DNA of 64,000 nucleotides from Pedococcus aerophilus (lineage in GTDB: Bacteria; Actinomycetota; Actinomycetes; Actinomycetales; Dermatophilaceae), in NCBI RefSeq assembly GCF_039532215.1, contig NZ_BAAARN010000004.1, forward strand, positions 98,261 to 162,260. The letters are read 5' to 3'. Below the pieces are notes generated by a model. That model ran no database searches and was not told where the DNA came from. It saw nothing but the letters and a program-made list of their open reading frames with translations. The translations under genes and the position numbers were made by a program. This document shows, one piece after another, positions 1 to 64,000 of this stretch (position 1 is its first letter; each line of letters opens with the position of its first letter).

Positions 1-2
1 AC

Positions 3-746
3 GACGCGCTCGTCGGCATGACCGCCGGCGAGACCAAGAACTTCTCGGCCCCGCTCGCCGGTGGCGACCGCGAGGGCGAGAACGCCGACGTCACCGTGAC
101 GGTCCAGTCGGTCAAGGTCCGCGAGCTCCCGTCGCTCGACGACGACTTCGCCCAGCTCGCGTCCGAGTTCGACACGCTGCAGGAGCTGCGTGCCGACGTG
201 ACCAAGCAGGCCGAGCAGGCCAAGAAGTTCGAGCAGGGCGTCCAGGCCCGCGACAAGGTGCTCGAGCACCTCCTCGAGACCATCGAGATCCCGATCCCCG
301 ACAGCATCGTCGAGGCCGAGGTCAACGCCCACCTCGAGGGCGAGAACCGCCTCGAGGACGACGAGCACCGCGCCGAGGTCGACGAGAGCACCCGCAAGGC
401 GCTCAAGGCCCAGTTCCTTCTCGACGCCATCGCCGAGAAGACCGACGTCAAGGTCGAGCAGCCCGAGCTCATCGAGTACCTCGTCATGTCGGCCCAGCAG
501 TACGGCATGGACCCGAACCAGTTCGCCCAGGCCATCGACCAGCAGGGCCAGGTGCCCGCCATGGTCGCCGAGGTCGCCCGTCGCAAGGCGCTGGCCAACG
601 TCCTCGAGCAGGCCAAGGTCGTCGACACCGCCGGTGCCGAGATCGACCTGAGCGAGGTCACCGCGACCGACGTCGCCTCCGAGCTCGCCGAGTCCGGCCA
701 CGAGGGTCACGACCACGAGCACGACCACGAGGGCCACAACCACTGA
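3..746 (+). CDS. tig: Trigger factor, C-terminal part (gene enters from the left edge)
   Basis: Ribosome-bound chaperone and peptidyl-prolyl isomerase that meets nascent chains. The frame is open to the left edge, so the ribosome-binding domain and most of the FKBP-like PPIase domain lie outside. What is visible starts in the last strands of the PPIase domain (GMTAGETKNF) and continues through the helical C-terminal chaperone arms, with the family stretch SEFDTLQELRADV. The protein ends in a His/Asp/Glu-rich tail (HEGHDHEHDHEGHNH), common in actinobacterial trigger factors and possibly metal-binding. A strong hairpin terminator follows. The clpP1-clpP2-clpX genes lie about 3.3 kb downstream, the usual neighbourhood, although here a sugar-type regulator/transporter pair intervenes. 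Confidence 0.95.
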   Translation, partial: DALVGMTAGETKNFSAPLAGGDREGENADVTVTVQSVKVRELPSLDDDFAQLASEFDTLQELRADVTKQAEQAKKFEQGVQARDKVLEHLLETIEIPIPDSIVEAEVNAHLEGENRLEDDEHRAEVDESTRKALKAQFLLDAIAEKTDVKVEQPELIEYLVMSAQQYGMDPNQFAQAIDQQGQVPAMVAEVARRKALANVLEQAKVVDTAGAEIDLSEVTATDVASELAESGHEGHDHEHDHEGHNH

Positions 747-782
747 CCCTCCCGGCGGTCAACGACCGCCAACCGCACGCAA

Positions 783-821
783 ACGTATGCCGTGTCCCGC
801 AGGTCGGGACACGGCATACGT
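783..821 (+). terminator. Perfect 17-bp stem terminator after tig
   Basis: Bases 783-799 (ACGTATGCCGTGTCCCG) are the exact reverse complement of 805-821, with a 5-base loop (CAGGT). There is only a short T-containing tail (TCATTT). Each arm contains one copy of the octamer GTATGCCG that recurs through the window, so this terminator is built from an inverted pair of that motif. Confidence 0.85.
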
Positions 822-866
822 CATTTGCGGGATCGCGGATGAGGCTGCGCCCCTGAGTCTTGTCCC

Positions 867-1325
867 ATGGACATGGCCTCCTTCCACAAGCTGCGCCAGG
901 CGGTTCAGGAGAACGCCAACCCGGCCGACGACGGTTACGTCGCCGCGCTCCAAGGCACCCTGGAGAAGGGGCTGCGCGGCAGCCGCCTGTTCGCGGAGGT
1001 CGAGCTCGGGCGCACCGACGACGTCGACAAGATGATCATCGGGGTGTGCCGGTGCGCCGACGACGTCGCACCCTGGGAGGCCGGGGTGGGCGTCGAGCGG
1101 CTGTGGGGCGTCGCGGCGCTGGATGCGCAGTGGGAGGCCCACCACGTGGCCGCGAACGACAGCTACCTCGAGTTCGAGGGTGCCCTGACCATCGACGCCA
1201 ACGGCCGCTACATCACGCTGACCCTCGTCGCGGAGCCGGCCCTGGTGCCCGAGCCGCTGACGGCGGGTTCCTCGTCCGACGGCAACGACGGCCCCGCCCC
1301 CCGGAGCGCCACGATCGACGCCTGA
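867..1325 (+). CDS. Conserved hypothetical protein, 152 aa
   Basis: I do not recognise a family. It is a soluble mixed alpha/beta protein without signal peptide or membrane segment. Residues 1-110 look ordered, with several Trp residues (APWEAG, ERLWGV, AQWEAH) and alternating strands near the end (ANGRYITLTLVAE); the last ~25 residues are Gly/Ser/Pro-rich and probably disordered. The start at 867 has no obvious Shine-Dalgarno sequence; Met3 at 873 is an alternative. It stands alone between the tig terminator and the convergent LacI regulator. Codon use matches the neighbours, so it is probably a real gene. Confidence 0.65.
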   Translation: MDMASFHKLRQAVQENANPADDGYVAALQGTLEKGLRGSRLFAEVELGRTDDVDKMIIGVCRCADDVAPWEAGVGVERLWGVAALDAQWEAHHVAANDSYLEFEGALTIDANGRYITLTLVAEPALVPEPLTAGSSSDGNDGPAPRSATIDA

Positions 1326-1470
1326 CCCTCCGGGCCCGGCCGCCGCCCCTACGGACGCGCGGCGCGAGCTCCCTGTGAACCACCCGTGACGGTCCCCCTG
1401 GCCGTTGCGGGTCGCCGACCGGTCCCCCCTGGGCCGGTGCGGGCCCCGGTGCCCGTCAGCCCCGTCCGCC

Positions 1471-2553
1471 TCAGGCGGGCGGGGGCATCGTGGTGGTGCC
1501 GAGGCGCAGCGTCACCGGCGCGACCTCGTCCTCGGGGCGCTCGCCGTCGAGCAGCCGGCGCAACAGCTCACCGAGCCGGCGCCCCTTGTGCTCGCCGTGC
1601 TGGTCCACGGTGGTCAGGGTCCCGGCGAACCACGGGAGCTCCACACCGTCGAAGCCCGTGACGCTGAGGTCCTCGGGCACACGCAGACCCAGCTCGCCCG
1701 CGGCGCGGACGACACCCATGGCGAGCAGGTCCGACTGGGCCACGACGGCGGTCGGGCGCTCCGCCGACGGTCGGTCCAGCAGCAGGCGCGCCGCGATGGC
1801 CCCCTGCTCGACGTCGGGGAGCGACGTCACGGCGAGCCGTCCGTGCGCCTCCTCGCCGAGGTCGTGCACGTCGAGGAACCCCAGGGCGCGGTCCCGGCTG
1901 TCGGCGAAGGTCGCCCCGTCCAGGGCGCTGCGGTCCACCAGCCCGGTCGGGTTGTCGGGGCGCAGCGGCATCATCAGGTGGGCCACCCGGCGGTGGCCGA
2001 GCTCGTGGACGTGGCGTGACACGGCGGTGCTGGCTCCACGGTTGTCCAGCGCGAGCTGGACCACCTGCGGGTGTGCGGGGGAGCCGTCGCCCAGCATCGG
2101 TATGCCGCGGGCGGCCAGGTGCTCGACCGCCGGGTTGTCGTCGGGGCCGCAGAGCGAGAAGACCACGGCGTCCAGGGCGGTGGCGGACAGCTGGGGGATG
2201 GCCTTCTCGGGGGCGCCGGCGTGCTGGGCGATGAGGAGCATCCCGGCCGGGATCTCGTCGAGGACCTGGGACAGCCCGTCCAGGACGCTCACCGCGAACG
2301 GGTCGCGGAACGCGTGCAGCAGCCGTCCCTCGACGATCACCCCGACCACGCCGGAGCGACCGTGGCGCAGGGAGGAGGCCAGGGGGTCCGGCCCGGTGTA
2401 GCCGAGCTCGGCCGCTGCGGCCAGGACGCGGGCCACCGTCTCGGCCGCCACGGGTCCCTTGCCGCTGAAGGCCAGGGACGCGGTGGAGGTGGACACCCCG
2501 GCGGCCTGGGCCACGGCGCGCAGGGTCGCCCGAGGTTGACGAGGAGCTGTCAT
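1471..2553 (-). CDS. LacI-family transcriptional regulator
   Basis: 360 residues. The N-terminal LacI helix-turn-helix with hinge (LRAVAQAAGVSTSTASLAFS, then LGYTGPDPLASSLRHG) is followed by a periplasmic-binding-protein-like effector domain to the C-terminus (GVIVEG, FDGVELP, LTTVDQHGE). Such proteins usually bind a sugar or related ligand and repress an adjacent catabolic or transport gene. The frame is open well upstream, but the ATG at 2553 directly precedes the canonical DNA-binding domain, so I place the start there. It is divergent from an MFS transporter, and a 30-bp palindrome lies between them, so repression of that transporter and autorepression are the simplest reading. The ligand cannot be inferred. 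Confidence 0.9.
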   Translation of the reverse strand: MTAPRQPRATLRAVAQAAGVSTSTASLAFSGKGPVAAETVARVLAAAAELGYTGPDPLASSLRHGRSGVVGVIVEGRLLHAFRDPFAVSVLDGLSQVLDEIPAGMLLIAQHAGAPEKAIPQLSATALDAVVFSLCGPDDNPAVEHLAARGIPMLGDGSPAHPQVVQLALDNRGASTAVSRHVHELGHRRVAHLMMPLRPDNPTGLVDRSALDGATFADSRDRALGFLDVHDLGEEAHGRLAVTSLPDVEQGAIAARLLLDRPSAERPTAVVAQSDLLAMGVVRAAGELGLRVPEDLSVTGFDGVELPWFAGTLTTVDQHGEHKGRRLGELLRRLLDGERPEDEVAPVTLRLGTTTMPPPA

Positions 2554-2565
2554 GGGCGACACACT

Positions 2566-2595
2566 ATCGAAACGATTCGATCGAATCGTTTCGAT
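2566..2595. promoter_or_regulatory. 30-bp perfect palindrome, probable double LacI-type operator
   Basis: The left half ATCGAAACGATTCGA (2566-2580) is the exact reverse complement of the right half (2581-2595). Each half is itself an imperfect palindrome of the LacI-family kind (GAAACGATTC), so two operators abut to make the larger dyad. It lies 12 bp from the regulator start and about 50 bp from the transporter start, consistent with control of both divergent genes. Confidence 0.8.
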
Positions 2596-2646
2596 GCGCT
2601 CCAGGCGCCACCAGACCCCCACCCGCGCGCTGCGCAGGAAGACGCC

Positions 2647-3882
2647 GTGAACCACTCCACCACCCTCGACCGCACCCGTGTCGCCGCCGCACGCAACGCC
2701 GTCTTCATCGTCTTCGCCCTGGCCGGCGTCACCTTCGCCTCCTTCGCCTCGCGCATCGCCGACAGCAAGGCCGAGCTGGGGCTGACGGCAGGCGAGCTCG
2801 GCCTGACCCTGTTCGCCGCCTCGGCCGGGTCGCTCACTGCTCTGCCGTCGGCCGGCCGCGTGGCGGGCAGGATCGGTGCCGCGCGCACCATCGTCGTCGG
2901 CATGGTGCTCGGTTTCGCCGGCCTGCTGCTCGTCGCGTTCGCCGTGGACGTCCTGCAGTCCCGCTGGGTGATGGCCGCCGGCCTCTACCTCGTCGGCATG
3001 GGTGTCGGCCTGTGGGACGTGGCGATGAACCTCGAGGGCGCGGCCGTCGAGCGCCTGCTCGGCAAGACCGTGATGCCGCACTTCCACGCGGCGTTCTCCG
3101 GTGGCACCGTCCTCAGCGCCCTCATCGGTGCGGGGATGTCGTGGGGCAGCGTGCCGCTGCTCGTGCACTTCCTCATCGCGATCGTCGTCTCCGCGGCGCT
3201 CGGCGTGTGGGCCCTCAGGTCGTTCCTGCCGCGCGAGGTCGAGGTCTCCGACGAGGAGTCGGTCTCCGAGGACGGCACCACCCCGGTCAAGCCGAAGTCG
3301 GCGTGGCTCGAGCCGCGGACCCTCATGATCGGCCTGGTCGTCCTCGCGGCCGCCTTCACCGAGGGCACCGCCAACGACTGGATCGCCGTCGGTTTCGTCG
3401 AGGGCCACGACCTGCCCGCGTGGGCCGGCGTGCTGGCCTTCGCCTCCTTCCTGTCCTTCATGACCGTCGGACGCCTCGTCGGCACGCGACTGCTCGACCA
3501 GTACGGCCGGGTGCCCGTCCTCCAGGTCACCTTCGCCATGGCCGCCATCGGCTCGCTCATGGTGATCTTCGGGAACGTCTGGGTCGCCTACCTCGGCACC
3601 GCCGTCTGGGGCGTCGGCGCCTCGCTCGGCTTCCCCGTGGGCATGAGCGCCTCGGCCGACGACCCGGCACGGGCCGCCGCCCGGATGTCCGTGGTCGCGA
3701 CGATCGGCTACACCGCGTTCATCGCAGGACCGCCGATGCTGGGCTTCCTCGGCGACCACTTCACCGTCCTCAAGGCCCTGATGGCCGTGACGGTCATGGT
3801 GGCCGCGGCGATGCTCGTCATCCCGGCCACCCGCGAACCGCAGGCGGCGGCCGTGGAGCGCGAGGCTGCGACCCGCTCCTGA
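2647..3882 (+). CDS. Major facilitator superfamily transporter
   Basis: 411 residues with about 12 hydrophobic segments and a charged cytoplasmic loop near the middle (EVEVSDEESVSEDG) separating two six-helix halves. This is the layout of an MFS permease driven by ion gradient. The short loop between helices 2 and 3 (AGRVAGRIGAART) and the repeat in the second half (VGRLVGTRLLDQYGR) fit the family A-motif region. GTG at 2647 is chosen because AGGAAG precedes it by about six bases and the hydrophobic region starts soon after; the open frame extends further upstream but runs through the operator. Regulation by the divergent LacI protein is likely. The substrate is unknown; a sugar is only a guess from the regulator family. 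Confidence 0.88.
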   Translation: MNHSTTLDRTRVAAARNAVFIVFALAGVTFASFASRIADSKAELGLTAGELGLTLFAASAGSLTALPSAGRVAGRIGAARTIVVGMVLGFAGLLLVAFAVDVLQSRWVMAAGLYLVGMGVGLWDVAMNLEGAAVERLLGKTVMPHFHAAFSGGTVLSALIGAGMSWGSVPLLVHFLIAIVVSAALGVWALRSFLPREVEVSDEESVSEDGTTPVKPKSAWLEPRTLMIGLVVLAAAFTEGTANDWIAVGFVEGHDLPAWAGVLAFASFLSFMTVGRLVGTRLLDQYGRVPVLQVTFAMAAIGSLMVIFGNVWVAYLGTAVWGVGASLGFPVGMSASADDPARAAARMSVVATIGYTAFIAGPPMLGFLGDHFTVLKALMAVTVMVAAAMLVIPATREPQAAAVEREAATRS

Positions 3883-4020
3883 CCGGTCCGTACGGCGCCC
3901 GCTGGGTGGACGCCATACGCAGGCCAGTGCGCTCAGGGCGAACATCCGGGGGATCGGGGACTTCCGCCCACCACCTCCGCGTTAGGGTCACTGACAAGCA
4001 CAATCCCGAGCGATGGAGAC

Positions 4021-4662
4021 ATGGTGAGCACGCCACAAGAGATCGTCGCCGCAGCTGAGCGGCCGCAGGGTGGTCTGGACGACCACATCTACAACCGTCT
4101 GCTCAAGGAGCGGATCATCTTCCTCGGCTCGGACGTCCGCGACGACAACGCGAACGCGATCTGCGCGCAGCTGCTGCTGCTCGCCGCCGAGGACCCCAGC
4201 AAGGACATCTGGCTCTACATCAACAGCCCCGGCGGATCGATCTCCGCGGGCATGGCGATCTACGACACGATGAAGTGGATCCCCAACGACGTGGCCACGG
4301 TGGCCATGGGCATGGCGGCCTCGATGGGCCAGTTCCTGCTCTCCGCCGGCACCCACGGCAAACGCTACGCCACCCCGCACGCCCGCGTCATGATGCACCA
4401 GCCGTCGGGTGGCATCGGTGGCACGGCGTCGGACATCAAGATCCAGGCCGAGCAGATGCTCTACGTCAAGAAGCAGATGGCCGAGCTGATCGCCGAGCAC
4501 ACCGGCCAGTCGATCGACCAGATCGAGCGCGACTCCGACCGCGACCGCTGGTTCAGCGCCGAGGAGGCCAAGGAGTACGGCTTCGTCGACCACGTGTTCA
4601 GCAGCGCAGCCCAGGCCGGCAGCCGTGGCGGCGACGACAACCCGGTCTCCGGGGACAAGTGA
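4021..4662 (+). CDS. clpP1: ATP-dependent Clp protease proteolytic subunit 1
   Basis: 213 residues, the usual length. Serine protease of the ClpP family: nucleophile Ser101 in GMAASMGQF, His126 in MMHQP and Asp175 in DRDRWF form the expected triad, and YINSPGGS forms the substrate-binding strand. It should assemble with the ClpP2 encoded 11 bp downstream into the mixed two-ring tetradecamer typical of actinobacteria, fed by ClpX or ClpC. The short N-terminal segment before [17 protein letters not shown] resembles the cleavable propeptide of actinobacterial ClpP. The start context is weak in Shine-Dalgarno signal, but the N-terminus matches family length. Confidence 0.96.
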
Positions 4663-4673
4663 GGGACGGACAG

Positions 4674-5339
4674 ATGAACTACAACACCAACCCCGCCATG
4701 CACGGCGGGCTCCAGGTCCCGGCTCCGTCGAGCCGCTACATCCTGCCGCAGTTCGAGGAGCGCACCTCCTACGGCATGAAGCGCCTCGACCCCTACACGA
4801 AGCTCTTCGAGGACCGCATCATCTTCCTCGGCGTGCAGGTCGACGACGCGTCCGCGGACGACGTCATCGCCCAGCTCATCGTGCTGGAGTCGCAGGACCC
4901 CGACCGCGACATCCTCATGTACATCAACAGCCCCGGTGGCTCGTTCACGGCGATGACCGCGATCTACGACACGATGCAGTACATCCGCCCCGACGTGCAG
5001 ACGTTCGTCATCGGGCAGGCGGCCTCGGCCGCCGCGGTGCTGCTGTCGGCCGGTGCCAAGGGCAAGCGCTTCGCGCTCCCGAACGCGCGGATCCTCATCC
5101 ACCAGCCGGCCCTCGAGGGTGGCATGGGTGGCCAGGCGTCCGACATCGAGATCCAGGCCAACGAGGTGCTGCGCATGCGCACCTGGCTCGAGGAGACCTG
5201 GGCGGAGAACTCCGGCCGCTCCGTCGAGCAGGTCCGCAACGACATCGAGCGCGACAAGATCCTGTCCGCGCAGGAGGCCAAGGAGTACGGCCTCATCGAC
5301 GAGGTCCTCGGCTCCCGCAAGGGCACCCTGGAGGACTGA
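4674..5339 (+). CDS. clpP2: ATP-dependent Clp protease proteolytic subunit 2
   Basis: 221 residues. The nucleophile is Ser118 in GQAASAAA and the His is His143 in LIHQP; the Asp lies in the IERDKILSA segment. The longer N-terminus (MNYNTNPAMHGG to SYGMKRLDP) is typical of ClpP2, whose partner is ClpP1. ATG at 4674 is preceded by GAGGGACGGAC, and spacing to clpP1 is 11 bp, so the two form an operon ending at the hairpin at 5359-5400. The second Clp operon gene usually required, clpX, is 1.5 kb downstream beyond the oppositely oriented terC-like gene. Confidence 0.96.
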   Translation: MNYNTNPAMHGGLQVPAPSSRYILPQFEERTSYGMKRLDPYTKLFEDRIIFLGVQVDDASADDVIAQLIVLESQDPDRDILMYINSPGGSFTAMTAIYDTMQYIRPDVQTFVIGQAASAAAVLLSAGAKGKRFALPNARILIHQPALEGGMGGQASDIEIQANEVLRMRTWLEETWAENSGRSVEQVRNDIERDKILSAQEAKEYGLIDEVLGSRKGTLED

Positions 5340-5358
5340 CCTCCACCCCGCACCACGC

Positions 5359-5400
5359 ACAGGTATGCCGCCCGCTCACCAGAGCGGGCGGCATACCTGT
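5359..5400. terminator. Perfect 18-bp stem, bidirectional terminator between clpP2 and terC-like gene
   Basis: Bases 5359-5376 (ACAGGTATGCCGCCCGCT) are the exact reverse complement of 5383-5400; the loop is CACCAG. It sits between the convergent clpP2 and TerC genes and should end both transcripts. Each arm again contains one GTATGCCG octamer. Confidence 0.85.
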
Positions 5401-5423
5401 TGTCGGTGGTGGTGCCTGGTGCG

Positions 5424-6500
5424 TCAGTGGACCTCGGCGCGCTCCGCGTCCGGGTCGGTCCGTGCGGCACCGTCGGGCCCACCGTGCTCGTCGGCCTGGT
5501 CACCACGGGTGGCGGCGAGGCTGGTGGCGGTGACGACGGCGAGGATGCCGACGATCACGCCCAGCGAGACGAGGGTCGGGATCTCCGGGGTGGACGGCCA
5601 CACGCCGTGCGCCCAGTGCAGGACCAGCTTGACGCCGATGAAGCCCAGGATCGCGGCGAGGCCGTAGCCGAGGTGGACCAGGCGGGACAGGGCACCCTCG
5701 AGGACGAAGTACAGGGCGCGCAGGCCGAGCAGGGCGAAGGCGTTCGTCGCGAAAACGAGGTAGGGGTCGCCGGTGATGCCGTAGACCGCCGGGACCGAGT
5801 CGACGGCGAAGACGATGTCCGTGGCCAGGATGGCCACGGTGACCAGGGCCAGCGGGGTCAGGGCGCGCCGGCCGTTCTCCCGGACCGTCATCGCGGTGGA
5901 GTGGTACTCGTCCTTGACCGGCATGAACTTGCGCAGGATCCGGACGGTGCGCATCTTGTCGATGTCGATCTCGTGGTCGTTGCCCTGGACGGCGTCCTTG
6001 AGCAGCTTGAGACCGGTGACGAGCAGGATCACGCCGAACAGCAGGAAGGTCCAGTCGAAGGTCTTGAGCATCTGGGCGCCCAGGGCGATGAACACACCGC
6101 GCAGCGCCAGCGCACCGACCACACCGATGAGCAGCACGCGCTGCTGGAGCTCCTTGGGCACCGCGAAGGCGGCGAGCAGGAGCATGAAGACGAACAGGTT
6201 GTCGACCGACAGCGACTTCTCGACGAGGTAGCCGGTGTAGTACTCCACGCCGATCGTGCTGCCGTGCTGGGACCAGATGTAGCCACCGAAGGCGACGGGC
6301 AGCGCGATGTAGAACGCGGACCAGCCGAGGGCCTCCTTCATGGAGACCTCGTGCGGGCGGCGGGTGAGCAGGAAGTCCATCACCACGAGGGCGACGACGG
6401 CACCGATGCTCACCGCCCACAGCATCGGGGTGCCGATGGACTCGACCGCGGCGGGGTCGGCCGCGGCGTGGACGAAGGAAGGGGAGGAGAACGAAGGCAT
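5424..6500 (-). CDS. TerC/Alx-family integral membrane protein
   Basis: 358 residues with about nine hydrophobic segments. Family signatures are visible: [33 protein letters not shown] and [19 protein letters not shown], whose conserved acidic residues lie within membrane segments. Alx/MntP-class relatives export manganese or otherwise protect against metal stress; older members were named for tellurium resistance. I prefer ATG 6500 over TTG 6503 because GAGG ends six bases upstream of the ATG but only two or three upstream of the TTG. The last ~35 residues are charged and cytoplasmic. The leader carries a yybP-ykoY manganese riboswitch, supporting a manganese-related role. It is convergent with clpP2. 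Confidence 0.92.
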
Positions 6501-6502
6501 CA

Positions 6503-6619
6503 AGACCTCATGGCTAGCCGTCCGAGGTCTCCTTCACCGCCTGAGAAATGCGGCGCCGCCCGGGAGCACCATGGGATGCTCGTACTGACCGGACGGACTG
6601 TGGGAAGTACTCCCCTCGT
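6503..6619 (-). promoter_or_regulatory. yybP-ykoY (manganese) riboswitch with Shine-Dalgarno sequestering arm
   Basis: On the minus strand the conserved element GGGGAGTA (6615 to 6608) and the distal GTGAAGGAGACCTC (ending at 6524) match the yybP-ykoY family. CGAGG (6618 to 6614) can pair with CCTCG (6527 to 6523) to close stem P1. The P1 3' arm AGACCTC (6530 to 6524) is also the exact complement of the ribosome-binding region GAGGTCT (6509 to 6503) just before the terC-like ATG. The two pairings exclude each other. Ligand-stabilised P1 would free the ribosome site, so an on-switch acting on translation is predicted. The family assignment is from motif memory; the competing pairings are read directly. 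Confidence 0.82.
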
Positions 6620-6806
6620 GCTCCGAGGATACCGGCGGCCACGGGGGACCACCAACTCGGAGAGTTGTCCGCCCTCAGCGGACAAGGGCGACGGGAGGCC
6701 GACTCGGCGGTTTCAATGGAGCCACGGGTGCACGCGGCGTTGTAGCGTCGGACCGTTGCTGCTCGCACTGGGCAGTGTTTCGCACGGACAGACCGGAGGA
6801 CCGCGA

Positions 6807-8081
<1,275 letters not shown>

Positions 8082-8110
8082 GCCTCGGCGTCCCGGGCGC
8101 CACACGTCCT

Positions 8111-8149
8111 CGACGAAGGGACCCCACCACCGGTGGGGTCCCTTCGTCG
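8111..8149 (+). terminator. 18-bp perfect stem terminator after clpX
   Basis: CGACGAAGGGACCCCACC (8111-8128) is the exact complement of 8132-8149 with a 3-base loop. It lies 30 bp after the clpX stop. There is no T-run, as is common in high-GC genomes. Confidence 0.85.
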
Positions 8150-8157
8150 TCGAGGCT

Positions 8158-8262
8158 CCCGCACGGCACGCCCACGCGGCCCACGCGGCACGTGCCCACG
8201 GCACGCCCACGCGGCACGCGCCCGCGGCACGCGCCCGCGGCACGCCGACGCGGAGCGCGCCC
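8158..8262. repeat. Degenerate GC-rich tandem repeat
   Basis: A run of related units built from GCGGCACGCGCCC and CACGCCCACGCGGC, roughly 13 bases each, partly exact (GCGCCCGCGGCAC occurs twice in tandem). It fills the space between the clpX terminator and the end of the leftward operon. No credible gene is seen in it. Confidence 0.6.
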
Positions 8263-8291
8263 TGGGCACGCCTGCGCAGCAGGGCCCCCGC

Positions 8292-8897
8292 TCAGCGGCG
8301 GGCGTCGCGGGACAGCAGCCAGATCGCCAGGGCCAGCACCGCTGACGTACCGATGGCTGCGTAGCTGAGCGTGATGTCGCCGGCGGCCCGCGCCCGGTCC
8401 GCGCCGAGGGCGAGCGCCCACAGCGGCACGGTGCCCACCGCGACGGTGGCGGCACGGCGCGACCAGCGGCGCAGGCTCGCCGCCGGCACCGGCGCGGCCG
8501 GTGGCAGGCTCGCTGCCAGCGCAGCGGTGAGGTGGACCACGAGCAGCAGCAGGGCAGCGCCCAGCAGCCGCAGCCAGGCACCGGTGGTCGCCGGGACCGG
8601 CACGGTGCCCACCCAGTGCAGCGCGAGACCCGCCACGAGCAGCCCGGACCCGGCGGACTCGGGTCGCAGCGCGGCCCAGCCGCTGAGCACCACGAGCACC
8701 ACGGCACCGACGACGAGCCCGTGCGGCGCTGCCACTAGGGTGAGGGCCACGAGGGCCACCGAGGCGGCGACGAGCGCCGCACGCAGGCCGAGCTGGGACG
8801 GCGAGAGGCCGAGGGCGCGCGACACCGAGGCACCGGACCGGGTCCCGCCCCGGGGCGGGGCAGCCGAGGTGGCGTGGGTGGTCTCGGCGGCGCTCAC
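8292..8897 (-). CDS. Small integral membrane protein of the MoxR/DUF58 operon
   Basis: 201 residues and about five to six hydrophobic segments after a polar N-terminal ~35 residues. I do not recognise a named family. GTG at 8897 overlaps the stop of the DUF58 gene by four bases (GTGA), which sets the start even though the frame is open further upstream. It is the last gene of a five-gene leftward operon, so a role with the membrane-associated MoxR/DUF58 system is likely. It ends in ordinary basic residues (SRDARR). Confidence 0.75.
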   Translation of the reverse strand: MSAAETTHATSAAPPRGGTRSGASVSRALGLSPSQLGLRAALVAASVALVALTLVAAPHGLVVGAVVLVVLSGWAALRPESAGSGLLVAGLALHWVGTVPVPATTGAWLRLLGAALLLLVVHLTAALAASLPPAAPVPAASLRRWSRRAATVAVGTVPLWALALGADRARAAGDITLSYAAIGTSAVLALAIWLLSRDARR

Positions 8898-10278
8898 CGC
8901 GTCACCACCCGGGGGGACCGCGATCGCCGGCCGAGGTCCCGCAGGACGAGGTCGAGGGTGCCCGGGCCCGCCCACGGGACGATCGGGACGCCCGCCTCCT
9001 GGGCGCGAGCCATCTCGCGGCCCCGTTCGAGCAGCCGCAGCCGCCACGCGAGTCGGGTCTCCACGGGCTGGTCGGCGGTGGTGGCGGACACCTCGGCGAG
9101 GCGCTCGAGCGGGATGTCGGCCGTCGCGAGGTGGGCGGGCAGCGTGTCGACCGCGACAACCGAGATCCCGCGCCGGGACAGCCCGACCGCGTGGGCGAGG
9201 ACCTCGGGGGAGACGGCCGGGGTCAGGACGACGGCCAGGGTCCCGGCCGAGACGTGGTGGCGCAGCTGGGAACGCAGGCGCTTCTCGTCGCTGACGGTGC
9301 CGTCGGCCACCGTCGTCCGGGCCAGCGCGTCGAGGACGCGGCGCAGGTGGTGCTGCCCGGCCGCGGCGGACACCGGGGGCAGGTCACGCGCGCCGAGGAC
9401 CAGCAGCCCGACACGGTCACCGGCTCGCAGGTAGTGCTCGGCGATGGCGCCGGCGGCACGCACGGCGTTGTCGAGGCTGCTGCTCGACCCGCCCAGGCTG
9501 TCGCTGCGACCGATGTCGTGCATGGCGTCGACGAGGAGCAGGATCTCGCTGTCCTGGTCGGCATGGGTGGCGGTCACGTGCAGCTCGCCGGTCCGCACCG
9601 AGACGGGCCAGTGCACACGGCGCAGCCGGTCCCCGAAGCGGAACGGCCTGATCTGGTCGAGCTCTCCGCCGTCGCCGGGGTGGTGCGAACGGTTCTGGCC
9701 GATGAGGCCGTCCGGTCGGGGGACGGCGACCCGGGCGGTGAAGGTGTCGGGGAGCGGGACGGTGGGGATCGCCGGGAGCGTCACCGGTTCGGGTTCCCAG
9801 CGGAACGCACCGAGGGGACTGGTCAGCGCGATCGTGGCCGGGCCAAGGGGGCGGTGACCCCAGCGGGTGCTGCGGCAGACCAGGTCCAGGGTGGTCGGGT
9901 CGTCACCTCCCGGTGCAGCTGCCAGCGAGCGGGACCCGGGGGAGTACGTCGTGAACGCGGTGGGGAGCACGGTGAGCCCCATCTCCTCGACCTCGGCGTG
10001 CGGTGCCAGGCTGGCCCGCCACGTCGTGGCTTGCCCTTCGCGCAGCAGCGGGTGCCCCAGCGCTGCGTGGACGACCGGGTCCGACGACGGGCGCCGCGCG
10101 CTGGCCCAGAGCGCGACGAGCAGCAGCGGCGCGCCGAGCACCACGGCGTCAGGCCGGCGCAGCACGACACCGACGGCGAGCAGGAGCAGGCCCAGCCCCA
10201 GGGAGCGGACGTGGGCAGGCGTGACCCGCCAGCGACCGACGAGGCGTCGGCCCCCGATCGTGGTGTCCTGCGCTGCGC

Positions 10279-10282
<4 letters not shown>
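8894..10282 (-). CDS. DUF58 (vWA-like) protein
   Basis: 462 residues. Two membrane segments lie near the N-terminus (LGLGLLLLAVGVVL, VVLGAPLLLVALWAS). A large region follows with the DUF58 hallmark at the middle (GELDQIRPFRFGDRLRRVHW) and a von Willebrand A-like fold after it (ILLLVDAMHD, later GTLAVVLTPAVS). In this family the protein is the partner of a MoxR AAA+ ATPase, which is thought to remodel it for envelope or complex-assembly functions. GTG at 10282 overlaps the moxR stop by four bases, giving translational coupling. The motif MIDAS residues are only partly evident (DAMHDIGRSDS). Confidence 0.88.
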
Positions 10283-11295
<1,013 letters not shown>

Positions 11296-11793
11296 TCAGA
11301 TCTCCTCCAGGGTGGTGGTGAACGCCGCGAGCCGGTCGCTGGGGAGGCGGGCTGGCGGGGGTTGGGTCAGGTATGCCGTGAGCTCGGGGCCCAGCGCGGC
11401 CCGCGACTCCTCGGGATCGGCGGTGAGGGACAGCCCGCGACGCAGCCGCAGCCGGTCCTCCGCGAGGGAGGTCAGCGTCGCGTGCAGGCGAGTCCCAGCC
11501 TGCGGGTCCCCGCCCGCCGCGGCCCGGACGTCGCCGGTGATGCGGGCGATGCGCAGGTCTGCGCCCCGGGTCACCGGGGGTGCCACGAAGGTGTGCGTCC
11601 AGTCGGTCGCACCGCGGGACTGCCACAACCACTGCCACACGACCGCGATCACGGCGATGAGGGCGGCGGACGCGATGAGCAGCCCAGGGCTGCGCAGCAC
11701 CGGGACGGCGATGGTCACCACGCCGAGCAGGAGGAGGACCACGGCGGCGAGAGCGATCTGCCGGGTCGTGTCGAGGGCGGCGAGACGTCTCAT
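11296..11793 (-). CDS. Membrane-anchored protein of the MoxR/DUF58 operon, unknown family
   Basis: 165 residues. Two hydrophobic helices (ALAAVVLLLLGVVTIAVPVL and LIASAALIAVIAVVWQWLW) are followed by an Arg/Leu-rich soluble domain of about 100 residues. ATG at 11793 overlaps the DUF4129 gene stop by four bases. In comparable operons of other actinobacteria a protein of this layout sits between DUF4129 and MoxR, but I cannot name a family. It ends one base before the moxR start, so expression is coupled. Confidence 0.78.
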   Translation of the reverse strand: MRRLAALDTTRQIALAAVVLLLLGVVTIAVPVLRSPGLLIASAALIAVIAVVWQWLWQSRGATDWTHTFVAPPVTRGADLRIARITGDVRAAAGGDPQAGTRLHATLTSLAEDRLRLRRGLSLTADPEESRAALGPELTAYLTQPPPARLPSDRLAAFTTTLEEI

Positions 11794-12533
11794 CGTGAGC
11801 GACCTGCGGCCGACCGGGACGTCGCACCGCTGCTGGTCTCGGGGTGCTGCACCTTGGGGGTGGCCCGTCGCAGCTCGACCTGCACCTGCTGCAGGGCCTC
11901 GCGCGCGCGGTCGCGCATCTCCTCGCCGATGGGGTGGGTGGAGAAGCGGGCCTCGCGGTAGAGGGCGGCGAGGGCGTCGAGCGGTGACCGGTCGACGGCA
12001 TAGGAGCGCAGCACCGCGGTGACGAGCTCCTCGGAGGTCCGGGTCGCGTCGTCGCGGACGCCGATGCTGCGGACCGCGGACTCCAGGGCCACCCACGCGG
12101 CGACGACGGCGTTCGCCGGGGAGCCGGTGGCGAGCAGCTCCTCACCCTCACGGGCGCCCCTCAGCAGGACCTCGGGGACGACCACGGCGTCGTCGAGGTC
12201 CTGCTGAGGGGCCTCCCGTGCGGCCCACCACCGGCGCAGCTCGCGGACGACCGCGACGAGCAGCGCCAGGGCGACGAGCGCCAGGAGGACCTTGGCGGCC
12301 CACGAGACCAGGTCGACGAGGAAGGGCTGTGCGGCGCTGGGGCTCAGGCTGGACAGCTTCTGGCCCTCCGACGTCCCGGAGTCGACCCCGTAGTCGATGC
12401 CGCGGGCCCTGGCCCCCGAGTCGGTGAGGTCGCGGCGGGCGAAGATCGCCACCGGTCCGGTCGCCGACACCCAGGCAGCGAGGAGCAGGGTCACGACGCC
12501 CCCGCCCAGCAGTCCCCACCCGCGCCTGGTCAC
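11790..12533 (-). CDS. DUF4129-type membrane protein
   Basis: 247 residues. An N-terminal membrane segment or signal anchor (GLLGGGVVTLLLAAWVSATG), an outside loop of about 60 residues, a second membrane helix (VLLALVALALLVAVVRELRRWW) and a cytoplasmic DUF4129-like domain follow (AWVALESAVRSIGVRDDATRTSEELV, later ALYREARFSTHPI). It is the first gene of the five-gene operon. GTG 12533 is chosen; GTG 12540 is an alternative. The promoter must lie in the 170-bp gap shared with the divergent sigma factor. Confidence 0.82.
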   Translation of the reverse strand: MTRRGWGLLGGGVVTLLLAAWVSATGPVAIFARRDLTDSGARARGIDYGVDSGTSEGQKLSSLSPSAAQPFLVDLVSWAAKVLLALVALALLVAVVRELRRWWAAREAPQQDLDDAVVVPEVLLRGAREGEELLATGSPANAVVAAWVALESAVRSIGVRDDATRTSEELVTAVLRSYAVDRSPLDALAALYREARFSTHPIGEEMRDRAREALQQVQVELRRATPKVQHPETSSGATSRSAAGRSR

Positions 12534-12702
12534 GGTGCACGACCCTAGGCAGTTCCGGGCGGCGGCGGGGCCTCCGGGGGCAAAATCGCGGACGTTTCGT
12601 TACCCACCGATGAGTTCTCGCGCGGGTCCGGGTCTGTCCTGGTACGACCCCCCTGTGCCTAGGGTGGGTCGAGCAGCGCAGCGGCGAACCAGGAGGACCC
12701 CT

Positions 12703-13740
12703 ATGACCCAGGCGAGCGACACCCAGGCACCCAGCGACGGTGGCACTGCGGCGCCGGTGGCTCCGGCGGGTGAGTTCCCGGCGCTGGCCGACGGCTACCG
12801 CCGCGAGCTCACCGCGCACTGCTACCGGATGACCGGGTCGATCCACGACGCCGAGGACCTCGTGCAGGAGACCTACCTGCGCGCCTGGCGCTCCTACGAC
12901 GGGTTCGAGGGTCGTTCGTCGGTGCGCACCTGGCTCTACCGCATCGCCACGAACGTCTGCCTGACCGCACTCGAGGGCAAGGACCGGCGGCCGCTGCCCA
13001 CCGGTCTCGGCGCCCCGGCCAGCGAGCCCGGTGACGCCCTCGCCTCCTCGACCGAGATCTCGTGGCTCGAGCCGGCCCCGGACCCCATGGTCGCGGGCGA
13101 GGCCAGCGACCCCGCGAGCATCGTGGGACAGCGCGAGAGCATCCGGCTCGCCTTCGTCGCCGCGCTCCAGCACCTGCCGGCGCGTCAGCGGGCCGTGCTC
13201 ATCCTGCGTGACGTCCTGCGCTGGAAGGCGTCCGAGGTCGCCACCGCCATGGACACGACGGAGGCCGCGGTGAACAGCGCGCTCCAGCGTGCCCACGCGC
13301 AGTTGTCGAAGGCCGACCTGAGCCAGGACACCCTCGACACGACGCTCGACGCCGACAAGCAGGCGATGCTGGACCGGTACGTGAAAGCGTTCTGGGACAA
13401 GGACATCGCGGCCATCGTGGGGATGCTCACCGCCGACGCGGTGTGGGAGATGCCTCCCTTCACCGGCTGGTACTCCGGGCCGGAGGCGATCGGGAAGCTC
13501 ATCGACACCCAGTGCCCCGGCGGGGTCAACGACATGCCGATGGTCGCCACCACGGCGAACGGCCAGCCGGCCTTCGGCCTCTACATGCGTCAGCCCGACG
13601 GCACGTTCGCGCCGTTCCACCTGCAGGTGCTGACGCTGCGCGGGACCAAGGTGGAGCACGTCGCGGCGTTCTTCGACGTCGACCTCTTCGCACGGTTCGG
13701 CCTGCCGGCCAGCCTGCCCGCCGACCACCTCGCGCGCTGA
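12703..13740 (+). CDS. ECF-type sigma factor with C-terminal SnoaL-like domain (SigG/SigX5 type)
   Basis: 345 residues. Sigma region 2 is seen at about 28-95 (LTAHCYRMTGSIHDAEDLVQ, then RAWRSYDGFEGRSSVRTWLY) and region 4 at about 150-205 (LPARQRAVLILRDVL, DTTEAAVNSALQRA). A C-terminal ~125-residue NTF2/SnoaL-like domain follows (MLDRYVKAFWDKDIAAIVGM to FFDVDLFARFGLP). Such ECF factors often lack an anti-sigma gene and are controlled through the fused domain; none is seen next to it here. AGGAGG lies seven bases before the ATG. The 5' leader contains an inverted repeat (CGACCC 12645-12650 with GGGTCG 12666-12671). The next gene follows 13 bp later. Confidence 0.9.
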   Translation: MTQASDTQAPSDGGTAAPVAPAGEFPALADGYRRELTAHCYRMTGSIHDAEDLVQETYLRAWRSYDGFEGRSSVRTWLYRIATNVCLTALEGKDRRPLPTGLGAPASEPGDALASSTEISWLEPAPDPMVAGEASDPASIVGQRESIRLAFVAALQHLPARQRAVLILRDVLRWKASEVATAMDTTEAAVNSALQRAHAQLSKADLSQDTLDTTLDADKQAMLDRYVKAFWDKDIAAIVGMLTADAVWEMPPFTGWYSGPEAIGKLIDTQCPGGVNDMPMVATTANGQPAFGLYMRQPDGTFAPFHLQVLTLRGTKVEHVAAFFDVDLFARFGLPASLPADHLAR

Positions 13741-13753
13741 GCCGCTCGACGCC

Positions 13754-14344
13754 ATGTCGCTGCCCGGAGCCAGCCCGCCGACCCCGCGCGCGGTCGAGCT
13801 GCTCGACCGCGCTGTCGGCTACACCCGTGGCTGCCTCGCGCAGGTGACGCCCGAGGCCCTCGGGCGTGCGACCCCCTGCGCGGGCTGGACGCTGCTCGAC
13901 CTGCTCGTGCACATGGACGACTCGTTGGCGGCGATGGGGGAGGCGGCCCGGTCGCCGTCGCTCTCGCTGGCCCCGGTCGCCGGAGCGTCCGACGCCCGGA
14001 GCCTGCTCGTGAGCATCCGGCAACGCGCCTGCGGGCTGGTCGCGCAGTGGCTGCCGCCGGCGCAGGACACGGTCCGCCTCGGTCCGGCGGACCTGGCTCG
14101 GGAGACCCTCGGTGCCGTGGGTGCGTTGGAGATCGCCCTGCACGGCTGGGACGTGGCCATGGCGCTCGGCCTCGACCGCCCCATCCCGCCGACGCTGGCC
14201 ATGGACCTGTGGCCGTGGGCGCGTGACCACATCACCGACGAGGACCGCCCGATCCGGTTCGCGGCACCGCCGGAGGTGCCGACGTGGGCACCGCCCCAGA
14301 CGCGCCTGCTCGCCCAGGCGGGGCGGCGTGACGACGTCACCTGA
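13754..14344 (+). CDS. TIGR03086/DinB-like mycothiol-dependent-isomerase-fold protein
   Basis: 196 residues. The N-terminal four-helix bundle has the typical elements: TPCAGWTLLDLLVHMDDSL near residues 40-60 and ALEIALHGWDVAMALGL near 125-140. Their histidines are the candidate metal ligands of the DinB/maleylpyruvate-isomerase fold. Members are cytoplasmic and often presumed mycothiol-linked. It begins 13 bp after the sigma factor gene, and this pairing is common, so they probably form an operon. The substrate is unknown. Confidence 0.8.
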   Translation: MSLPGASPPTPRAVELLDRAVGYTRGCLAQVTPEALGRATPCAGWTLLDLLVHMDDSLAAMGEAARSPSLSLAPVAGASDARSLLVSIRQRACGLVAQWLPPAQDTVRLGPADLARETLGAVGALEIALHGWDVAMALGLDRPIPPTLAMDLWPWARDHITDEDRPIRFAAPPEVPTWAPPQTRLLAQAGRRDDVT

Positions 14345-14408
14345 CCCGGGTCGGGGTCCTCGACCTTCGATGGTGGACGGCACCGGGCCGACCGGACAGG
14401 ATGGGCCC

Positions 14409-15110
14409 ATGGCCATCGGGTACCGGTTGAGCAGCGGGGACACAGGGCCGGTGCAGCAGAGCCCCGTGACGTGCGGCTCGGCCTGCCTGACCGTGGCCCG
14501 GATGCTCGTCAACCCGGCCTTCGCGCGGTGGATCACCACGGGTGAGGGGCCGCGCGGTGACGCGCCGGCGGGGGCGACCGAGCAGGAGCGCTTCGCCGCA
14601 TACGAGCGCGTCGTCATGGCCCGCACCAACCAGCTCTTCGCCGGTGGGCGCCGGCTCAACCTGCCGTGGCCCCGGGCCCTCGGCACCCCGCCCTGGGGGG
14701 CGCGCAAGGAGCTCGAGTTCGGTGCGGCCCGCACCGGCACCACCTACGAGCTCCGTATGGTGCGCCAGCTCACCACCGCGGGGCTGCGGACCGCGCACGC
14801 ACGGCTGCTCGACGTCGTGTCGGAGGGGGAGCCGGCGCTGCTCTACATCGGCAGCGCGACCCTGCCCCGTCACGTCACCCTCGTCCTGCCCGGCGACGGC
14901 GACCGGGTCCTGGACGTCTACGACCCCGCGACCGGCCGGGTCACCCTGCTCGACGAGTCACGGTTCGCCGGGCGGGCCCTGGGCCTGTCGGGCTGGGACG
15001 TCCCGTGGGTCGCCGTCCAGCCCGACGGGCTGCGCAGGGCCCAGGCCTATCGCTTCTCCACCGGGATGAGCTCGGCGTCGCGGACCTCGGGGGTCTCGGC
15101 CTCGGCGTAG
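14409..15110 (+). CDS. C39/papain-like cysteine peptidase-fold protein, unknown role
   Basis: 233 residues. A candidate Cys-His-Asp triad is visible: Cys22 in QQSPVTCGSACLTVARM, His155 in LPRHVTLV, and Asp172 in DVYDPATGRV. The spacing and the Gln a few residues before the Cys fit a C39-like or papain-like fold. No signal peptide is present, so it appears cytoplasmic or non-classically exported. ATG 14409 is preferred; an in-frame ATG at 14370 would add 13 residues and neither has a strong ribosome site. Its last 64 bases overlap the end of valS on the other strand, which is unusual for convergent genes. Confidence 0.75.
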   Translation: MAIGYRLSSGDTGPVQQSPVTCGSACLTVARMLVNPAFARWITTGEGPRGDAPAGATEQERFAAYERVVMARTNQLFAGGRRLNLPWPRALGTPPWGARKELEFGAARTGTTYELRMVRQLTTAGLRTAHARLLDVVSEGEPALLYIGSATLPRHVTLVLPGDGDRVLDVYDPATGRVTLLDESRFAGRALGLSGWDVPWVAVQPDGLRRAQAYRFSTGMSSASRTSGVSASA

Positions 15111-17695
15111 GTCGGCGTCGCGGTGATGCGACCAGCGGCGCTGAGGTCGGCCTCGCCCTGCCGGACGCGGGCCACCCAGTCGCCGGGACCGGCCAGGGTG
15201 ATGGAGGCGACCTCGGCACGCATGCCGACCTTGGCCTCCGACTTGGCCTTGCGGACCCCGGCGAGGGCCTCTCCGACGGCCGTGAGCAGCGCGCGCTCAC
15301 CACCTTCGCCGGCCGCGACGTCGTCCGTCGTCGGCCACGGGGCGCGGTGGACCGAGCCCTCGTGCCACCAGGACCAGACCTCTTCGGTGACGTAGGGCAG
15401 GAACGGCGCGAGGAGCCGCAGCTGGACGTCGAGGGCGATGCGCAGGGCAGCACGGGCCGAGGCGGCGGCCTCGTCGCCCTGGCCGCCGTAGGCTCGGTCC
15501 TTGACGAGCTCGAGGTAGTCGTCGCAGAAGGTCCAGAAGAACGTCTCGGTCGTCTCGAGGGCCTTGGCGTGGTCGTAGGCCTCGAACCCGGCCGTCGCCT
15601 TCGCGACCACCTCACGCAGCTCGGCGAGCACCGCCTTGTCGAGCGGGTTCGTCACTGCCGCAGCGAGGTCGCCATCCACCTCACCACTGTTCCCGATACC
15701 CGCTTCGGCTTCGCCAAAAGAGAGCGCGAACTTGCTCGCGTTGAGGACCTTGATCGCGAGGCGTCGACCGACCTTCATCTGACCGGTGTCGTAGGCCGCG
15801 TCGGTGCCGAGCCGGGCGGAGGCCGCCCAGTAGCGGACGGCATCGGCACCGTGCTGGCGCACGACGTCCTCGGGCGTCTCGGCGTTGCCCTTGGACTTGC
15901 TCATCTTCTTGCGGTCCGGGTCGAGGATCCAGCCGCTGATCGCGGCGCCGGTCCACGGCAGCGAGCCGTGCTCGAGGTGGGCGCGGACCACGGTCGCGAA
16001 CAGCCAGGTGCGGATGATGTCCTGCCCCTGCGGACGCAGGTCCATGGGGAAGACCTTGTCGAACAGCTCGGGGTCACCGCGCCAGCCGAGGGCGATCTGC
16101 GGGGACAGCGAGGAGGTCGCCCAGGTGTCCATGATGTCGGGGTCGCCCACGAAGCCGCCGGCCTGACCGCGCTGCGACTCGTCGTACCCCTGCGGCGCCT
16201 GGGCTGCGGGGTCGACGGGGAGCTGGTCCTCGGCGGGCGAGATCGGCTGGTCCCAGACGGGGTTGCCGGCGGCATCCACGGGGTACCAGACCGGGATCGG
16301 GACGCCGAAGAAGCGCTGCCGGCTGATCAGCCAGTCACCGTTGAGGCCCCCGACCCAGTTCTCGTAGCGGGTGCGCATGAAGGTCGGGTGGAAGTCGAGC
16401 TCGCGACCGCGCTCGATGAGCTCGGCGTTGAGGGCCGCGTCGCGCCCGCCGTTGCGGATGTACCACTGGCGCGAGGTGACGATCTCGAGCGGCTTGTCGC
16501 CCTTCTCGAAGAAGTTGGCCTTGCGCTGGGTGGCCTTGGGCTCCCCGTCGAGGTCGCCCGACTCGCGCAGGGCGTCGACGACGGCGGCCCGCGCGGAGAA
16601 GGTCGTCTTCGTGGCGAGCTCGGCGAACAGCGTCCGGCCCTGCTCGGAGGTGATCCACTCGGGCGTCTCGGCCTGGATGCGGCCGTTGCGGGTGATCACC
16701 GAGCGCGTCGGCAGGTCGAGCTCGCGCCACCACTGCACGTCGGTGAGGTCACCGAAGGTGCAGCACATGGCGATGCCCGCGCCCTTGTCCATCTCGGCGA
16801 GCGGGTGGGCGAGGACCGGCACCTCGACCCCGAACAGGGGTGAGGTGACCGTGGTCCCGAACAACGCGGCATACCGCTCGTCGTCGGGGTGGGCGATGAG
16901 GGCCACGACCGACGGGATCAGCTCGGGCCGGGTGGTCTCGATGTGGACCACCTCGCCGCCCTCGCGGTGGAACGCGACGCGGTGGTAGTGGCCGGGGTAG
17001 TCGCGCGCCTCGAGCTCGGCCTGGGCGACGGCGGTCTGGAAGGTGACGTCCCAGAGGCCGGGGGCCTCGGACTGGTACGCCTCGCCGCGGGCGAGGTTGC
17101 GCAGGAACGCCTGCTGGGCCGTGGCCCGCGAGTGGGCGTCGATGGTGCGGTAGTTGACGTCCCAGTCGACGGAGAGGCCGAGCCGGCGCCAGAGCGCCTC
17201 GAAGGTCTCCTCGTCCTTGACCGTCAGGACGTCGCACAGCTCGATGAAGTTCTGGCGCGAGACCGGCACCTGGTCGGCGGCCTTGACGCTCTTGCCCTCG
17301 GCGCCCTGCAGCGGCGGCACGAAGTCGGGGTCGTGGGGCAGCGTCGCGTCGCCGCGGACTCCGTAGTAGTTCTGGACGCGGCGCTCGGTCGGCAGGCCGT
17401 TGTCGTCCCAGCCCATGGGGTAGAAGACCTCGAGGCCCGTCATCCGCTTGTAGCGCGCGATGCAGTCGGTGTGCGTGTAGGAGAAGACGTGTCCGACGTG
17501 CAGCGACCCGGAGGCCGTCGGGGGCGGGGTGTCGATCGCGTAGATCGCCTCACGAGGCCCGGCGAGCGCCTTGGCCCGGTCGAACGTGTAGGTGCCCTGC
17601 TCGCGCCATACCTGCGACCACGTGTCCTCGAGCCCGTCGATGGAGGGCTTGTCGGGGATGGCGGCAGCGCGTGGCGTGGAGGGTGCGTCGGTCAT
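15047..17695 (-). CDS. valS: Valine--tRNA ligase
   Basis: 882 residues, class I aminoacyl-tRNA synthetase charging tRNA-Val. The HIGH-type motif is in PPPTASGSLHVGHV, the KMSKS loop in DRKKMSKSKGNAETP, the editing (CP1) domain lies between them, and the C-terminal anticodon-binding helical domain ends near residue 850. The element TERRVQNYYGVR near the active site marks the actinobacterial ValS type. ATG at 17695 gives the usual short N-terminal extension; the open frame upstream lacks similarity. No T-box sequence is seen upstream, in contrast to ileS in the same window. Confidence 0.96.
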   Translation of the reverse strand: MTDAPSTPRAAAIPDKPSIDGLEDTWSQVWREQGTYTFDRAKALAGPREAIYAIDTPPPTASGSLHVGHVFSYTHTDCIARYKRMTGLEVFYPMGWDDNGLPTERRVQNYYGVRGDATLPHDPDFVPPLQGAEGKSVKAADQVPVSRQNFIELCDVLTVKDEETFEALWRRLGLSVDWDVNYRTIDAHSRATAQQAFLRNLARGEAYQSEAPGLWDVTFQTAVAQAELEARDYPGHYHRVAFHREGGEVVHIETTRPELIPSVVALIAHPDDERYAALFGTTVTSPLFGVEVPVLAHPLAEMDKGAGIAMCCTFGDLTDVQWWRELDLPTRSVITRNGRIQAETPEWITSEQGRTLFAELATKTTFSARAAVVDALRESGDLDGEPKATQRKANFFEKGDKPLEIVTSRQWYIRNGGRDAALNAELIERGRELDFHPTFMRTRYENWVGGLNGDWLISRQRFFGVPIPVWYPVDAAGNPVWDQPISPAEDQLPVDPAAQAPQGYDESQRGQAGGFVGDPDIMDTWATSSLSPQIALGWRGDPELFDKVFPMDLRPQGQDIIRTWLFATVVRAHLEHGSLPWTGAAISGWILDPDRKKMSKSKGNAETPEDVVRQHGADAVRYWAASARLGTDAAYDTGQMKVGRRLAIKVLNASKFALSFGEAEAGIGNSGEVDGDLAAAVTNPLDKAVLAELREVVAKATAGFEAYDHAKALETTETFFWTFCDDYLELVKDRAYGGQGDEAAASARAALRIALDVQLRLLAPFLPYVTEEVWSWWHEGSVHRAPWPTTDDVAAGEGGERALLTAVGEALAGVRKAKSEAKVGMRAEVASITLAGPGDWVARVRQGEADLSAAGRITATPTYAEAETPEVRDAELIPVEKR

Positions 17696-17745
17696 GGCGT
17701 GATCTTCCCATCCCGGCTCACGCGCTGACCAACCGGTTGTCGTGC

Positions 17746-18963
17746 TCAGGCGGTCGAGCGACGACGTCCGGGCCGCAGCACGCCACCGAGCGCCAGGGCG
17801 ACCAGCGCGCTGACCCCGAGCAGCGACCACCAGGTGGCGGCCGTGCGCTCGCCGGCGCGCGGGTCGGACACGGGGGTGAGGTCGATGGACGCGGCGGGCG
17901 GCGTGACGACCGGGGCCTTCGTGGCGCCGGGAGCGACCGGCCCGCTGCTGCTGCCGTCGGTGAGGGCGGTCAGCGCCTCGTACGGCTGCACCAGTCCCCA
18001 CCCCGCGGAGTCGTTGCGGGTGTCGCGCTGGTCGCGGGACGCCGTGGCCTCGAGCCGGTGCTTCCACCCCGCCGGACCCTCGCCGGGAAAGCGTTGCGCC
18101 AGCAGGGCGGCGGTGGCGCTGACGTATGCCGTCGCGAAGCTCGTCGACTCGGCCTCCTCCTCGAGCAGGCAGTCACCCGCGGCGTAGAAGGTGGTCAGGA
18201 TGCGGGTGCCGGGGGCGGCGACGTCGACGTGCGGTCCGTGGATGGACCCCTCACCGACGTTGTCCGACGTGTCGACCGCGGCGACGGCGACGGCCTGGGG
18301 GTAGGCGGCGGGGTAGCGGGGCCCGTCGTTCTTGTTCTCGGAGACGTTGCGGTTGCCGGCGGAGGCCACCACGAGCGAGCCCTTCTTCGTCGCGTAGGCG
18401 ACGCTGTCGCGCAGCCGGGCGTCGTCGGAGGGCGTGCTCATGGAGACGTTGATGATCTTGGCGCCCTGGTCGGCGGCGTGCCGGATGCCGGCGGCGATGC
18501 GGTCCGGGCGGGGACCGACCCCGGCGCTGCGGGACTGCTCGTCGTCGGCGTAGAAGACCCGGACGGGCAGGATGCGGGCGTCCGGGGCGAGCCCGATGAC
18601 GCCGGACCCCTTGACCGGGCGGGCGGCGATCTGGCCGGCGATGGCGGTGCCGTGGCCGACGGCGTCGCCGCGGGCCCCCAGGTCCGGGACGAAGGACTTG
18701 CCGCCGGTGAGGGCGGGCCCGAGGTGGGCGTTCCTGGCCTCGACGCCGGAGTCGACGACCGCCACCGTGACACCGCGGCCGGTCGCGAGCGTCCAGGCGA
18801 GTCGGGCGTTGAGCCGCTGCAGGGCCTGCGGCTCCTCGTTGACGTAGGTCGTCTTGTCCTTGTCGCAGGTGGCAGCGGCGGCAGGGGCGGCGGCTGCGGT
18901 CACGAGGGCCGTGCTCCCGAGCAGCGCGGAGACGACGGCGGCAGCCAGCCGCGTGCGGTTCAC
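17746..18963 (-). CDS. mycP: Type VII secretion mycosin (S8 subtilisin-like protease)
   Basis: 405 residues. An N-terminal signal peptide (about residues 1-31) is followed by a subtilase domain with Asp71 (VAVVDSGVE), His104 (VGHGTAIAG), Asn204 (VVASAGNRN) and Ser275 (STSFATAYVS). A Pro/Thr/Ala-rich linker and a C-terminal membrane helix (LLGVSALVALALGGVLRPGRRR) complete the mycosin layout. It is a membrane-anchored extracytoplasmic protease that stabilises and may process parts of the ESX machine. GTG at 18963 overlaps the eccB stop by four bases. All catalytic residues are present, unlike the second subtilase at 24540. Confidence 0.93.
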   Translation of the reverse strand: MNRTRLAAAVVSALLGSTALVTAAAAPAAAATCDKDKTTYVNEEPQALQRLNARLAWTLATGRGVTVAVVDSGVEARNAHLGPALTGGKSFVPDLGARGDAVGHGTAIAGQIAARPVKGSGVIGLAPDARILPVRVFYADDEQSRSAGVGPRPDRIAAGIRHAADQGAKIINVSMSTPSDDARLRDSVAYATKKGSLVVASAGNRNVSENKNDGPRYPAAYPQAVAVAAVDTSDNVGEGSIHGPHVDVAAPGTRILTTFYAAGDCLLEEEAESTSFATAYVSATAALLAQRFPGEGPAGWKHRLEATASRDQRDTRNDSAGWGLVQPYEALTALTDGSSSGPVAPGATKAPVVTPPAASIDLTPVSDPRAGERTAATWWSLLGVSALVALALGGVLRPGRRRSTA

Positions 18964-20300
18964 TGCTTGCCGGTGGTGACGGCCTGCTGGGCCGCCGCCA
19001 CGCTCAGGGTGGGACCGGAGCGGAACAGGTCCACCCACGCCTGGGGGACGGGCACGACGTCACCGGGGGAGTACCCCAGCCGGGACAGCGCGTCGTTGCC
19101 GCCCTGCACGCTGTAGGCCGTGGCCGTCGCGTCGACGACGAACACCGGGCCGCGGTTGACGATGTTGTCGCCGATGGCGCGCACGAGGGCCCCCGAGCCG
19201 GCTGCGACCTCGGTCACCGCACCGTCCGTCGGGCGGATCGCGGACGAGGTGCTCAGCGCGGTGGTGGGCAGCGTGCTGGGCCCGGACGTCAGCGTGGCGC
19301 AGGCCTCACCGTCGACCGGGGCGGGCAGGTCCTCGGGCCACTGCGACGGCACGATCGAGCGGTCGGTGGTCTTCAGTGCCGCGATCTCGGCCGGCGTGAC
19401 CTGCAGGTCCGCGCCGAGCGAGCGTCCCGAGCCGATCTGGTAGAGCGCGTAGGCGAACGGCGACAGCAGCGCCAGCTCACCGGTCGGCGTGACGACGTAG
19501 CGACGAGGGGTCTCGCCCGAGTCCTTGACGGCGAGCACCGAGCCGACGACGGCGCCGGGGGGCAGGTCGGGCAGCGCCTTGCCTGCCGAGTCCACGCGCA
19601 GCGGCCCGAGCGTCGGTCCCTGCGGGAACAGCGCCGTCCAGGCAGCGGGGGTCGGGACCGGTGTGGCTGCGTCCAGCCGCAGCTGGCGCAGCACGGCGGC
19701 CGAGTCCTTGCCGGACACGGGCAGGCGGTAACGCCCCGTCACGACGAACAGTCCGTCGGCCGTGGTGACCAGCGCCGCGCCGTTGGTGGCGGGGGTGCTC
19801 GTGGCGCCGGGGCCCACCACGGTCTTGGTGGCGCCGTCCTGCGCCAGGCAGGACACCCAGCCCGAGCGCGCGAGGCGGGCCGGCGGGGTGAGCGAGTCCG
19901 GCGCCCCGAGGATGCCGATGGTCTGGCCGCGCGGCGTCGTGGCGATCTTGTCGTCGTCGACCGTGACGACCGAGAAGCTGCCGGCAGGGATGAGCAGGCG
20001 GGCGCTGGTCGTGTTGATGACGGGGTAGAGCGTCTTCTTGACCGCGACGTACCGGGCCCCGCTGTTCTCGGCGATGACGAGGTGGTTGTCGTCCCACCCG
20101 TCGGGGAGAGGCTTGGTGAGGGCCCCGGTGACGAGACCACCGACGCCGAGCAGCACGGTGACGGCGATGCCGCCGACGATGGCCCGCAGCGGTCGCTGGG
20201 GTTCGACCTCGCGGCCACCGGGGGCGCCGGCGACGAAGGCAGTGGTCAGCCGACGACGGCTGAAGGCCTGGGCCTCGACCAGATCCTTCTTCGTGGCCAC
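18960..20300 (-). CDS. eccB: Type VII secretion core component EccB
   Basis: 446 residues. A short cytoplasmic N-terminus with the family opening (ATKKDLVEAQAFSRRRLTTA), one membrane helix (about 43-62) and a long extracytoplasmic domain with the EccB repeat fold (NSGARYVAVKKTLYPVINTT near residue 85) are present. EccB is part of the inner-membrane channel and extends outward. GTG at 20300 fits the family N-terminus exactly. It is followed with a four-base overlap by mycP. Length is close to mycobacterial EccB. Confidence 0.93.
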   Translation of the reverse strand: MATKKDLVEAQAFSRRRLTTAFVAGAPGGREVEPQRPLRAIVGGIAVTVLLGVGGLVTGALTKPLPDGWDDNHLVIAENSGARYVAVKKTLYPVINTTSARLLIPAGSFSVVTVDDDKIATTPRGQTIGILGAPDSLTPPARLARSGWVSCLAQDGATKTVVGPGATSTPATNGAALVTTADGLFVVTGRYRLPVSGKDSAAVLRQLRLDAATPVPTPAAWTALFPQGPTLGPLRVDSAGKALPDLPPGAVVGSVLAVKDSGETPRRYVVTPTGELALLSPFAYALYQIGSGRSLGADLQVTPAEIAALKTTDRSIVPSQWPEDLPAPVDGEACATLTSGPSTLPTTALSTSSAIRPTDGAVTEVAAGSGALVRAIGDNIVNRGPVFVVDATATAYSVQGGNDALSRLGYSPGDVVPVPQAWVDLFRSGPTLSVAAAQQAVTTGKQ

Positions 20301-20403
20301 GCCCGTTCCCTGCCTTTCGTGGTGGTTGGTCTGGTTGCGGCCACCCTAGGCGCGCAACGGTCGTGCTGGTGGCCGAACCGCCGACGCCCCGGGGACGACG
20401 TCA

Positions 20404-20439
20404 GGTCGCTGCCGGACCCCGAAGGGCCGGTCAGCGACC
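20404..20439 (-). terminator. Hairpin after the LAxTG-protein gene
   Basis: GGTCGCTG (20404-20411) pairs with CAGCGACC (20432-20439), with an internal CCGG/CCGG and GC-rich loop. It lies just downstream of the leftward gene ending at 20451 and before eccB, so it may attenuate transcription between them or mark separate transcripts. Confidence 0.6.
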
Positions 20440-20450
20440 TTCGCCGTACG

Positions 20451-21377
20451 TCAGTGGCGACGCTCGTACGCCGGGGTCAGGCGTCGCCGCGCGGCGAGCA
20501 GGAGCCCGCCGCCGACCAGCAGGCCACCGGCCAGCGTCGTCAGCGAGGGGAGTGCCGCACCGGTGCGGGCGAGAGCCCCCTGGCTCGCCGTGGTCACGGC
20601 CGGCACGGCGGCGTTCTGCTGGGTCCGCGAGCCGAGGGCGTCGAGGTAGGACTCGTCGGCGCAGCGCAGGCCGGTGCAGTCGTCCGCGCCGACGTTGCCC
20701 TCGACGTCGACGGGGTCGGTGCCCAGCGTGCCGGTGGGGGCGCTGCCGGTGCCGCCACCGGTGTTGGTGCTCCCGCCGTTGCCACCGGTGCTGGTGCCGC
20801 CGCCGTTGCCGCCGGTGCTCGTGCCCCCGGCGCCCGGGGTGCTGGGGACCGAGGTGGTCGTGCTCGAGGTGGTGGTCGCCGGCGCCGACGTCGTGGACGG
20901 CTCGGTGGTGGTCGAGGGGACACCGGTCGAGGTGGACGGCTCACTCGTGGTCGACGTGGTGTCCGTCGGCAGCGGAGGGAGGCTCGTCGTGGTGCTCGTC
21001 GTCGACGTGATGGTGTCGGTCGGCGGGTCCGTGGGCCCGGGGTCCGTGGTCGTCGTCGTGGTGCTCGACGTCGTCTCGTCGGGGACCGTCGTCGTCGTGG
21101 TGGTGGTCTCGCAGACCACGGGCACGGGCACGATGTCGCAGACCGGGGCGGGCGGTCCGGGCGGGTTGGGCGGGTCGAAGACGCCGCTGTCGTCGCGGGC
21201 GTCGATCCCGCAGGCGGCCGGCCCGGAGCCGACGAGGTCGAACGAGGTCGTCGCACTCGTCGTGGTCACGCACGGCACGGCGGTGTCGGCCGAGGCGGAC
21301 TGCGGCCCCAGCACGAGCAGGCCGGATCCGGCGATGACGGCGGTCGTGAGCGCGAGCGTGCGCCATGTCGATGTCAC
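20451..21377 (-). CDS. Mucin-like secreted protein with LARTG sorting-like C-terminus, within the ESX operon
   Basis: 308 residues. A signal peptide (about 1-30) is followed by a Cys-containing segment (PCVTTTSA to CDIVPVPVVCE), a ~110-residue Thr/Ser/Pro-rich region that is probably glycosylated and extended, and Gly/Thr repeats (GGTSTGGNGG twice). A C-terminal segment has LARTG, a hydrophobic helix and an Arg-rich tail. This C-terminus resembles a class E sortase LAxTG signal, so wall anchoring is inferred. Four Cys residues could form two disulfides. GTG 21377 gives the signal peptide. The gene lies between eccD and eccB, where mycobacterial loci have none like it; function unknown. Confidence 0.82.
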   Translation of the reverse strand: MTSTWRTLALTTAVIAGSGLLVLGPQSASADTAVPCVTTTSATTSFDLVGSGPAACGIDARDDSGVFDPPNPPGPPAPVCDIVPVPVVCETTTTTTTVPDETTSSTTTTTTDPGPTDPPTDTITSTTSTTTSLPPLPTDTTSTTSEPSTSTGVPSTTTEPSTTSAPATTTSSTTTSVPSTPGAGGTSTGGNGGGTSTGGNGGSTNTGGGTGSAPTGTLGTDPVDVEGNVGADDCTGLRCADESYLDALGSRTQQNAAVPAVTTASQGALARTGAALPSLTTLAGGLLVGGGLLLAARRRLTPAYERRH

Positions 21378-21545
21378 GGTGGTGTCCCCCTGGACGAGTC
21401 GAACGTCGTGTGATGGCCCGTTACCGGCGACGCCCCCCGCATCCTCGGGTGCCGTGGTCGAGCCGGTCAGATTCTAGGGGAAATGCCGCGGGACGCGTCA
21501 AAGACCCACGAATCCCGCTCGCTCCGTGTCAGATCCTGTCCGGAG

Positions 21546-21580
21546 GATCTGGTCTAGAAGATCTGGTCTAGAAGATCTGG
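21546..21580. repeat. 14-bp tandem duplication at the eccD stop codon
   Basis: GATCTGGTCTAGAA occurs at 21546-21559 and 21560-21573, followed by a partial third unit GATCTGG at 21574-21580. The eccD stop codon (complement of 21568-21570) is inside the second unit; the first unit would supply another in-line TAG. Recent tandem duplication is the likely origin. Confidence 0.8.
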
Positions 21581-22917
21581 GCGGCGGCAGCGGCGAGGGG
21601 CAGCAGGGCGACCAGGCAGACGCCGTCGACGGCGTCGGCGAGGCGACCGAGCCGGACCCGGGACCGCGGCGCCACGAGGGCGAGGCCGACGACGACGGCC
21701 GCAGCTGCCGCGAGCGCCAGACCGAGGAGCGGTCGCCAGTCGGGGTGGGCGATGGCGGCGCTGACGCCGACGACCGCCAGTCCGAGGATGCCGACGACCA
21801 TGGACACCAGGACGCTGGCGTGCGTGCGGCTGTGCCGCGTCCGCAGCAGCACCGCGGCGAAGCCGACCGCGCCGAGCACCGGTCCGAGCCACCCCGTGCG
21901 GGCGACGAACGGCGCGGCGAGCAGGGCGACCAGGCCGGCGGCGATGCCCAGGCCGAGCATGAGGTCGTGGCCGGCGACGACCTGGCGACGGACCGAGCGG
22001 CTGTCCACGGCCGGGGCGTCGGCGAAGATCTCTGCGTCGGTGCGGGGCGGGTTCGTCGTGAGGCGGCTGGAGGACAGCGCGAACCACGGGAAGAGGTTGC
22101 CCGCGATCACCGCGACCGCGAAGACCACCGCGGCCACGCCGTCCACGGGGAAACCGGCGAAGGCGACGAGCGCCCCGCAGACGGCCAGGACCAGCCCGAC
22201 CACGGGACCGACGAGGACGACCGGCCGGTGCTCTCGGACCGCCACGACACCGAGGCCGCCCACGACGGCGGCGGCGAGCCCCGCGAACATCAACGGCCGG
22301 CCCCACACCGATCCGTCGACGGGGACGGCCAGGCCGGCCACGGCTGCATACGCGCTCGCGGACAGGGCGAGCGCGGCGCCGGACACCGCCTGGCGACGGG
22401 CCTGGGACAGGACGGCGGCGGCGATCACCAGCAGGACGGCGACCGCGCCGGCCATGCCGACGACGAGGACCCCGGTGGTGCGCGCGGTGACCAGGGCGAC
22501 CGCTCCGGCGGCGAAGAGCGCGACGGCGGCACCGAGCGCGGTGCGTGCGCTGTTCTCGGGCGTCCACGGGGCGAACGAGGACTCGACGAGGTCGGCGACC
22601 GCCTCGACGACGTCGTCGTAGACCTTGAGCTCGACGGGGTCGCCGGCCGGCTCGAGGGCCAGGACGAAGCCGTCCTCGACCCCCTGGGCGGCGAGGCTGC
22701 GGTCGGGCTCGACCGTGATCCCGTCGTGGCGCACGAGGCGGAACCCCCGGCTGGCGGTGCTCGGGTCGAGCTGCCCCAGCTCCCGTGCCAGCTCGGGCAC
22801 CAGCTCCGCGACGGGTATGCCGCCGGGCAGCCCGAGATCCGCACGGCGGGTGCCCGCAGTGACGGACAGCCGGATGAGCGAGGTGGTGCTGCCAGTACTG
22901 CCAGTGCTCACGGTCAC
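21568..22917 (-). CDS. eccD: Type VII secretion integral membrane protein EccD
   Basis: 449 residues. An N-terminal ubiquitin-like (YukD) domain of about 90 residues (LIRLSVTAGTRRADLGLPGG, later ELKVYDDVVEAVAD) is followed by about 11 membrane segments, the EccD layout. EccD forms the large lipid-filled part of the ESX channel. Start GTG 22917; GTG 22911 is nearly equivalent. It is the first gene of the leftward eccD-LAxTG-eccB-mycP set and is divergent from the WXG100 operon, with 212 bp between. Confidence 0.9.
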   Translation of the reverse strand: MTVSTGSTGSTTSLIRLSVTAGTRRADLGLPGGIPVAELVPELARELGQLDPSTASRGFRLVRHDGITVEPDRSLAAQGVEDGFVLALEPAGDPVELKVYDDVVEAVADLVESSFAPWTPENSARTALGAAVALFAAGAVALVTARTTGVLVVGMAGAVAVLLVIAAAVLSQARRQAVSGAALALSASAYAAVAGLAVPVDGSVWGRPLMFAGLAAAVVGGLGVVAVREHRPVVLVGPVVGLVLAVCGALVAFAGFPVDGVAAVVFAVAVIAGNLFPWFALSSSRLTTNPPRTDAEIFADAPAVDSRSVRRQVVAGHDLMLGLGIAAGLVALLAAPFVARTGWLGPVLGAVGFAAVLLRTRHSRTHASVLVSMVVGILGLAVVGVSAAIAHPDWRPLLGLALAAAAAVVVGLALVAPRSRVRLGRLADAVDGVCLVALLPLAAAAAQIF

Positions 22918-23129
22918 GGGCCCCTCCCGGTGACGACGAAATGTCCTTCGGCCCCGACGGGGCCAGACGCAGCATAGGGGGGAGTTCTCCCCATGTTGCG
23001 CTCTTCCAAACGTTGCTACTCTCTCAAATCGGACCTCGGGGGAACGTGTTTCGGGGTCCGTCCCATGCGCAGAGCGAGTGGGGATCAGCGCGCCCCCAGG
23101 GGGGCCAGAAGTGGAAGTTGGGAGGCACC
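22918..23129. promoter_or_regulatory. Divergent control region between eccD and the WXG100 operon
   Basis: 212 bp with no gene. It holds a dyad GGGGAG-TT-CTCCCC at 22979-22992, a candidate operator, and a hairpin GGCCCC-GAC-GGGGCC at 22950-22964. The segment 23005-23035 (CCAAACGTTGCTACTCTCTC onward) is the least GC-rich and is the likely promoter zone for the esx operon, though I cannot assign -35 and -10 boxes confidently. GGAGG precedes the first esx ATG by six bases. Confidence 0.5.
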
Positions 23130-23429
23130 ATGCTTGCTGCTGGAGATGGCGTACTCAATAAAGGCGCCGGAATCGTCAGCGACTACCGGGGACAGCTCGA
23201 CAACGAGCTGAAGTCCCTCGAGGGCCGCTTGCAGGGTCTGCAGAGCCAGTGGAAGGGACAGGGAGCGGCGAGCTTCCAGGCGACCTTCACCCGCTGGAAG
23301 GAAGACTCCGCGAAGATCATCTCGGCACTGTCGACGTTCGAGGAGAACCTGCGCTCGACGCAGAACACCTTCACCGAGCGCGACGAGAACGCCGCGACCG
23401 CCATGAAGAACAAGTACGGGGGTATGTGA
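23130..23429 (+). CDS. WXG100 protein (ESX substrate or partner), first of a pair
   Basis: 99 residues, two helices joined by a turn with Trp41-Lys42-Gly43 (QSQWKGQGAASF), the WXG100 fold. Such proteins dimerise, usually with the product of the adjacent esx gene, and are secreted folded by the EccC motor. No YxxxD/E export signal is visible in its C-terminus, so export probably relies on its partner. ATG 23130 has GGAGG at good spacing; upstream codons in the open frame do not look coding. It is the first gene of the rightward ESX operon, three bases before the next. Confidence 0.93.
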   Translation: MLAAGDGVLNKGAGIVSDYRGQLDNELKSLEGRLQGLQSQWKGQGAASFQATFTRWKEDSAKIISALSTFEENLRSTQNTFTERDENAATAMKNKYGGM

Positions 23430-23432
23430 GAC

Positions 23433-23711
23433 ATGCTTGTTGACCACGGAGGCCTCAGCGCCGCAGCCGGTGACATCGCCCAGGGTGCGTCCAAGATCGA
23501 GGGCAAGCTCAACGACATGGACCAGGCGCTCTCGCCGCTGAAGAGCGAGTGGGACGGTTCTGCCAAGGAGGCCTACACCCAGGCCAAGCAGAAGTGGACC
23601 CAGGCCATCACGGACATGAAGCTCGTCCTGGCCGAGATCGGCAACGCCGTCGAGACCAGCAACCAGGACTACCAGGACGGCGACAAGAAGTCCGCCGGCC
23701 TGTTCCAGTAG
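23433..23711 (+). CDS. WXG100 protein carrying a YxxxD export motif
   Basis: 92 residues. Trp40-Asp41-Gly42 (KSEWDGSAKEAY) marks the turn between two helices. The C-terminus contains Tyr80-x-x-x-Asp84 (DYQDGD), matching the general type VII export signal, which suggests this is the signal-bearing half of a heterodimer with the 99-residue protein. It starts three bases after the first esx stop and is followed by a strong hairpin. Confidence 0.93.
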   Translation: MLVDHGGLSAAAGDIAQGASKIEGKLNDMDQALSPLKSEWDGSAKEAYTQAKQKWTQAITDMKLVLAEIGNAVETSNQDYQDGDKKSAGLFQ

Positions 23712-23729
23712 CAGCCAGTCGCCACGGTC

Positions 23730-23758
23730 GTGCCGGAGCCCCCTCGGGGTTCCGGCAC
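23730..23758 (+). terminator. Hairpin after the WXG100 pair
   Basis: GTGCCGGA (23730-23737) pairs perfectly with TCCGGCAC (23751-23758), with a second stem CCC-CTCG-GGG inside. There is no T-run. Partial termination here would make the two small esx transcripts more abundant than the rest of the operon. Confidence 0.7.
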
Positions 23759-23809
23759 GTGCCGTGACCACTGGCACGAGGTGCAGCACACGACGCAGGG
23801 GGAGATGAC

Positions 23810-24493
23810 ATGGCACTGCCGGACGAGGACCAGCAGCAGCTGCAGGGGTACCGCTTCACCAACGGCAAGCTCAAGGCGGACTTCGAGATCATCCGCACGC
23901 TGGCGAACAACCGTGGCGCGGCGTGGACCGAGAAAGCCACGGGCAGCCGCTCCAAGGTCGTGGGGACGACCCTGGACGCGAGCTCGTTCTCCGGCATCGA
24001 CTCGTGCAAGCAGTTCGGGTCGGTCTACACGACCGCCAAGCAGATCTACGAGGAGACGCTCAAGGGTGTCGAGGAGGACGTCAAGGCCTACCAGGACAAG
24101 CTCCTGCAGGTGGCGACGCACCTCGAGGACAAGGACAACCGGGCCGGAGAGGTGTTCGCGGCGCTCGCGGCCCCGGCCGCGCAGGACTCGCTCCAGAGCA
24201 ACGTCCGCAACACCCGGGCCAACGAGGGCCAGGACGCGGTCGAGGCCGAGCACGCCCAGGAGCAGGCCGCCCAGCAGGTCGAGCAGGCCGGTCAGCAGGG
24301 CCACGGTCCCGACGGCGGGCCCGGCGGGAACGGCGACCACGGCGGTGGGGCCGGCCCGGACGGTGGCCACCCCGGTGCCGACAACGCCGTGGGAGGGACG
24401 GCGCCGGCCGGGAGCGGCACCGACAACCTCGTCACCCCGGGAGCCGCGCCGGCCACCGACGAGGGCGACACCACGGTCCAGGCGTCCCGCTGA
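23810..24493 (+). CDS. ESX-associated helical protein with Gly/His-rich tail, 227 aa
   Basis: Residues 1-115 are helical with heptad-like spacing (AKQIYEETLKGVEEDVKAYQ, LLQVATHLEDKD), consistent with a WXG/ESX-type helical bundle although no clear WXG is present. Residues 140-185 are Gln/Glu-rich then Gly/Pro/His-rich and likely disordered. A single Cys lies at SCKQFGS. ATG 23810 follows AGGGGGAG at good spacing. The position between the esx pair and a mycosin-like gene suggests a secreted substrate or accessory. I recognise no family. Confidence 0.75.
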   Translation: MALPDEDQQQLQGYRFTNGKLKADFEIIRTLANNRGAAWTEKATGSRSKVVGTTLDASSFSGIDSCKQFGSVYTTAKQIYEETLKGVEEDVKAYQDKLLQVATHLEDKDNRAGEVFAALAAPAAQDSLQSNVRNTRANEGQDAVEAEHAQEQAAQQVEQAGQQGHGPDGGPGGNGDHGGGAGPDGGHPGADNAVGGTAPAGSGTDNLVTPGAAPATDEGDTTVQASR

Positions 24494-24539
24494 ACGTCGT
24501 CGCCGCTCACGCCACCCGATCGCAGGAGGATCCCGCACG

Positions 24540-25982
24540 ATGAAGCGCCCCACCCGCCCCGTCAGCGCCCTGCTGCGGGCCTCGCTGGTGGCCGGTGTCA
24601 GCGCTGCGCTCGTCGCCCTGCCCGTCGTCGGGGTCGCGGGGAGCAGGCCGGCGGCCACGGCCGACGCGGCCAACCCCACGCCCTGGTGGCCCGCGGCGAT
24701 GGGCTTCGACGACCTCGCCAGCGCGGGAGCCACCGGGCAGGGGGTGACGGTCGCGGTCATCGACGGCACCATCGACCCCGATGCCGCGGACGTGAAGGGG
24801 CGTATCGCCGCCGTCTCCACCCCGTGCAGCCAGCCGGCGACGGGCACCGGCAAGGACGCCGACCACGCGACCCAGATCGCACAGGTCATCGTCGGGACCG
24901 GTGCGGCGTCCGGCGGCACCCCCGGGGTGCGGGGCATCGCCCCGAAGGCGACGCTGCGTCACTACAGCCTCGGCCCGGGCGAGAAGAACTCCTGCCTGGT
25001 CAAGGACACCGACCAGCCGTACCCGTTGCTCACCGCGATGCAGCAGGCCCTGGACGACGGGGCCAAGATCATCAACCTCAGCTTCGGCGGCAGCAGCACC
25101 AACGCGGCGCAGAAGCGCGCCATCACGCTCGCCCAGCACGCCGGGGCCATCGTCGTCGCGGCGACGGGCAAGGGGTCCCTGACGTTCCCGGCGGCCTACA
25201 ACGGCGTCGTCGCGGTCAACGCCTGCGACCGAGAGGGACAGCTCGACCCGGACGGCGCCAACGCGGCGTCCTACGGCGTGGCGTTCTGTGCACCGGGGAT
25301 GGACCTCGTCCTCGGTGGTCACCGGGGCACGACGTGGGTGGGTCAGGGCAACCTCACGAGCGGCACGTCGTTCGCGGCGCCCCTGGTCAGCGGTGGGCTG
25401 GCCGCCTACTGGTCGAAGTACCCGAAGGCGACGGGCAACCAGATCCTCCAGGCCGCGCTGCGTCACCCGGGGATGAAGCAGGGCACCAGCAACTCCGGCG
25501 CCAAGGGCTGGGTCTACTCCTACCGCCGCGTGGGCTCGGGCTTCCCGAAGATCCAGGACGCGTCCCGCACCGGCTTCGGCTGGGGGATCTTCGCGCCCGC
25601 CGATGTCGTCGAGGTCGACCCGACCACGTACCCCGACACGAATCCGTTGGTGCGCAAGGCGAATGCCTCCGGACCCACCGCCGAGGAGATCGCCGCGGGC
25701 GCCCTCGCCGAGGACGGCCCGCAGGCGACACCGACCACGTCGACGTCTCCGTCGACGTCATCGTCGACCGCGAGTGCGACCAGCCCCGGCTCCGAGGGGA
25801 GCGACCCGGCGGCAGCGCCGTCCGGCAGCGGGGACGACGGCTCCGGTGGGGTGCCGGTCTGGGTATGGGGCCTGGGCCTGCTGGTGCTCGCGGGAGCGGG
25901 CGGAGCACTCGTCGTCAGTCGTCAGGGAGCCGCCTCGAAGGCGGCCGAACCACGAGCCACACAACCAGGGGAGGGGAGCTGA
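24540..25982 (+). CDS. Second mycosin-like subtilase with altered oxyanion-hole residue
   Basis: 480 residues. A signal peptide (about 1-44), an S8 domain, a Ser/Thr linker and a C-terminal membrane helix (VPVWVWGLGLLVLAGAGGAL) with a short tail give the mycosin layout. Asp75 (VAVIDGTID), His109 (DADHATQIAQ) and Ser277 (SGTSFAAPLVSGG) can form the triad. However, the segment equivalent to AAGN, which supplies the oxyanion-hole Asn in subtilases, reads AATGKGS with Lys211, and the His lies in DHATQ in place of HGT. Activity may be reduced or specialised. AGGAGG precedes ATG 24540. The stop is one base before the next gene. It may act on neighbouring ESX substrates. Confidence 0.88.
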   Translation: MKRPTRPVSALLRASLVAGVSAALVALPVVGVAGSRPAATADAANPTPWWPAAMGFDDLASAGATGQGVTVAVIDGTIDPDAADVKGRIAAVSTPCSQPATGTGKDADHATQIAQVIVGTGAASGGTPGVRGIAPKATLRHYSLGPGEKNSCLVKDTDQPYPLLTAMQQALDDGAKIINLSFGGSSTNAAQKRAITLAQHAGAIVVAATGKGSLTFPAAYNGVVAVNACDREGQLDPDGANAASYGVAFCAPGMDLVLGGHRGTTWVGQGNLTSGTSFAAPLVSGGLAAYWSKYPKATGNQILQAALRHPGMKQGTSNSGAKGWVYSYRRVGSGFPKIQDASRTGFGWGIFAPADVVEVDPTTYPDTNPLVRKANASGPTAEEIAAGALAEDGPQATPTTSTSPSTSSSTASATSPGSEGSDPAAAPSGSGDDGSGGVPVWVWGLGLLVLAGAGGALVVSRQGAASKAAEPRATQPGEGS

Positions 25983-25983
25983 G

Positions 25984-27645
25984 ATGGGCGCCAAGGAGGC
26001 AGAGCTCAGGAAGATCGAGGCCGCGGCCGGCAACATCGCCGCGCAGGCACAGCACTGGGAGGACGCCGCGACCGAGATCGACGACCTGGTCACGAGCATC
26101 AAGAACACCAAGAACGACCTCGCCGTCGACTGGGAGGGCGAGGGCGCCGACGCGGCCTACTCCGCCATGGACACCCTGACCGCGCAGCTCGTCCTGCACG
26201 CGACCGCGCTGCGCGAGGTGAAGTCCGCCCTCGTGGCTGCCGACACCGCGGTGACGACGGCGCAGACCGCCCTGGCCAACGACGTCGAGACGGTCGACAC
26301 CTCGCCGAGCCGCCAGGGGTTCATGACCCAGGAGGGGGTCGACTCCCCGGGACCGGTCGGGAAGAAGTTCGACCAGCAGGCGTACGACGCAGCCGTCGCG
26401 GACCGCGAGGCCCAGCGCGAGGCCGCCGCCGAGGCGGCCCTCCAGCAGCTCAGGGTCGACATGGCCGGTGCCACGACGCAGCTGCCCGTGGAGGCGCCGG
26501 ACGACTACAGCGACGGCGACACCCAGCTGCCCGCGGGTGGTGGCGGTGGCGGCACCCCACCGGGAGGGGGCGGCGGCACCGGCTACTCCGGCGGCAACGT
26601 CGGCTCCACCCCGACCATCTCCACCGGCGGGTGGACGGGGAGCGTGCCGAACATCCCGGGCTACCAGCCGACCCCGAACGACCCGATGGTGCCGCAGATC
26701 GTCCCTGACGACGGGACCGGTGTGGGCACCCCGACGGGCATCACCACCGGGTTCGACCCCACGGCGTACGACGGCTCGACCAGCGCGGACGGCACCGTCG
26801 TCGGCTCGGTTCCGGTGCCCGGTGGGGTGCAGGGTGCGACCGGGGTCGGTGGGCTCGGCGGAAGCGGTGGCGGCTCGGGTGGGCTGGCCGGCACGGCCGG
26901 CGCCATGGGCATGGTCGCCGGCGGGGCCGGGGGACTGCGCGGTGCGCTGCGCGGTGCCGTGGGCCGGGCGGGCGGCACCGTGACGGGCGCCACCGGGGTG
27001 GCCGGCAGCACCGCGCGAGGCGCCACAGGAGGCGCGGCGCGCGGTGGCGCGGGTGGTCGCCTCGGTGGCACGTCCGCGGTGCCCGGCGGATCGCGCGCCG
27101 GGGGTGGCACGAACATCGTGGCCTCCGGCGCGGGTGGGCGTGGCAGCGGAATGGTCCCGGGCGGGTCGGCCGGCGGGTCGTCGGGCGGTGCCTCTGGTTC
27201 CCGCGGCTCGACCGTGAGCGGGTCCACCGGTTCCGGCAAGTACGGCGTGCCCCGGCTCGACGGAGCAGCCGGCGGTGCGGGCGGCCGTGGTGGCACCTCG
27301 CTGGTGCCCGGCGGTGGCGGTCAGTCCGGTGCTGCGGCGGGCAGCCGTGGCGCGGCCGGGGCCGGTGGCCGTGGCGGCGCCGGGGGTCCCGGCGCTGCGG
27401 GCGGTGCCGGCGGTGGGCGGTCGGCCGGCTCCGGACTGGGCGGCTCCACCGGCGGAGGCGCCCGGGCGGGTGCTGCGGGTGGCGGCACGGGCGGCTCCGG
27501 GACGCAGGGTGTCGTGGGCGCCGGCGGTGGCGGGGGTCGCGGGTCGGGCAGCGACCAGGACCGCAAGGACCGCGAGCTGCTCACGCACGAGGACGAGGAG
27601 AACTGGTACGACGACGCCGAGGCGAGCGACTCCGTCTGGGAGTAG
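25984..27645 (+). CDS. WXG100-domain protein fused to a long Gly-rich region, PPE/PE-PGRS-like in composition
   Basis: 553 residues. The N-terminal ~100 residues form a WXG100-like helical pair with Trp-Glu-Gly (AVDWEGEGADAAYSAMDTL) including a YxxxD (YSAMD). Residues ~185-540 are Gly/Ser/Ala-rich with short repeats such as GGAGG and VPGGS. The last ~30 residues switch to charged and aromatic (DEENWYDDAEASDSVWE) and contain YDDAE. Actinobacterial ESX loci often encode a large protein with this acidic Trp-containing end, so it is probably a secreted substrate or a surface component. It starts one base after the subtilase stop. It has no relation in sequence to mycobacterial PE-PGRS beyond composition. 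Confidence 0.85.
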   Translation: MGAKEAELRKIEAAAGNIAAQAQHWEDAATEIDDLVTSIKNTKNDLAVDWEGEGADAAYSAMDTLTAQLVLHATALREVKSALVAADTAVTTAQTALANDVETVDTSPSRQGFMTQEGVDSPGPVGKKFDQQAYDAAVADREAQREAAAEAALQQLRVDMAGATTQLPVEAPDDYSDGDTQLPAGGGGGGTPPGGGGGTGYSGGNVGSTPTISTGGWTGSVPNIPGYQPTPNDPMVPQIVPDDGTGVGTPTGITTGFDPTAYDGSTSADGTVVGSVPVPGGVQGATGVGGLGGSGGGSGGLAGTAGAMGMVAGGAGGLRGALRGAVGRAGGTVTGATGVAGSTARGATGGAARGGAGGRLGGTSAVPGGSRAGGGTNIVASGAGGRGSGMVPGGSAGGSSGGASGSRGSTVSGSTGSGKYGVPRLDGAAGGAGGRGGTSLVPGGGGQSGAAAGSRGAAGAGGRGGAGGPGAAGGAGGGRSAGSGLGGSTGGGARAGAAGGGTGGSGTQGVVGAGGGGGRGSGSDQDRKDRELLTHEDEENWYDDAEASDSVWE

Positions 27646-27678
27646 GTCGCTCCGGCTGTCGACGACGAAGGGGGAGCA

Positions 27679-28635
27679 GTGGCACCGAAGATCAGGGTCG
27701 AGATCGCCCAGCTGGACCTCATCGGGCAGGTCCTGGACAGGCAGCAGGGCCACATGCAGGGGGTCGGTTCGTTCGTGCGGACCAACTGCAGCGCGAGGGG
27801 GGCGTTCACCGGCGTCCTCGGACTGCTCGAGGGGCACTACCGCGGCGCCTACGACGCGGGGTCGCAGGGGATGACCAACGGCGCGACCATCGCGCGCGTC
27901 GCGTCGGACAAGACCGCTGCGACCCGGGCCGACTTCATCGAGCGCGACCGGGCGGCCCACGACCGGATCGCTGCGAAGCAGGGGGTGAACGCGCCGTACG
28001 AGGCTCCTCGCGGGGGCACCGTGCGCACCGGGACCCCGATCGGGCCGCTGGCCGGGAGGGGCGGCTCGGGACCGTTCGGCTTCCTCGACCAGCTGTCCTT
28101 CCTCAAGAGCAGCAAGGACCTCGTGAGCACGGCCGACACCCTGTCCAAGCCGCTGCGGCAGAACCCCCGGGAGCTGTGGCGGGTGCAGCGACGGACCGAG
28201 GACCTTGCCGACCGGACCGACCCGAGGTACTGGATCCAGCGGGGACTGACCAGCCAGGCCAACGCCCTGCGGCAGAAGCTCGACGGGATGTCCGCGACCG
28301 AGCGCGGCACCTACCTGCGCAACCGGCAACGCGACTTCTACGCCCGGGGTCAGGACTTCGCCCGCACCCACGTCCCCGGGCGCGCCGACGAGGACGGATC
28401 GCGCAGCCCCGCTGCCGGTGCGCTGTCCGACAGGGACTCCGAGATGCTCGGCAAGGGGGCGAAGGTGCTCCAGGCGCCGGGTGCCGTGCTGAGTGAGACC
28501 CAGGGCGTGCTCGACGCAGGGCAACGGCTCGCGGAGACCGTGGACCAGGCAGGGCGCACCGCCGAGGCGGCCGACGGACCGGCGAACACCGAGGCGATCC
28601 GGTGGGCCGCGAAGGACAAGGGAGGCACCTGGTGA
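27679..28635 (+). CDS. ESX-operon protein, 318 aa, unknown family
   Basis: The N-terminal ~100 residues are helical and spaced like an ESX helical bundle (VEIAQLDLIGQVLDRQQGHM, then a Cys36 and FTGVLGLLEGHYRGAYDAG). The middle has a Gly/Pro linker and the C-terminal ~150 residues are charged and helical (NPRELWRVQRRTEDLADRTD). No signal peptide or membrane helix is seen. GTG 27679 follows GGGGGAG. Its stop overlaps the next start by four bases (GTGA). Layout and position suggest a substrate or a chaperone partner of the next protein. Confidence 0.75.
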   Translation: MAPKIRVEIAQLDLIGQVLDRQQGHMQGVGSFVRTNCSARGAFTGVLGLLEGHYRGAYDAGSQGMTNGATIARVASDKTAATRADFIERDRAAHDRIAAKQGVNAPYEAPRGGTVRTGTPIGPLAGRGGSGPFGFLDQLSFLKSSKDLVSTADTLSKPLRQNPRELWRVQRRTEDLADRTDPRYWIQRGLTSQANALRQKLDGMSATERGTYLRNRQRDFYARGQDFARTHVPGRADEDGSRSPAAGALSDRDSEMLGKGAKVLQAPGAVLSETQGVLDAGQRLAETVDQAGRTAEAADGPANTEAIRWAAKDKGGTW

Positions 28636-29378
28636 GCGTCTACGAGAAGGTCGACCCGTCAGGGTACGACCGCTGCCTGGCCGTGCTGCCCGACGACGAC
28701 TTCATCGAGGAGTTCGAGTCCAGCTGCGGCTTCCTCATCGGCCACCTGCTGGGGTTCTGCCGCCAGGCGTTCGGGACCGACCCGCTGGTCGAGCTGGTCA
28801 AGCCGCTGTGCGGCGACTGGGGCGTCATGGGGGTCGCCCAGCAGGGCTGGGCCGACGCCGGACAGATGTGTCGGGGCGTGGGCCAGAACTTCACCGAGCT
28901 CGACACCAACACCGTCGACGTGTGGGACGGCGAGGCCGCAGAGGCGTTCCGTTCGCGGATGGTCCAGCTCGGTGACAACTACGGGACGTATGCCGAGGGG
29001 TGCGACCTCATCGGGGAGCTCACCGGCAGCCTCATCGAGGTGGCCAAGTCCGCCGCCCTGGGCATCGCGACGCTCGTGTCGTTCATCAGCGACATCCTCG
29101 AGCGCCTCATCATCGAGGCGTCGGTGCCGGTCGTCGGATGGCTGGTCGGGGCCGCCGACATCGCCATCCACATCAAGAGCTTCTGGGACCGCTTCGACAA
29201 GGCCGTCAAGCTGATCCGCCGGGTGCTGGACACCATCGACCGGTTCATCGACGCGATCTATGCCGTCGTCAACATCATGCACGTCATCAAGCTCGCCCTG
29301 AACGGCATCTCGGGTGGTCTCGCGGCCCACAACGGCTCCCGGATGGACGAAGCGGCCCAGAACCAGTTCGGGGTGTGA
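28632..29378 (+). CDS. ESX-operon protein with WXG-like turn and hydrophobic helices, 248 aa
   Basis: Residues ~80-120 hold a WXG-type motif (TVDVWDGEAAEAFRSRM). Residues ~135-185 form two hydrophobic stretches (EVAKSAALGIATLVSFISDI, EASVPVVGWLVGAADIAIHI), and a third amphipathic stretch follows (AIYAVVNIMHVIKLALNGI). This combination, a helical ESX-like head followed by membrane-active helices, is seen in LXG/WXG toxins and in membrane-inserting ESX substrates; either is possible. Two Cys residues occur near the N-terminus. GTG 28632 is fixed by the four-base overlap with the previous gene. Confidence 0.78.
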   Translation: MSVYEKVDPSGYDRCLAVLPDDDFIEEFESSCGFLIGHLLGFCRQAFGTDPLVELVKPLCGDWGVMGVAQQGWADAGQMCRGVGQNFTELDTNTVDVWDGEAAEAFRSRMVQLGDNYGTYAEGCDLIGELTGSLIEVAKSAALGIATLVSFISDILERLIIEASVPVVGWLVGAADIAIHIKSFWDRFDKAVKLIRRVLDTIDRFIDAIYAVVNIMHVIKLALNGISGGLAAHNGSRMDEAAQNQFGV

Positions 29379-29382
29379 CGCC

Positions 29383-29841
29383 ATGACTGACGCAGACCGG
29401 TCCATCGCGCAGGTGCGTGCCCTGCTCGGCGAGATGCGGGGCATCCGCGCCGACATCGACCGCCAGACCCGTGAGGCGGTGGCCGAGCACCAGAAGTACC
29501 TCGCCTCCGTGGAGAAGAAGGACGAGGACCGGGCGAAGAAGGCCAGGGCCGGCGAGCTCGGCGCCGACTGGCAGCGGCTCCAGCGCCGGATCGACCTCGG
29601 GGAGACGAGCCTGACCGCGATCGTGCACGGCATCGACGACTCCTCCGCCGCGGAGAGTGTCCGGCGCACGGCGGCCGAGAACGCCGCGGAGGTGTCCCGG
29701 GTGCAGGCGCAGGAGCTGGGCAGCCGCGAGGACTCGGCCGCCGAGCTGCAGGTCGCCTTCTCGTCGGCCCAGCAGCACCTGCGCGAGATGTACGCCCAGA
29801 TGGAGCAGATCGCGGCCAAGCCGCTGCCCAGGGTCGACTAA
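29383..29841 (+). CDS. Coiled-coil ESX-operon protein, 152 aa
   Basis: Almost entirely helical and charged, with long coiled-coil potential (AQVRALLGEMRGIRADIDRQ, then RRTAAENAAEVSRVQAQELG). No membrane segment and no Cys. It begins four bases after the previous stop and is the last gene of the rightward ESX operon. A role as chaperone or scaffold for the previous two proteins is a guess from position. A 10-bp tandem repeat follows. Confidence 0.75.
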   Translation: MTDADRSIAQVRALLGEMRGIRADIDRQTREAVAEHQKYLASVEKKDEDRAKKARAGELGADWQRLQRRIDLGETSLTAIVHGIDDSSAAESVRRTAAENAAEVSRVQAQELGSREDSAAELQVAFSSAQQHLREMYAQMEQIAAKPLPRVD

Positions 29842-29852
29842 CCGCGGTCGAG

Positions 29853-29892
29853 CCAGGTCGGGCAAGGTCGGGCGACGTCGGGCCGGGTCGGG
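29853..29892. repeat. Four-copy 10-bp tandem repeat between convergent ESX genes
   Basis: Ten-base units with the core GGTCGGGC repeat about four times (CAGGTCGGGC, AAGGTCGGGC, GACGTCGGGC, CGGGTCGGGC). They occupy the whole gap between the convergent coiled-coil gene and the leftward membrane-protein gene. Confidence 0.7.
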
Positions 29893-30609
29893 CTAGGCGG
29901 AAGCAGGGTCGCGACGACGACCGCGGCGGCGCGGGGTGCGCCGACGGTCGTCGACGGCCTGCACCTGGCTGCGCGCCCTGACCAGCGCGCTGAGGCTGAC
30001 CGCCTCGAGCACGAGCACCGACGCGGCGGCCACCGATCCCCAGAGCGCGGTGTCGGGGCGGGCGGCCGAGTCGCGGTAGCCCACCGGCTGGATGAGGGGG
30101 ACGACGAGACCGGTCGGGTCCGTGACCAGCTCGTACCGCTCTCCGGGGCTGATCCGCTGGAAGGAGTACTCGTTGGTGCGGCGCTCACCGATCGTGGAGT
30201 AGGCCAGGGTCTGGCGGCCGTCGTCGCTGCGGACCTGGAGGCGGCTGGCGCCGGCGAAGAGGCGGTCCACCTCGACGACCTCGACCTGCCCGCTCGAGCG
30301 CATGACGTCGGTGGTCCACCAGCGCGCCCCGGCGTGCTGCACGAAGAACGTGCAGAAGGGGATGAGGACGAACACGGCGCACACGGCGCGGAACGGCACC
30401 CGTGACGAGACCTGGAGCAGCACCGCCCAGAACATCACCGCTGCGAGGCCGGTGAGCAGCGGGTTGATGGCTCCCGGCGAGGTGTTGCCGTCACCGTCGC
30501 GCGGGTGCCACGACCACCAGAGCGCGAGCAGCAGCGCGGCGTGCGCGAGCAGCACGAGCAGGGCCCGGCCCCAACACCGCATCCCGGTGTCCGACGACGC
30601 CGTCGGCAT
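29893..30609 (-). CDS. Membrane protein coupled to EccD-like gene, 238 aa
   Basis: Three hydrophobic helices in the first ~100 residues (LLVLLAHAALLLALWWSW, INPLLTGLAAVMFWAVLLQV, VCAVFVLIPFCTFFVQ), an outside beta-rich domain of about 95 residues (RSSGQVEVVEVDRLFAGASR), a fourth helix (GSVAAASVLVLEAVSLSALV) and an Arg-rich cytoplasmic tail. Its ATG overlaps the stop of the EccD-like gene (TGATG), so the two are made together. I recognise no family. It could fill the place of the missing EccE, but no sequence evidence supports that beyond position and being a membrane protein. Confidence 0.75.
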   Translation of the reverse strand: MPTASSDTGMRCWGRALLVLLAHAALLLALWWSWHPRDGDGNTSPGAINPLLTGLAAVMFWAVLLQVSSRVPFRAVCAVFVLIPFCTFFVQHAGARWWTTDVMRSSGQVEVVEVDRLFAGASRLQVRSDDGRQTLAYSTIGERRTNEYSFQRISPGERYELVTDPTGLVVPLIQPVGYRDSAARPDTALWGSVAAASVLVLEAVSLSALVRARSQVQAVDDRRRTPRRRGRRRDPASA

Positions 30610-32138
30610 CAGCCTGCTGCCATCCTGGCCATGGTCTCGAAGCCACCGGCGGCGAGGGCTGCCGCGGGCAGGCTCATGGCGATGGCGAACCCCTCGAGCA
30701 TGTCGGCGAGCCGGGACAGCCGGGTCGAGTGCCAGCCCCGACCGAGGGCGACGGCGCTGACGACGGCGATGACGGCGAGGGCGAGCGCGACGCACACCAC
30801 GACGAACCCGAGGGCGGCACCGACGAGCTGCCCGGCTGCATACGTGCCGAGCAGGCCGGACAGGGCGGAGGTGGTGAGCAGGGCGAACCGGGGGAGGCGG
30901 TCGCGCACGGTCCGCGACTGGAAGCCCAGGGCGATGGTGACGGCCGCGCACAGGCCGACCGTGCCCCAGCTGGACCAGCCGGAGCGTCCGGGGGTGGCGA
31001 CGAGGACGGCCAGCGCGACGGGCGCCAGGACGCAGCCCCACACCGTGCCCGCCGCGACGGTCTCGCGCGCGGCGTGGAACACGGTGTCCACCTCCGCGAT
31101 GCGCAGGCGGCGGTAGCGGCGGCGACGCTGCTCGCGAGCCGTCCAGATCGTCGTCGACAGCCGGTCGACGTCGACGAGCTGCTCGTCGGGGACCTCGAAG
31201 CCGAGGGAGGGCAGCAGGCGCACGGCGCCCGGCACCAGCCCGGCGACGACGGCGGCCACGGCGAACGACGGCCAGTCGAGCAGCACGCCGAGGACCGCGA
31301 GCCCACCGACGGCCGCGAGCGCGGTCATCGCCGCGCGGGAGGCCCGGTCGAGCGGTCCGCCGCTGATGCGTGCGACGCCGGCGACGGCGGTGGCGACCGT
31401 GCAGGCCGCGATGAGCGAGATGCGGCCGGCGCTCGGGGTCGACGCGACCGGCAGCGCCAGGCCCGCGGCGAAGCCGAGGACGGGGGAGACCAGCCGGGAC
31501 AGGCGGGCCGTCGTGGAGTGGGCGTGGTCGGTGGCCAGGGCCAACCCGGCCAGCAGCAGTGCGGTGGCGGTCAGACCGGCGACGAGCGGGTCGGGTGTCG
31601 TGTGGTCGCGGAACACGCCGGGGGCGAGGACCGCGACGGTGGCGAGGGCCAGCCCGGCACCGGTCCAGCGCAGCAGTGGGGCGGTCGCCACGGGTGCCGC
31701 CGACGCCGGGTGGACGACCGGCGCCGCGGCCGAGGTCTCGTCGACGGGGACGGCGAGGTCCTCGCGCCGGCGGGTCGCCTCGGCGAGGGCGCGGCGGGAC
31801 ACGGTCTCCTCGGACGCCTCGACCTGTCGACCTCCCTGACCCTCGGGGGACCGGGCGCCGCCGGCGACCGGTGAACGGTCGAAGTTGAGCACGTCGCGCG
31901 TCACCTCGTGGGTGGTCGCGCGGATCACGGTGAGCAGCGTCCCCTCGGGGACGGCGTCGCCGAGCACCTCACCGAGGGCGATGACGCGCCCTGCCGGTGT
32001 GGCCACGGCATACGGGCTGTTGCGGGGGGCGATGCCGAGGGCGGCGAGCAGGTCGCCGACCTGTGCGCCTGCCGGGGCCACGAGGTCGTAGCGACGGTCG
32101 TCCGCGAGCAGCGAGATGCGGTGCGAGTCCTCGCCCAA
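30609..32138 (-). CDS. Second EccD-like protein (ubiquitin-like domain plus polytopic membrane region)
   Basis: 509 residues. The first ~75 residues are a YukD/ubiquitin-like domain (SHRISLLADDRRYDLVAPAG), followed by a ~65-residue polar linker and about 11 membrane helices interrupted by an Arg-rich cytoplasmic loop (TAREQRRRRYRRLRIAEVDT). This parallels EccD at 21568 but is longer and clearly diverged. TTG at 32138 is chosen since GGGGAGG lies at ideal spacing and the domain begins at once. It is divergent from eccC. One EccD dimer is usual per ESX half-unit, so two different genes suggest a heterodimer. Confidence 0.8.
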   Translation of the reverse strand: MGEDSHRISLLADDRRYDLVAPAGAQVGDLLAALGIAPRNSPYAVATPAGRVIALGEVLGDAVPEGTLLTVIRATTHEVTRDVLNFDRSPVAGGARSPEGQGGRQVEASEETVSRRALAEATRRREDLAVPVDETSAAAPVVHPASAAPVATAPLLRWTGAGLALATVAVLAPGVFRDHTTPDPLVAGLTATALLLAGLALATDHAHSTTARLSRLVSPVLGFAAGLALPVASTPSAGRISLIAACTVATAVAGVARISGGPLDRASRAAMTALAAVGGLAVLGVLLDWPSFAVAAVVAGLVPGAVRLLPSLGFEVPDEQLVDVDRLSTTIWTAREQRRRRYRRLRIAEVDTVFHAARETVAAGTVWGCVLAPVALAVLVATPGRSGWSSWGTVGLCAAVTIALGFQSRTVRDRLPRFALLTTSALSGLLGTYAAGQLVGAALGFVVVCVALALAVIAVVSAVALGRGWHSTRLSRLADMLEGFAIAMSLPAAALAAGGFETMARMAAG

Positions 32139-32163
32139 CGCCGCACCTCCCCTTCGCCCGACC

Positions 32164-32192
32164 CTGCGTTCACACCTGCGTTCACACCTGCG
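32164..32192. repeat. 12-bp direct repeats in the eccD2/eccC divergent region
   Basis: CTGCGTTCACAC is present at 32164-32175 and 32176-32187, followed by CTGCG. It lies about 25-55 bp from the eccD-like start, inside the 275-bp region that must hold both divergent promoters, so binding of a regulator is possible. Otherwise this gap shows no gene. Confidence 0.6.
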
Positions 32193-32413
32193 CCGAACCC
32201 GTTCCGACCCGCCCCGACGCGCCGGAGGACTGGTGCCGCTGAGCTCCCGCCGGGAACCCTACCGCCTGTTTGTCCGGGAAGGACGAGACTGCACCGTTCG
32301 TCCGCCGCCGACGCGATAGGTTGGCCCCGCTGTGGGCGGACGCCTGCCGACCCGGGGGAGGCAGCGACGTCCGCAGGGGACGGGCACGAACGCCGAGGAG
32401 GGCGCACACCACC

Positions 32414-35400
32414 ATGTCAGTGACCTTGCGACGGGGGCCTCGCGAAGAGGCGCCCGAGGTGCCGTCGGGCCGAATCGTCCTGCAGCCGCCGCCGGAGATC
32501 ACCCCGAGCGAGGGGATCAGCGGCCTGCTGCTCAACGCCGTGCCGATGCTCGGCAGCGTGGGCTCGATCGCGTTCGTGGCGCTGTCCTCACCGGGGGTCA
32601 AGGGCTACATCGCCGGTGGCATGTTCCTCATCGCCTCGCTCGGCTTCGTCGGGGTCAACGGCTACCGGCAGCGCCAGCAGCACACGGCCGGCGTCATCGA
32701 GGCGCGTCGCGAGTACCTCGCGTACCTCGGCGAGGTCCGCCAGACCGTGCGCGAGGCCGCGAACCGTCAGCGTGCGGCCGCGTTGTGGAACAACCCGGCG
32801 CCCGATGCGCTCGCCTCCCTGTGCGAGGAGCGCACCCGCGTGTGGGAGCGGTCCGTGAGCGACGACGACTTCCTGCGGGTGCGGTTCGGTCGCACCAACC
32901 AGCCGCTGTGCATCACCCTCGAGGCCCCCGAGACGGCGCCGATGGCCCAGCTCGACCCGGTCGCGGCGTCGGCGCTGCACCGTCTGCTGTCGACGCACCG
33001 CGTCCAGCCGGACCTGCCCGCCTCGGTCTCGCTGTCCTACTTCTCGCGCATCGAGCTGACCGGCGACGCCGAGCCGACGCGCGCGCTGGCCCGCGCCCTC
33101 GTCACGGCCGCGGCGACCCAGCACGCCCCCGACCAGCTCCAGGTGGCCATCGTGTCGTCGGCCGACGCGCTGCCGGAGTGGGAGTGGGTCAAGTGGCTGC
33201 CGCACTCGCACAGCCAGCGTGAGCGCGACGGCGTCGGACCGGCGCGCATGCTCGCCACCTCGCTGTCCGACCTCGAGCAGATGCTCCCGGCCGACCTCGC
33301 CGACCGGCCCCGCTTCGGGCCCGCCGAGCAGCCCACGATGCCGCACGTCCTCATCGTCGTCGACGGTGGCGACGTGCCGCCGGGCAACCCGATCGTCACC
33401 GACGACGGGGTCATGGGCGTCACCGTGCTCCACCTCCCCGAGCGCTGGGACGAGCTCACCCAGGAGGGTCGGATGCGGCTGGCACTGGGGAACGCCCAGC
33501 GCTCCGGCCCGTACGCCGGCCGTGTGCCGATGCAGATCATCACCCTCACGTCCGACCCCGCCCAGGGGTTCGCCGACCAGCTCTCGCTCGTCCAGGCCGA
33601 GGCGGCGGCCCGCCGCCTCGCCCCCCTGTATGCCGGCGCGGAGCCCGAGCGGCGTGACGCCATGACCAGCTCCACCGAGCTCGTCGACCTGCTCGGCCTC
33701 GGCGACGTCCGCGACTACGACCCCGAGGCGGCCTGGCGCCCGCGCCTGCAGCGCGACCGGCTGCGGGTCCCGATCGGCCTGGGGTCCAACGGGCAGGTCG
33801 TCTCGCTCGACATCAAGGAGTCCGCCCAGCAGGGCATGGGGCCGCACGGCCTCGTCATCGGCGCCACGGGTTCGGGCAAGTCCGAGGTGCTGCGCACCCT
33901 GGTGCTCGCCCTGGCCATGACGCACTCCTCGGAGTCGCTCAACTTCGTCCTCGTCGACTTCAAGGGTGGTGCGACCTTCGCCGGCATGGCTGACATGCCG
34001 CACGTCTCGGCCGTCATCACCAACCTCGGCCAGGAGCTGAGCCTCGTCGACCGCATGCAGGACGCCCTGCACGGCGAGATGGTGCGGCGCCAGGAGCTGC
34101 TGCGGTCGGCGGGCAACTTCGCCAACGTCACCGACTACGAGAAGGCCCGGGCCGCCGGTGCCGACCTCGAGCCGCTCCCGGCCCTGGTCATCGTGGCCGA
34201 CGAGTTCAGCGAGCTGCTCAACGCGCGTCCCGAGTTCGTCGAGCTGTTCGTGGCGATCGGACGACTGGGGCGTTCGCTGTCGATGCACCTGCTGCTCGCC
34301 TCGCAGCGCCTCGAGGAGGGGCGCCTGCGCGGCCTGGAGTCGCACCTGTCCTACCGCCTGGGCCTGCGCACCTTCTCCGCGCAGGAGTCCCGCACCGTCA
34401 TCGGGGTGCCCGACGCGTACGAGCTGCCCGCCGTCCCCGGCCTCGGCTACCTCAAGCCGGACCAGACGACGCTCATCAAGTTCAAGGCCGCCTACGTCTC
34501 CGGCCCGCCGCCCGCGCGTCGCCGCGTCGCCAGCGACCGCACCGGCGCCACGAACGACATCGTCCCGTTCTCGGCGGCTCCCGTGCTGCGCCTCAACGAC
34601 GCACCCGAGCCCGTCGTCGTGGACTCCGGGCCGCGCGAGGACCGGGCGACCTTCGACATCGCGGTCGCCAAGATGCGGGGCAAGGGCCGACCGGCCCACC
34701 AGGTCTGGCTGCCACCGCTCGACGTCCCCGACTCCCTCGACGTGCTCCTCGGCGACCTCGACGTCGACCCCGAGCTCGGCCTGGTCTCGCGTCGCTGGCG
34801 CGACGCCGGCTCCCTGGTCGTGCCGCTCGGCATCGTCGACCGTCCGCTGGAGCAGCGCCGCGACGTCATGAGCGTCGCCCTCGGCGGGTCGGCCGGTCAC
34901 GTCGCCATCGTCGGCGGCCCGCGCAGCGGCAAGAGCACCCTGGCCCGCACCCTGGTCACCTCGCTCGCCCTGACGACCACGCCGCAGGAGACCCAGTTCT
35001 ACGTCCTCGACTTCGGTGGCGGCACGTTCTCGCCGCTGGTCAAGCTCGCGCACGTCGCCGGTGTCGCGAGCCGCAACGAGCCCGACGTCGTGCGCCGCAC
35101 CCTCGCCGAGGTCAAGGGCATCGTCGACCGTCGCGAGGCCTACTTCCGTTCCCAGGGCATCGACTCCATCGAGACCTACCGTCGCCGCCGCGCCGAGGGA
35201 CGAGCCGACGACGGGTATGGCGACGTCTTCCTCGTCGTCGACGGCTGGCCCACGATCCGGGCCGAGTTCGACGAGCTGGAGATGCAGATCCAGGAGATCG
35301 CCGGCCGCGGCCTGACGTTCGGGCTGCACCTCGTGGCCACGACCAACCGCTGGATGGACTTCCGCAGCGCCGTCAAGGACGTGTTCGGGACCAAGCTCGA

Positions 35401-36382
35401 GCTGCGCCTCGGCGACCCCAGCGACTCCGAGATCGACCGCAAGGTCGCGGCCAACGTGCCCAAGGGCCGTCCCGGCCGGGGCGTCGAGGCGACCCGCCAC
35501 CACTTCCTCGCCGGTCTTCCCCGCGTCGACGGCAGTGGCGACGCAGGCACTCTCGGCGCCGGGGTCGACGACCTCGTCGAGCGGGTCAACGCAGCGTGGC
35601 AGGGCCCCTCCGGGCCCAAGCTGCGGCTGCTGCCCGACGAGATCAGCCTCGAGCGCGTCCGCCAGATGGCGGGCGAGCAGGACCGCCGGATCCTGCTCGG
35701 CATCGACGAGAGCAACCTCGCGCCGATCGGGCTCGACGTCGTCGAGGAGCCGCACCTCTACCTCTTCGGCGACAGCGACTCCGGCAAGACCGGCATGCTG
35801 CGCACCGTCGCCCACGAGGTCATGCGCCTCTACACCCCCGAGCAGGCCCAGATCTTCGCGATCGACTACCGGCGCTCGCTGCTCGGTGAGATCCCCGACG
35901 AGTACCTGCGCGACTACTTCACGACCGAGGAGCAGGCGCTCGAGAACATCCCCGAGCTGGCGGCATACCTGCGCTCGCGCCTGCCCGGCCCGGACGTGAC
36001 CCCTGAGCAGCTCCGCAACCGCACGTGGTGGACCGGTGCCGAGGTGTTCCTCCTCGTCGACGACTACGACCTCGTGGTGACCTCGGCCGGCAGCCCGCTG
36101 GCCGCCCTGGTGCCGCTGCTGGCCCAGGCCGGCGACGTCGGCCTGCACCTCGTCGTCACGCGTCGCTCCGGTGGTGCCGGTCGGGCCTCGTACGAGTCGG
36201 TGATGCAGTCGCTGCGCGACCTCGCCTCGCCCGGGCTGCTGCTGTCCGGCAGCCCCGACGAGGGACCGCTCATCGGCAACATCAAGGCGGTGCCGGCGGT
36301 ACCCGGTCGCGGTCGTCTCGTGTCCCGCGAGTCGGGCAACAACGTCATCCAGCTGGCCTGGACGCCCTCGCGCCACGGCTAG
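32414..36382 (+). CDS. eccC: Type VII secretion motor ATPase EccC (single-chain, three FtsK/SpoIIIE domains)
   Basis: 1322 residues. Two membrane helices (about 45-85) are followed by a DUF-type domain and three FtsK/SpoIIIE-like ATPase domains. Walker A motifs are at 483 (GATGSGKS), 834 (GGPRSGKS) and 1119 (GDSDSGKT). Walker B of domain 1 is intact (ALVIVADEF), whereas domains 2 and 3 read FLVVDGW and FLLVDDY, lacking the catalytic Glu; this matches the known EccC pattern in which only domain 1 is strongly active and the others bind substrate. ATG 32414 fits the family N-terminus. No other ESX gene is downstream; the next gene is an unrelated acyltransferase. Confidence 0.95.
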   Translation: MSVTLRRGPREEAPEVPSGRIVLQPPPEITPSEGISGLLLNAVPMLGSVGSIAFVALSSPGVKGYIAGGMFLIASLGFVGVNGYRQRQQHTAGVIEARREYLAYLGEVRQTVREAANRQRAAALWNNPAPDALASLCEERTRVWERSVSDDDFLRVRFGRTNQPLCITLEAPETAPMAQLDPVAASALHRLLSTHRVQPDLPASVSLSYFSRIELTGDAEPTRALARALVTAAATQHAPDQLQVAIVSSADALPEWEWVKWLPHSHSQRERDGVGPARMLATSLSDLEQMLPADLADRPRFGPAEQPTMPHVLIVVDGGDVPPGNPIVTDDGVMGVTVLHLPERWDELTQEGRMRLALGNAQRSGPYAGRVPMQIITLTSDPAQGFADQLSLVQAEAAARRLAPLYAGAEPERRDAMTSSTELVDLLGLGDVRDYDPEAAWRPRLQRDRLRVPIGLGSNGQVVSLDIKESAQQGMGPHGLVIGATGSGKSEVLRTLVLALAMTHSSESLNFVLVDFKGGATFAGMADMPHVSAVITNLGQELSLVDRMQDALHGEMVRRQELLRSAGNFANVTDYEKARAAGADLEPLPALVIVADEFSELLNARPEFVELFVAIGRLGRSLSMHLLLASQRLEEGRLRGLESHLSYRLGLRTFSAQESRTVIGVPDAYELPAVPGLGYLKPDQTTLIKFKAAYVSGPPPARRRVASDRTGATNDIVPFSAAPVLRLNDAPEPVVVDSGPREDRATFDIAVAKMRGKGRPAHQVWLPPLDVPDSLDVLLGDLDVDPELGLVSRRWRDAGSLVVPLGIVDRPLEQRRDVMSVALGGSAGHVAIVGGPRSGKSTLARTLVTSLALTTTPQETQFYVLDFGGGTFSPLVKLAHVAGVASRNEPDVVRRTLAEVKGIVDRREAYFRSQGIDSIETYRRRRAEGRADDGYGDVFLVVDGWPTIRAEFDELEMQIQEIAGRGLTFGLHLVATTNRWMDFRSAVKDVFGTKLELRLGDPSDSEIDRKVAANVPKGRPGRGVEATRHHFLAGLPRVDGSGDAGTLGAGVDDLVERVNAAWQGPSGPKLRLLPDEISLERVRQMAGEQDRRILLGIDESNLAPIGLDVVEEPHLYLFGDSDSGKTGMLRTVAHEVMRLYTPEQAQIFAIDYRRSLLGEIPDEYLRDYFTTEEQALENIPELAAYLRSRLPGPDVTPEQLRNRTWWTGAEVFLLVDDYDLVVTSAGSPLAALVPLLAQAGDVGLHLVVTRRSGGAGRASYESVMQSLRDLASPGLLLSGSPDEGPLIGNIKAVPAVPGRGRLVSRESGNNVIQLAWTPSRHG

Positions 36383-36419
36383 GTCGGTGGGCGGTCCGCC
36401 CGCCCCCTAGGGTTGGCGC

Positions 36420-37181
36420 ATGGAACCCGTCTACAGCAGCGTGATCGGGGTGGCGCGCACCCTCTTCGCGGCCCAGGGGCTCAAGATCCACATGCGTGGG
36501 CTCGAGAACGTGCCGCGCTCGGGTGGCGCCGTCATGGCCATCAACCACACCGGCTACTTCGACTTCACCTACGCCGGGCTGGTCGGAGTCACGGTCGGTC
36601 GGCTCGTGCGCTTCATGGCGAAGAAGTCGATCTGGTCCAACCCCGTGGCCGGACCGCTGATGACCGGGATGAAGCACATCCCCGTGGACCGAGAGGCGGG
36701 CACCGAGTCGTTCGCAGCCGCGCTCAAGGCCCTGCGCGCCGGTGAGGTCGTCGGCGTCTTCCCCGAGGCGACGATCTCGCGGTCGTTCGAGCTCAAGGAC
36801 TTCAAGTCGGGTGCGGCCCGGCTCGCCCAGGACGCCGGGGTGCCGCTGCTGCCCGTGACGATCTGGGGCTCCCAGCGGGTGTGGACCAAGGGCCAGCCCA
36901 AGCGGATGGGGCGGCACGGGTTCCCGCTGCTCATCTCGGTCGGCGCCCCCATCACCGTCGCGCCCGGTGAGGACGTCACCGAGGTGACGGCCCGGATGAA
37001 GTCGGCCATGCAGGAGCTGCTCGACACCGACCAGGCCGTGTACCCGGCGTGGCCCGACGCCGAGAAGCACCTGCTGCCCTCGCGCCTCGGTGGTACCGCC
37101 CCGACGCTGGCCGAGGCCGACGAGCTCGACCGTGTGGAGCGCGCCGAGCGCGTCCGCGCCATGCGCCGCAAGAAAGGCTGA
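36420..37181 (+). CDS. plsC: 1-acyl-sn-glycerol-3-phosphate acyltransferase (PlsC family)
   Basis: 253 residues. The acyltransferase box is INHTGYFDF (His43, Asp48 in HX4D), block III is VFPEATIS, and block IV contains LLPVTIWG. Members add the second acyl chain to lysophosphatidate in phospholipid synthesis, or act on other acyl acceptors. No membrane helix is clearly present beyond the amphipathic N-terminus. The C-terminal ~25 residues are charged. ATG 36420 lies 38 bp after eccC; it could be cotranscribed but function gives no reason for linkage. Confidence 0.9.
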   Translation: MEPVYSSVIGVARTLFAAQGLKIHMRGLENVPRSGGAVMAINHTGYFDFTYAGLVGVTVGRLVRFMAKKSIWSNPVAGPLMTGMKHIPVDREAGTESFAAALKALRAGEVVGVFPEATISRSFELKDFKSGAARLAQDAGVPLLPVTIWGSQRVWTKGQPKRMGRHGFPLLISVGAPITVAPGEDVTEVTARMKSAMQELLDTDQAVYPAWPDAEKHLLPSRLGGTAPTLAEADELDRVERAERVRAMRRKKG

Positions 37182-37199
37182 CCCCCCGCGGGCGGGGTC
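37180..37199 (+). terminator. Short GC-rich hairpin after plsC
   Basis: GACCCC (37180-37185) pairs with GGGGTC (37194-37199) around CCGCGGGC. It overlaps the plsC stop and precedes the response-regulator promoter region. Confidence 0.5.
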
Positions 37200-37302
37200 C
37201 GTGCGGAGGGGGGGAGTCCTCAGCCGTACGGCCAGATGCCGGTGGCGACCCGACCACGCGGCGACGGGCATCGGTACCTTTGATGCGACCCAAGGAGGCC
37301 AC

Positions 37303-38016
37303 ATGCCCCAGCAGATCGCTCTCGTCGTGGAGGACTCGCCCGAGTTCACGCGGCTCGCCACCGCGCTGTTGACGGCAGAGGGCTTCCGCGTGGTCCACAG
37401 CGCGACCGGGGAGCACGGGGTGGAGGCCGCGAGGCGGCACGCCCCCGAGCTCGTGCTGCTCGACGTGACGCTCCCGGGCCTGGACGGCATCGAGGTCTGC
37501 CGCCAGATCCGGGAGTTCTCGGACTGCTACGTGGTCATGGTCACCGCCCGGACCGACGAGCTCGACCGCGTGCTCGGGCTGACGATGGGCGCCGACGACT
37601 ACGTGACCAAGCCCTTCTCGCCCCGCGAGCTCACAGCGCGGATCCGCGCCATGCGCCGACGTCCGAGGGCCGCCGCCCCCTCCGACCTCCGCGTGTTCGG
37701 TGACCTGACCGTCGACCCGGTCGCGCGTGAAGCGCGGCTCGGGGACCAGGTGCTCTCCCTGACCAAGATCGAGTACGACATCCTCGACCTGCTGACCGGC
37801 ACCCCGCGCCGGACCTTTGAGCGGGCGCAGCTGATGAGCACCGTCTGGGGTGGGGACTGGGCGACCGATGACCACGTCATCGACGTGCACGTCGCCAACC
37901 TGCGCAAGAAGCTGGGGGAGAGTGCGTCGGCCCAGCGCTTCATCCGCACCATGCGGGGGGTGGGCTACCGCTTCGAGCCCAGCCCGACGGACCAGCCCGC
38001 GCCTGCACTGCGCTGA
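37303..38016 (+). CDS. OmpR/PhoB-family response regulator
   Basis: 237 residues. The receiver domain has the acidic pocket (VVEDS), phosphoacceptor Asp54 (VLLDVTLPG), Thr81 and Lys103 (VTKPF). The C-terminal winged helix (about 130-228) has the trans-activation loop and recognition helix region (DDHVIDVHVANLRKKLGE, MRGVGYRFEP). AAGGAGG lies five bases before ATG 37303. No sensor kinase is adjacent, so it is orphan by position; the nearest kinase is the hybrid kinase 14 kb away. It converges on the nine-gene operon that begins at 45395. Confidence 0.93.
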   Translation: MPQQIALVVEDSPEFTRLATALLTAEGFRVVHSATGEHGVEAARRHAPELVLLDVTLPGLDGIEVCRQIREFSDCYVVMVTARTDELDRVLGLTMGADDYVTKPFSPRELTARIRAMRRRPRAAAPSDLRVFGDLTVDPVAREARLGDQVLSLTKIEYDILDLLTGTPRRTFERAQLMSTVWGGDWATDDHVIDVHVANLRKKLGESASAQRFIRTMRGVGYRFEPSPTDQPAPALR

Positions 38017-38071
38017 CCCGCGCCCGGCGCGGAGCCAGACGGGCTCGAGCACATCGGAGGCCGTCGGCCGG

Positions 38072-39061
38072 TCACCCGACCGGGGCGGCCCGGGAAGGCA
38101 CGCCGAGGTCGACCACCACCCGACGGTGGTCGCTGCCCACGCTCGGCTGGTCGGTGATCGCCGCCACGCTGATGCCACCGGCGACCAGGACGTGGTCCAG
38201 CCGCATCATCGGGGGGACGGGGCCGTCCCACTGGGGCCAGGTGGCTCCGAGTCCTCGGCCCGCGACCACGAAGGCGTCCCGGACGTCGCCGTCCACCAGC
38301 TCCGCGAGCGGGGCGTGGTCGAGCGTCGCGTTGAAGTCGCCCGCCAGGATGATCGGGAGCGGGCTGTCGGAGAGCACCCGACGCAGGCCGGGAAACTGCG
38401 TGGCCCACAGGCGCGCGTCGGCCCGGGTGAGCGGGGCCACGGTGTGGACGTTGACGACCCGCACGTCACCGGCCGGCGTCCGCAGGTCCGTCATGAGCAT
38501 CGGTGGACCCCCGACGTCCACCGGACGGGTCTCGACGATGGGGAACCGCGAGAAGGTCGCCGAACCGTGGAACAGGGGCCGCGGGTCCGTGACACGGTAG
38601 GGGTAGGCCGACCACAGCGTCGAGGACCTGAGCGCAGCCAGGCCCTGCGACGTCACCTCCTGCAGGACGACGACGTCCGCGTCCTGGGCCGCGATGTCGT
38701 TGCCGAGCCGTCGCAGGTCAGGGTTGGAGTAGAGGACGTTGGCCGAGACCAGACGCAGCGGCAGGTCCCCGTCGGGAACCTGTCGAGGCCCTTGAAGGCT
38801 GACCGCGCCGGCGACCAGGGCCAGGTGGACGGCGGCGAGGCCGGTGGCCACGAGCGCCAGAGCGGTCCTGCGTTTCCAGAGCGCGATGCCGGCCACGGGG
38901 TACGCCGCGAGGAGGGCCCATGCGGCAACTCCCTGGGCGCCGACGAGCACCGGTACCGAGGGCGCGCGCCACAGCTGTGTGGCGGCCACGACACCCATGC
39001 CACCGGTGGTGGCCCAGCCGAGCAGGTGCGCCGCGGTGCCGGTCCGGTCGACCCGCGACAT
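38072..39061 (-). CDS. Membrane-anchored endonuclease/exonuclease/phosphatase-family protein
   Basis: 329 residues. Two to three N-terminal membrane helices (AHLLGWATTGGMGVVAATQL, GVAAWALLAAYPVAGIAL, ALVATGLAAVHLALVAGAVS) are followed by an EEP-fold domain with the catalytic elements ANVLYSN, DVVVLQEV, LAGDFNATLDH and VGSDHRRVVVDL, facing outside. Members cleave phosphodiesters or lipid phosphates. ATG 39061 overlaps the receiver-protein stop (TGATG). It is the last gene of the nine-gene operon. A six-base hairpin (CCGGTC-ACCC-GACCGG at 38068-38083) overlaps its stop and may be a weak terminator. Confidence 0.88.
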   Translation of the reverse strand: MSRVDRTGTAAHLLGWATTGGMGVVAATQLWRAPSVPVLVGAQGVAAWALLAAYPVAGIALWKRRTALALVATGLAAVHLALVAGAVSLQGPRQVPDGDLPLRLVSANVLYSNPDLRRLGNDIAAQDADVVVLQEVTSQGLAALRSSTLWSAYPYRVTDPRPLFHGSATFSRFPIVETRPVDVGGPPMLMTDLRTPAGDVRVVNVHTVAPLTRADARLWATQFPGLRRVLSDSPLPIILAGDFNATLDHAPLAELVDGDVRDAFVVAGRGLGATWPQWDGPVPPMMRLDHVLVAGGISVAAITDQPSVGSDHRRVVVDLGVPSRAAPVG

Positions 39062-39432
39062 CAGGCGGTCGGTGCGGGGAACAGCTGCTCCAACGCCGCG
39101 TCGAGAGCCTGGGAGCTCACCGGCTTCGTGAGGTGCGCGCCCCACCGGACCGTCAGGTCCTCGGGGAGGGATGGGTGCTCGATCATGCCCGTGACGAGCA
39201 CGAACGCAGGTGCAGCAGCAGCGACATCGGCGGCGGCGAGGACGTCGAGGCCGGTTCCCGAGGGCAGGTGGAAGTCGCACACCACGACGTCGTAGGGAGC
39301 CTGGCCGAGGCAGGTCACCGCCGCAGGGACGTCGGCCGCCTGCTCGACGGCCCACCCACGGCCCTTGAGCATGTGGCAGAGGACCAGGCGGGAGACGGGG
39401 TCGTCGTCGACGACCAGCGCGACCCGGCTCAC
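39061..39432 (-). CDS. Stand-alone receiver (CheY-like) protein
   Basis: 123 residues, a single receiver domain with acidic pocket (VVDDDP), phosphoacceptor Asp53 (VVVCDFHLPSGTG), Thr81 (LVTGM) and Lys103 (LTKPV). There is no output domain, so it works by protein contact or as a phosphorelay intermediate. GTG 39432 overlaps the STAS gene by four bases. It lies directly after a partner-switching module, and a lone Hpt protein and a hybrid kinase are encoded 11-14 kb away, making it a candidate relay member. Confidence 0.9.
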   Translation of the reverse strand: MSRVALVVDDDPVSRLVLCHMLKGRGWAVEQAADVPAAVTCLGQAPYDVVVCDFHLPSGTGLDVLAAADVAAAAPAFVLVTGMIEHPSLPEDLTVRWGAHLTKPVSSQALDAALEQLFPAPTA

Positions 39433-39803
39433 GGGGAGCCGCTCTCGTCGCGCGTGTCGACCATGGCGAAGATCTCGTCGAACTGCGTCAGGCGGAAGAC
39501 CCGCATCGCCTCCTCCGACCGAGGCCGGACCAGGGTCACCGTGCCGCCCCGCAGGACGCGGTCGCGACGGGCCCTGGCGAGGGCGGCGAGGCCGGCGCTG
39601 TCGACGAAGGCCACCTCCGACAGGTCGATCACGAGGTGGTCGACCTGGGCGACCGGGGCCGCTGCAAGGACCTCGCGCAGGCGAACCGCCTCCACGGCGT
39701 CGAGGCGCCCGCCCAGGGTGATCACGGAGTGGTCGGCACGCCCGGATTCCACGTCGATGTGGAGCAGGTGGTCCGTCGGCAGGGAGGTGTCGTGGTCGGT
39801 CAT
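39429..39803 (-). CDS. STAS-domain anti-sigma-factor-antagonist-like protein (second)
   Basis: 124 residues. The SpoIIAA/RsbV-like STAS fold is evident in HSVITLGGRLDAVEAVRLRE and in the phosphorylation loop LVIDLSEVAFVDSAGLAALA, with the Ser in DSAG as the likely kinase target. It would bind the HATPase protein encoded just upstream when unphosphorylated. ATG 39803 overlaps the upstream stop by four bases (ATGA). Confidence 0.9.
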   Translation of the reverse strand: MTDHDTSLPTDHLLHIDVESGRADHSVITLGGRLDAVEAVRLREVLAAAPVAQVDHLVIDLSEVAFVDSAGLAALARARRDRVLRGGTVTLVRPRSEEAMRVFRLTQFDEIFAMVDTRDESGSP

Positions 39804-40225
39804 GGGTGTTCTCCGAGGTTGATGGTCAGCTCGAGCACGTTGGTGGACTCCACGCGACGCAGGGACAGGTCGCTCACCAGCGAGCGGATGATCTTCACGC
39901 CGTACCCGCGCTCCTGGAGCACGGCCCGCGGTGGCTCCTGCACTTCGGAGGGGTGGAACTCCTTTCCCCTGTCGCGGACCGTCAGGACCAGCCGGTCTGC
40001 GCTGAGGACGAGTTCCACCTCGATGCCTTCGCCCGCGGGGAGCTGGGCGTGGTCGACGACGTTCATGCACGCCTCGTGGAGCGCGAGCTCGGCGCGCGGG
40101 AGGAGGGCGGCTGCGACCTGCTCATCAGGCAGCTGTTCGATCGCGTCGCGCAGCCAGCCACCCAGGTCCCGCAGCGCCAGGGCACTCGCTTCGAGCCGCA
40201 GGTGGGAGTGCGTGATCACGGTCAC
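39800..40225 (-). CDS. RsbW/SpoIIAB-like serine kinase (HATPase anti-sigma type)
   Basis: 141 residues. A GHKL ATP-binding fold: N-box LALHEACMNVVDHA (Glu and Asn present), G1-like DRGKEFHPSEV and G2-like ERGYGVKIIRSL. These kinases phosphorylate STAS antagonists on Ser/Thr and hold a sigma factor or other target. The G1 box is diverged (DRGKEF instead of DxGxGF). No sigma gene is adjacent, so the target is unclear. Start GTG 40225 is set by the four-base overlap with the phosphatase gene. Confidence 0.87.
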   Translation of the reverse strand: MTVITHSHLRLEASALALRDLGGWLRDAIEQLPDEQVAAALLPRAELALHEACMNVVDHAQLPAGEGIEVELVLSADRLVLTVRDRGKEFHPSEVQEPPRAVLQERGYGVKIIRSLVSDLSLRRVESTNVLELTINLGEHP

Positions 40226-41628
40226 CGGGTTGCCTCCGCGCTCGCCACGACGACGAGGGTCGCGTCGTCGGAGGCGGCGGTCCCGGAGGCGAAGTCGGCC
40301 AAGGTGGCGAAGACCTCGGCGCCGATCCCGGCCGGGGTGAGGCGGCTGGAGGATCGGCACAGCTCGTCGAACCTGTCGTAGCCGAACAGCTCGGAGTCCG
40401 GACCGGCCTGCTCGACCAGGCCGTCGGTGCCCACCACCAGGCGGTCGGACACGCCGAGGGTGACGCTGCAGACCTCGGGGACGCGTCCCCGCAGCACCCC
40501 GAGGGGCGGTACGGACGAGCGCACCGGAGCTGCGTACCCGTCACGGACCAGCACGACGGGCGAGTGCCCGGCGTTGACCATCGACACCGTGCGGCTGCTC
40601 TCTTCGACCGCCCCCACGACGAGGGTGATGAACAGGCCGGCGTCGTCGAGGTGGGCGTAGAGCTCGTCCTCGATCCGCGCGAACACGTCGGGGACGGACG
40701 GGCTCGGATGGCCGAGGAAGGCCACCCGACAGGCGGCGACCGCTCGGGTCATGAGCATGGCGGCCGGTAGCCCCTTGCCGGCGACGTCCCCGACAGCGAA
40801 CCAGAGGACACCGTCGGCGCGTCCGAAGACGAAGAAGTCGCCCCCGGTGAGGCTGGCCGGGACCGTCCGCGCGAAGAGGTCCACGGCGGGTGAACGGGGA
40901 GGGTCGACGGTGATGGCGGACTGGGCGAGGGCAGAGGCGAGCTGGTGCTCCCGCTCGACGACGGCCTGCTCCAGCTCGCGTCGGTGGAGCTGGGCCAGGG
41001 CGAGCCGGACACCGAGCGCAGCGCTGATAGCCTCCACCAACGGGAGGTCGGTCGTGGAGAAGGGGCGGGCGGCGGGACGGAAGAACGCGATGTGGCGCCG
41101 GCCGCCGTCGTCGGGGTCGAGGTTGCCGACGATGGCCCGGTCCCCGGCCGTGGTGACCAGCGCGCCGCGCGGGGACGCCGCGATGACCTCACGCACGATC
41201 TCGATGTGCCCGTCGACGTCGGTCACGACCCCCCGGGACGCCAAGACTGCTCCTGCGTCGAAGAGGAGGATCTGCGAGGCGCCGGTCAGGGCCAGGGCCT
41301 GGTCGAGCAGCACGTCGAGGAAGCCGTCGCTGCCGACCCTGCGGACGTTCACCTGCGCCAGCGCCTTCACCGCGAGCAGCCGGTCCTGGCTCGCGATGAG
41401 TGCCTCCGCCAAGGCCGCCTGCGTGCTGTCGAGCTCGGCGATCGTGGCCCGGATCAGTGCTGCTGCCGCGTGCACGGCGGCAGCATCGCCCGCCGCTACG
41501 AGGCTGCGATGGAGGTCGTCAGCCGCGCCCAGCGCCGCGGACTCGAGGAGGTCGATCGCTGCCTGCGGCGAGCGGACGTCTCCAGCCGCAAGGACGTCCG
41601 GCCGTGTCTCGAGACCATGTGCGCTCAC
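40222..41628 (-). CDS. GAF-PP2C (SpoIIE/RsbU-like) phosphatase
   Basis: 468 residues. A helical N-terminal region (to ~95), a GAF sensor domain (~100-215), a coiled linker (RELEQAVVEREHQLASALAQ) and a PP2C-type SpoIIE phosphatase domain (~245-468). The metal-binding motifs are GDVAGKGLPAAMLM, VVGTDGLVEQ and SDDATLVVV. It should dephosphorylate STAS proteins in response to a small ligand or redox cue bound by GAF. GTG 41628 overlaps the first STAS gene by four bases. Confidence 0.92.
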   Translation of the reverse strand: MSAHGLETRPDVLAAGDVRSPQAAIDLLESAALGAADDLHRSLVAAGDAAAVHAAAALIRATIAELDSTQAALAEALIASQDRLLAVKALAQVNVRRVGSDGFLDVLLDQALALTGASQILLFDAGAVLASRGVVTDVDGHIEIVREVIAASPRGALVTTAGDRAIVGNLDPDDGGRRHIAFFRPAARPFSTTDLPLVEAISAALGVRLALAQLHRRELEQAVVEREHQLASALAQSAITVDPPRSPAVDLFARTVPASLTGGDFFVFGRADGVLWFAVGDVAGKGLPAAMLMTRAVAACRVAFLGHPSPSVPDVFARIEDELYAHLDDAGLFITLVVGAVEESSRTVSMVNAGHSPVVLVRDGYAAPVRSSVPPLGVLRGRVPEVCSVTLGVSDRLVVGTDGLVEQAGPDSELFGYDRFDELCRSSSRLTPAGIGAEVFATLADFASGTAASDDATLVVVASAEATR

Positions 41629-41948
41629 GGCGACTCCGGGGGTGCGTCCGAGATGGTGAACACCTCGGCGAGGTCCGTGATCTCGAGGATGACGCGCACG
41701 GGGTCCGACAGGTGGTCGATCACCACCTCACCGCCGAGCGCCTGGGCCGCCTTCTGGAGGCGGACGAGCTCGGCGAGGGCGGTCGAGTCCACGAACGCCA
41801 CCTGGGAGAGGTCCAGGTGCACGCGGTTGGTCTCCGAGGTCAGCAGCGGGTGCACGGCGCTCCGGAACCCGGGCGCCTCGTGGGCGTCGAAACGGCCGAC
41901 GAGCTGGACGGCGCAGCGGGAGTGCTCGATCTCGGTGTGGATGATCAT
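41625..41948 (-). CDS. STAS-domain anti-sigma-factor-antagonist-like protein (first)
   Basis: 107 residues. STAS fold with the phosphorylation loop VHLDLSQVAFVDSTALAELV, Ser in DSTA. It is a distinct sequence from the second STAS protein in the same operon, so the kinase has two possible partners. ATG 41948 overlaps the glycosyltransferase stop by four bases, joining the regulatory genes directly to the glycan genes. Confidence 0.9.
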   Translation of the reverse strand: MIIHTEIEHSRCAVQLVGRFDAHEAPGFRSAVHPLLTSETNRVHLDLSQVAFVDSTALAELVRLQKAAQALGGEVVIDHLSDPVRVILEITDLAEVFTISDAPPESP

Positions 41949-42823
41949 GGCGTCGTCCCCTTGTCGATGAGTGGCGCGGTGAGGGCCAGGGCAGGGCTCT
42001 CGATCGTGGCTCTCTTGGGCTGGGCAGTGGTCGCACGCAGCCGGGGCTGACGGTACCGCCCGCGCAGATCGAGCAGCCGGATGCGCATCAGGTCGCGCAG
42101 GAACTGCAGGCTCACCCTGGCGGCGTCGACGGTCGAGCCCGGCGCGTCGATCCACTCCACGGGGACCTCGGCGGTGCGGTACCCGAGCTTGTGGGCGAGG
42201 TACAGCACCTCGAGGTCGAAGCTGAAACCGTCGACCAGCTGCATCCCGAACAGCCGCTGCGCCGCGTCGGCGGTGAAGAGCTTGAAGCCGCACTGCGTGT
42301 CGGCGACGTCGATGCCGTACAGGCGCGAGACCGCCTCGTGCAGGCCGCGGCTGAGGATGCGCCGGGTCAGGCTCTTGCCGCTGACCGCTGCTCCCTCCGC
42401 GGCTCGGGACCCGATGACCACGTCGTACCCCTCGTCGACGAGCGCCGCGAGGCGGTCGAACTGCTCGATGGGGGTGGACTGGTCGGCGTCCGCGAAGAGG
42501 ACGAGCCGGCCACGGGCGGCCAGCATCCCTCGCCGGACCGCGTCTCCCTTGCCCGTGTTGGCCGGTGCCACGAGCAGCCGCAGGTTGGCGAACCGGAGGT
42601 CGCGGACGAGTGACACGGTGGCGTCGGTCGAACCGTCGTCGGAGATGATCAGCTCCCACGGCTGGTTGCGGGCACTCATGTGAGTGGCCACCGCACCGAT
42701 CGTGGGGAGGATGCGCCACTCCTCGTTGTAGGCGGGGATGACGACGGACACCTCGGGCGGGCCGTCCAGGGGACGGGTCACCCATGAACGGTAGGCGCGG
42801 TAGGCGGACGAGCCCTCGGTCAT
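41945..42823 (-). CDS. Family 2 glycosyltransferase, dolichyl/polyprenyl-phosphate glycosyltransferase-like
   Basis: 292 residues. GT-A fold motifs: VSVVIPAYNEE, SDDGSTDAT, GKGDAVRRGM and the metal-binding FADADQST. The region DTQCGFKLFT is typical of dolichyl-phosphate glucosyltransferase-like enzymes that make polyprenyl-phosphate sugars for GT-C enzymes. No membrane helix at the C-terminus. ATG 42823 overlaps the flippase stop by four bases. The GT-C-like protein encoded opposite at 45643 could use its product. Confidence 0.9.
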   Translation of the reverse strand: MTEGSSAYRAYRSWVTRPLDGPPEVSVVIPAYNEEWRILPTIGAVATHMSARNQPWELIISDDGSTDATVSLVRDLRFANLRLLVAPANTGKGDAVRRGMLAARGRLVLFADADQSTPIEQFDRLAALVDEGYDVVIGSRAAEGAAVSGKSLTRRILSRGLHEAVSRLYGIDVADTQCGFKLFTADAAQRLFGMQLVDGFSFDLEVLYLAHKLGYRTAEVPVEWIDAPGSTVDAARVSLQFLRDLMRIRLLDLRGRYRQPRLRATTAQPKRATIESPALALTAPLIDKGTTP

Positions 42824-44175
42824 GGCAGAACCTCTCGGGGGGTGGGGTTGGACGGCCAGGAGCGACCGGCGACCGCGAGCGTGCCGAGCACGAGGATCAG
42901 GGTCGCCATGGCCACGTACTGCACGGTGATGAGCTCGGTGAGGTCGGCGTGCCACCGCAGGAGCAGGACGAGCTGCAGGCCCGAGGCTCCGAGCAGGAGC
43001 CACGACTCCAGCACCCGCGACTGGGACAGGCGGAAGCTGGCGACGAGGTTGCCGACGGCGAACAGGGTGGTCATCCCCGCGTAGGCGGCAAGAGCACCGG
43101 AGAGGTGGCCGTAGGTCGGTCCCAGGACGACAGCGAGCACGGGTCCGCCGAGAAGCAGTGCCCCCACGGAGCACGCGCAGCCGATGGCCACCACAGCGAG
43201 CAGGCCGCCGCGCAGCACCGTCGTGGAGTCGCCGCCGGAGGCGTGGCGACGGGCTACGACCGGGAAGACCACCGTGGCCACCGACCACGCGAGGAAGAAG
43301 ACCGCCCGTCCCACGAGGGCGACCGCCGCGTAGATGCCGGCCTCCGAGGGCTCGAGGAAGGCCTTCGCGACGAAGATGTCGCTGTTGTTGGCGACGATCT
43401 GACCCACGAGCAGCACCGACACCAGGGCTGCGTAGGAGCGCACCTCGTGCCCCGGGATCCCGGAGCCGGTCCGCTCGTGGTGGGAGCGGCCGGCGATGGT
43501 GACGGCGGCGCAGGTGACGACGAAGGAGACGGACAGGGCTGTCGTGGCGCCTGCCACACCCATCCCGGAGGAGACCAGCAGCACCCCGAGACCCACTCTC
43601 GTGAGCATCTCGATGACGAAGGAGACGGCCAGGGCCGGGAACATCAGTCGGGCCTGCATGACCCCGCGGCCGACCGCCTGGACCAGCCAGAAGGGCACAC
43701 CCACGGCAAGGATGACGAACGGCCAGGCGGAGGCGGTCTGGAAGACGGTGGACCAGAACGGGGCCGCGCCGGCCAGCACGGCGGCGGTGAGGACACCGGC
43801 GACCAGCGCGATGCGCCGCAGGCGGCGGGCGAGCCGGTCGGAGTCGCCGGCGAAGCCCAGCTGGTCGGTGCGGGCGACGAACCGCGCCGCCACGAGCTGC
43901 AGGCACAGGGCGATGGACGTCAGCGTGAACAGGAAGGTCACCATGAGGTTGGCGTCCGAGAACTCTGCGGGTGTGAGGACGCGGCCGAGGTAGAGGTTGA
44001 GGACGTAGTTGCCGACGTTGGCGACGAGCATCGCGACCGCGAGCAGCGACCCACCGCGCAGCAGCCCGCGAGCCCCGGTGGCCCCGGTGGCCCCGGTGGC
44101 CCCAGCGGCTTGGGTGGCGGGGGTGGCTGCGCTGGTCGTGGTGGTCCTGACTTCGGTCGCCCGGACGGTGTTCAC
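42820..44175 (-). CDS. Polysaccharide flippase/exporter-type membrane protein (Wzx/MVF-like)
   Basis: 451 residues with 12-14 hydrophobic segments, the layout of lipid-linked oligosaccharide flippases (LLRGGSLLAVAMLVANVGNY, later DIFVAKAFLEPSEAGIYAAV). It likely moves an undecaprenyl-linked glycan across the membrane. GTG 44175 is fixed by the four-base overlap with the GT4 stop. The N-terminus has a short repeated GAT segment (GATGATGATG). It lies between two glycosyltransferases. Confidence 0.87.
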   Translation of the reverse strand: MNTVRATEVRTTTTSAATPATQAAGATGATGATGARGLLRGGSLLAVAMLVANVGNYVLNLYLGRVLTPAEFSDANLMVTFLFTLTSIALCLQLVAARFVARTDQLGFAGDSDRLARRLRRIALVAGVLTAAVLAGAAPFWSTVFQTASAWPFVILAVGVPFWLVQAVGRGVMQARLMFPALAVSFVIEMLTRVGLGVLLVSSGMGVAGATTALSVSFVVTCAAVTIAGRSHHERTGSGIPGHEVRSYAALVSVLLVGQIVANNSDIFVAKAFLEPSEAGIYAAVALVGRAVFFLAWSVATVVFPVVARRHASGGDSTTVLRGGLLAVVAIGCACSVGALLLGGPVLAVVLGPTYGHLSGALAAYAGMTTLFAVGNLVASFRLSQSRVLESWLLLGASGLQLVLLLRWHADLTELITVQYVAMATLILVLGTLAVAGRSWPSNPTPREVLP

Positions 44176-45395
44176 CGTGATGCCGATCTCTCGAGGAGCC
44201 GGTCGATGTGGGCGACGTGCCACTGTACGACCTCGGACATGGGGATCCCGGTCGCCGCAGCGAAGTTGCGTCGACCGATCGCTTCCTGCCTGGCCGGGTC
44301 GTCGAGGACCTCGGCGATCGCATCGGCCAGGCTCACCACGTCACCGGGCTCGAAGTAGACGCCCTGGAAGCCTTCTTCCTCGATGATGTCGACCAGGTCG
44401 CCGATCCGGGGCAGCACGGCGGCCCGGCCGTACTCGCCGGCCTGGTGCAGGACACCCGAGCTGCCCGTCGTCGAGGTGTACGGGAAGGCGACGACGGACG
44501 AGCCGAGGAACAGCGGTGCGACGTCGGCCTCGGCGATGTAGCCGGGGAAGGAGAGGTGCGGCACGTCGGCATACCGCTGCGCAGCGTCGGCCATGTATCC
44601 GGCGGAGTTGGGGCTGTCGGTCCCGGCGAGCACCAGACCGATGTCGTCGTAGCCGCGGGCCAGGAGCACGCGGTAGGCCTCGACGAGCATGTCGACCGTC
44701 TTGTAGGTGCCCCACTTCCCGAAGGCCATGATGGTGCGGCGCCCGGGGGGCACGGTGAACGAGGGCAGGGCGGTCTCCTCGAAGCTGCCATGAGGCGCGA
44801 GGATGGCGTTCGTGGCTCCGTAGCTGGACCTGAGGAACTCGACGTAGCGGGGGATGGTCAGCGCCACGAGGTCGGCACGCAGCAGCGCCCGGGTCAACAG
44901 CCGCCCGGCAGCCGTCATCAACCGGGCCGTCAGCGCCGACCCCGCGAAGCCCGCGTCCTTCATGTCCACGTTGTCCGCGAGGTTGTGCAGGATCAGCAGG
45001 GTCGGTACGCGACGAAGCCGCAGCAGGGCAGGGACGAGCAGGCCGAGCGCCCCCGGGACACGGCGGTCGCCGAACGAGGCGAACTGGAGGTTGAGGATGA
45101 CGGCGTCAGGACTGGTCCTGGCCACCTCCTTCGGGATGGAGCGCAGCGTCGCCCAGGAGTTGAACCGCCAGCACGGACGGAACGTCACCTTGTCCATCGG
45201 GTCCGGGTCGCCGGAGTCCGTCACGTCCGAGTAGACGACCACGTCGTCGACCTCGTCGAGGCGGGACAGGTGCCGGACGAGGTGGTACCCGAACTCGTTG
45301 AGGCTGTTGCGCCCCGGGGGAAAGGCCGAGATGACGCCGATGCGCAGCCCGGTACGCGTGGCTCCACCGGTCTTGGCGGTGAGCAGCTCAGTCAC
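44172..45395 (-). CDS. Family 4-type glycosyltransferase
   Basis: 407 residues, GT-B fold. N-terminal acceptor domain (GVISAFPPGRNSLNEFGYHL) and C-terminal donor domain with GKWGTYKTVDMLVEAYR, the central PHLSFPGYI, and the EX7E-like segment (SSGVLHQAGEYGRAAVL). GTG 45395 is preferred because GAGG lies about seven bases upstream; ATG 45446 would extend by 17 residues but has GAGG directly touching it. It is the first gene of the nine-gene leftward operon. Confidence 0.87.
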   Translation of the reverse strand: MTELLTAKTGGATRTGLRIGVISAFPPGRNSLNEFGYHLVRHLSRLDEVDDVVVYSDVTDSGDPDPMDKVTFRPCWRFNSWATLRSIPKEVARTSPDAVILNLQFASFGDRRVPGALGLLVPALLRLRRVPTLLILHNLADNVDMKDAGFAGSALTARLMTAAGRLLTRALLRADLVALTIPRYVEFLRSSYGATNAILAPHGSFEETALPSFTVPPGRRTIMAFGKWGTYKTVDMLVEAYRVLLARGYDDIGLVLAGTDSPNSAGYMADAAQRYADVPHLSFPGYIAEADVAPLFLGSSVVAFPYTSTTGSSGVLHQAGEYGRAAVLPRIGDLVDIIEEEGFQGVYFEPGDVVSLADAIAEVLDDPARQEAIGRRNFAAATGIPMSEVVQWHVAHIDRLLERSASR

Positions 45396-45642
45396 AGTGG
45401 TGTCCTCGGCTTGGAAGGGCGATGTCCTTTCAAGGTAGGGAGCCATCCTCAAGACCAGCGCAAGTTCACCTCAGGTCCTCCTTTTGCCCGAGGAGGAGGT
45501 CGTGTTAACAGATCGCCCCAAAGGGCATTGAAAGCAAACGAACCCGTCCGCGGAGAGGGCGCCGTACAGTCGAGCCATCTTCAGGCCCGGGTCGAAGACG
45601 CATCGGCCGGTGTCTTCGACGACGAGGGAAGGGGAGGGGCGC
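45396..45642. promoter_or_regulatory. Divergent promoter region of the two glycan operons
   Basis: 247 bp without gene. The segment 45500-45545 (GTTAACAGATCGCCCC, then AAGGGCATTGAAAGCAAACG) is clearly lower in GC than the surroundings and is the likely promoter zone. I see no pair of consensus boxes at acceptable spacing. AGGGGAGG lies before the rightward GTG start at 45643. Confidence 0.45.
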
Positions 45643-48600
45643 GTGCCACCACGTCGTCGCCGCGCCGCCCGCGCCGGGCTCTCGGGCGCGACCCGTGAGA
45701 CCACGGTGGCCCCCAGCTCGCCGACACCTCGCCCCGTCGGGGTGACCCGCCTCTCCCACCGCAAGATCGCCCTGATCGCCGGCCTGGCCTACTACGTCGG
45801 GGCGCTGGTGGTCTTCAGGGACGTCCTCACGGCCATCCCCTCCGTCCTGCGGGGGGACGCGGTCATCGCGGGCGACGAGCTCGTCCCGTTCTTCAACTGG
45901 CACAGCCAGCTCCTCGACCAGGCCGCGGGGCAGTTCAACGAGCTGGTGCACGGCTACGAGTTCCGGGTGCGGTACGCCTTCCTGACCACTTGGCTGCGGT
46001 ACTACCCGGTGCTGCCCTTCGCGATCCTGGTCGTGATCCCCAGCCTGTTCTGGATCGCCTACCTCACCGTCGCCCGGTTCATGGACAAGGTGTTCACCTC
46101 GCTGTCGACCGAGGCGATCTACCTCGCCACCTTCTTCCCTGTCGGACTGATCTACCTGGTGATGGTCTACTCGAAGATCACCCACTTCTACACGCTCGTG
46201 CTCGGTCTGGTGCTGATGATGATCTCGGCGCTGTGGATGCTCTACGCCCTGCTCTTCGCCGGCCGCACGTGGAAGCGCTACGCCGTGATCGCCTGCGTCG
46301 CCACCCTGTTCAACCCGGCGATCCACTACCTCATCCTCTTCAGCCTGTTCCACGCGCTGACCGTCGTCACCCTGCTGCTGGGAGAGGTGGGGCACTGGCT
46401 GCGGCGCGGCGGTCCCCTGCGCCTGCGGAGGCTGCCCGGTCGCGTGCGTCGTCTGGTGACCCACCGCGGGAGGGTGCGCCGACTGCGTGCGTGGTGGGGG
46501 CGGTGGACGGTGACGACGACGGGGAGGGTGGTCCTCGCCTCGGTGCTGTACGCCTGCGTGACGCTGGTGCCCTACGCCCTGTTCGTGAAGTTCGTCGCGC
46601 TCGCCGGGGTCACAAACCTCAGCGACACCGTGCCCGGTGACTTCTACTTCATCCAGGACGCCTCCGTCTCGTGGCTCCACGAGCTGTCCTGGGACCTGGC
46701 CGGCATCACCGACAAGATCCTCTTCGGCGACTACCTGGCCAAGGTGCCCCGCTACCCGAACGCCCTGTACACGGTGCTGCTCTTCGTCCCCCTCGCGGTA
46801 CCACCGGTCCGCCGCCGCCTCTTCAGCACGCGCGCGCACCGCCAGCTCTTGGGAGTGCTGTACGTGGCGATCGGCTTCGCGATGTGGGCGACCATCGGGT
46901 ACGGCGAGCCGCTGTGGTTCCCGACGTTCCACCGCACCCTGGCCGGGGTCGCGATCGCGGCGAACAGCAGCCACTCGCCCTTCGGTGACCTGCTCGTCAC
47001 GGCAGCCGGCACCGTCGTGCAGATCCTGCGGTTCCCGCACCGCTTCCAGCTCATCCTGTTCATGCTCGCACCGCTCGTCATGTCCCTGACCGTCGCCTAC
47101 CTGATCGACACGGTGAGCGGGCGCTGGTTGCACGTGGCTGCCCCGCGCAAGCGGCGCCCCGCAGGTCCCCGACGACAGACGGCCGTGCGGCCGAGCGGGA
47201 CGGGTCGGCTGGCCGCTCGACGGAGGCGGCCGGCAGCGAGCGCTGCGACCGTGATGGCCCGCAGCGAGCTGCTCGTCAAGCTCCTGGCGACGGTCTGCGT
47301 GGGCTCGGTGTTCTTCACCCCCTTCTGGTCCAACGCGCCATACCGCTCCGTCTTCGCCTCGGGGAACATGGCCGGTTTCCTCGCGCCCTTCCCCCTGGAC
47401 GACCTGCGCGACCTCAAGCACACCCTGAACGGCCTGCCGCAGGGCAAGACCGTGGTGCTCCCGCCGACGGAGACGGCCAAGCTCGTCGCCGACAGCAACG
47501 GCGTCGACCACAAGTTCATCGACAAGTTCTTCATCTACTACCTCGACAAGCCGAGCTACTACTACGGGCTGACCGGGGACGTGAAGAACAAGTTCGACTT
47601 CTTCCTGATCCTGAGGGGCCTCTACTACAAGCAGGACTGGTGGATCAACGTCGCTCGCGACATCAACGTCAGGTACATCGTCGTCAACCGCCGGATCCAC
47701 TCCAACGGTGGCATCGGGGCGGAGTACCTCCCCGACGTCGAGAGCTTCGTCGAGCCCGGCCTGGCCAGGCTCAAGGACGACGTCGCGCTGCGCTTCCAGA
47801 ACTCCAGCTACGCGCTGTACGAGATCACCGACCAGCCGAAGGCGGACCGTCCGACGCTCCTGGTGGACTCGAGCTGGCAGTCCTACCTCGACCTGGTCTT
47901 CAGCCGGCGCAACCTCAGCCGGTGCTACACCTTCGCCTTCACCCCCTACTTCGACCCGGCGGACCTCCCCGACGGTGCTCCCATCGAGCTGCTCACCGAC
48001 GACGTCCCGACCTCCGCGCTGGACCTGTACCTGCTGCGGCACCCGGAGGCGATCTCGGGTCCCGACACGCGGATGTTCGCGTTCAACCCTGACGTCGTCG
48101 CCTCCAACTACTACCTGTCACCGATGTTCCGGTCCTTCCTGCTGTTCTCCAACACCAAGTGGAACCGGACCGGGATGATCACACCGGGGGTCTTCGGGAC
48201 CCTGCGCGGCTCGTTCATCGGCCTGCCACGCGCCACCAGCATCAGCGTCCCCGTCACCATCCCCGCCGCCGGTCGGTACCGCGTCCTGATGCGGACGGCG
48301 AACACGGCCAACACCCTGCACGTCACCTCACCGTCCCTGTCCTACGACCGGCGGCTCGAGCTGCGTTCCCCCGCAGACAACGTCAAGCTCTTTCCCGCCG
48401 CGTCGGTCTACGACGCCGACCGCACCGCCGCGGACACGACACGCATGTCGGTCGCGGAGCTGGAGCGCGCCATCCCCGACGAGCTCGTGCCGGTCAACTC
48501 CGGGTACAGCTTCCAGGACCTCGGGGTCGTCGACGCGACGGCCGGCACCCACACCTTCGCCATCGACAAGACCGACACCAATCCCATGCTCTTCGAGGGG

Positions 48601-49032
48601 ATGATGGTGGTGCCCGAGGACGTCTACAGCGGCCTCGCCCTCCCGGAGGGCGTCACCGCGATCACGGACCCGAACACGCTGGAGTGCGCGGAGCGGACCA
48701 TGGGTGGCGGCGTGGACGGAGGGTACGTCGACCCGGCCGCCAACCCCGAGCACGCGAACCTCACCCAGGACGAGCTGCTCAACCTGGCCGCGGCCGACGT
48801 CAACGACCTCGAACCACCCAAGGGTGGCGCCGTCGGGTCCAGCCTGGTGGGGGTCGGACTCACCTTCCTGCTGCTGCTGGCGAGTGGCCTGGTCGTGCGC
48901 TGGAGGGCGCGGCTGCTGCCCGACGGCCCCGATCCCGACACCGAACCCGACCCGGATGCCGAACCTGACCCGGACGCCGAACCCGACACCCCGCCCGATC
49001 CCACGGGACCGAACAAGGAGCACGACGCATGA
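45643..49032 (+). CDS. Very large polytopic membrane protein, GT-C/YfhO-like layout, 1129 aa
   Basis: A cytoplasmic Arg-rich N-terminus (~45 residues) is followed by about 11-12 membrane helices to residue ~560, with an acidic first outside loop (GDELVPFFNWHSQLLDQ) as in GT-C glycosyltransferases. A long outside region (~560-1070) contains Tyr-rich and beta-rich segments, then a final helix (SLVGVGLTFLLLLASGLVVR) and an acidic Asp/Pro repeat tail (DPDAEPDPDAEPD). Probably transfers sugars from polyprenyl-phosphate donors outside the cell. GTG 45643 has AGGGGAGG upstream; GTG 45610 would be an alternative. The downstream pyruvyltransferase start overlaps by four bases. Confidence 0.78.
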   Translation: MPPRRRRAARAGLSGATRETTVAPSSPTPRPVGVTRLSHRKIALIAGLAYYVGALVVFRDVLTAIPSVLRGDAVIAGDELVPFFNWHSQLLDQAAGQFNELVHGYEFRVRYAFLTTWLRYYPVLPFAILVVIPSLFWIAYLTVARFMDKVFTSLSTEAIYLATFFPVGLIYLVMVYSKITHFYTLVLGLVLMMISALWMLYALLFAGRTWKRYAVIACVATLFNPAIHYLILFSLFHALTVVTLLLGEVGHWLRRGGPLRLRRLPGRVRRLVTHRGRVRRLRAWWGRWTVTTTGRVVLASVLYACVTLVPYALFVKFVALAGVTNLSDTVPGDFYFIQDASVSWLHELSWDLAGITDKILFGDYLAKVPRYPNALYTVLLFVPLAVPPVRRRLFSTRAHRQLLGVLYVAIGFAMWATIGYGEPLWFPTFHRTLAGVAIAANSSHSPFGDLLVTAAGTVVQILRFPHRFQLILFMLAPLVMSLTVAYLIDTVSGRWLHVAAPRKRRPAGPRRQTAVRPSGTGRLAARRRRPAASAATVMARSELLVKLLATVCVGSVFFTPFWSNAPYRSVFASGNMAGFLAPFPLDDLRDLKHTLNGLPQGKTVVLPPTETAKLVADSNGVDHKFIDKFFIYYLDKPSYYYGLTGDVKNKFDFFLILRGLYYKQDWWINVARDINVRYIVVNRRIHSNGGIGAEYLPDVESFVEPGLARLKDDVALRFQNSSYALYEITDQPKADRPTLLVDSSWQSYLDLVFSRRNLSRCYTFAFTPYFDPADLPDGAPIELLTDDVPTSALDLYLLRHPEAISGPDTRMFAFNPDVVASNYYLSPMFRSFLLFSNTKWNRTGMITPGVFGTLRGSFIGLPRATSISVPVTIPAAGRYRVLMRTANTANTLHVTSPSLSYDRRLELRSPADNVKLFPAASVYDADRTAADTTRMSVAELERAIPDELVPVNSGYSFQDLGVVDATAGTHTFAIDKTDTNPMLFEGMMVVPEDVYSGLALPEGVTAITDPNTLECAERTMGGGVDGGYVDPAANPEHANLTQDELLNLAAADVNDLEPPKGGAVGSSLVGVGLTFLLLLASGLVVRWRARLLPDGPDPDTEPDPDAEPDPDAEPDTPPDPTGPNKEHDA

Positions 49033-50201
49033 GCACGCAAGGACGAGACATCGTGTTCCTCGGAACACATGGGCAGTACAACATCGGGGACGAGCTGCTG
49101 CTCGACACCTTCCTCACCCAGCTGGGACCGCAGCACCGGTACGTCGTGAACAGCTACGACCCGCAGTTCACGCGGGAGCAGCTGGCAGGACGCTTCGAGG
49201 TCGAGGTGATCGACACGGCCAAGGACCGCCGTGCCCTGCTGGGAGCGCTGCGCCGCTGCGACCTGCTGGTCTTCGGGGGCGGCTCGATCATCAAGGAGCT
49301 GTATGCGTCGACGGGCCGCAACCGGTACGCGACGCTGCTGATGATCCTGGCGATCGTGACCTTCACCCGCCGCGTCGTGCGCAAGCCGATCGCGATGCTC
49401 AACGTGGGCGTCGGGCCGCTACGCAGTCCTCGCGGCCTCCGGCTCGCTAAGCTGATCCTGTCCCAGGTCGACCTGCTCACCGTCCGCGACGAGCGGTCGG
49501 TGGCCACGTGCCGGTCGATCGGGGTGCCGGCCGTGGCCGCGACGGACGCGGTGTTCTCGGTCGATCGAGAGTTCCTGCTCGGAGCCGGCCAACCGCCGAC
49601 GGAGCAACTGACGCCGGACGACGAGACAGGTGAGGACCCGCGTAGGGTGCGGGTGGCGCTCAACCTGAACTACGACATCGAGAACCCGGACAGCTGGGAG
49701 CAGTTCCAGGCGCGGCTGGCCACCTGCTTGGAGCAGCTCGACGGGCAGTGCCCCATCGAGGTCCACGCCCTGCCCATGCAGGCGGGCTTCAAGGAGAACG
49801 ACGACGTCAAGGTCATCGATGCGTTCATGGCACGCCTGCCCTCGGTGCCGTTCGTGCGCCACGACCTGACGTCGCACCGGGACGCGGCTCGACTGCTCGC
49901 GAGCTGCGACATCGTGGTCAGCGAACGCCTGCACGCCATCGTCATGGCTGCCATCCTCGGTGTTCCGTCACTCGTGCTCGCCTACGACGTCAAGGTCCGC
50001 GAGCTCGCGAAGATGCTGGGGGTGGAGCCGTGGTGCGTCGACATCAACCAGTCCATCGACGTCGATGACGTCCGTGAGCGGCTGGTCCGCCTGATCGCCC
50101 AACGGACAGCGGTGGGCGGGCAGGTCGAGAGCCGCAGCGCCGAGCTGCGCGAGCAGGCGCGCGCCAACTTCGACGACGCCCGCCGGTGGGCGTCGCGCTG
50201 A
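49029..50201 (+). CDS. Polysaccharide pyruvyl transferase family protein (CsaB-like)
   Basis: 390 residues. The family pattern is clear: GTHGQYNIGDELLLDTFL at the start, CDLLVFGGGSIIKELY, RDERSVATCRSIGVP, and the C-terminal ASCDIVVSERLHAIVMAAIL. It transfers pyruvate from phosphoenolpyruvate to a sugar in a surface glycan, forming ketals that can bind SLH-type domains. ATG 49029 overlaps the upstream gene by four bases, indicating work on the same polymer. It ends nine bases before the convergent Hpt gene. Confidence 0.9.
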   Translation: MSTQGRDIVFLGTHGQYNIGDELLLDTFLTQLGPQHRYVVNSYDPQFTREQLAGRFEVEVIDTAKDRRALLGALRRCDLLVFGGGSIIKELYASTGRNRYATLLMILAIVTFTRRVVRKPIAMLNVGVGPLRSPRGLRLAKLILSQVDLLTVRDERSVATCRSIGVPAVAATDAVFSVDREFLLGAGQPPTEQLTPDDETGEDPRRVRVALNLNYDIENPDSWEQFQARLATCLEQLDGQCPIEVHALPMQAGFKENDDVKVIDAFMARLPSVPFVRHDLTSHRDAARLLASCDIVVSERLHAIVMAAILGVPSLVLAYDVKVRELAKMLGVEPWCVDINQSIDVDDVRERLVRLIAQRTAVGGQVESRSAELREQARANFDDARRWASR

Positions 50202-50210
50202 CCGACGCCC

Positions 50211-50570
50211 TCACGTCCGACCGGCGCTCCACCGGGTGAGGGCTTCCTGAGCCACCTGCGCCCGCAGGGTGACGTCGTCGGCAGCGGCGCGCACGTCTGC
50301 GCCCCCGTCGTCGCGCGCCAGCTGCTCCAGACGGGCGCAGCTCTGCGACAGGTCGTGGAGCCCGAGCTGGGCGCTGGCCGACTTCAGGCTGTGCGCCGCG
50401 CGACCCATCTCCTCGCGGGAGTGCAGGGCGTCGGCCGACATGGCGGCGAGCCGTTCCGGCAGGCACTCGAGGTACACCGCGACCACCTCGAGGACGATGT
50501 CCTCCCCACCGAGCTGGTCGGCCATGGCCGCCAGGGCGGCGTCCGGCCACTGAGGGTCGTCCTCGTCCAT
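50211..50570 (-). CDS. Stand-alone histidine phosphotransfer (Hpt) protein
   Basis: 119 residues. The Hpt helical bundle carries the phosphorylatable His60 in GRAAHSLKSASAQLGLHDLS. ATG 50570 is chosen because GAGG precedes it by six bases; the longer reading from ATG 50651 lacks a ribosome site. Hybrid kinases need an Hpt to pass phosphate on; the hybrid kinase at 51830 has none fused, so this is its probable partner. Target receivers could be the lone receiver at 39061 or the OmpR-type regulator at 37303. Confidence 0.9.
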   Translation of the reverse strand: MDEDDPQWPDAALAAMADQLGGEDIVLEVVAVYLECLPERLAAMSADALHSREEMGRAAHSLKSASAQLGLHDLSQSCARLEQLARDDGGADVRAAADDVTLRAQVAQEALTRWSAGRT

Positions 50571-50656
50571 CGCCCACCTCGTCGTCGCGTGAAGAGTCGC
50601 ACGCATCCTACGGTCGGCGACCACCGTCCACGCCGTGTCGCCGACCATCACGGTGA

Positions 50657-51040
50657 TCAGGCTCGGCCGTAGGCGTCGTCGAGACGCTCGATGTCGTCCT
50701 CGTCGAAGCGGTCGAGGACCACCTCCAGGACCCTGACCTCACCGTGGCTCGACGACATCCGGTGCACCTCGCCCAGCGGCACATGCACGACCTCGCCCAC
50801 CTGAGCCACCCAGGACCGGTCACCGACGAGGACCTCGAGGCCCGGGTCCAGGACCAGCCACGTCTCGGCGCGGTGCTCGTGGCGCTGCAGGCTCAGCCGA
50901 CCTCCGGGGGCGACCGTGATGAGCTTGACGCTGGCCGGCTCGTTGAGGGCCAGGATGGTGAACGATCCCCACGGCCTGGGCTCGGTGACGGGGACCGCGA
51001 GCCGGCTGCGAGAGGGGGATTCGGTGGCGAAGGTGGTCAT
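50657..51040 (-). CDS. Cupin-domain protein, mannose-6-phosphate isomerase type II-like
   Basis: 127 residues. Single cupin: EPRPWGSFTIL, then LSLQRHEHRAETWLVL (motif 1 with His-x-His and Glu) and VHVPLGEVHRM (motif 2). This resembles the isolated C-terminal cupin of mannose-1-phosphate guanylyltransferase/mannose-6-phosphate isomerase proteins, so a link to sugar-nucleotide supply for the adjacent glycan genes is plausible. AGAGGAAAG precedes ATG 51040. It lies 86 bp downstream of, hence after, the divergent region with the lipoprotein gene. Confidence 0.87.
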   Translation of the reverse strand: MTTFATESPSRSRLAVPVTEPRPWGSFTILALNEPASVKLITVAPGGRLSLQRHEHRAETWLVLDPGLEVLVGDRSWVAQVGEVVHVPLGEVHRMSSSHGEVRVLEVVLDRFDEDDIERLDDAYGRA

Positions 51041-51203
51041 GGCGCTTTCCTCTGGTCGGTGGAACGGAACAGGTCCCACCGTGACCTGCCTCGTTCTCGA
51101 CCAGTTCCGGCCCACATCAAGGTTGGCGCAAGATCCGATCGCCTTGAGCCGGTCTTGAGGTGGCGCTGACGTGGGGCAGACCTGGCTCCGCCACAGTGCT
51201 GGC

Positions 51204-51827
51204 ATGACCACTTCTCCTGTGCGCCGTCGCGTGGCGGGCGCCCTCATGACCTGCGGTGTCCTCACCCTCGCGCTGGGGGGCTGCACCTCGGAAGCGCCGA
51301 CGGCCGGGCCGGCGACAACGGCACGGTCGACCGGTGCGCAGGTCGGCAATGCTTCATACACCGTCGTCTCCCAACCCACCCTGAAGCCCGGCGACCCTGC
51401 CCCTGCCCCCACGGGCAAGGTCGTGCTCACCCTCACCGGCGACTTCGCGCAGGGGCCGGAGGTCGAGCTGGACCTCGCGGGTCTGGAACGGCTGGGGACG
51501 GTCGAGTACTCGGTCCTCGACAAGCAGGCGGAGGGGCGCAGGGCCACCTTCCGCGGTGTCCTGGTCAGCACCCTGCTGCAGTGGTTGGGGGCCGAGGACG
51601 CGACCACCATGCATGCCGTCGCGCTCAACGACTACGCGGTGGACATCCCGGTGTCCGACACCGCCAAGTTCCCCGTGCTCCTCGCCACCTCCGTCGACGG
51701 TGAGCGGATGTCGGTGGAGCGGTACGGCCCCACCCGCTTCGTCTACCCCACCGACGGGGTCGGCCTGGACCCGACGGTCTACGACCCCCGCTGGATCTGG
51801 CAGCTGAAGTCCATCGAGGTCGAGTAG
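51204..51827 (+). CDS. Lipoprotein with sulfite-oxidase-like molybdopterin-binding fold
   Basis: 207 residues. Signal peptide with lipobox (TLALGGCTS), so it is an outer-leaflet lipoprotein. The remaining domain resembles the oxidoreductase molybdopterin-binding fold: VVLTLTGDFAQGPEVELDLA, RRATFRGVLVSTLLQWLGAE, AVALNDYAVDIPVSD and the end ldptvYDPRWIWQLKSIE. The cofactor Cys typical of sulfite oxidase is not seen, so it may be a sensor or binding protein. ATG 51204 begins the signal peptide. It is two bases upstream of the hybrid kinase, suggesting it feeds the sensor. Confidence 0.82.
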   Translation: MTTSPVRRRVAGALMTCGVLTLALGGCTSEAPTAGPATTARSTGAQVGNASYTVVSQPTLKPGDPAPAPTGKVVLTLTGDFAQGPEVELDLAGLERLGTVEYSVLDKQAEGRRATFRGVLVSTLLQWLGAEDATTMHAVALNDYAVDIPVSDTAKFPVLLATSVDGERMSVERYGPTRFVYPTDGVGLDPTVYDPRWIWQLKSIEVE

Positions 51828-51829
51828 CC

Positions 51830-54088
51830 ATGGGGTCCTGGTGGCGGGTCGCGGCGGGGCGGCGGCGGGTGTTCTTCGCCCTGGTCGTCCCCGCCGTGCT
51901 GGCCGTGGTCGCGACGGTCGTGCTGGGTGCCCTGACGGCCAGCTCGGCCCGCGCCCTGAGTGACAACGTCAAGGTGACCCAGGACCTCGTCGACGGCAAC
52001 GTCCGCACCCTGAGCCAGGTCCAGCGTGAGCTCCTGCGCCTGCAGGCGTCGCTCGATCCGACCGCCACCGATGCCGATCGCATCGAGCTCTCCCGCGCCC
52101 TTGCGACACAACGGATCCAGGAAGGGACGCTGGACTACCAGGGCCGGACCCTCGGTGACTCCGACCTCCTGGCGCGCTCGCGCGGGCTCGCTGCCGTGTG
52201 GAGCAGGGAGTTGGACCCGCAGGTCCGCGCCATCGTGGCCGATCCCGGCACCTTGACGCCGCAGAGCGCCTCCACCCTGCGAGCCGAGGTCATGGCCCTC
52301 GAGCTTCGCTACAACCAGCTGGTCTCCGACGCCGAGATCCTGCGCAAGCGGGACGCGGCTGCCGCCAACGCCGCCACGCGTGACCTGGTCCGGGACACGC
52401 GCCTGCTGCTCGGCGGGCTCGGGTTCACCCTCGTCGCGCTGGTCGTGCTGGTTGCCGGCATGATCTGGTTCCTCAACAGCGCACGCAGCGCGCAGCTCGC
52501 GCAGACGGCACGCCTGCACGACGCCCGGGCGCTGCTCCAGCGCCACTCGGTCGCGGTCCAGACGACCGACAACCTCGTCGTCATCACCGACGAGCTGGGC
52601 CGGATCGAGTGGGTGAACGACGCCTTCACGCGCCGCACCGGGTACGACCTCGCCGACGTGGTGGGCTCGGCACCAGGCAGCCTGCTCCAGGGGCCCGACA
52701 CCGACCCCGCCACGGTGGCCTTCATGCGCGATCGGCTCGCCGCGCTCCACCCCTTCACGTGCGAGGTCCTCAACTACTCGCGGACGGGAGAGCCCTACTG
52801 GGTGGCGCTCGAGGTCCGCCCCATCCTCGAGGAGACGGGACACGTGACCGGTTTCGTGGCCGTCCAGTCCGACGTCACCAAGCGCCGACTCACCGAGGAC
52901 GCCCTGCGCGCGGCCAAGGAGACGGCGGAGGAGACCGCCCGCGCCAAGGAGCAGTTCCTCGCGAACATGAGCCACGAGATCCGCACGCCCCTCAACGCCG
53001 TGCTGGGTCTCACCGAGCTCCTGCTCGACACCGACATGGGTGAGGAGCAGCGGCTCTACGTCACCACGGCGTACCAGAGCGGTGTCCACCTGCTGGCGCT
53101 GGTCAACGACATCCTGGACTTCAGCGCCCTCGAGAGCGGCCGGCTCGAGCTCGAGTCGACCGCGGCCGACGTCCGCGCGGTCATCGCCCAGGTGTTCGCC
53201 ATGCTCACCCCCATCGCCGACCGGGCGGGCCTCGCCCTGACCTGGGAAGCGGACGGTGTGCCCAGCTCGGTCCTCACCGACGTGGTGCGGTTGCGGCAGC
53301 TGCTCATCAACCTCGTCGGGAACGGGCTCAAGTTCACCCCGCACGGGTCTGTCTCGGTCCGCGCGAGCTTCCGTCCCGACCCCTCACGCCTGGCGATAGG
53401 GGACCAGAGGGCGGGGGACCTCGTCCTGGAGGTGGCCGACACCGGTGTGGGCATCCCCGCCGACCGCCTGGACCGGATCTTCGGGGCCTTCACCCAGGGC
53501 GATGCCTCCACCACCCGTACGCACGGAGGGACCGGGCTGGGGCTGGCGATCTGTCGACGGATCGCCCAGCGGCTCGGTGGTGACATCGCTGTGGTGTCCA
53601 CGCCCGGTACCGGTTCCACCTTCACGGTCACCGTGCCGGTGACCGCCTCGGACGCCGTGGCCGGCACCGAGGTCGAGACCCGTGACGGGACGGCGGCTGA
53701 GGGGGGCGGGCAGCTCGGACTTGCGGTGCTCCTCGCCGAGGACGACCGCGTCAACCAGATGGTGGCCACGAGGATGCTTCGGCGACTGGGGATCGAGGTC
53801 GACGTGGCCGCCGACGGAGTGGAGGCCCTGGAGGCTGCGGCCGCGAAGGACTACGACGTCATCCTCATGGACGTCAACATGCCCAACCTCGACGGGCTCT
53901 CTGCGACGCGTCAGCTGCGTCAACGCACCGGGCACCAGCCGCGGGTTGTCGCACTGACGGCCAACGCTGCCGAGGGCGACCGGGACAAGGTGATGGCAGC
54001 CGGCATGGACGAGTACCTCAGCAAGCCCTACACCCTGCACGACCTGCGGCAGGTGCTCTCGCAGATGCAGGCCTCGCCTGTCGGCTGA
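51830..54088 (+). CDS. Hybrid sensor histidine kinase (PAS-HisKA-HATPase-receiver)
   Basis: 752 residues. Membrane helices at about 15-38 and 195-217 flank an extracytoplasmic helical sensor domain (~155 residues). Then a PAS domain (~245-350), HisKA with His382 (NMSHEIRTPLNAVLGL), HATPase_c (NLVGNGLKF, ADTGVGIP, HGGTGLGLAIC) and a C-terminal receiver with Asp681 (VILMDVNMPNLDG) and Lys in YLSKPY. No Hpt is fused. It begins two bases after the lipoprotein stop, so the lipoprotein probably modulates the outside sensor domain. Confidence 0.94.
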   Translation: MGSWWRVAAGRRRVFFALVVPAVLAVVATVVLGALTASSARALSDNVKVTQDLVDGNVRTLSQVQRELLRLQASLDPTATDADRIELSRALATQRIQEGTLDYQGRTLGDSDLLARSRGLAAVWSRELDPQVRAIVADPGTLTPQSASTLRAEVMALELRYNQLVSDAEILRKRDAAAANAATRDLVRDTRLLLGGLGFTLVALVVLVAGMIWFLNSARSAQLAQTARLHDARALLQRHSVAVQTTDNLVVITDELGRIEWVNDAFTRRTGYDLADVVGSAPGSLLQGPDTDPATVAFMRDRLAALHPFTCEVLNYSRTGEPYWVALEVRPILEETGHVTGFVAVQSDVTKRRLTEDALRAAKETAEETARAKEQFLANMSHEIRTPLNAVLGLTELLLDTDMGEEQRLYVTTAYQSGVHLLALVNDILDFSALESGRLELESTAADVRAVIAQVFAMLTPIADRAGLALTWEADGVPSSVLTDVVRLRQLLINLVGNGLKFTPHGSVSVRASFRPDPSRLAIGDQRAGDLVLEVADTGVGIPADRLDRIFGAFTQGDASTTRTHGGTGLGLAICRRIAQRLGGDIAVVSTPGTGSTFTVTVPVTASDAVAGTEVETRDGTAAEGGGQLGLAVLLAEDDRVNQMVATRMLRRLGIEVDVAADGVEALEAAAAKDYDVILMDVNMPNLDGLSATRQLRQRTGHQPRVVALTANAAEGDRDKVMAAGMDEYLSKPYTLHDLRQVLSQMQASPVG

Positions 54089-54096
54089 CCTAGGGT

Positions 54097-54117
54097 CGGA
54101 CCGGGTTGGCCGGTCTG
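54097..54117. terminator. Hairpin between convergent kinase and NUDIX genes
   Basis: CGGACCGG (54097-54104) pairs with CCGGTCTG (54110-54117), one G-T pair, loop GTTGG. Its position between two converging genes fits a bidirectional terminator. Confidence 0.6.
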
Positions 54118-54126
54118 CGAGGTCGG

Positions 54127-54663
54127 TCAGACGGCGTGGCCGAGGTGGCCCATCGCCTGGCGCAGCAGCACCCCGTGGCCGTTGTCCATGTCGGCGAGCA
54201 GGCCGGGATCCATGGCCTCCTGCGGAGTGAGCCAGGCCAGGTCGAGCGCGTCCTGCTGGGGCTGGCAGTCACCCGCCACCGGCACGACGAACGCCAGCGA
54301 CACCGCGTGCTGGCGGGGGTCGTGGAACGGCGTGACGCCCGGGGTGGGGAAGTACTCCGCGACGGTGAACGGCTGCGGGCTCGCCGGGATCTGCGGCAGC
54401 GCCATCGGGCCGAGGTCCTTCTCGAGGTGCCGGACGAGGGCGTCGCGGACCCGCTCGTGGTAGAGCACCCGGCCCGACACGAGCTCGCGGTTGATCTCGC
54501 CGTCGGAGGCGCGCAGCAGCAGGCCGACCGCCGTGAGGACACCGCGGTCGTCGACCCGGACCGGGACGGCGTCGACGTAGAGGATCGGCAGCCGCCCACG
54601 GGCGGCATCGAGCTCCTCGCGGGACAGCCAGGACTCATTGCGGTCGAGTTCGAGGGGGCTCAT
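54127..54663 (-). CDS. NUDIX-fold protein, DUF4916 type
   Basis: 178 residues. It has the features I associate with the actinobacterial DUF4916 NUDIX-like family: ILYVDAVPVRVDDRG, SGRVLYHERVRDALVRHLEK, PFTVAEYFPTPGVTPFHDPR and QDALDLAWLTPQEA. The canonical Nudix box GX5EX7REUXEEXGU is not evident, so hydrolase activity is uncertain. Start ATG 54663. It is the next gene after the FAD oxidase in the same direction, separated by 140 bp of short repeats. Confidence 0.8.
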   Translation of the reverse strand: MSPLELDRNESWLSREELDAARGRLPILYVDAVPVRVDDRGVLTAVGLLLRASDGEINRELVSGRVLYHERVRDALVRHLEKDLGPMALPQIPASPQPFTVAEYFPTPGVTPFHDPRQHAVSLAFVVPVAGDCQPQQDALDLAWLTPQEAMDPGLLADMDNGHGVLLRQAMGHLGHAV

Positions 54664-54707
54664 GCCTCGTTTCTACCAGCCGGGTCCGGGCGCCGCCGGG
54701 ACAGCCC

Positions 54708-54798
54708 CGGCCGTGGACCGGCCGTGGACCGGCCGGGCCCCGTGCCGAGCGGGTCGGCCGTGGCAGAGCCGGGGCCAGGAGCCGGGGCCAGGAGCCGG
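54708..54798. repeat. Two short GC-rich tandem repeats
   Basis: CGGCCGTGGAC is repeated in tandem near 54708-54729, and GAGCCGGGGCCAG twice with a partial third copy at 54766-54798. The 140-bp gap between the NUDIX and oxidase genes consists largely of these. Confidence 0.65.
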
Positions 54799-54803
54799 CC
54801 GCG

Positions 54804-56159
54804 TCAGGACCAGTACACGCGTCCGGGGTTGAGGATCCCGCGCGGGTCGAACAGCGCCTTGACCGCCCGCTGCCGCTCGATCGACGCCGCGCCGACCTCG
54901 TCGGGCAGCCAGCGCGCCTTGAGCGAGCCCACGCCGTGCTCCCCGGTGATCGTGCCGCCCATGCCGAGCGCCACCTTCACCAGCTCGCCGAACGCCTCCT
55001 CCGCCCGGTGGCGACTGTCGTCGTCGCCGGCGTCGTAGAAGAAGGACGGGTGCAGGTTGCCGTCGCCACCGTGGCCCGACATCGTGATCTCGACCCCGGT
55101 GCGGGCCGAGATCTCGTGGCCGGCCGTGATGAGGTCGGTGAGCTGGCGGACCGGGACGCACACGTCCTCGATGAAGTGGGTGCCCTTGGCGACGAGCGCG
55201 TGGTGCAGGGCCCGTCGACCGGCGAGCAGGGCCTCGCTCTCCTGCGCGTCGTCGGCGACGGCGACCTCGGTCGCGCCCGCCTCCTCGAGCAGCGCGGCAT
55301 ACCGCTGGACGTCCTCCGCGGTGTGTCCGGGACGGTCGGCCTGGACGATGAGCACCGCCGCGCACCCGGTGGGGAAGCCGTAGTCGGCGATGGCCTGGAC
55401 CGCGGCGAGGGTGGGCTCGTCGAGCAGCTCGAGCAGGCTCGGGCGGTGGCGCTCGCGGCGCAGGGCCACGATCGCGTCGCTGGCGGCGGACAGGCTGTCG
55501 AAGGTCGCGAGGGCAGTCAGCGCAGGGTCGGGTGCGGGGACGAGCTTGGTCACCACCTCGGTGACCACCCCGAGCGTGCCCTCCGACCCGACGAACAGAC
55601 CCGTGAGGTCCAGCCCTGCGACACCCTTGGCCGTGCGGTGGCCGGTGCGGATGACCTCACCGCCGGCGAGCACCACCTCGAGCCCGCGCACGTAGTCGGC
55701 GGTGACGCCGTACTTCACGCAGCACAGGCCACCGGCGTTGGTGGCGACGTTGCCCCCGATGCTGCAGAACGCGGACGAGGCCGGGTCGGGCGGGTAGAAC
55801 AGGCCCTCGGCGGCTGCGGCGGCCTTGAGGTCGGCGTTGATGACCCCGGGCTGCACGACCGCGATGCCCTCGACCGCGTCGAGCTCGGTGATCGTCGTGA
55901 GTCCTTCGAGGGACAGCACGATGCCGCCGTCCAGGGCCACCGACCCACCGGCGAGCCCGCTGCGCGCGCCCTGCGGGACCACGGGGGTCCCCGTGGCCTG
56001 CGCGTGGGCCAGCACGTCCACGACGTCCCCGAGGTCACGGGCGCGCACCACCTCGTAGCGGTCCGGCGCGAGCGCGCCGACCGACTCGTCGATGCCGTAC
56101 GTCGCCTTGACGTCGGGGTCGGTGACGGCACGGGATGACAGCGATTCGGGCAAAGTCAC
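54804..56159 (-). CDS. FAD-linked oxidase, GlcD/D-lactate dehydrogenase type
   Basis: 451 residues. The FAD-binding (PCMH) domain has TPVVPQGARSGLAGGSVALD, ASSAFCSIGGNVATNAGGL and GLFVGSEGTLGVVTEV. The C-terminal FAD-oxidase domain has ITMSGHGGDGNLHPSFFYDA and the GEHGVGSLKARWLP segment with a conserved His, ending NPGRVYWS. The family oxidises 2-hydroxy acids (glycolate, D-lactate, 2-hydroxyglutarate); the substrate cannot be chosen. GTG 56159 overlaps the ECF S-component stop by four bases, so it is translationally coupled to the vitamin transporter, which is unusual. An open frame exists upstream but overlaps the S gene. Confidence 0.9.
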   Translation of the reverse strand: MTLPESLSSRAVTDPDVKATYGIDESVGALAPDRYEVVRARDLGDVVDVLAHAQATGTPVVPQGARSGLAGGSVALDGGIVLSLEGLTTITELDAVEGIAVVQPGVINADLKAAAAAEGLFYPPDPASSAFCSIGGNVATNAGGLCCVKYGVTADYVRGLEVVLAGGEVIRTGHRTAKGVAGLDLTGLFVGSEGTLGVVTEVVTKLVPAPDPALTALATFDSLSAASDAIVALRRERHRPSLLELLDEPTLAAVQAIADYGFPTGCAAVLIVQADRPGHTAEDVQRYAALLEEAGATEVAVADDAQESEALLAGRRALHHALVAKGTHFIEDVCVPVRQLTDLITAGHEISARTGVEITMSGHGGDGNLHPSFFYDAGDDDSRHRAEEAFGELVKVALGMGGTITGEHGVGSLKARWLPDEVGAASIERQRAVKALFDPRGILNPGRVYWS

Positions 56160-57001
56160 CCAGACAGGGTATGCCGCGTGGCCGGCTCGGGCGCGGTGGC
56201 AGCCGGTGCGTCGAAGGTGCCCTCGGCGTCGAAGGCGGCCCGGCGGGAGGCCCGACGGAGGGTGCCGAGCACGGCGCGCCCGGTCACGACGATGAGCACG
56301 ACGTTCGTGACGGCCCGGCCCAGGTCCCACCACGCCGAGGTGGCGAGGGAGAAGAGCCCGAAGCGCCGCAGGTTCTCCCAGGCGGGGTCACCCGCGACGA
56401 ACGACAGGTCACCACCCAGGCCGGTGGCGAAGGGCCAGAACGAGAAGTTGAGGGCGAGGCCGTAGAGCAGGCCGGCCACGGCGCCATACGCCGCCAGCAG
56501 GGCCAGCTCCCAGCGTGGGGGCACCCGGGGGAGCAGGCCAGCACCGAGGCCGACCCAGGCGGCACCCACCATCTGGTAGGGCAGCCACGGGCCCACGCCA
56601 CCGGTCACCAGCGCAGAGGCGAACAACGTCGTCGACCCCAGCACGAAGCCGAACCCCGGCCCGAAGACCCGGCCGCCGAGGACGAGCAGGAAGAACACCG
56701 TCTCCAGGCCTGCGGTGCCGGCGCCGAGGGGGCGCAGGGCCGCCCCGACGGCAGACAGGACGCCGAGCATGGCGATGGCCTTGACGTCGAGGCCACCCTC
56801 GCTGATCTCGAACAGCACCACGGCCAGCAGCAGCGGCAGGAGCAGTGCGAAGACGAGGGGGGCGTCGGCGTTCTGGCCCAGGCGCGAGTCGGCGGTGGCG
56901 AACAGCGGCCAGAGGAACGCGAGCAGACCGGCGACCGAGACGAGGACGAGGGCTGCGGTCGAGCGCGGTCGCAGGGCGACGGCGTTGCGCCGGGAGGTCA
57001 T
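56156..57001 (-). CDS. ECF transporter substrate-binding S component, probable cobalamin (CbrT-like)
   Basis: 281 residues with six hydrophobic segments, as in S components (SVAGLLAFLWPLFATAD, VFALLLPLLLAVVLFEISEG, FGPGFGFVLGSTTLFASALV). An Ala/Gly-rich family helix set and GPWLPYQMVGAAWVGLGAGL are visible. It is encoded with fused ECF ATPases and EcfT behind a cobalamin riboswitch, so cobalamin or a precursor is the expected ligand; CbrT-type actinobacterial systems predicted by comparative genomics fit. ATG 57001 overlaps the ATPase gene by four bases. The C-terminal ~45 residues are charged and cytoplasmic. Confidence 0.85.
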   Translation of the reverse strand: MTSRRNAVALRPRSTAALVLVSVAGLLAFLWPLFATADSRLGQNADAPLVFALLLPLLLAVVLFEISEGGLDVKAIAMLGVLSAVGAALRPLGAGTAGLETVFFLLVLGGRVFGPGFGFVLGSTTLFASALVTGGVGPWLPYQMVGAAWVGLGAGLLPRVPPRWELALLAAYGAVAGLLYGLALNFSFWPFATGLGGDLSFVAGDPAWENLRRFGLFSLATSAWWDLGRAVTNVVLIVVTGRAVLGTLRRASRRAAFDAEGTFDAPAATAPEPATRHTLSG

Positions 57002-58731
57002 CGCGGGCCCCCTGCGACGGCGGGCAGGTCACGGACCGCCCGGCGGACGGCGTCGACGGTGAGCAGCCGGGTGGGGGCGAGCACCTTGACGACCTGTGGG
57101 GCGAAGGCGGGGGAGTCGCACAGGACGTCGGCGGCTGGGCCGTCGGCCACGACCCGCCCCTGGGCGAGCACGACGACCCGGTCGGCCACTCCGGCTGCGA
57201 ACTCCACGTCGTGGGTCGCGACGAGCACCGTGCCCCCAGCGGCCGCCAGGTCGCGGAGCAACGTCGTCAGCCCGGCCTTGGCGGGGTAGTCCAGCCCGCG
57301 GGTGGGCTCGTCGAGCAGCAGCGTCGCCGGTGCAGCCGTCAGCTGGATCGCCACGACGAGCGCGAGCCGCTGCCCCTCGGACAGGTCGCGCGGGTGGGTG
57401 CTGCCGTCGATGCCGGGGGCGAGCCGGTCGAGGTGGCCCTGTGCGGTGCCCGGGGCGGCGTGCGCCTCGGTGTCGGCCTGGTGGCACTCGGCGTCCACGG
57501 TCGGGAGGTAGAGCAGGTCGGCGGCGCTCTGCGGCACGAGCCCGATGTGCCGTCGGCGGGACCGCGGGGACTCCGAGGCTGGGTCGACCGTGGTGCCTGC
57601 CGCGGATCGCACGGCGACGTCGCCGCCGTCGCGGGGGGCGGACCCGTGCAGGGCCCACAGCAGGGACGACTTGCCGGAGCCGTTGCGCCCCATGAGCGCC
57701 ACGACCTCGCCCTCCCGCAGCGACAGGTCGACGCCGTCGACGGCGTCCAGGTCCCCGTGCCGCACGGTGACACCGGTGCCGGTGAGGACGACCTCCCCGT
57801 CGACCTCGTACCCGCCGTTCCGCTCATGGCGGCCTTCGCGGGGGTCGTCAGCGGAACTGGGGGTACGAAGTCGGCCGGAGGGGCGGAGCGCGGCGGGGGA
57901 GGAGAGGGTGGCGAGGTCGGTCCGAAGGCCGGTGGCGGCCCGGCGGGCCTCGCGGACGGTGAGCGGCAGCGGCGTCCAGCCGGCCCACCGGCCGAGGTGG
58001 ACGACCGGCGGAGCGAGCACCGAGTGCTCCATGAGCTCGGGCGGGGCGCCGTGCGTGACGGTGCCGTCGTCGGCCACGACCACGAGCCGGTCAGCGAGGC
58101 CGACGATCCGCTCGAGGCGGTGCTCGGACACCAGCACGGTGAGGCCGAGGTCGTGCACGAGGCGCGACAGGGTGGCCAGCACCTCCTCCGCGCCGGTCGG
58201 GTCCAGGGCCGAGGTGGGTTCGTCGAGCACGAGCACCCTCGGGTCGGCGGTGAGCACGGAGCCGATGGCGACCCGCTGCTGCTGGCCGCCGGACAGGTCG
58301 CGCAGGGGAGCGTCGCGCAGGTCGGCGATCCCGAGGAGGTCGAGCACCTCCTCGACGCGGCGACGCATGGCGGAGGGCTGCACGCCGAGCTGCTCCAGCG
58401 TGTACGCGAGCTCCTCCTCGACGGTGTCGGTGACGAACCCGGCGAGCGGGTCCTGGCTCACCACGCCCACGACGGCTGCGAGGTCACGGGGCCGGTGGGT
58501 GCGGGTGTCGAGCCCCGCGACCGTGACCCGTCCGGAGAGGTGGCCCCCGGTGAAGTGGGGGACGGTGCCGTTGACGGTGCCGAGCAGGGTCGACTTGCCC
58601 GCGCCGGTGCGACCGACGACGACGGCGAGCTCGCCCTCCTCGACCACGACGCAGGCGTCACGCAGGGCGGGACGCTCGCGGTCGGCATACGTGACGCTCA
58701 CGTGGTCGAGGACCACGACGGGGGCGCTCAT
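56998..58731 (-). CDS. ECF transporter A component, two fused ATP-binding domains
   Basis: 577 residues. Domain 1: Walker A VVGRTGAGKST, Q-loop, signature LSGGQQQR, Walker B VLVLDEPTSALD, H-loop SEHR. Domain 2: Walker A MGRNGSGKSS, signature LSEGQRLA (modified), Walker B LLLDEPTRGLD, H-loop THD. A ~70-residue charged linker joins them. It powers the EcfT-S complex; one chain replaces the EcfA/EcfA' pair. ATG 58731 overlaps the EcfT stop by four bases. The altered signature in domain 2 is typical of asymmetric ECF ATPases. Confidence 0.93.
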   Translation of the reverse strand: MSAPVVVLDHVSVTYADRERPALRDACVVVEEGELAVVVGRTGAGKSTLLGTVNGTVPHFTGGHLSGRVTVAGLDTRTHRPRDLAAVVGVVSQDPLAGFVTDTVEEELAYTLEQLGVQPSAMRRRVEEVLDLLGIADLRDAPLRDLSGGQQQRVAIGSVLTADPRVLVLDEPTSALDPTGAEEVLATLSRLVHDLGLTVLVSEHRLERIVGLADRLVVVADDGTVTHGAPPELMEHSVLAPPVVHLGRWAGWTPLPLTVREARRAATGLRTDLATLSSPAALRPSGRLRTPSSADDPREGRHERNGGYEVDGEVVLTGTGVTVRHGDLDAVDGVDLSLREGEVVALMGRNGSGKSSLLWALHGSAPRDGGDVAVRSAAGTTVDPASESPRSRRRHIGLVPQSAADLLYLPTVDAECHQADTEAHAAPGTAQGHLDRLAPGIDGSTHPRDLSEGQRLALVVAIQLTAAPATLLLDEPTRGLDYPAKAGLTTLLRDLAAAGGTVLVATHDVEFAAGVADRVVVLAQGRVVADGPAADVLCDSPAFAPQVVKVLAPTRLLTVDAVRRAVRDLPAVAGGPR

Positions 58732-59822
58732 CGGCGACTTCCGCGTCGGGGCGGCTCGGGGGCCGCTACGGCCGGCAGGGCGGCGAGCAGCAGACCCACC
58801 ACGGCGAGCAGGGGCAGGGCCGGGGGCGCGAGGGGCTCCAGCGGCAGGACGAAGGCGGTGGGCTCGAGCCGGGCTGCGACGACGACCAGGACCGCTGCTG
58901 CGACCCCGGAACCGGCGACGAGCCACTCGGGGAGGGTCCACGGGTCGGGGCGGTACGAGGTCCGCTCCACGGCCGCTCCACCGACCTTCAGCCCGGCGAC
59001 GCACAGCAGCAGGCCGACCGCGAGCATCGGGAGACCCACGACCGCGGGAGCGGTGGCGTCGAGCACGCCGTAGGTGCCGACCGCGGCACCGAGCAGGCCG
59101 GTCAGGGTCAGGGCGCCGGTCAGGTGACGGGTGCGGGCGGACTGGACAGGGCGTCGGCCGTACCCGCGCGAGTCCATCGCCGACGCCAGCAGCAGCGATC
59201 GGTCGAGGGTGTCCTGGAGCACCGGCAGCGCGACCCGGCCCACGGACCGCAGGCCGGAGCCGCCCTCGCCGCGCAGGACCCGCGCGCGGCGGACCCGCTG
59301 GACGCTCTCGGCCAGCTGCGGCGCCACGGTGACGGAGATGACGACCGCCGTCCCGATCTCGTGCAGGGCGCTGGGGAGCGCGCGCAGCAGCCGCTTGGGG
59401 TTGGCAAGGGCGTTGGCGGCACCGATGCACGCGATGAGCGAGGCGAGCCGCAGGCCCTCGACGGCTGCCGCCAGCACCCCCTCGAGGTAGACCGGGCCCA
59501 GGATCGTGATGCCCGGCAGGTCGATGCTCGGCAGCGAGTAGAGCCGGGTCGTCCCGAACTTGAACCCCACCAGCAGGTGGAGCGCCACGCGCAGGACGAC
59601 GATCGAGGCGCCGAGGACGAGGTAGAGCCGGAAGGCGCGCGCCCACGGCGAGCTGCCCCTGCGCGCGGAGACGACCAGCGCCGCGATGCTCACGGCGAGC
59701 AGCAGGAGCAGCGGGTTCGTGGTCCGTGAGCACGCCACGGCCAGCCCGATCGCCCACACCCACCAAGCCACCGGGTGCAGGTGGCGGGGGAGGGGGCTAC
59801 GGACCGGTCGTGGCGCGGACAT
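58728..59822 (-). CDS. ECF transporter transmembrane T component (EcfT)
   Basis: 364 residues, six to eight membrane helices. The family coupling-helix motifs are present: ANPKRLLRALPSALHEIG and LASAMDSRGYGRR (Ala-Arg-Gly signature) near residue 220. It is longer than most EcfT (about 260) due to extra C-terminal helices (AGSGVAAAVLVVVAARLE, PALPLLAVVGLLLAALPAV). ATG 59822 lies three bases after the upstream surface-protein gene stop. Confidence 0.92.
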   Translation of the reverse strand: MSAPRPVRSPLPRHLHPVAWWVWAIGLAVACSRTTNPLLLLLAVSIAALVVSARRGSSPWARAFRLYLVLGASIVVLRVALHLLVGFKFGTTRLYSLPSIDLPGITILGPVYLEGVLAAAVEGLRLASLIACIGAANALANPKRLLRALPSALHEIGTAVVISVTVAPQLAESVQRVRRARVLRGEGGSGLRSVGRVALPVLQDTLDRSLLLASAMDSRGYGRRPVQSARTRHLTGALTLTGLLGAAVGTYGVLDATAPAVVGLPMLAVGLLLCVAGLKVGGAAVERTSYRPDPWTLPEWLVAGSGVAAAVLVVVAARLEPTAFVLPLEPLAPPALPLLAVVGLLLAALPAVAAPEPPRRGSRR

Positions 59823-59825
59823 GGC

Positions 59826-60800
59826 TCAGCCGTGCGTGCGGCGGCGGTGGGTGAGGTATGCCGCCGAGGCACCGACGACACCGATGAGCCCGATCCCTGC
59901 GGCGAGGGTGGTGGGCGAACCGGAGTCCGGCGTCGTCGCGGCCTGCGCGGCGGTGTCGGGTGCCGACTGCTCGGTGCCACCCGTGGTCGCCGTGCCGGAC
60001 GTCGCGGTGGAAGCGGTGCTGTCGGGCGCCGTCGCGGTCCCGGTGCTGCGCGGGGTCGACGGAGCCGGCTTGCCCGCAGCCTTGGTGGTGGCGGGGGATC
60101 CGGACGTCGTCGCGCCCGACGACGGCTTCGCGGTGGTGCCGGACCCGGAGGACGGTGCCGTGGCGTTCGCCGAGGTGCCCGCCGAGGTGCTGCGGGGGGT
60201 GCTCGTCGCGCGGGGCTTCGTGGAGGAGGTCGCGCGCGGAGTGCTCGATGCGCTCGGCCTGGTGCTCGGCTTCGGGGTGGAGGATGAGCTCGGCTTCGGT
60301 GCGCTGGCTGCGGCCGGCGGAGCGGTGTCGGGCTTGCCGCCCGAACCGAACGCGAACCCGATGACCGTGCCCGGCGCCGGGTTGTAGCTCGCGACCCCCG
60401 ACTGGCTGTAGGTCCAGGAGCCGCCACGGGGTGCGTGGAAGAACGCCCAGTAGGCGCTCGCCGGCGGCATCTGGATGCACGGGTCGCTTGCCGGCGTGCC
60501 GTTGATCCGGCAGACGACGGTGCCCGGGTAGCGCTGCGGCGACACGACCGTGGCGACGGCCTTGAGCGCGCTCATGGCCGACGACGGGTCGCCCGCCGCG
60601 CACGACGTGGTGGAGGACGACCCGTAGTCGATGACGACGGTGACCCCGGTGGTGCCGGAGCAGGCCGCCGCCTGGGCGGCCCCACCCGGGAGGGCGAGGC
60701 CGCCGGCGGCGACGAGGGCTGCGGCAGCCACGAGCCGACCGAGGTGGCGGGTGGCGTGACGCGCAGGGCTGCGGGTGACGTGGCTGGCGACGTGGCGCAT
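59826..60800 (-). CDS. Secreted DUF4430/transcobalamin-beta-domain-like protein with mucin-like stalk
   Basis: 324 residues. Signal peptide (about 1-45, ending GGAAQAA), then a ~110-residue beta domain with the pattern of the intrinsic factor/transcobalamin C-terminal (DUF4430) domain: VTVVIDYGSSST, DPCIQMPPASAYWAFFHAPR and GSWTYSQSGVASYNPAPGTV. A ~140-residue Ser/Thr/Pro-rich stalk and a C-terminal membrane helix (LAAGIGLIGVVGASAAYLTH) with Arg tail follow. Four Cys residues (including SCAAGD, TVVCRING) may form disulfides. ATG 60800 overlaps the upstream stop (TGATG). It likely forms the second half of a B12-binding surface protein with the upstream product. Confidence 0.85.
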   Translation of the reverse strand: MRHVASHVTRSPARHATRHLGRLVAAAALVAAGGLALPGGAAQAAACSGTTGVTVVIDYGSSSTTSCAAGDPSSAMSALKAVATVVSPQRYPGTVVCRINGTPASDPCIQMPPASAYWAFFHAPRGGSWTYSQSGVASYNPAPGTVIGFAFGSGGKPDTAPPAAASAPKPSSSSTPKPSTRPSASSTPRATSSTKPRATSTPRSTSAGTSANATAPSSGSGTTAKPSSGATTSGSPATTKAAGKPAPSTPRSTGTATAPDSTASTATSGTATTGGTEQSAPDTAAQAATTPDSGSPTTLAAGIGLIGVVGASAAYLTHRRRTHG

Positions 60801-62518
60801 CAGGCGTGGACGCCCTTGCGACGAGCCAGGACCAGCGCGGCGGCGCCGGCGAGGAGCAGCAGGAGCCCGGTGATGACGAAGGCGCTGACGTCCGCACCGG
60901 TGAAGGCCAGCGAACCCGGGGTGGACGACGCGGGGTCGTCCGAGCCGTTCGCCCCGTCGGACCCGGCGCCCGTGCCTCCGGACCCGGCGGTCGCGGAACC
61001 GGTGTCCAGCGGACCCGAGGTCGTCGAGGAGGACGACATCGAGGTGGCCGTCGAGGTGGTCGACGTCGTGCTGGTGGGGCTCGTGGTCGTCGAGGTCGTC
61101 GGCGCCGCGCAGGTCAGGTCGGGCGCCGTGGCGTCCGCACCGGTGCCGGACACGGCATACAGCGGGGTGCCGGCGAGGGCGAGCAGCGCCTGGCTGGTCG
61201 CGCGGCGGTCCTGGTCCTGGACCGTCGCCCCCTTGACCGCGGCCGCGGTGAACGCGGTGGCGTCGTAGGCGATTCCACCGCGGAAGGCGGTGGGGTAGGT
61301 GCAGCCGTACTGGAGGGCGCGCAGGTAGCCCTGGGCGGCGCGGGCCTGGGCCGAACGGCCACCGGCGAGGAACGCCTGGCCGGCGAGGCCGGTCGAGTTG
61401 GCGTTGTGGGCCGCGGTCGGACCGGCGCCACCGACGCCGCCGTCGGCGCCCTGGATGCCGGCGAGGTAGTCCAGGCCCTGCCCGGCGTCGGAGTCACCGG
61501 CACCACCCGCGGCCAGGAGCGCCTGGACCGCGAAGGCGGTGACGTCGGGGTCGCTGGTGCAGGGGCTCGCGTCGAAGCTCAGGCTGAAGCCGCCGTCGGT
61601 GCACTGGTTGTCGCGGATGATCTCGACCGCGGCCGGGGAGACCGTCTCGCCGGCGCGGCGCAGGGCCATCACGGCGAGCGACTGCCCGATGAGGTTGGAG
61701 TAGTCGGTGTAGGCGGTCTTGTCGCTGAAGCGCCCGTTCGGCTGCTCCAGCCCCTCCAGGGAGGAGACGAGGTCGACCCCGCCGAAGGCGGTCGGGTCGA
61801 CGCCCTGGGCGACGGCGACGAGGAGCGTCTTCGCGGCGGCGCCGGCGTAGAACTCGGTGTCACCGAAGGCGAAGCCGATGTACTGCCCGACGTTGTCGGC
61901 GACGTACTTCGTCGCAGCAGCGGCCTCGGTCTGCCCGGCGCCGGCGGCGTCGAGCGCGAGGACCGCGTCGAGGGTGACGCCGTAGTCGGGGTAGTCGACA
62001 CCGTCGAAGCTCACCGAGAGGTGGTGGCCGCCCGCCGCGAGCTCACGCTCGAGGAAGCCGGCGCCGACGAGGGCTGGGTCCGTCGAGGTGGCGGGCAGGG
62101 CCGACGGGGCCGCGAGGCCGTACCGCGCGGCGTCGCCCCCGGCGACGAGCCCACCGGTGCTGGTCGTGGTCGCGGGGCTCGGTGCAGTGGCGGTCGAGCC
62201 GGTCGTGCCGGTCGACGGCGCGGTGGTCGACGGGCTCGTGGTCGAGGGGGCCGTGGACGACGGGCTCGTCGTCGAGGGGGTCGTGGCCGGTGCGGTGGTA
62301 GTCGCCCCCGTCGTCGCTGACGACGACGTGGTGGCCGACGGGGCGGAGCTGGTGGCCGAACCGGTCGACGGGCTGGTGGTCGACGCGCTGGTCGTCGTAC
62401 CGGCCGGACCGGTGGGGGTGGTGGTGCTCGCGGACGCAAGACCCGGCGTCACGAGCGTGGCGGCAACCGCCAGGGCGAGCGCGGCAGCCGGACGGGCGCT
62501 GCGGATGGAGTGGTACAT
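60800..62518 (-). CDS. Wall-anchored alpha/alpha-barrel protein, intrinsic-factor N-domain-like
   Basis: 572 residues. Signal peptide (about 1-31), a ~110-residue Ser/Thr-rich stretch, then an alpha-6/alpha-6 barrel of the prenyltransferase/squalene-oxidase-repeat type (IRDNQCTDGGFSL, DVTAFAVQALLAAGGAG, GIAYDATAFTAAAV, RRATSQALLALAG), the fold of transcobalamin and intrinsic factor N-domains. A Thr/Ser stalk and a class E-type sorting signal (SLAFTG, hydrophobic helix, ARRKG) end it, so sortase anchoring is inferred. ATG 62518 has AGAGG at six bases; the longer open frame would run through the terminator of the riboswitch. It is the first gene of the operon. Confidence 0.87.
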   Translation of the reverse strand: MYHSIRSARPAAALALAVAATLVTPGLASASTTTPTGPAGTTTSASTTSPSTGSATSSAPSATTSSSATTGATTTAPATTPSTTSPSSTAPSTTSPSTTAPSTGTTGSTATAPSPATTTSTGGLVAGGDAARYGLAAPSALPATSTDPALVGAGFLERELAAGGHHLSVSFDGVDYPDYGVTLDAVLALDAAGAGQTEAAAATKYVADNVGQYIGFAFGDTEFYAGAAAKTLLVAVAQGVDPTAFGGVDLVSSLEGLEQPNGRFSDKTAYTDYSNLIGQSLAVMALRRAGETVSPAAVEIIRDNQCTDGGFSLSFDASPCTSDPDVTAFAVQALLAAGGAGDSDAGQGLDYLAGIQGADGGVGGAGPTAAHNANSTGLAGQAFLAGGRSAQARAAQGYLRALQYGCTYPTAFRGGIAYDATAFTAAAVKGATVQDQDRRATSQALLALAGTPLYAVSGTGADATAPDLTCAAPTTSTTTSPTSTTSTTSTATSMSSSSTTSGPLDTGSATAGSGGTGAGSDGANGSDDPASSTPGSLAFTGADVSAFVITGLLLLLAGAAALVLARRKGVHA

Positions 62519-62569
62519 GGTGCCTCTCAGTGCGAGCGGTGTCGCGACGGTGGCACCGGTGCACCCGCA

Positions 62570-62616
62570 GGAAAAGACAGAACCCCCGCTCGTCGCTCTC
62601 ACGACAAACAGGGGGT
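62570..62616 (-). terminator. Riboswitch-controlled intrinsic terminator
   Basis: On the minus strand ACCCCC (62616 to 62611) pairs with GGGGGT (62587 to 62582) around an internal TCGT/ACGA stem, and is followed by a T-rich tail (TCTGTCTTTTC, 62580 to 62570). The competing antiterminator pairs GGGGTGG (62651 to 62645) with CCACCCC (62618 to 62612). The two structures share 62612-62616, so they exclude each other. Confidence 0.85.
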
Positions 62617-62644
62617 GGCCTCGGACCTGGTGGGTGTCCGGGCT

Positions 62645-62806
62645 CCACCCCGCGTACCTCGACGGATTTGGAGCCGCTTCGCGTTCCAGGCATTCCGGCT
62701 CGCCACCCTCGCGGGCGGCCTACGGTTGCGGGTCAGCGCCGGACTTGGACCGGCTTCCCCTGTGGCGCGTCGTGGTGTCACCCGAGGGCGACGGCCCGAC
62801 TCTACA
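62645..62806 (-). promoter_or_regulatory. Cobalamin (B12) riboswitch aptamer
   Basis: Minus-strand sequence has the core of the family: GGGGAAGCCGGTCCAAGTCC from 62760 downwards, then GCTGACCCGCAAC (62737 to 62725), and the B12 box GAGCCGGAATGCC (62701 to 62689). It lies upstream of the B12 uptake operon and is followed by an antiterminator/terminator pair, so bound cobalamin should stop transcription before the surface-protein gene. The aptamer borders (P1, P2) are approximate. Confidence 0.9.
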
Positions 62807-62858
62807 CCCGCGCCGCGGCGGCGCCGGAAACCCGGACGAGCCCCTCGTCCCACCCCGC

Positions 62859-62864
62859 TAGACT
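62859..62864 (+). promoter_or_regulatory. Candidate -10 element of ileS
   Basis: TAGACT lies about seven bases before the start of the T-box stem I, at the right distance for a transcript beginning near 62871. No convincing -35 is visible in this GC-rich stretch. Confidence 0.45.
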
Positions 62865-62870
62865 GGTCCC

Positions 62871-63104
62871 ACAGGCATCGACCCGGCCATCACCGGCGAG
62901 CCTCCGGAAGAACAGGACCACCCGCCCCGGCGGACGGTCCCCACTAGACCCGGACGGGTGGGCCCGTCATCGCCTGGCACAAGAGCGGTCGTATGCCGCG
63001 TGGTCACCCACGCGTCGTGCGGCAAGCGAGGTGGTACCGCGGTGCGGCCGGGACGTCCCGGCGACATCGTCCTCGTGCGACACGCACGAACGATGACGAA
63101 GGAC
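62871..63104 (+). promoter_or_regulatory. T-box riboswitch of ileS, short-stem-I translational type
   Basis: Stem I spans about 62873-62903 with the specifier codon ATC (62889-62891, isoleucine) in its loop (CCGGCCATCACCGGCGAGCC). The T-box core GAGGTGGTACCGCGG is at 63028-63042. Downstream, GTCCT (63069-63073) can pair with the ribosome site AGGAC (63100-63104), and TCGTGC/GCACGA (63073-63078 with 63084-63089) forms the inner stem, giving a sequestering hairpin. This matches the actinobacterial ileS design in which uncharged tRNA-Ile opens the ribosome site. Confidence 0.92.
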
Positions 63105-63113
63105 CTCGCCACC

Positions 63114-64000
63114 ATGACCTACCCGAAGGTCTCCAGTGCAGCCCCCGACGACGCCGTGAGCACCACCGGCACGACGCAGTGGGTGCCCGCCTCGCCCCGC
63201 TTCCCGCAGATCGAGGAGCGCATCCTCAAGTACTGGGACGAGGACGGCACGTTCATCGCCTCCGTCGAGAACCGCTCCGCCGGCCAGGACGGCGACAACG
63301 AGTTCGTCTTCTACGACGGCCCGCCCTTCGCCAACGGCCTGCCGCACTACGGCCACCTGCTCACCGGCTACGTCAAGGACCTCATCCCGCGCTACCAGAC
63401 GATGCGCGGGCGCCGGGTCGAGCGTCGGTTCGGCTGGGACACCCACGGCCTGCCCGCCGAGCTCGAGGCGATGAGTCAGCTCGGCATCAAGACCAAGGAC
63501 GAGATCCTCGAGCTCGGCATCGAGACGTTCAACGCCAAGTGCCGCGAGTCGGTGCTGAAGTACACCGACGACTGGCGCGAGTACGTCACCCGTCAGGCGC
63601 GCTGGGTCGACTTCGACAACGACTACAAGACGCTCGAGCCCGACTACATGGAGTCGGTCATCTGGGCGTTCAAGCAGCTGCACGACAAGGGCCTGGTCTA
63701 CGAGGGCTTCCGCGTGCTGCCCTACTGCTGGAACGACCAGACGCCGCTGTCCAACCACGAGCTGCGCATGGACGACGACGTCTACCAGAACCGCCAGGAC
63801 CCGGCCGTCACCGTCGGCCTGCGCCTCGAGACCGGCGAGCTCGCCCTGGTCTGGACGACGACGCCGTGGACCCTGCCGGCGAACCTCGGGATCATGGTCG
63901 GCCCCGACATCGACTACGTCGTCGTGGAGTCCGACGTCACCGGGACCACGGAGCGCTACGTCATCGGCGAGGCCCGGCTCGCGGCCTACGCGAAGGACCT
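63114..64000 (+). CDS. ileS: Isoleucine--tRNA ligase, N-terminal part (runs off the right edge)
   Basis: 295 residues are visible, open to the right edge. The class I HIGH-type motif is in [18 protein letters not shown], followed by [13 protein letters not shown] and the start of the editing domain ([20 protein letters not shown]). ATG 63114 follows AAGGACCTCGCCACC with the ribosome site held in the T-box hairpin. The sequence type ([20 protein letters not shown]) is the actinobacterial/eukaryal-like IleRS. The KMSKS motif lies outside the window. Confidence 0.96.

What the first reader, a model, noticed from the sequence alone, without database searches (positions are those of the whole stretch)
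56156..62518. Vitamin B12 uptake operon with an intrinsic-factor-like protein split into two anchored surface proteins
Mammalian intrinsic factor and transcobalamin consist of an alpha-6/alpha-6 barrel plus a beta (DUF4430-like) domain clamping cobalamin between them. Here an alpha/alpha-barrel protein with an LAFTG sorting signal and a DUF4430-like protein with a mucin stalk and membrane anchor are adjacent, overlapping (TGATG) genes, followed by a complete ECF transporter, all behind a cobalamin riboswitch. I infer that the two proteins together capture B12 at the cell wall and hand it to the S component. I do not know of a described actinobacterial system of this kind.
Basis: partly seen in the sequence, partly recalled or inferred. 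Interest (0 to 1): 0.87.

Follow-up and report, generated by a model that had tools for sequence, protein, structure and literature searches.

The report
Split vitamin B12 capture-and-import operon
An actinobacterium carries a vitamin-B12-controlled gene set in which the two halves of an animal-style B12 carrier protein appear as separate surface proteins next to a membrane importer, a probable way to catch and import the vitamin.

The parts
62687..62764 (-). compact cobalamin riboswitch aptamer (78 nt)
   Evidence: RF00174 30.6 bits, E 8.2e-6; covarying pairs; model R2 96.7 bits, but the window is a training row
62583..62614 (-). intrinsic-terminator-like hairpin between riboswitch and first start codon (likely expression platform)
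   Evidence: 2 such sites found in 62480-63000, shuffles mean 0.1; fold z -4.15 for 62555-62640
60800..62518 (-). P1: secreted alpha/alpha-toroid protein, 572 aa, wall-anchor signal
61037..62038 (-). toroid domain of P1 (residues 161-494)
   Evidence: profile A3 vs PDB sequences: squalene-hopene cyclase 1.7e-30; SCO2321_fam 90.1 bits, cut-off 300
60896..60910 (-). LAFTG sorting signal of P1 (residues 537-541)
   Evidence: NCBIfam LAVTG model 23.4 vs cut-off 27, LAXTG model 26.5 vs 65; four sortases in the genome
59826..60800 (-). P2: secreted beta-domain protein with stalk and membrane anchor, 324 aa
60336..60671 (-). transcobalamin-type beta-grasp domain of P2 (residues 44-155)
59853..59909 (-). 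C-terminal hydrophobic anchor of P2 (from residue 298)
   Evidence: 61 of 67 beta proteins directly before EcfT have such a C-terminus by a simple rule
58728..59822 (-). EcfT (CbiQ family) energy-coupling membrane protein
   Evidence: PF02361 39.6 bits, cut-off 25
56998..58731 (-). EcfA-EcfA' fused ATPases, 577 aa
   Evidence: two ABC_tran stretches, 158.4 bits; reading frame
56156..57001 (-). S component, the presumed corrinoid-binding membrane subunit, 281 aa
   Evidence: PF12822 28.8 bits, cut-off 30.7; 24 of 31 relatives hit PF12822 at E<=0.1

Best explanation
This is a B12-repressible corrinoid scavenging operon. When cellular cobalamin is low the compact riboswitch lets transcription through and the cell makes a dedicated ECF importer plus a two-part capture module: the toroid protein P1 fixed to the cell wall, and the beta-grasp protein P2 tethered by a flexible stalk to the membrane beside the importer. 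The two domains are the separated equivalents of the alpha and beta domains of intrinsic factor and transcobalamin; each offers one face to the corrinoid, and together they form a clamp that concentrates it at the surface and gives it to the S component. Shown here by computation: gene order, riboswitch, folds, conserved association, natural one-chain fusions. Inferred: ligand, direction of control, joint clamping, order of binding (I suppose P2 delivers), and hand-over.
Confidence: 0.7

Rival explanations
1. B12 capture by P2 alone: the membrane-tethered beta domain is the real corrinoid receptor that feeds the S component, and the wall-anchored or secreted toroid is an independent B12 binder or store that never forms a clamp with P2.
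For: Beta directly before EcfT in 62 of 65 operons but toroid upstream in 51; the isolated human transcobalamin beta domain has been solved with cyanocobalamin (5np4, title seen); single toroid genes also occur behind their own riboswitch; only 20 of 54 operon toroid proteins carry a sorting motif; the fusion model shows no carrier-like closed arrangement.
Against: Several lineages have the two domains in one open frame in either order: toroid-beta in L096, L098, L101, beta-toroid in L079, L095, L116, L128, L140, L151, L154, which favours joint work; in 51 of 65 operons both stand upstream of EcfT.
Confidence: 0.2
2. The toroid is an enzyme, for example a terpene-cyclase-like or glycosidase-like activity that acts on a corrinoid or wall substrate, and not a binder.
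For: Toroid profile matches squalene-hopene cyclases (1.7e-30) and by Z terpene cyclases and GH76 mannanases. The conserved S-D-P-D-A-T-A stretch (D163 and D165 of the toroid domain, 95% and 90% of 40) aligns with the cyclase D-x-D-D-T-A stretch (its catalytic role recalled).
Against: The last D of D-x-D-D is usually A here, V in the window; alpha/alpha toroids are shared by enzymes and B12 carriers alike; riboswitch and fusion to a transcobalamin-type beta domain fit binding better.
Confidence: 0.05
3. An ECF importer for a different ligand (cobalt, cobinamide or another tetrapyrrole) that merely shares B12 regulation.
For: EcfT belongs to the CbiQ 'cobalt transport' family; cobalamin riboswitches also control cobalt transporters (PMC3766115, passages); the S component has no sequence match among solved structures.
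Against: The Pfam scan of the operon's five proteins gave no CbiM or CbiN; no CbiC was found in the host and CobQ is below cut-off, so cobalt for B12 synthesis is unlikely to be wanted; MetH and NrdJ need finished B12; the beta domain has the carrier fold. Cobinamide uptake is not excluded and would be a small change of the same reading.
Confidence: 0.08

Closest known systems
Animal cobalamin carriers: intrinsic factor, transcobalamin, haptocorrin
   Same: alpha/alpha toroid and the same type of beta-grasp domain; best structural matches
   Different: here two genes, two anchors, bacterial surface, no Pfam-level sequence match, relative domain placement not reproduced
Bacterial transcobalamin-like SLBB proteins with toroids and CbiO/CbiQ operons, proposed by Burroughs et al. 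2007 (PMC1796856; passages and part of section 7)
   Same: surface beta-grasp plus toroid, operon with ABC ATPase and CbiQ, B12 scavenging proposed; that paper also proposes complexes of separate surface SLBB proteins
   Different: [quoted passage not shown] here actinobacteria, a divergent beta domain with four conserved cysteines, toroid and beta on two differently anchored chains, compact riboswitch and S component documented
ECF-CbrT of Lactobacillus delbrueckii (PMC5997447; passages)
   Same: ECF transporter for B12 with its own S component
   Different: the passages seen mention no surface capture protein; no sequence hit of our S component among solved structures; here the ATPases are fused and the ECF genes stand with the S gene
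NCBIfam SCO2321 and SCO2322 families
   Same: 70 of 76 beta domains match SCO2322_fam at E<=0.01, P1 matches SCO2321_fam
   Different: window proteins below both curated cut-offs; names give no function
B12-binding surface lipoproteins of Bacteroides, DUF4465 and BtuG types (PMC6143338, PMC13398666; search listings only)
   Same: surface B12 capture by auxiliary proteins
   Different: different folds and an outer-membrane route (recalled)

Membership tests
Intrinsic factor / transcobalamin / haptocorrin family | transcobalamin-type beta domain | tested here: met
   [not shown]
Intrinsic factor / transcobalamin / haptocorrin family | alpha/alpha toroid domain | tested here: met
   modelled on the natural fusion L101, 14 carriers first in Foldseek. 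P1 itself was not modelled; one profile, built with the window among its rows, finds P1 at 5.5e-130 and the L101 toroid at 2.7e-71
Intrinsic factor / transcobalamin / haptocorrin family | both domains on one chain | tested here: not met
   two genes in the window; one open frame in L096, L098, L101
Intrinsic factor / transcobalamin / haptocorrin family | domains closed around the ligand as in the solved carriers | tested here: inconclusive
   ligand-free fusion model, rmsd 20-23 A
Intrinsic factor / transcobalamin / haptocorrin family | cobalamin binding | not testable with these tools
   needs protein
DUF4430 (PF14478) | score above the Pfam cut-off | tested here: not met
   0 of 56 beta domains match at E<=0.1; own genome no match
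DUF4430 (PF14478) | remote homology by profile-profile comparison | tested here: inconclusive
   hhalign 82% (E 1e-5) and 58% (E 1e-4), controls 0.2% and 0.05%
ECF transporter, dedicated (group I) module | EcfT, two ATPases and S component encoded together | tested here: met
   EcfT and ATPases over cut-off; S component PF12822 28.8 vs 30.7 bits, supported by its family
Cobalamin riboswitch RF00174 | gathering score | tested here: not met
   30.6 vs 31.5 bits
Cobalamin riboswitch RF00174 | conserved core and paired elements | tested here: met
   alignment A8, 97.4% of cells paired, 4 pairs with changes on both sides; 24-55% paired when slid
SCO2321_fam / SCO2322_fam (NCBIfam) | curated cut-off | tested here: not met
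   90.1 vs 300 bits; 29.2 vs 85 bits
Sortase-anchored surface protein | signal peptide, LAxTG, hydrophobic stretch, basic tail | tested here: met
   P1 sequence read by eye and script, no signal-peptide predictor was run; attachment itself not testable

The most novel reading that the evidence does not exclude
A split clamp assembled by its ligand: B12 makes the wall-anchored toroid and the membrane-tethered beta domain close on each other, so capture bridges wall and membrane and brings the loaded module to the S component. The animal B12 carriers would then be the fused, secreted form of a module that bacteria also use in two pieces, and solitary secreted toroids behind their own riboswitches would act as released B12 catchers.
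Probability: 0.35. Interest if true: 0.82.

Novelty: new variant of a known kind. Interest (0 to 1): 0.63.

Why it matters
It gives a likely function to two actinobacterial protein families that carry only gene numbers as names, and a candidate route for B12 uptake across many actinobacterial genera. It extends the bacterial kin of intrinsic factor to a divergent group where the domains occur split, fused in either order, wall-anchored, membrane-anchored or without an anchor: a natural test set for how the two domains cooperate. It also shows a compact riboswitch that Rfam's gathering score missed in 8 of the 16 operons scanned both ways.

Tried and rejected
Pfam on the beta domain: 0 of 56 match DUF4430. 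Beta and S-component profiles against PDB sequences: no hits. Toroid profile against PDB sequences: 56 distinct sequences, by their titles cyclases, prenyltransferases, complement and other non-carriers, no B12 carrier. VIA-align rows for the fusion are filled by the toroid domain; no cobalamin carrier appears in the 50 rows. Rfam with gathering scores over the whole window: nothing. Papers: SCO2321 is named in one unrelated paper, SCO2322-SCO2325 in none; DUF4430 in six papers, one on vertebrate B12 binders, none on this system by the listing; the listings of further searches (top rows only) showed no paper on an actinobacterial toroid/beta/ECF operon. The library lacks most subscription journals, so absence there is weak. 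The S. lividans reannotation (PMC8079986, passages) lists two RF00174 sites, before cobD and cbiM, none before this kind of operon. First fusion alignment A6 was discarded because toroid rows slid onto the beta domain; trial alignments chose A7. RNA model R1 had RNAalifold pairs that conflict with the aptamer fold; R2 replaced it.

Rows dropped: 15 of 80 S-anchored loci with under 6.5 kb upstream were left out of the main counts (of these 5 had beta, 3 toroid). A5 holds the window plus 75 of 101 listed beta domains; A7 holds 3 fusions, the window's toroid plus 50 of 73 listed toroids (each cut by 40 residues at its end to align well) and the window's beta plus 15 of 101 listed beta domains. 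A8 has 8 rows; L101 was dropped from the first nine. For A9, 28 of 30 DUF4430 loci were tried, 3 were too short, 24 of the 25 prepared rows were used. In one search L086 has no R2 hit; L107 and L120 have one inside the span that my script drew and count as misses. A toroid or beta domain counted may lie on either strand within 9 kb; one search recounts those upstream. L036-L075 and L076-L155 share genomes (for example L036 and L076), so the two surveys are not independent.

Full report
Observation. The five genes lie on the minus strand as described. P1 (62518-60800) starts with a signal-peptide-like stretch, then a Ser/Thr-rich stretch, a toroid domain (residues 161-494), a second Ser/Thr-rich stretch and LAFTG + hydrophobic stretch + basic tail. 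P2 (60800-59826) overlaps it as TGATG, has a signal-peptide-like start, a 112-residue domain, a stalk and a hydrophobic C-terminus. EcfT follows after three bases, then the fused ATPases (ATGA overlap) and the S component (ATGA overlap). EcfT and ATPases are over Pfam cut-offs; the S component just misses (28.8 vs 30.7 bits). The nearest named S component is that of Phycicoccus sp. Root101 (94%).

Riboswitch. Rfam finds nothing at gathering scores in the window; with permissive filters RF00174 scores 30.6 bits (cut-off 31.5) at 62760-62632. Relatives suggest why: these operons have a compact aptamer of about 78 nt (62764-62687 in the window). On eight sequences the compact structure pairs in 97.4% of cells with four pairs changed on both sides, against 24-55% paired when slid. 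A terminator-like hairpin with a U-rich tail lies at 62614-62583 between aptamer and start codon, which suggests control by transcription termination (inference). In the 16 loci scanned with Rfam gathering scores the operon's own aptamer was listed in 8 by my reading of the tables, whereas R2 finds it in all 16 (seven of the 16 loci gave training rows).

Genomic association. Note that A1 was built from loci first found by the beta domain. Organisms include Phycicoccus, Knoellia, Janibacter, Nocardioides, Ornithinimicrobium, Streptomyces, Amycolatopsis, Lentzea, Actinomadura, Kribbella and Acidimicrobiia. Of the 65 with at least 6.5 kb upstream, EcfT is in 65, ATPases in 65, a beta domain within 9 kb in 64, a toroid within 9 kb in 56; the beta gene stands directly before EcfT in 62 and a toroid upstream of EcfT on the same strand in 51, with 5 more on the other strand or downstream and 9 without. 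R2 hits lie just upstream of the operon in 62 of 65 (rows from L096 and L111 trained the model). In a second, overlapping survey anchored on the beta domain (42 of 99 genomes of the family; 40 regions fetched), EcfT is in 40, ATPases in 38, S in 36, toroid in 32 and a riboswitch somewhere in the region in 36 of 40 (five gave training rows); some regions are cut by contig ends.

Architectures. In L096, L098 and L101 one open frame carries toroid then beta, as in intrinsic factor, with EcfT next. In seven other loci one frame carries beta then one or two toroids. Anchors divide: of 67 beta proteins directly before EcfT (all loci with EcfT, not only the 65), 61 have a hydrophobic C-terminus with basic tail and 1 a sorting motif; of 54 operon toroid proteins not counted there, 20 have LAxTG or LPVTG and 42 a hydrophobic C-terminus; of 22 toroid or beta proteins outside the operon 5 have a hydrophobic C-terminus and 2 a sorting motif (simple rules of mine). 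16 of 25 domains (not genes) outside the operons of the 65 loci lie behind their own riboswitch.

Host. MetH and NrdJ are over cut-off. Of B12 synthesis genes I sought only CbiC (none) and CobQ (36.3 bits vs 309.9), so auxotrophy is likely but not fully tested. A second, canonical cobalamin riboswitch (88.5 bits) lies before a ribonucleotide-reductase-like gene (L001; its NrdJ score of 381.3 is below the cut-off). Four sortases are encoded.

Mechanism. Best reading: the riboswitch opens at low B12; P1 at the wall and P2 at the membrane catch the corrinoid, probably between them, and the S component takes it over for ATP-driven import. I recall, from no call, that fragments of human intrinsic factor can reassemble around cobalamin, which would make a split carrier chemically plausible. 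Joint clamping is inference; capture by P2 alone is the main rival, since nine of 65 operons show no toroid nearby.

Known versus new. Burroughs et al. 2007 (PMC1796856: passages and part 1 of section 7) proposed that bacterial surface proteins with this beta-grasp domain, often fused to toroids and encoded with CbiO and CbiQ, scavenge B12, and that separate surface SLBB proteins may form complexes. What is added here: a divergent actinobacterial branch not seen by the DUF4430 model, with toroid and beta on two differently anchored chains, its own S component, a compact riboswitch and natural fusions in both orders. I therefore call it a new variant of a known kind.

Noticed in passing
window 62687-62764; L077, L083, L106, L041, L046, L051, L065, L061: A compact cobalamin aptamer near or below Rfam's gathering score, not listed for these operons at that score but found by R2 (versus 65, 134). 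A family model of its own may find further B12-controlled genes.
   Followed up: partly
L099 10912-12109, L108 16671-17891, L111 1911-3034 (-), L119 10830-11965 (-), L121, L130, L143: Solitary toroid proteins without a detected C-terminal anchor behind their own cobalamin riboswitches, possibly released B12 catchers.
   Followed up: no
L110 6699-8316: Riboswitch and ECF genes with no toroid or beta domain detected nearby.
   Followed up: no
L001 (own genome C1:428422-431671): A second, full-length cobalamin riboswitch (88.5 bits) before a ribonucleotide-reductase-like gene.
   Followed up: partly
window 60336-60671: Four cysteines (C4, C24, C54, C65 of the domain) are 91-100% conserved in 76 beta domains, suggesting disulphides.
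   Followed up: no
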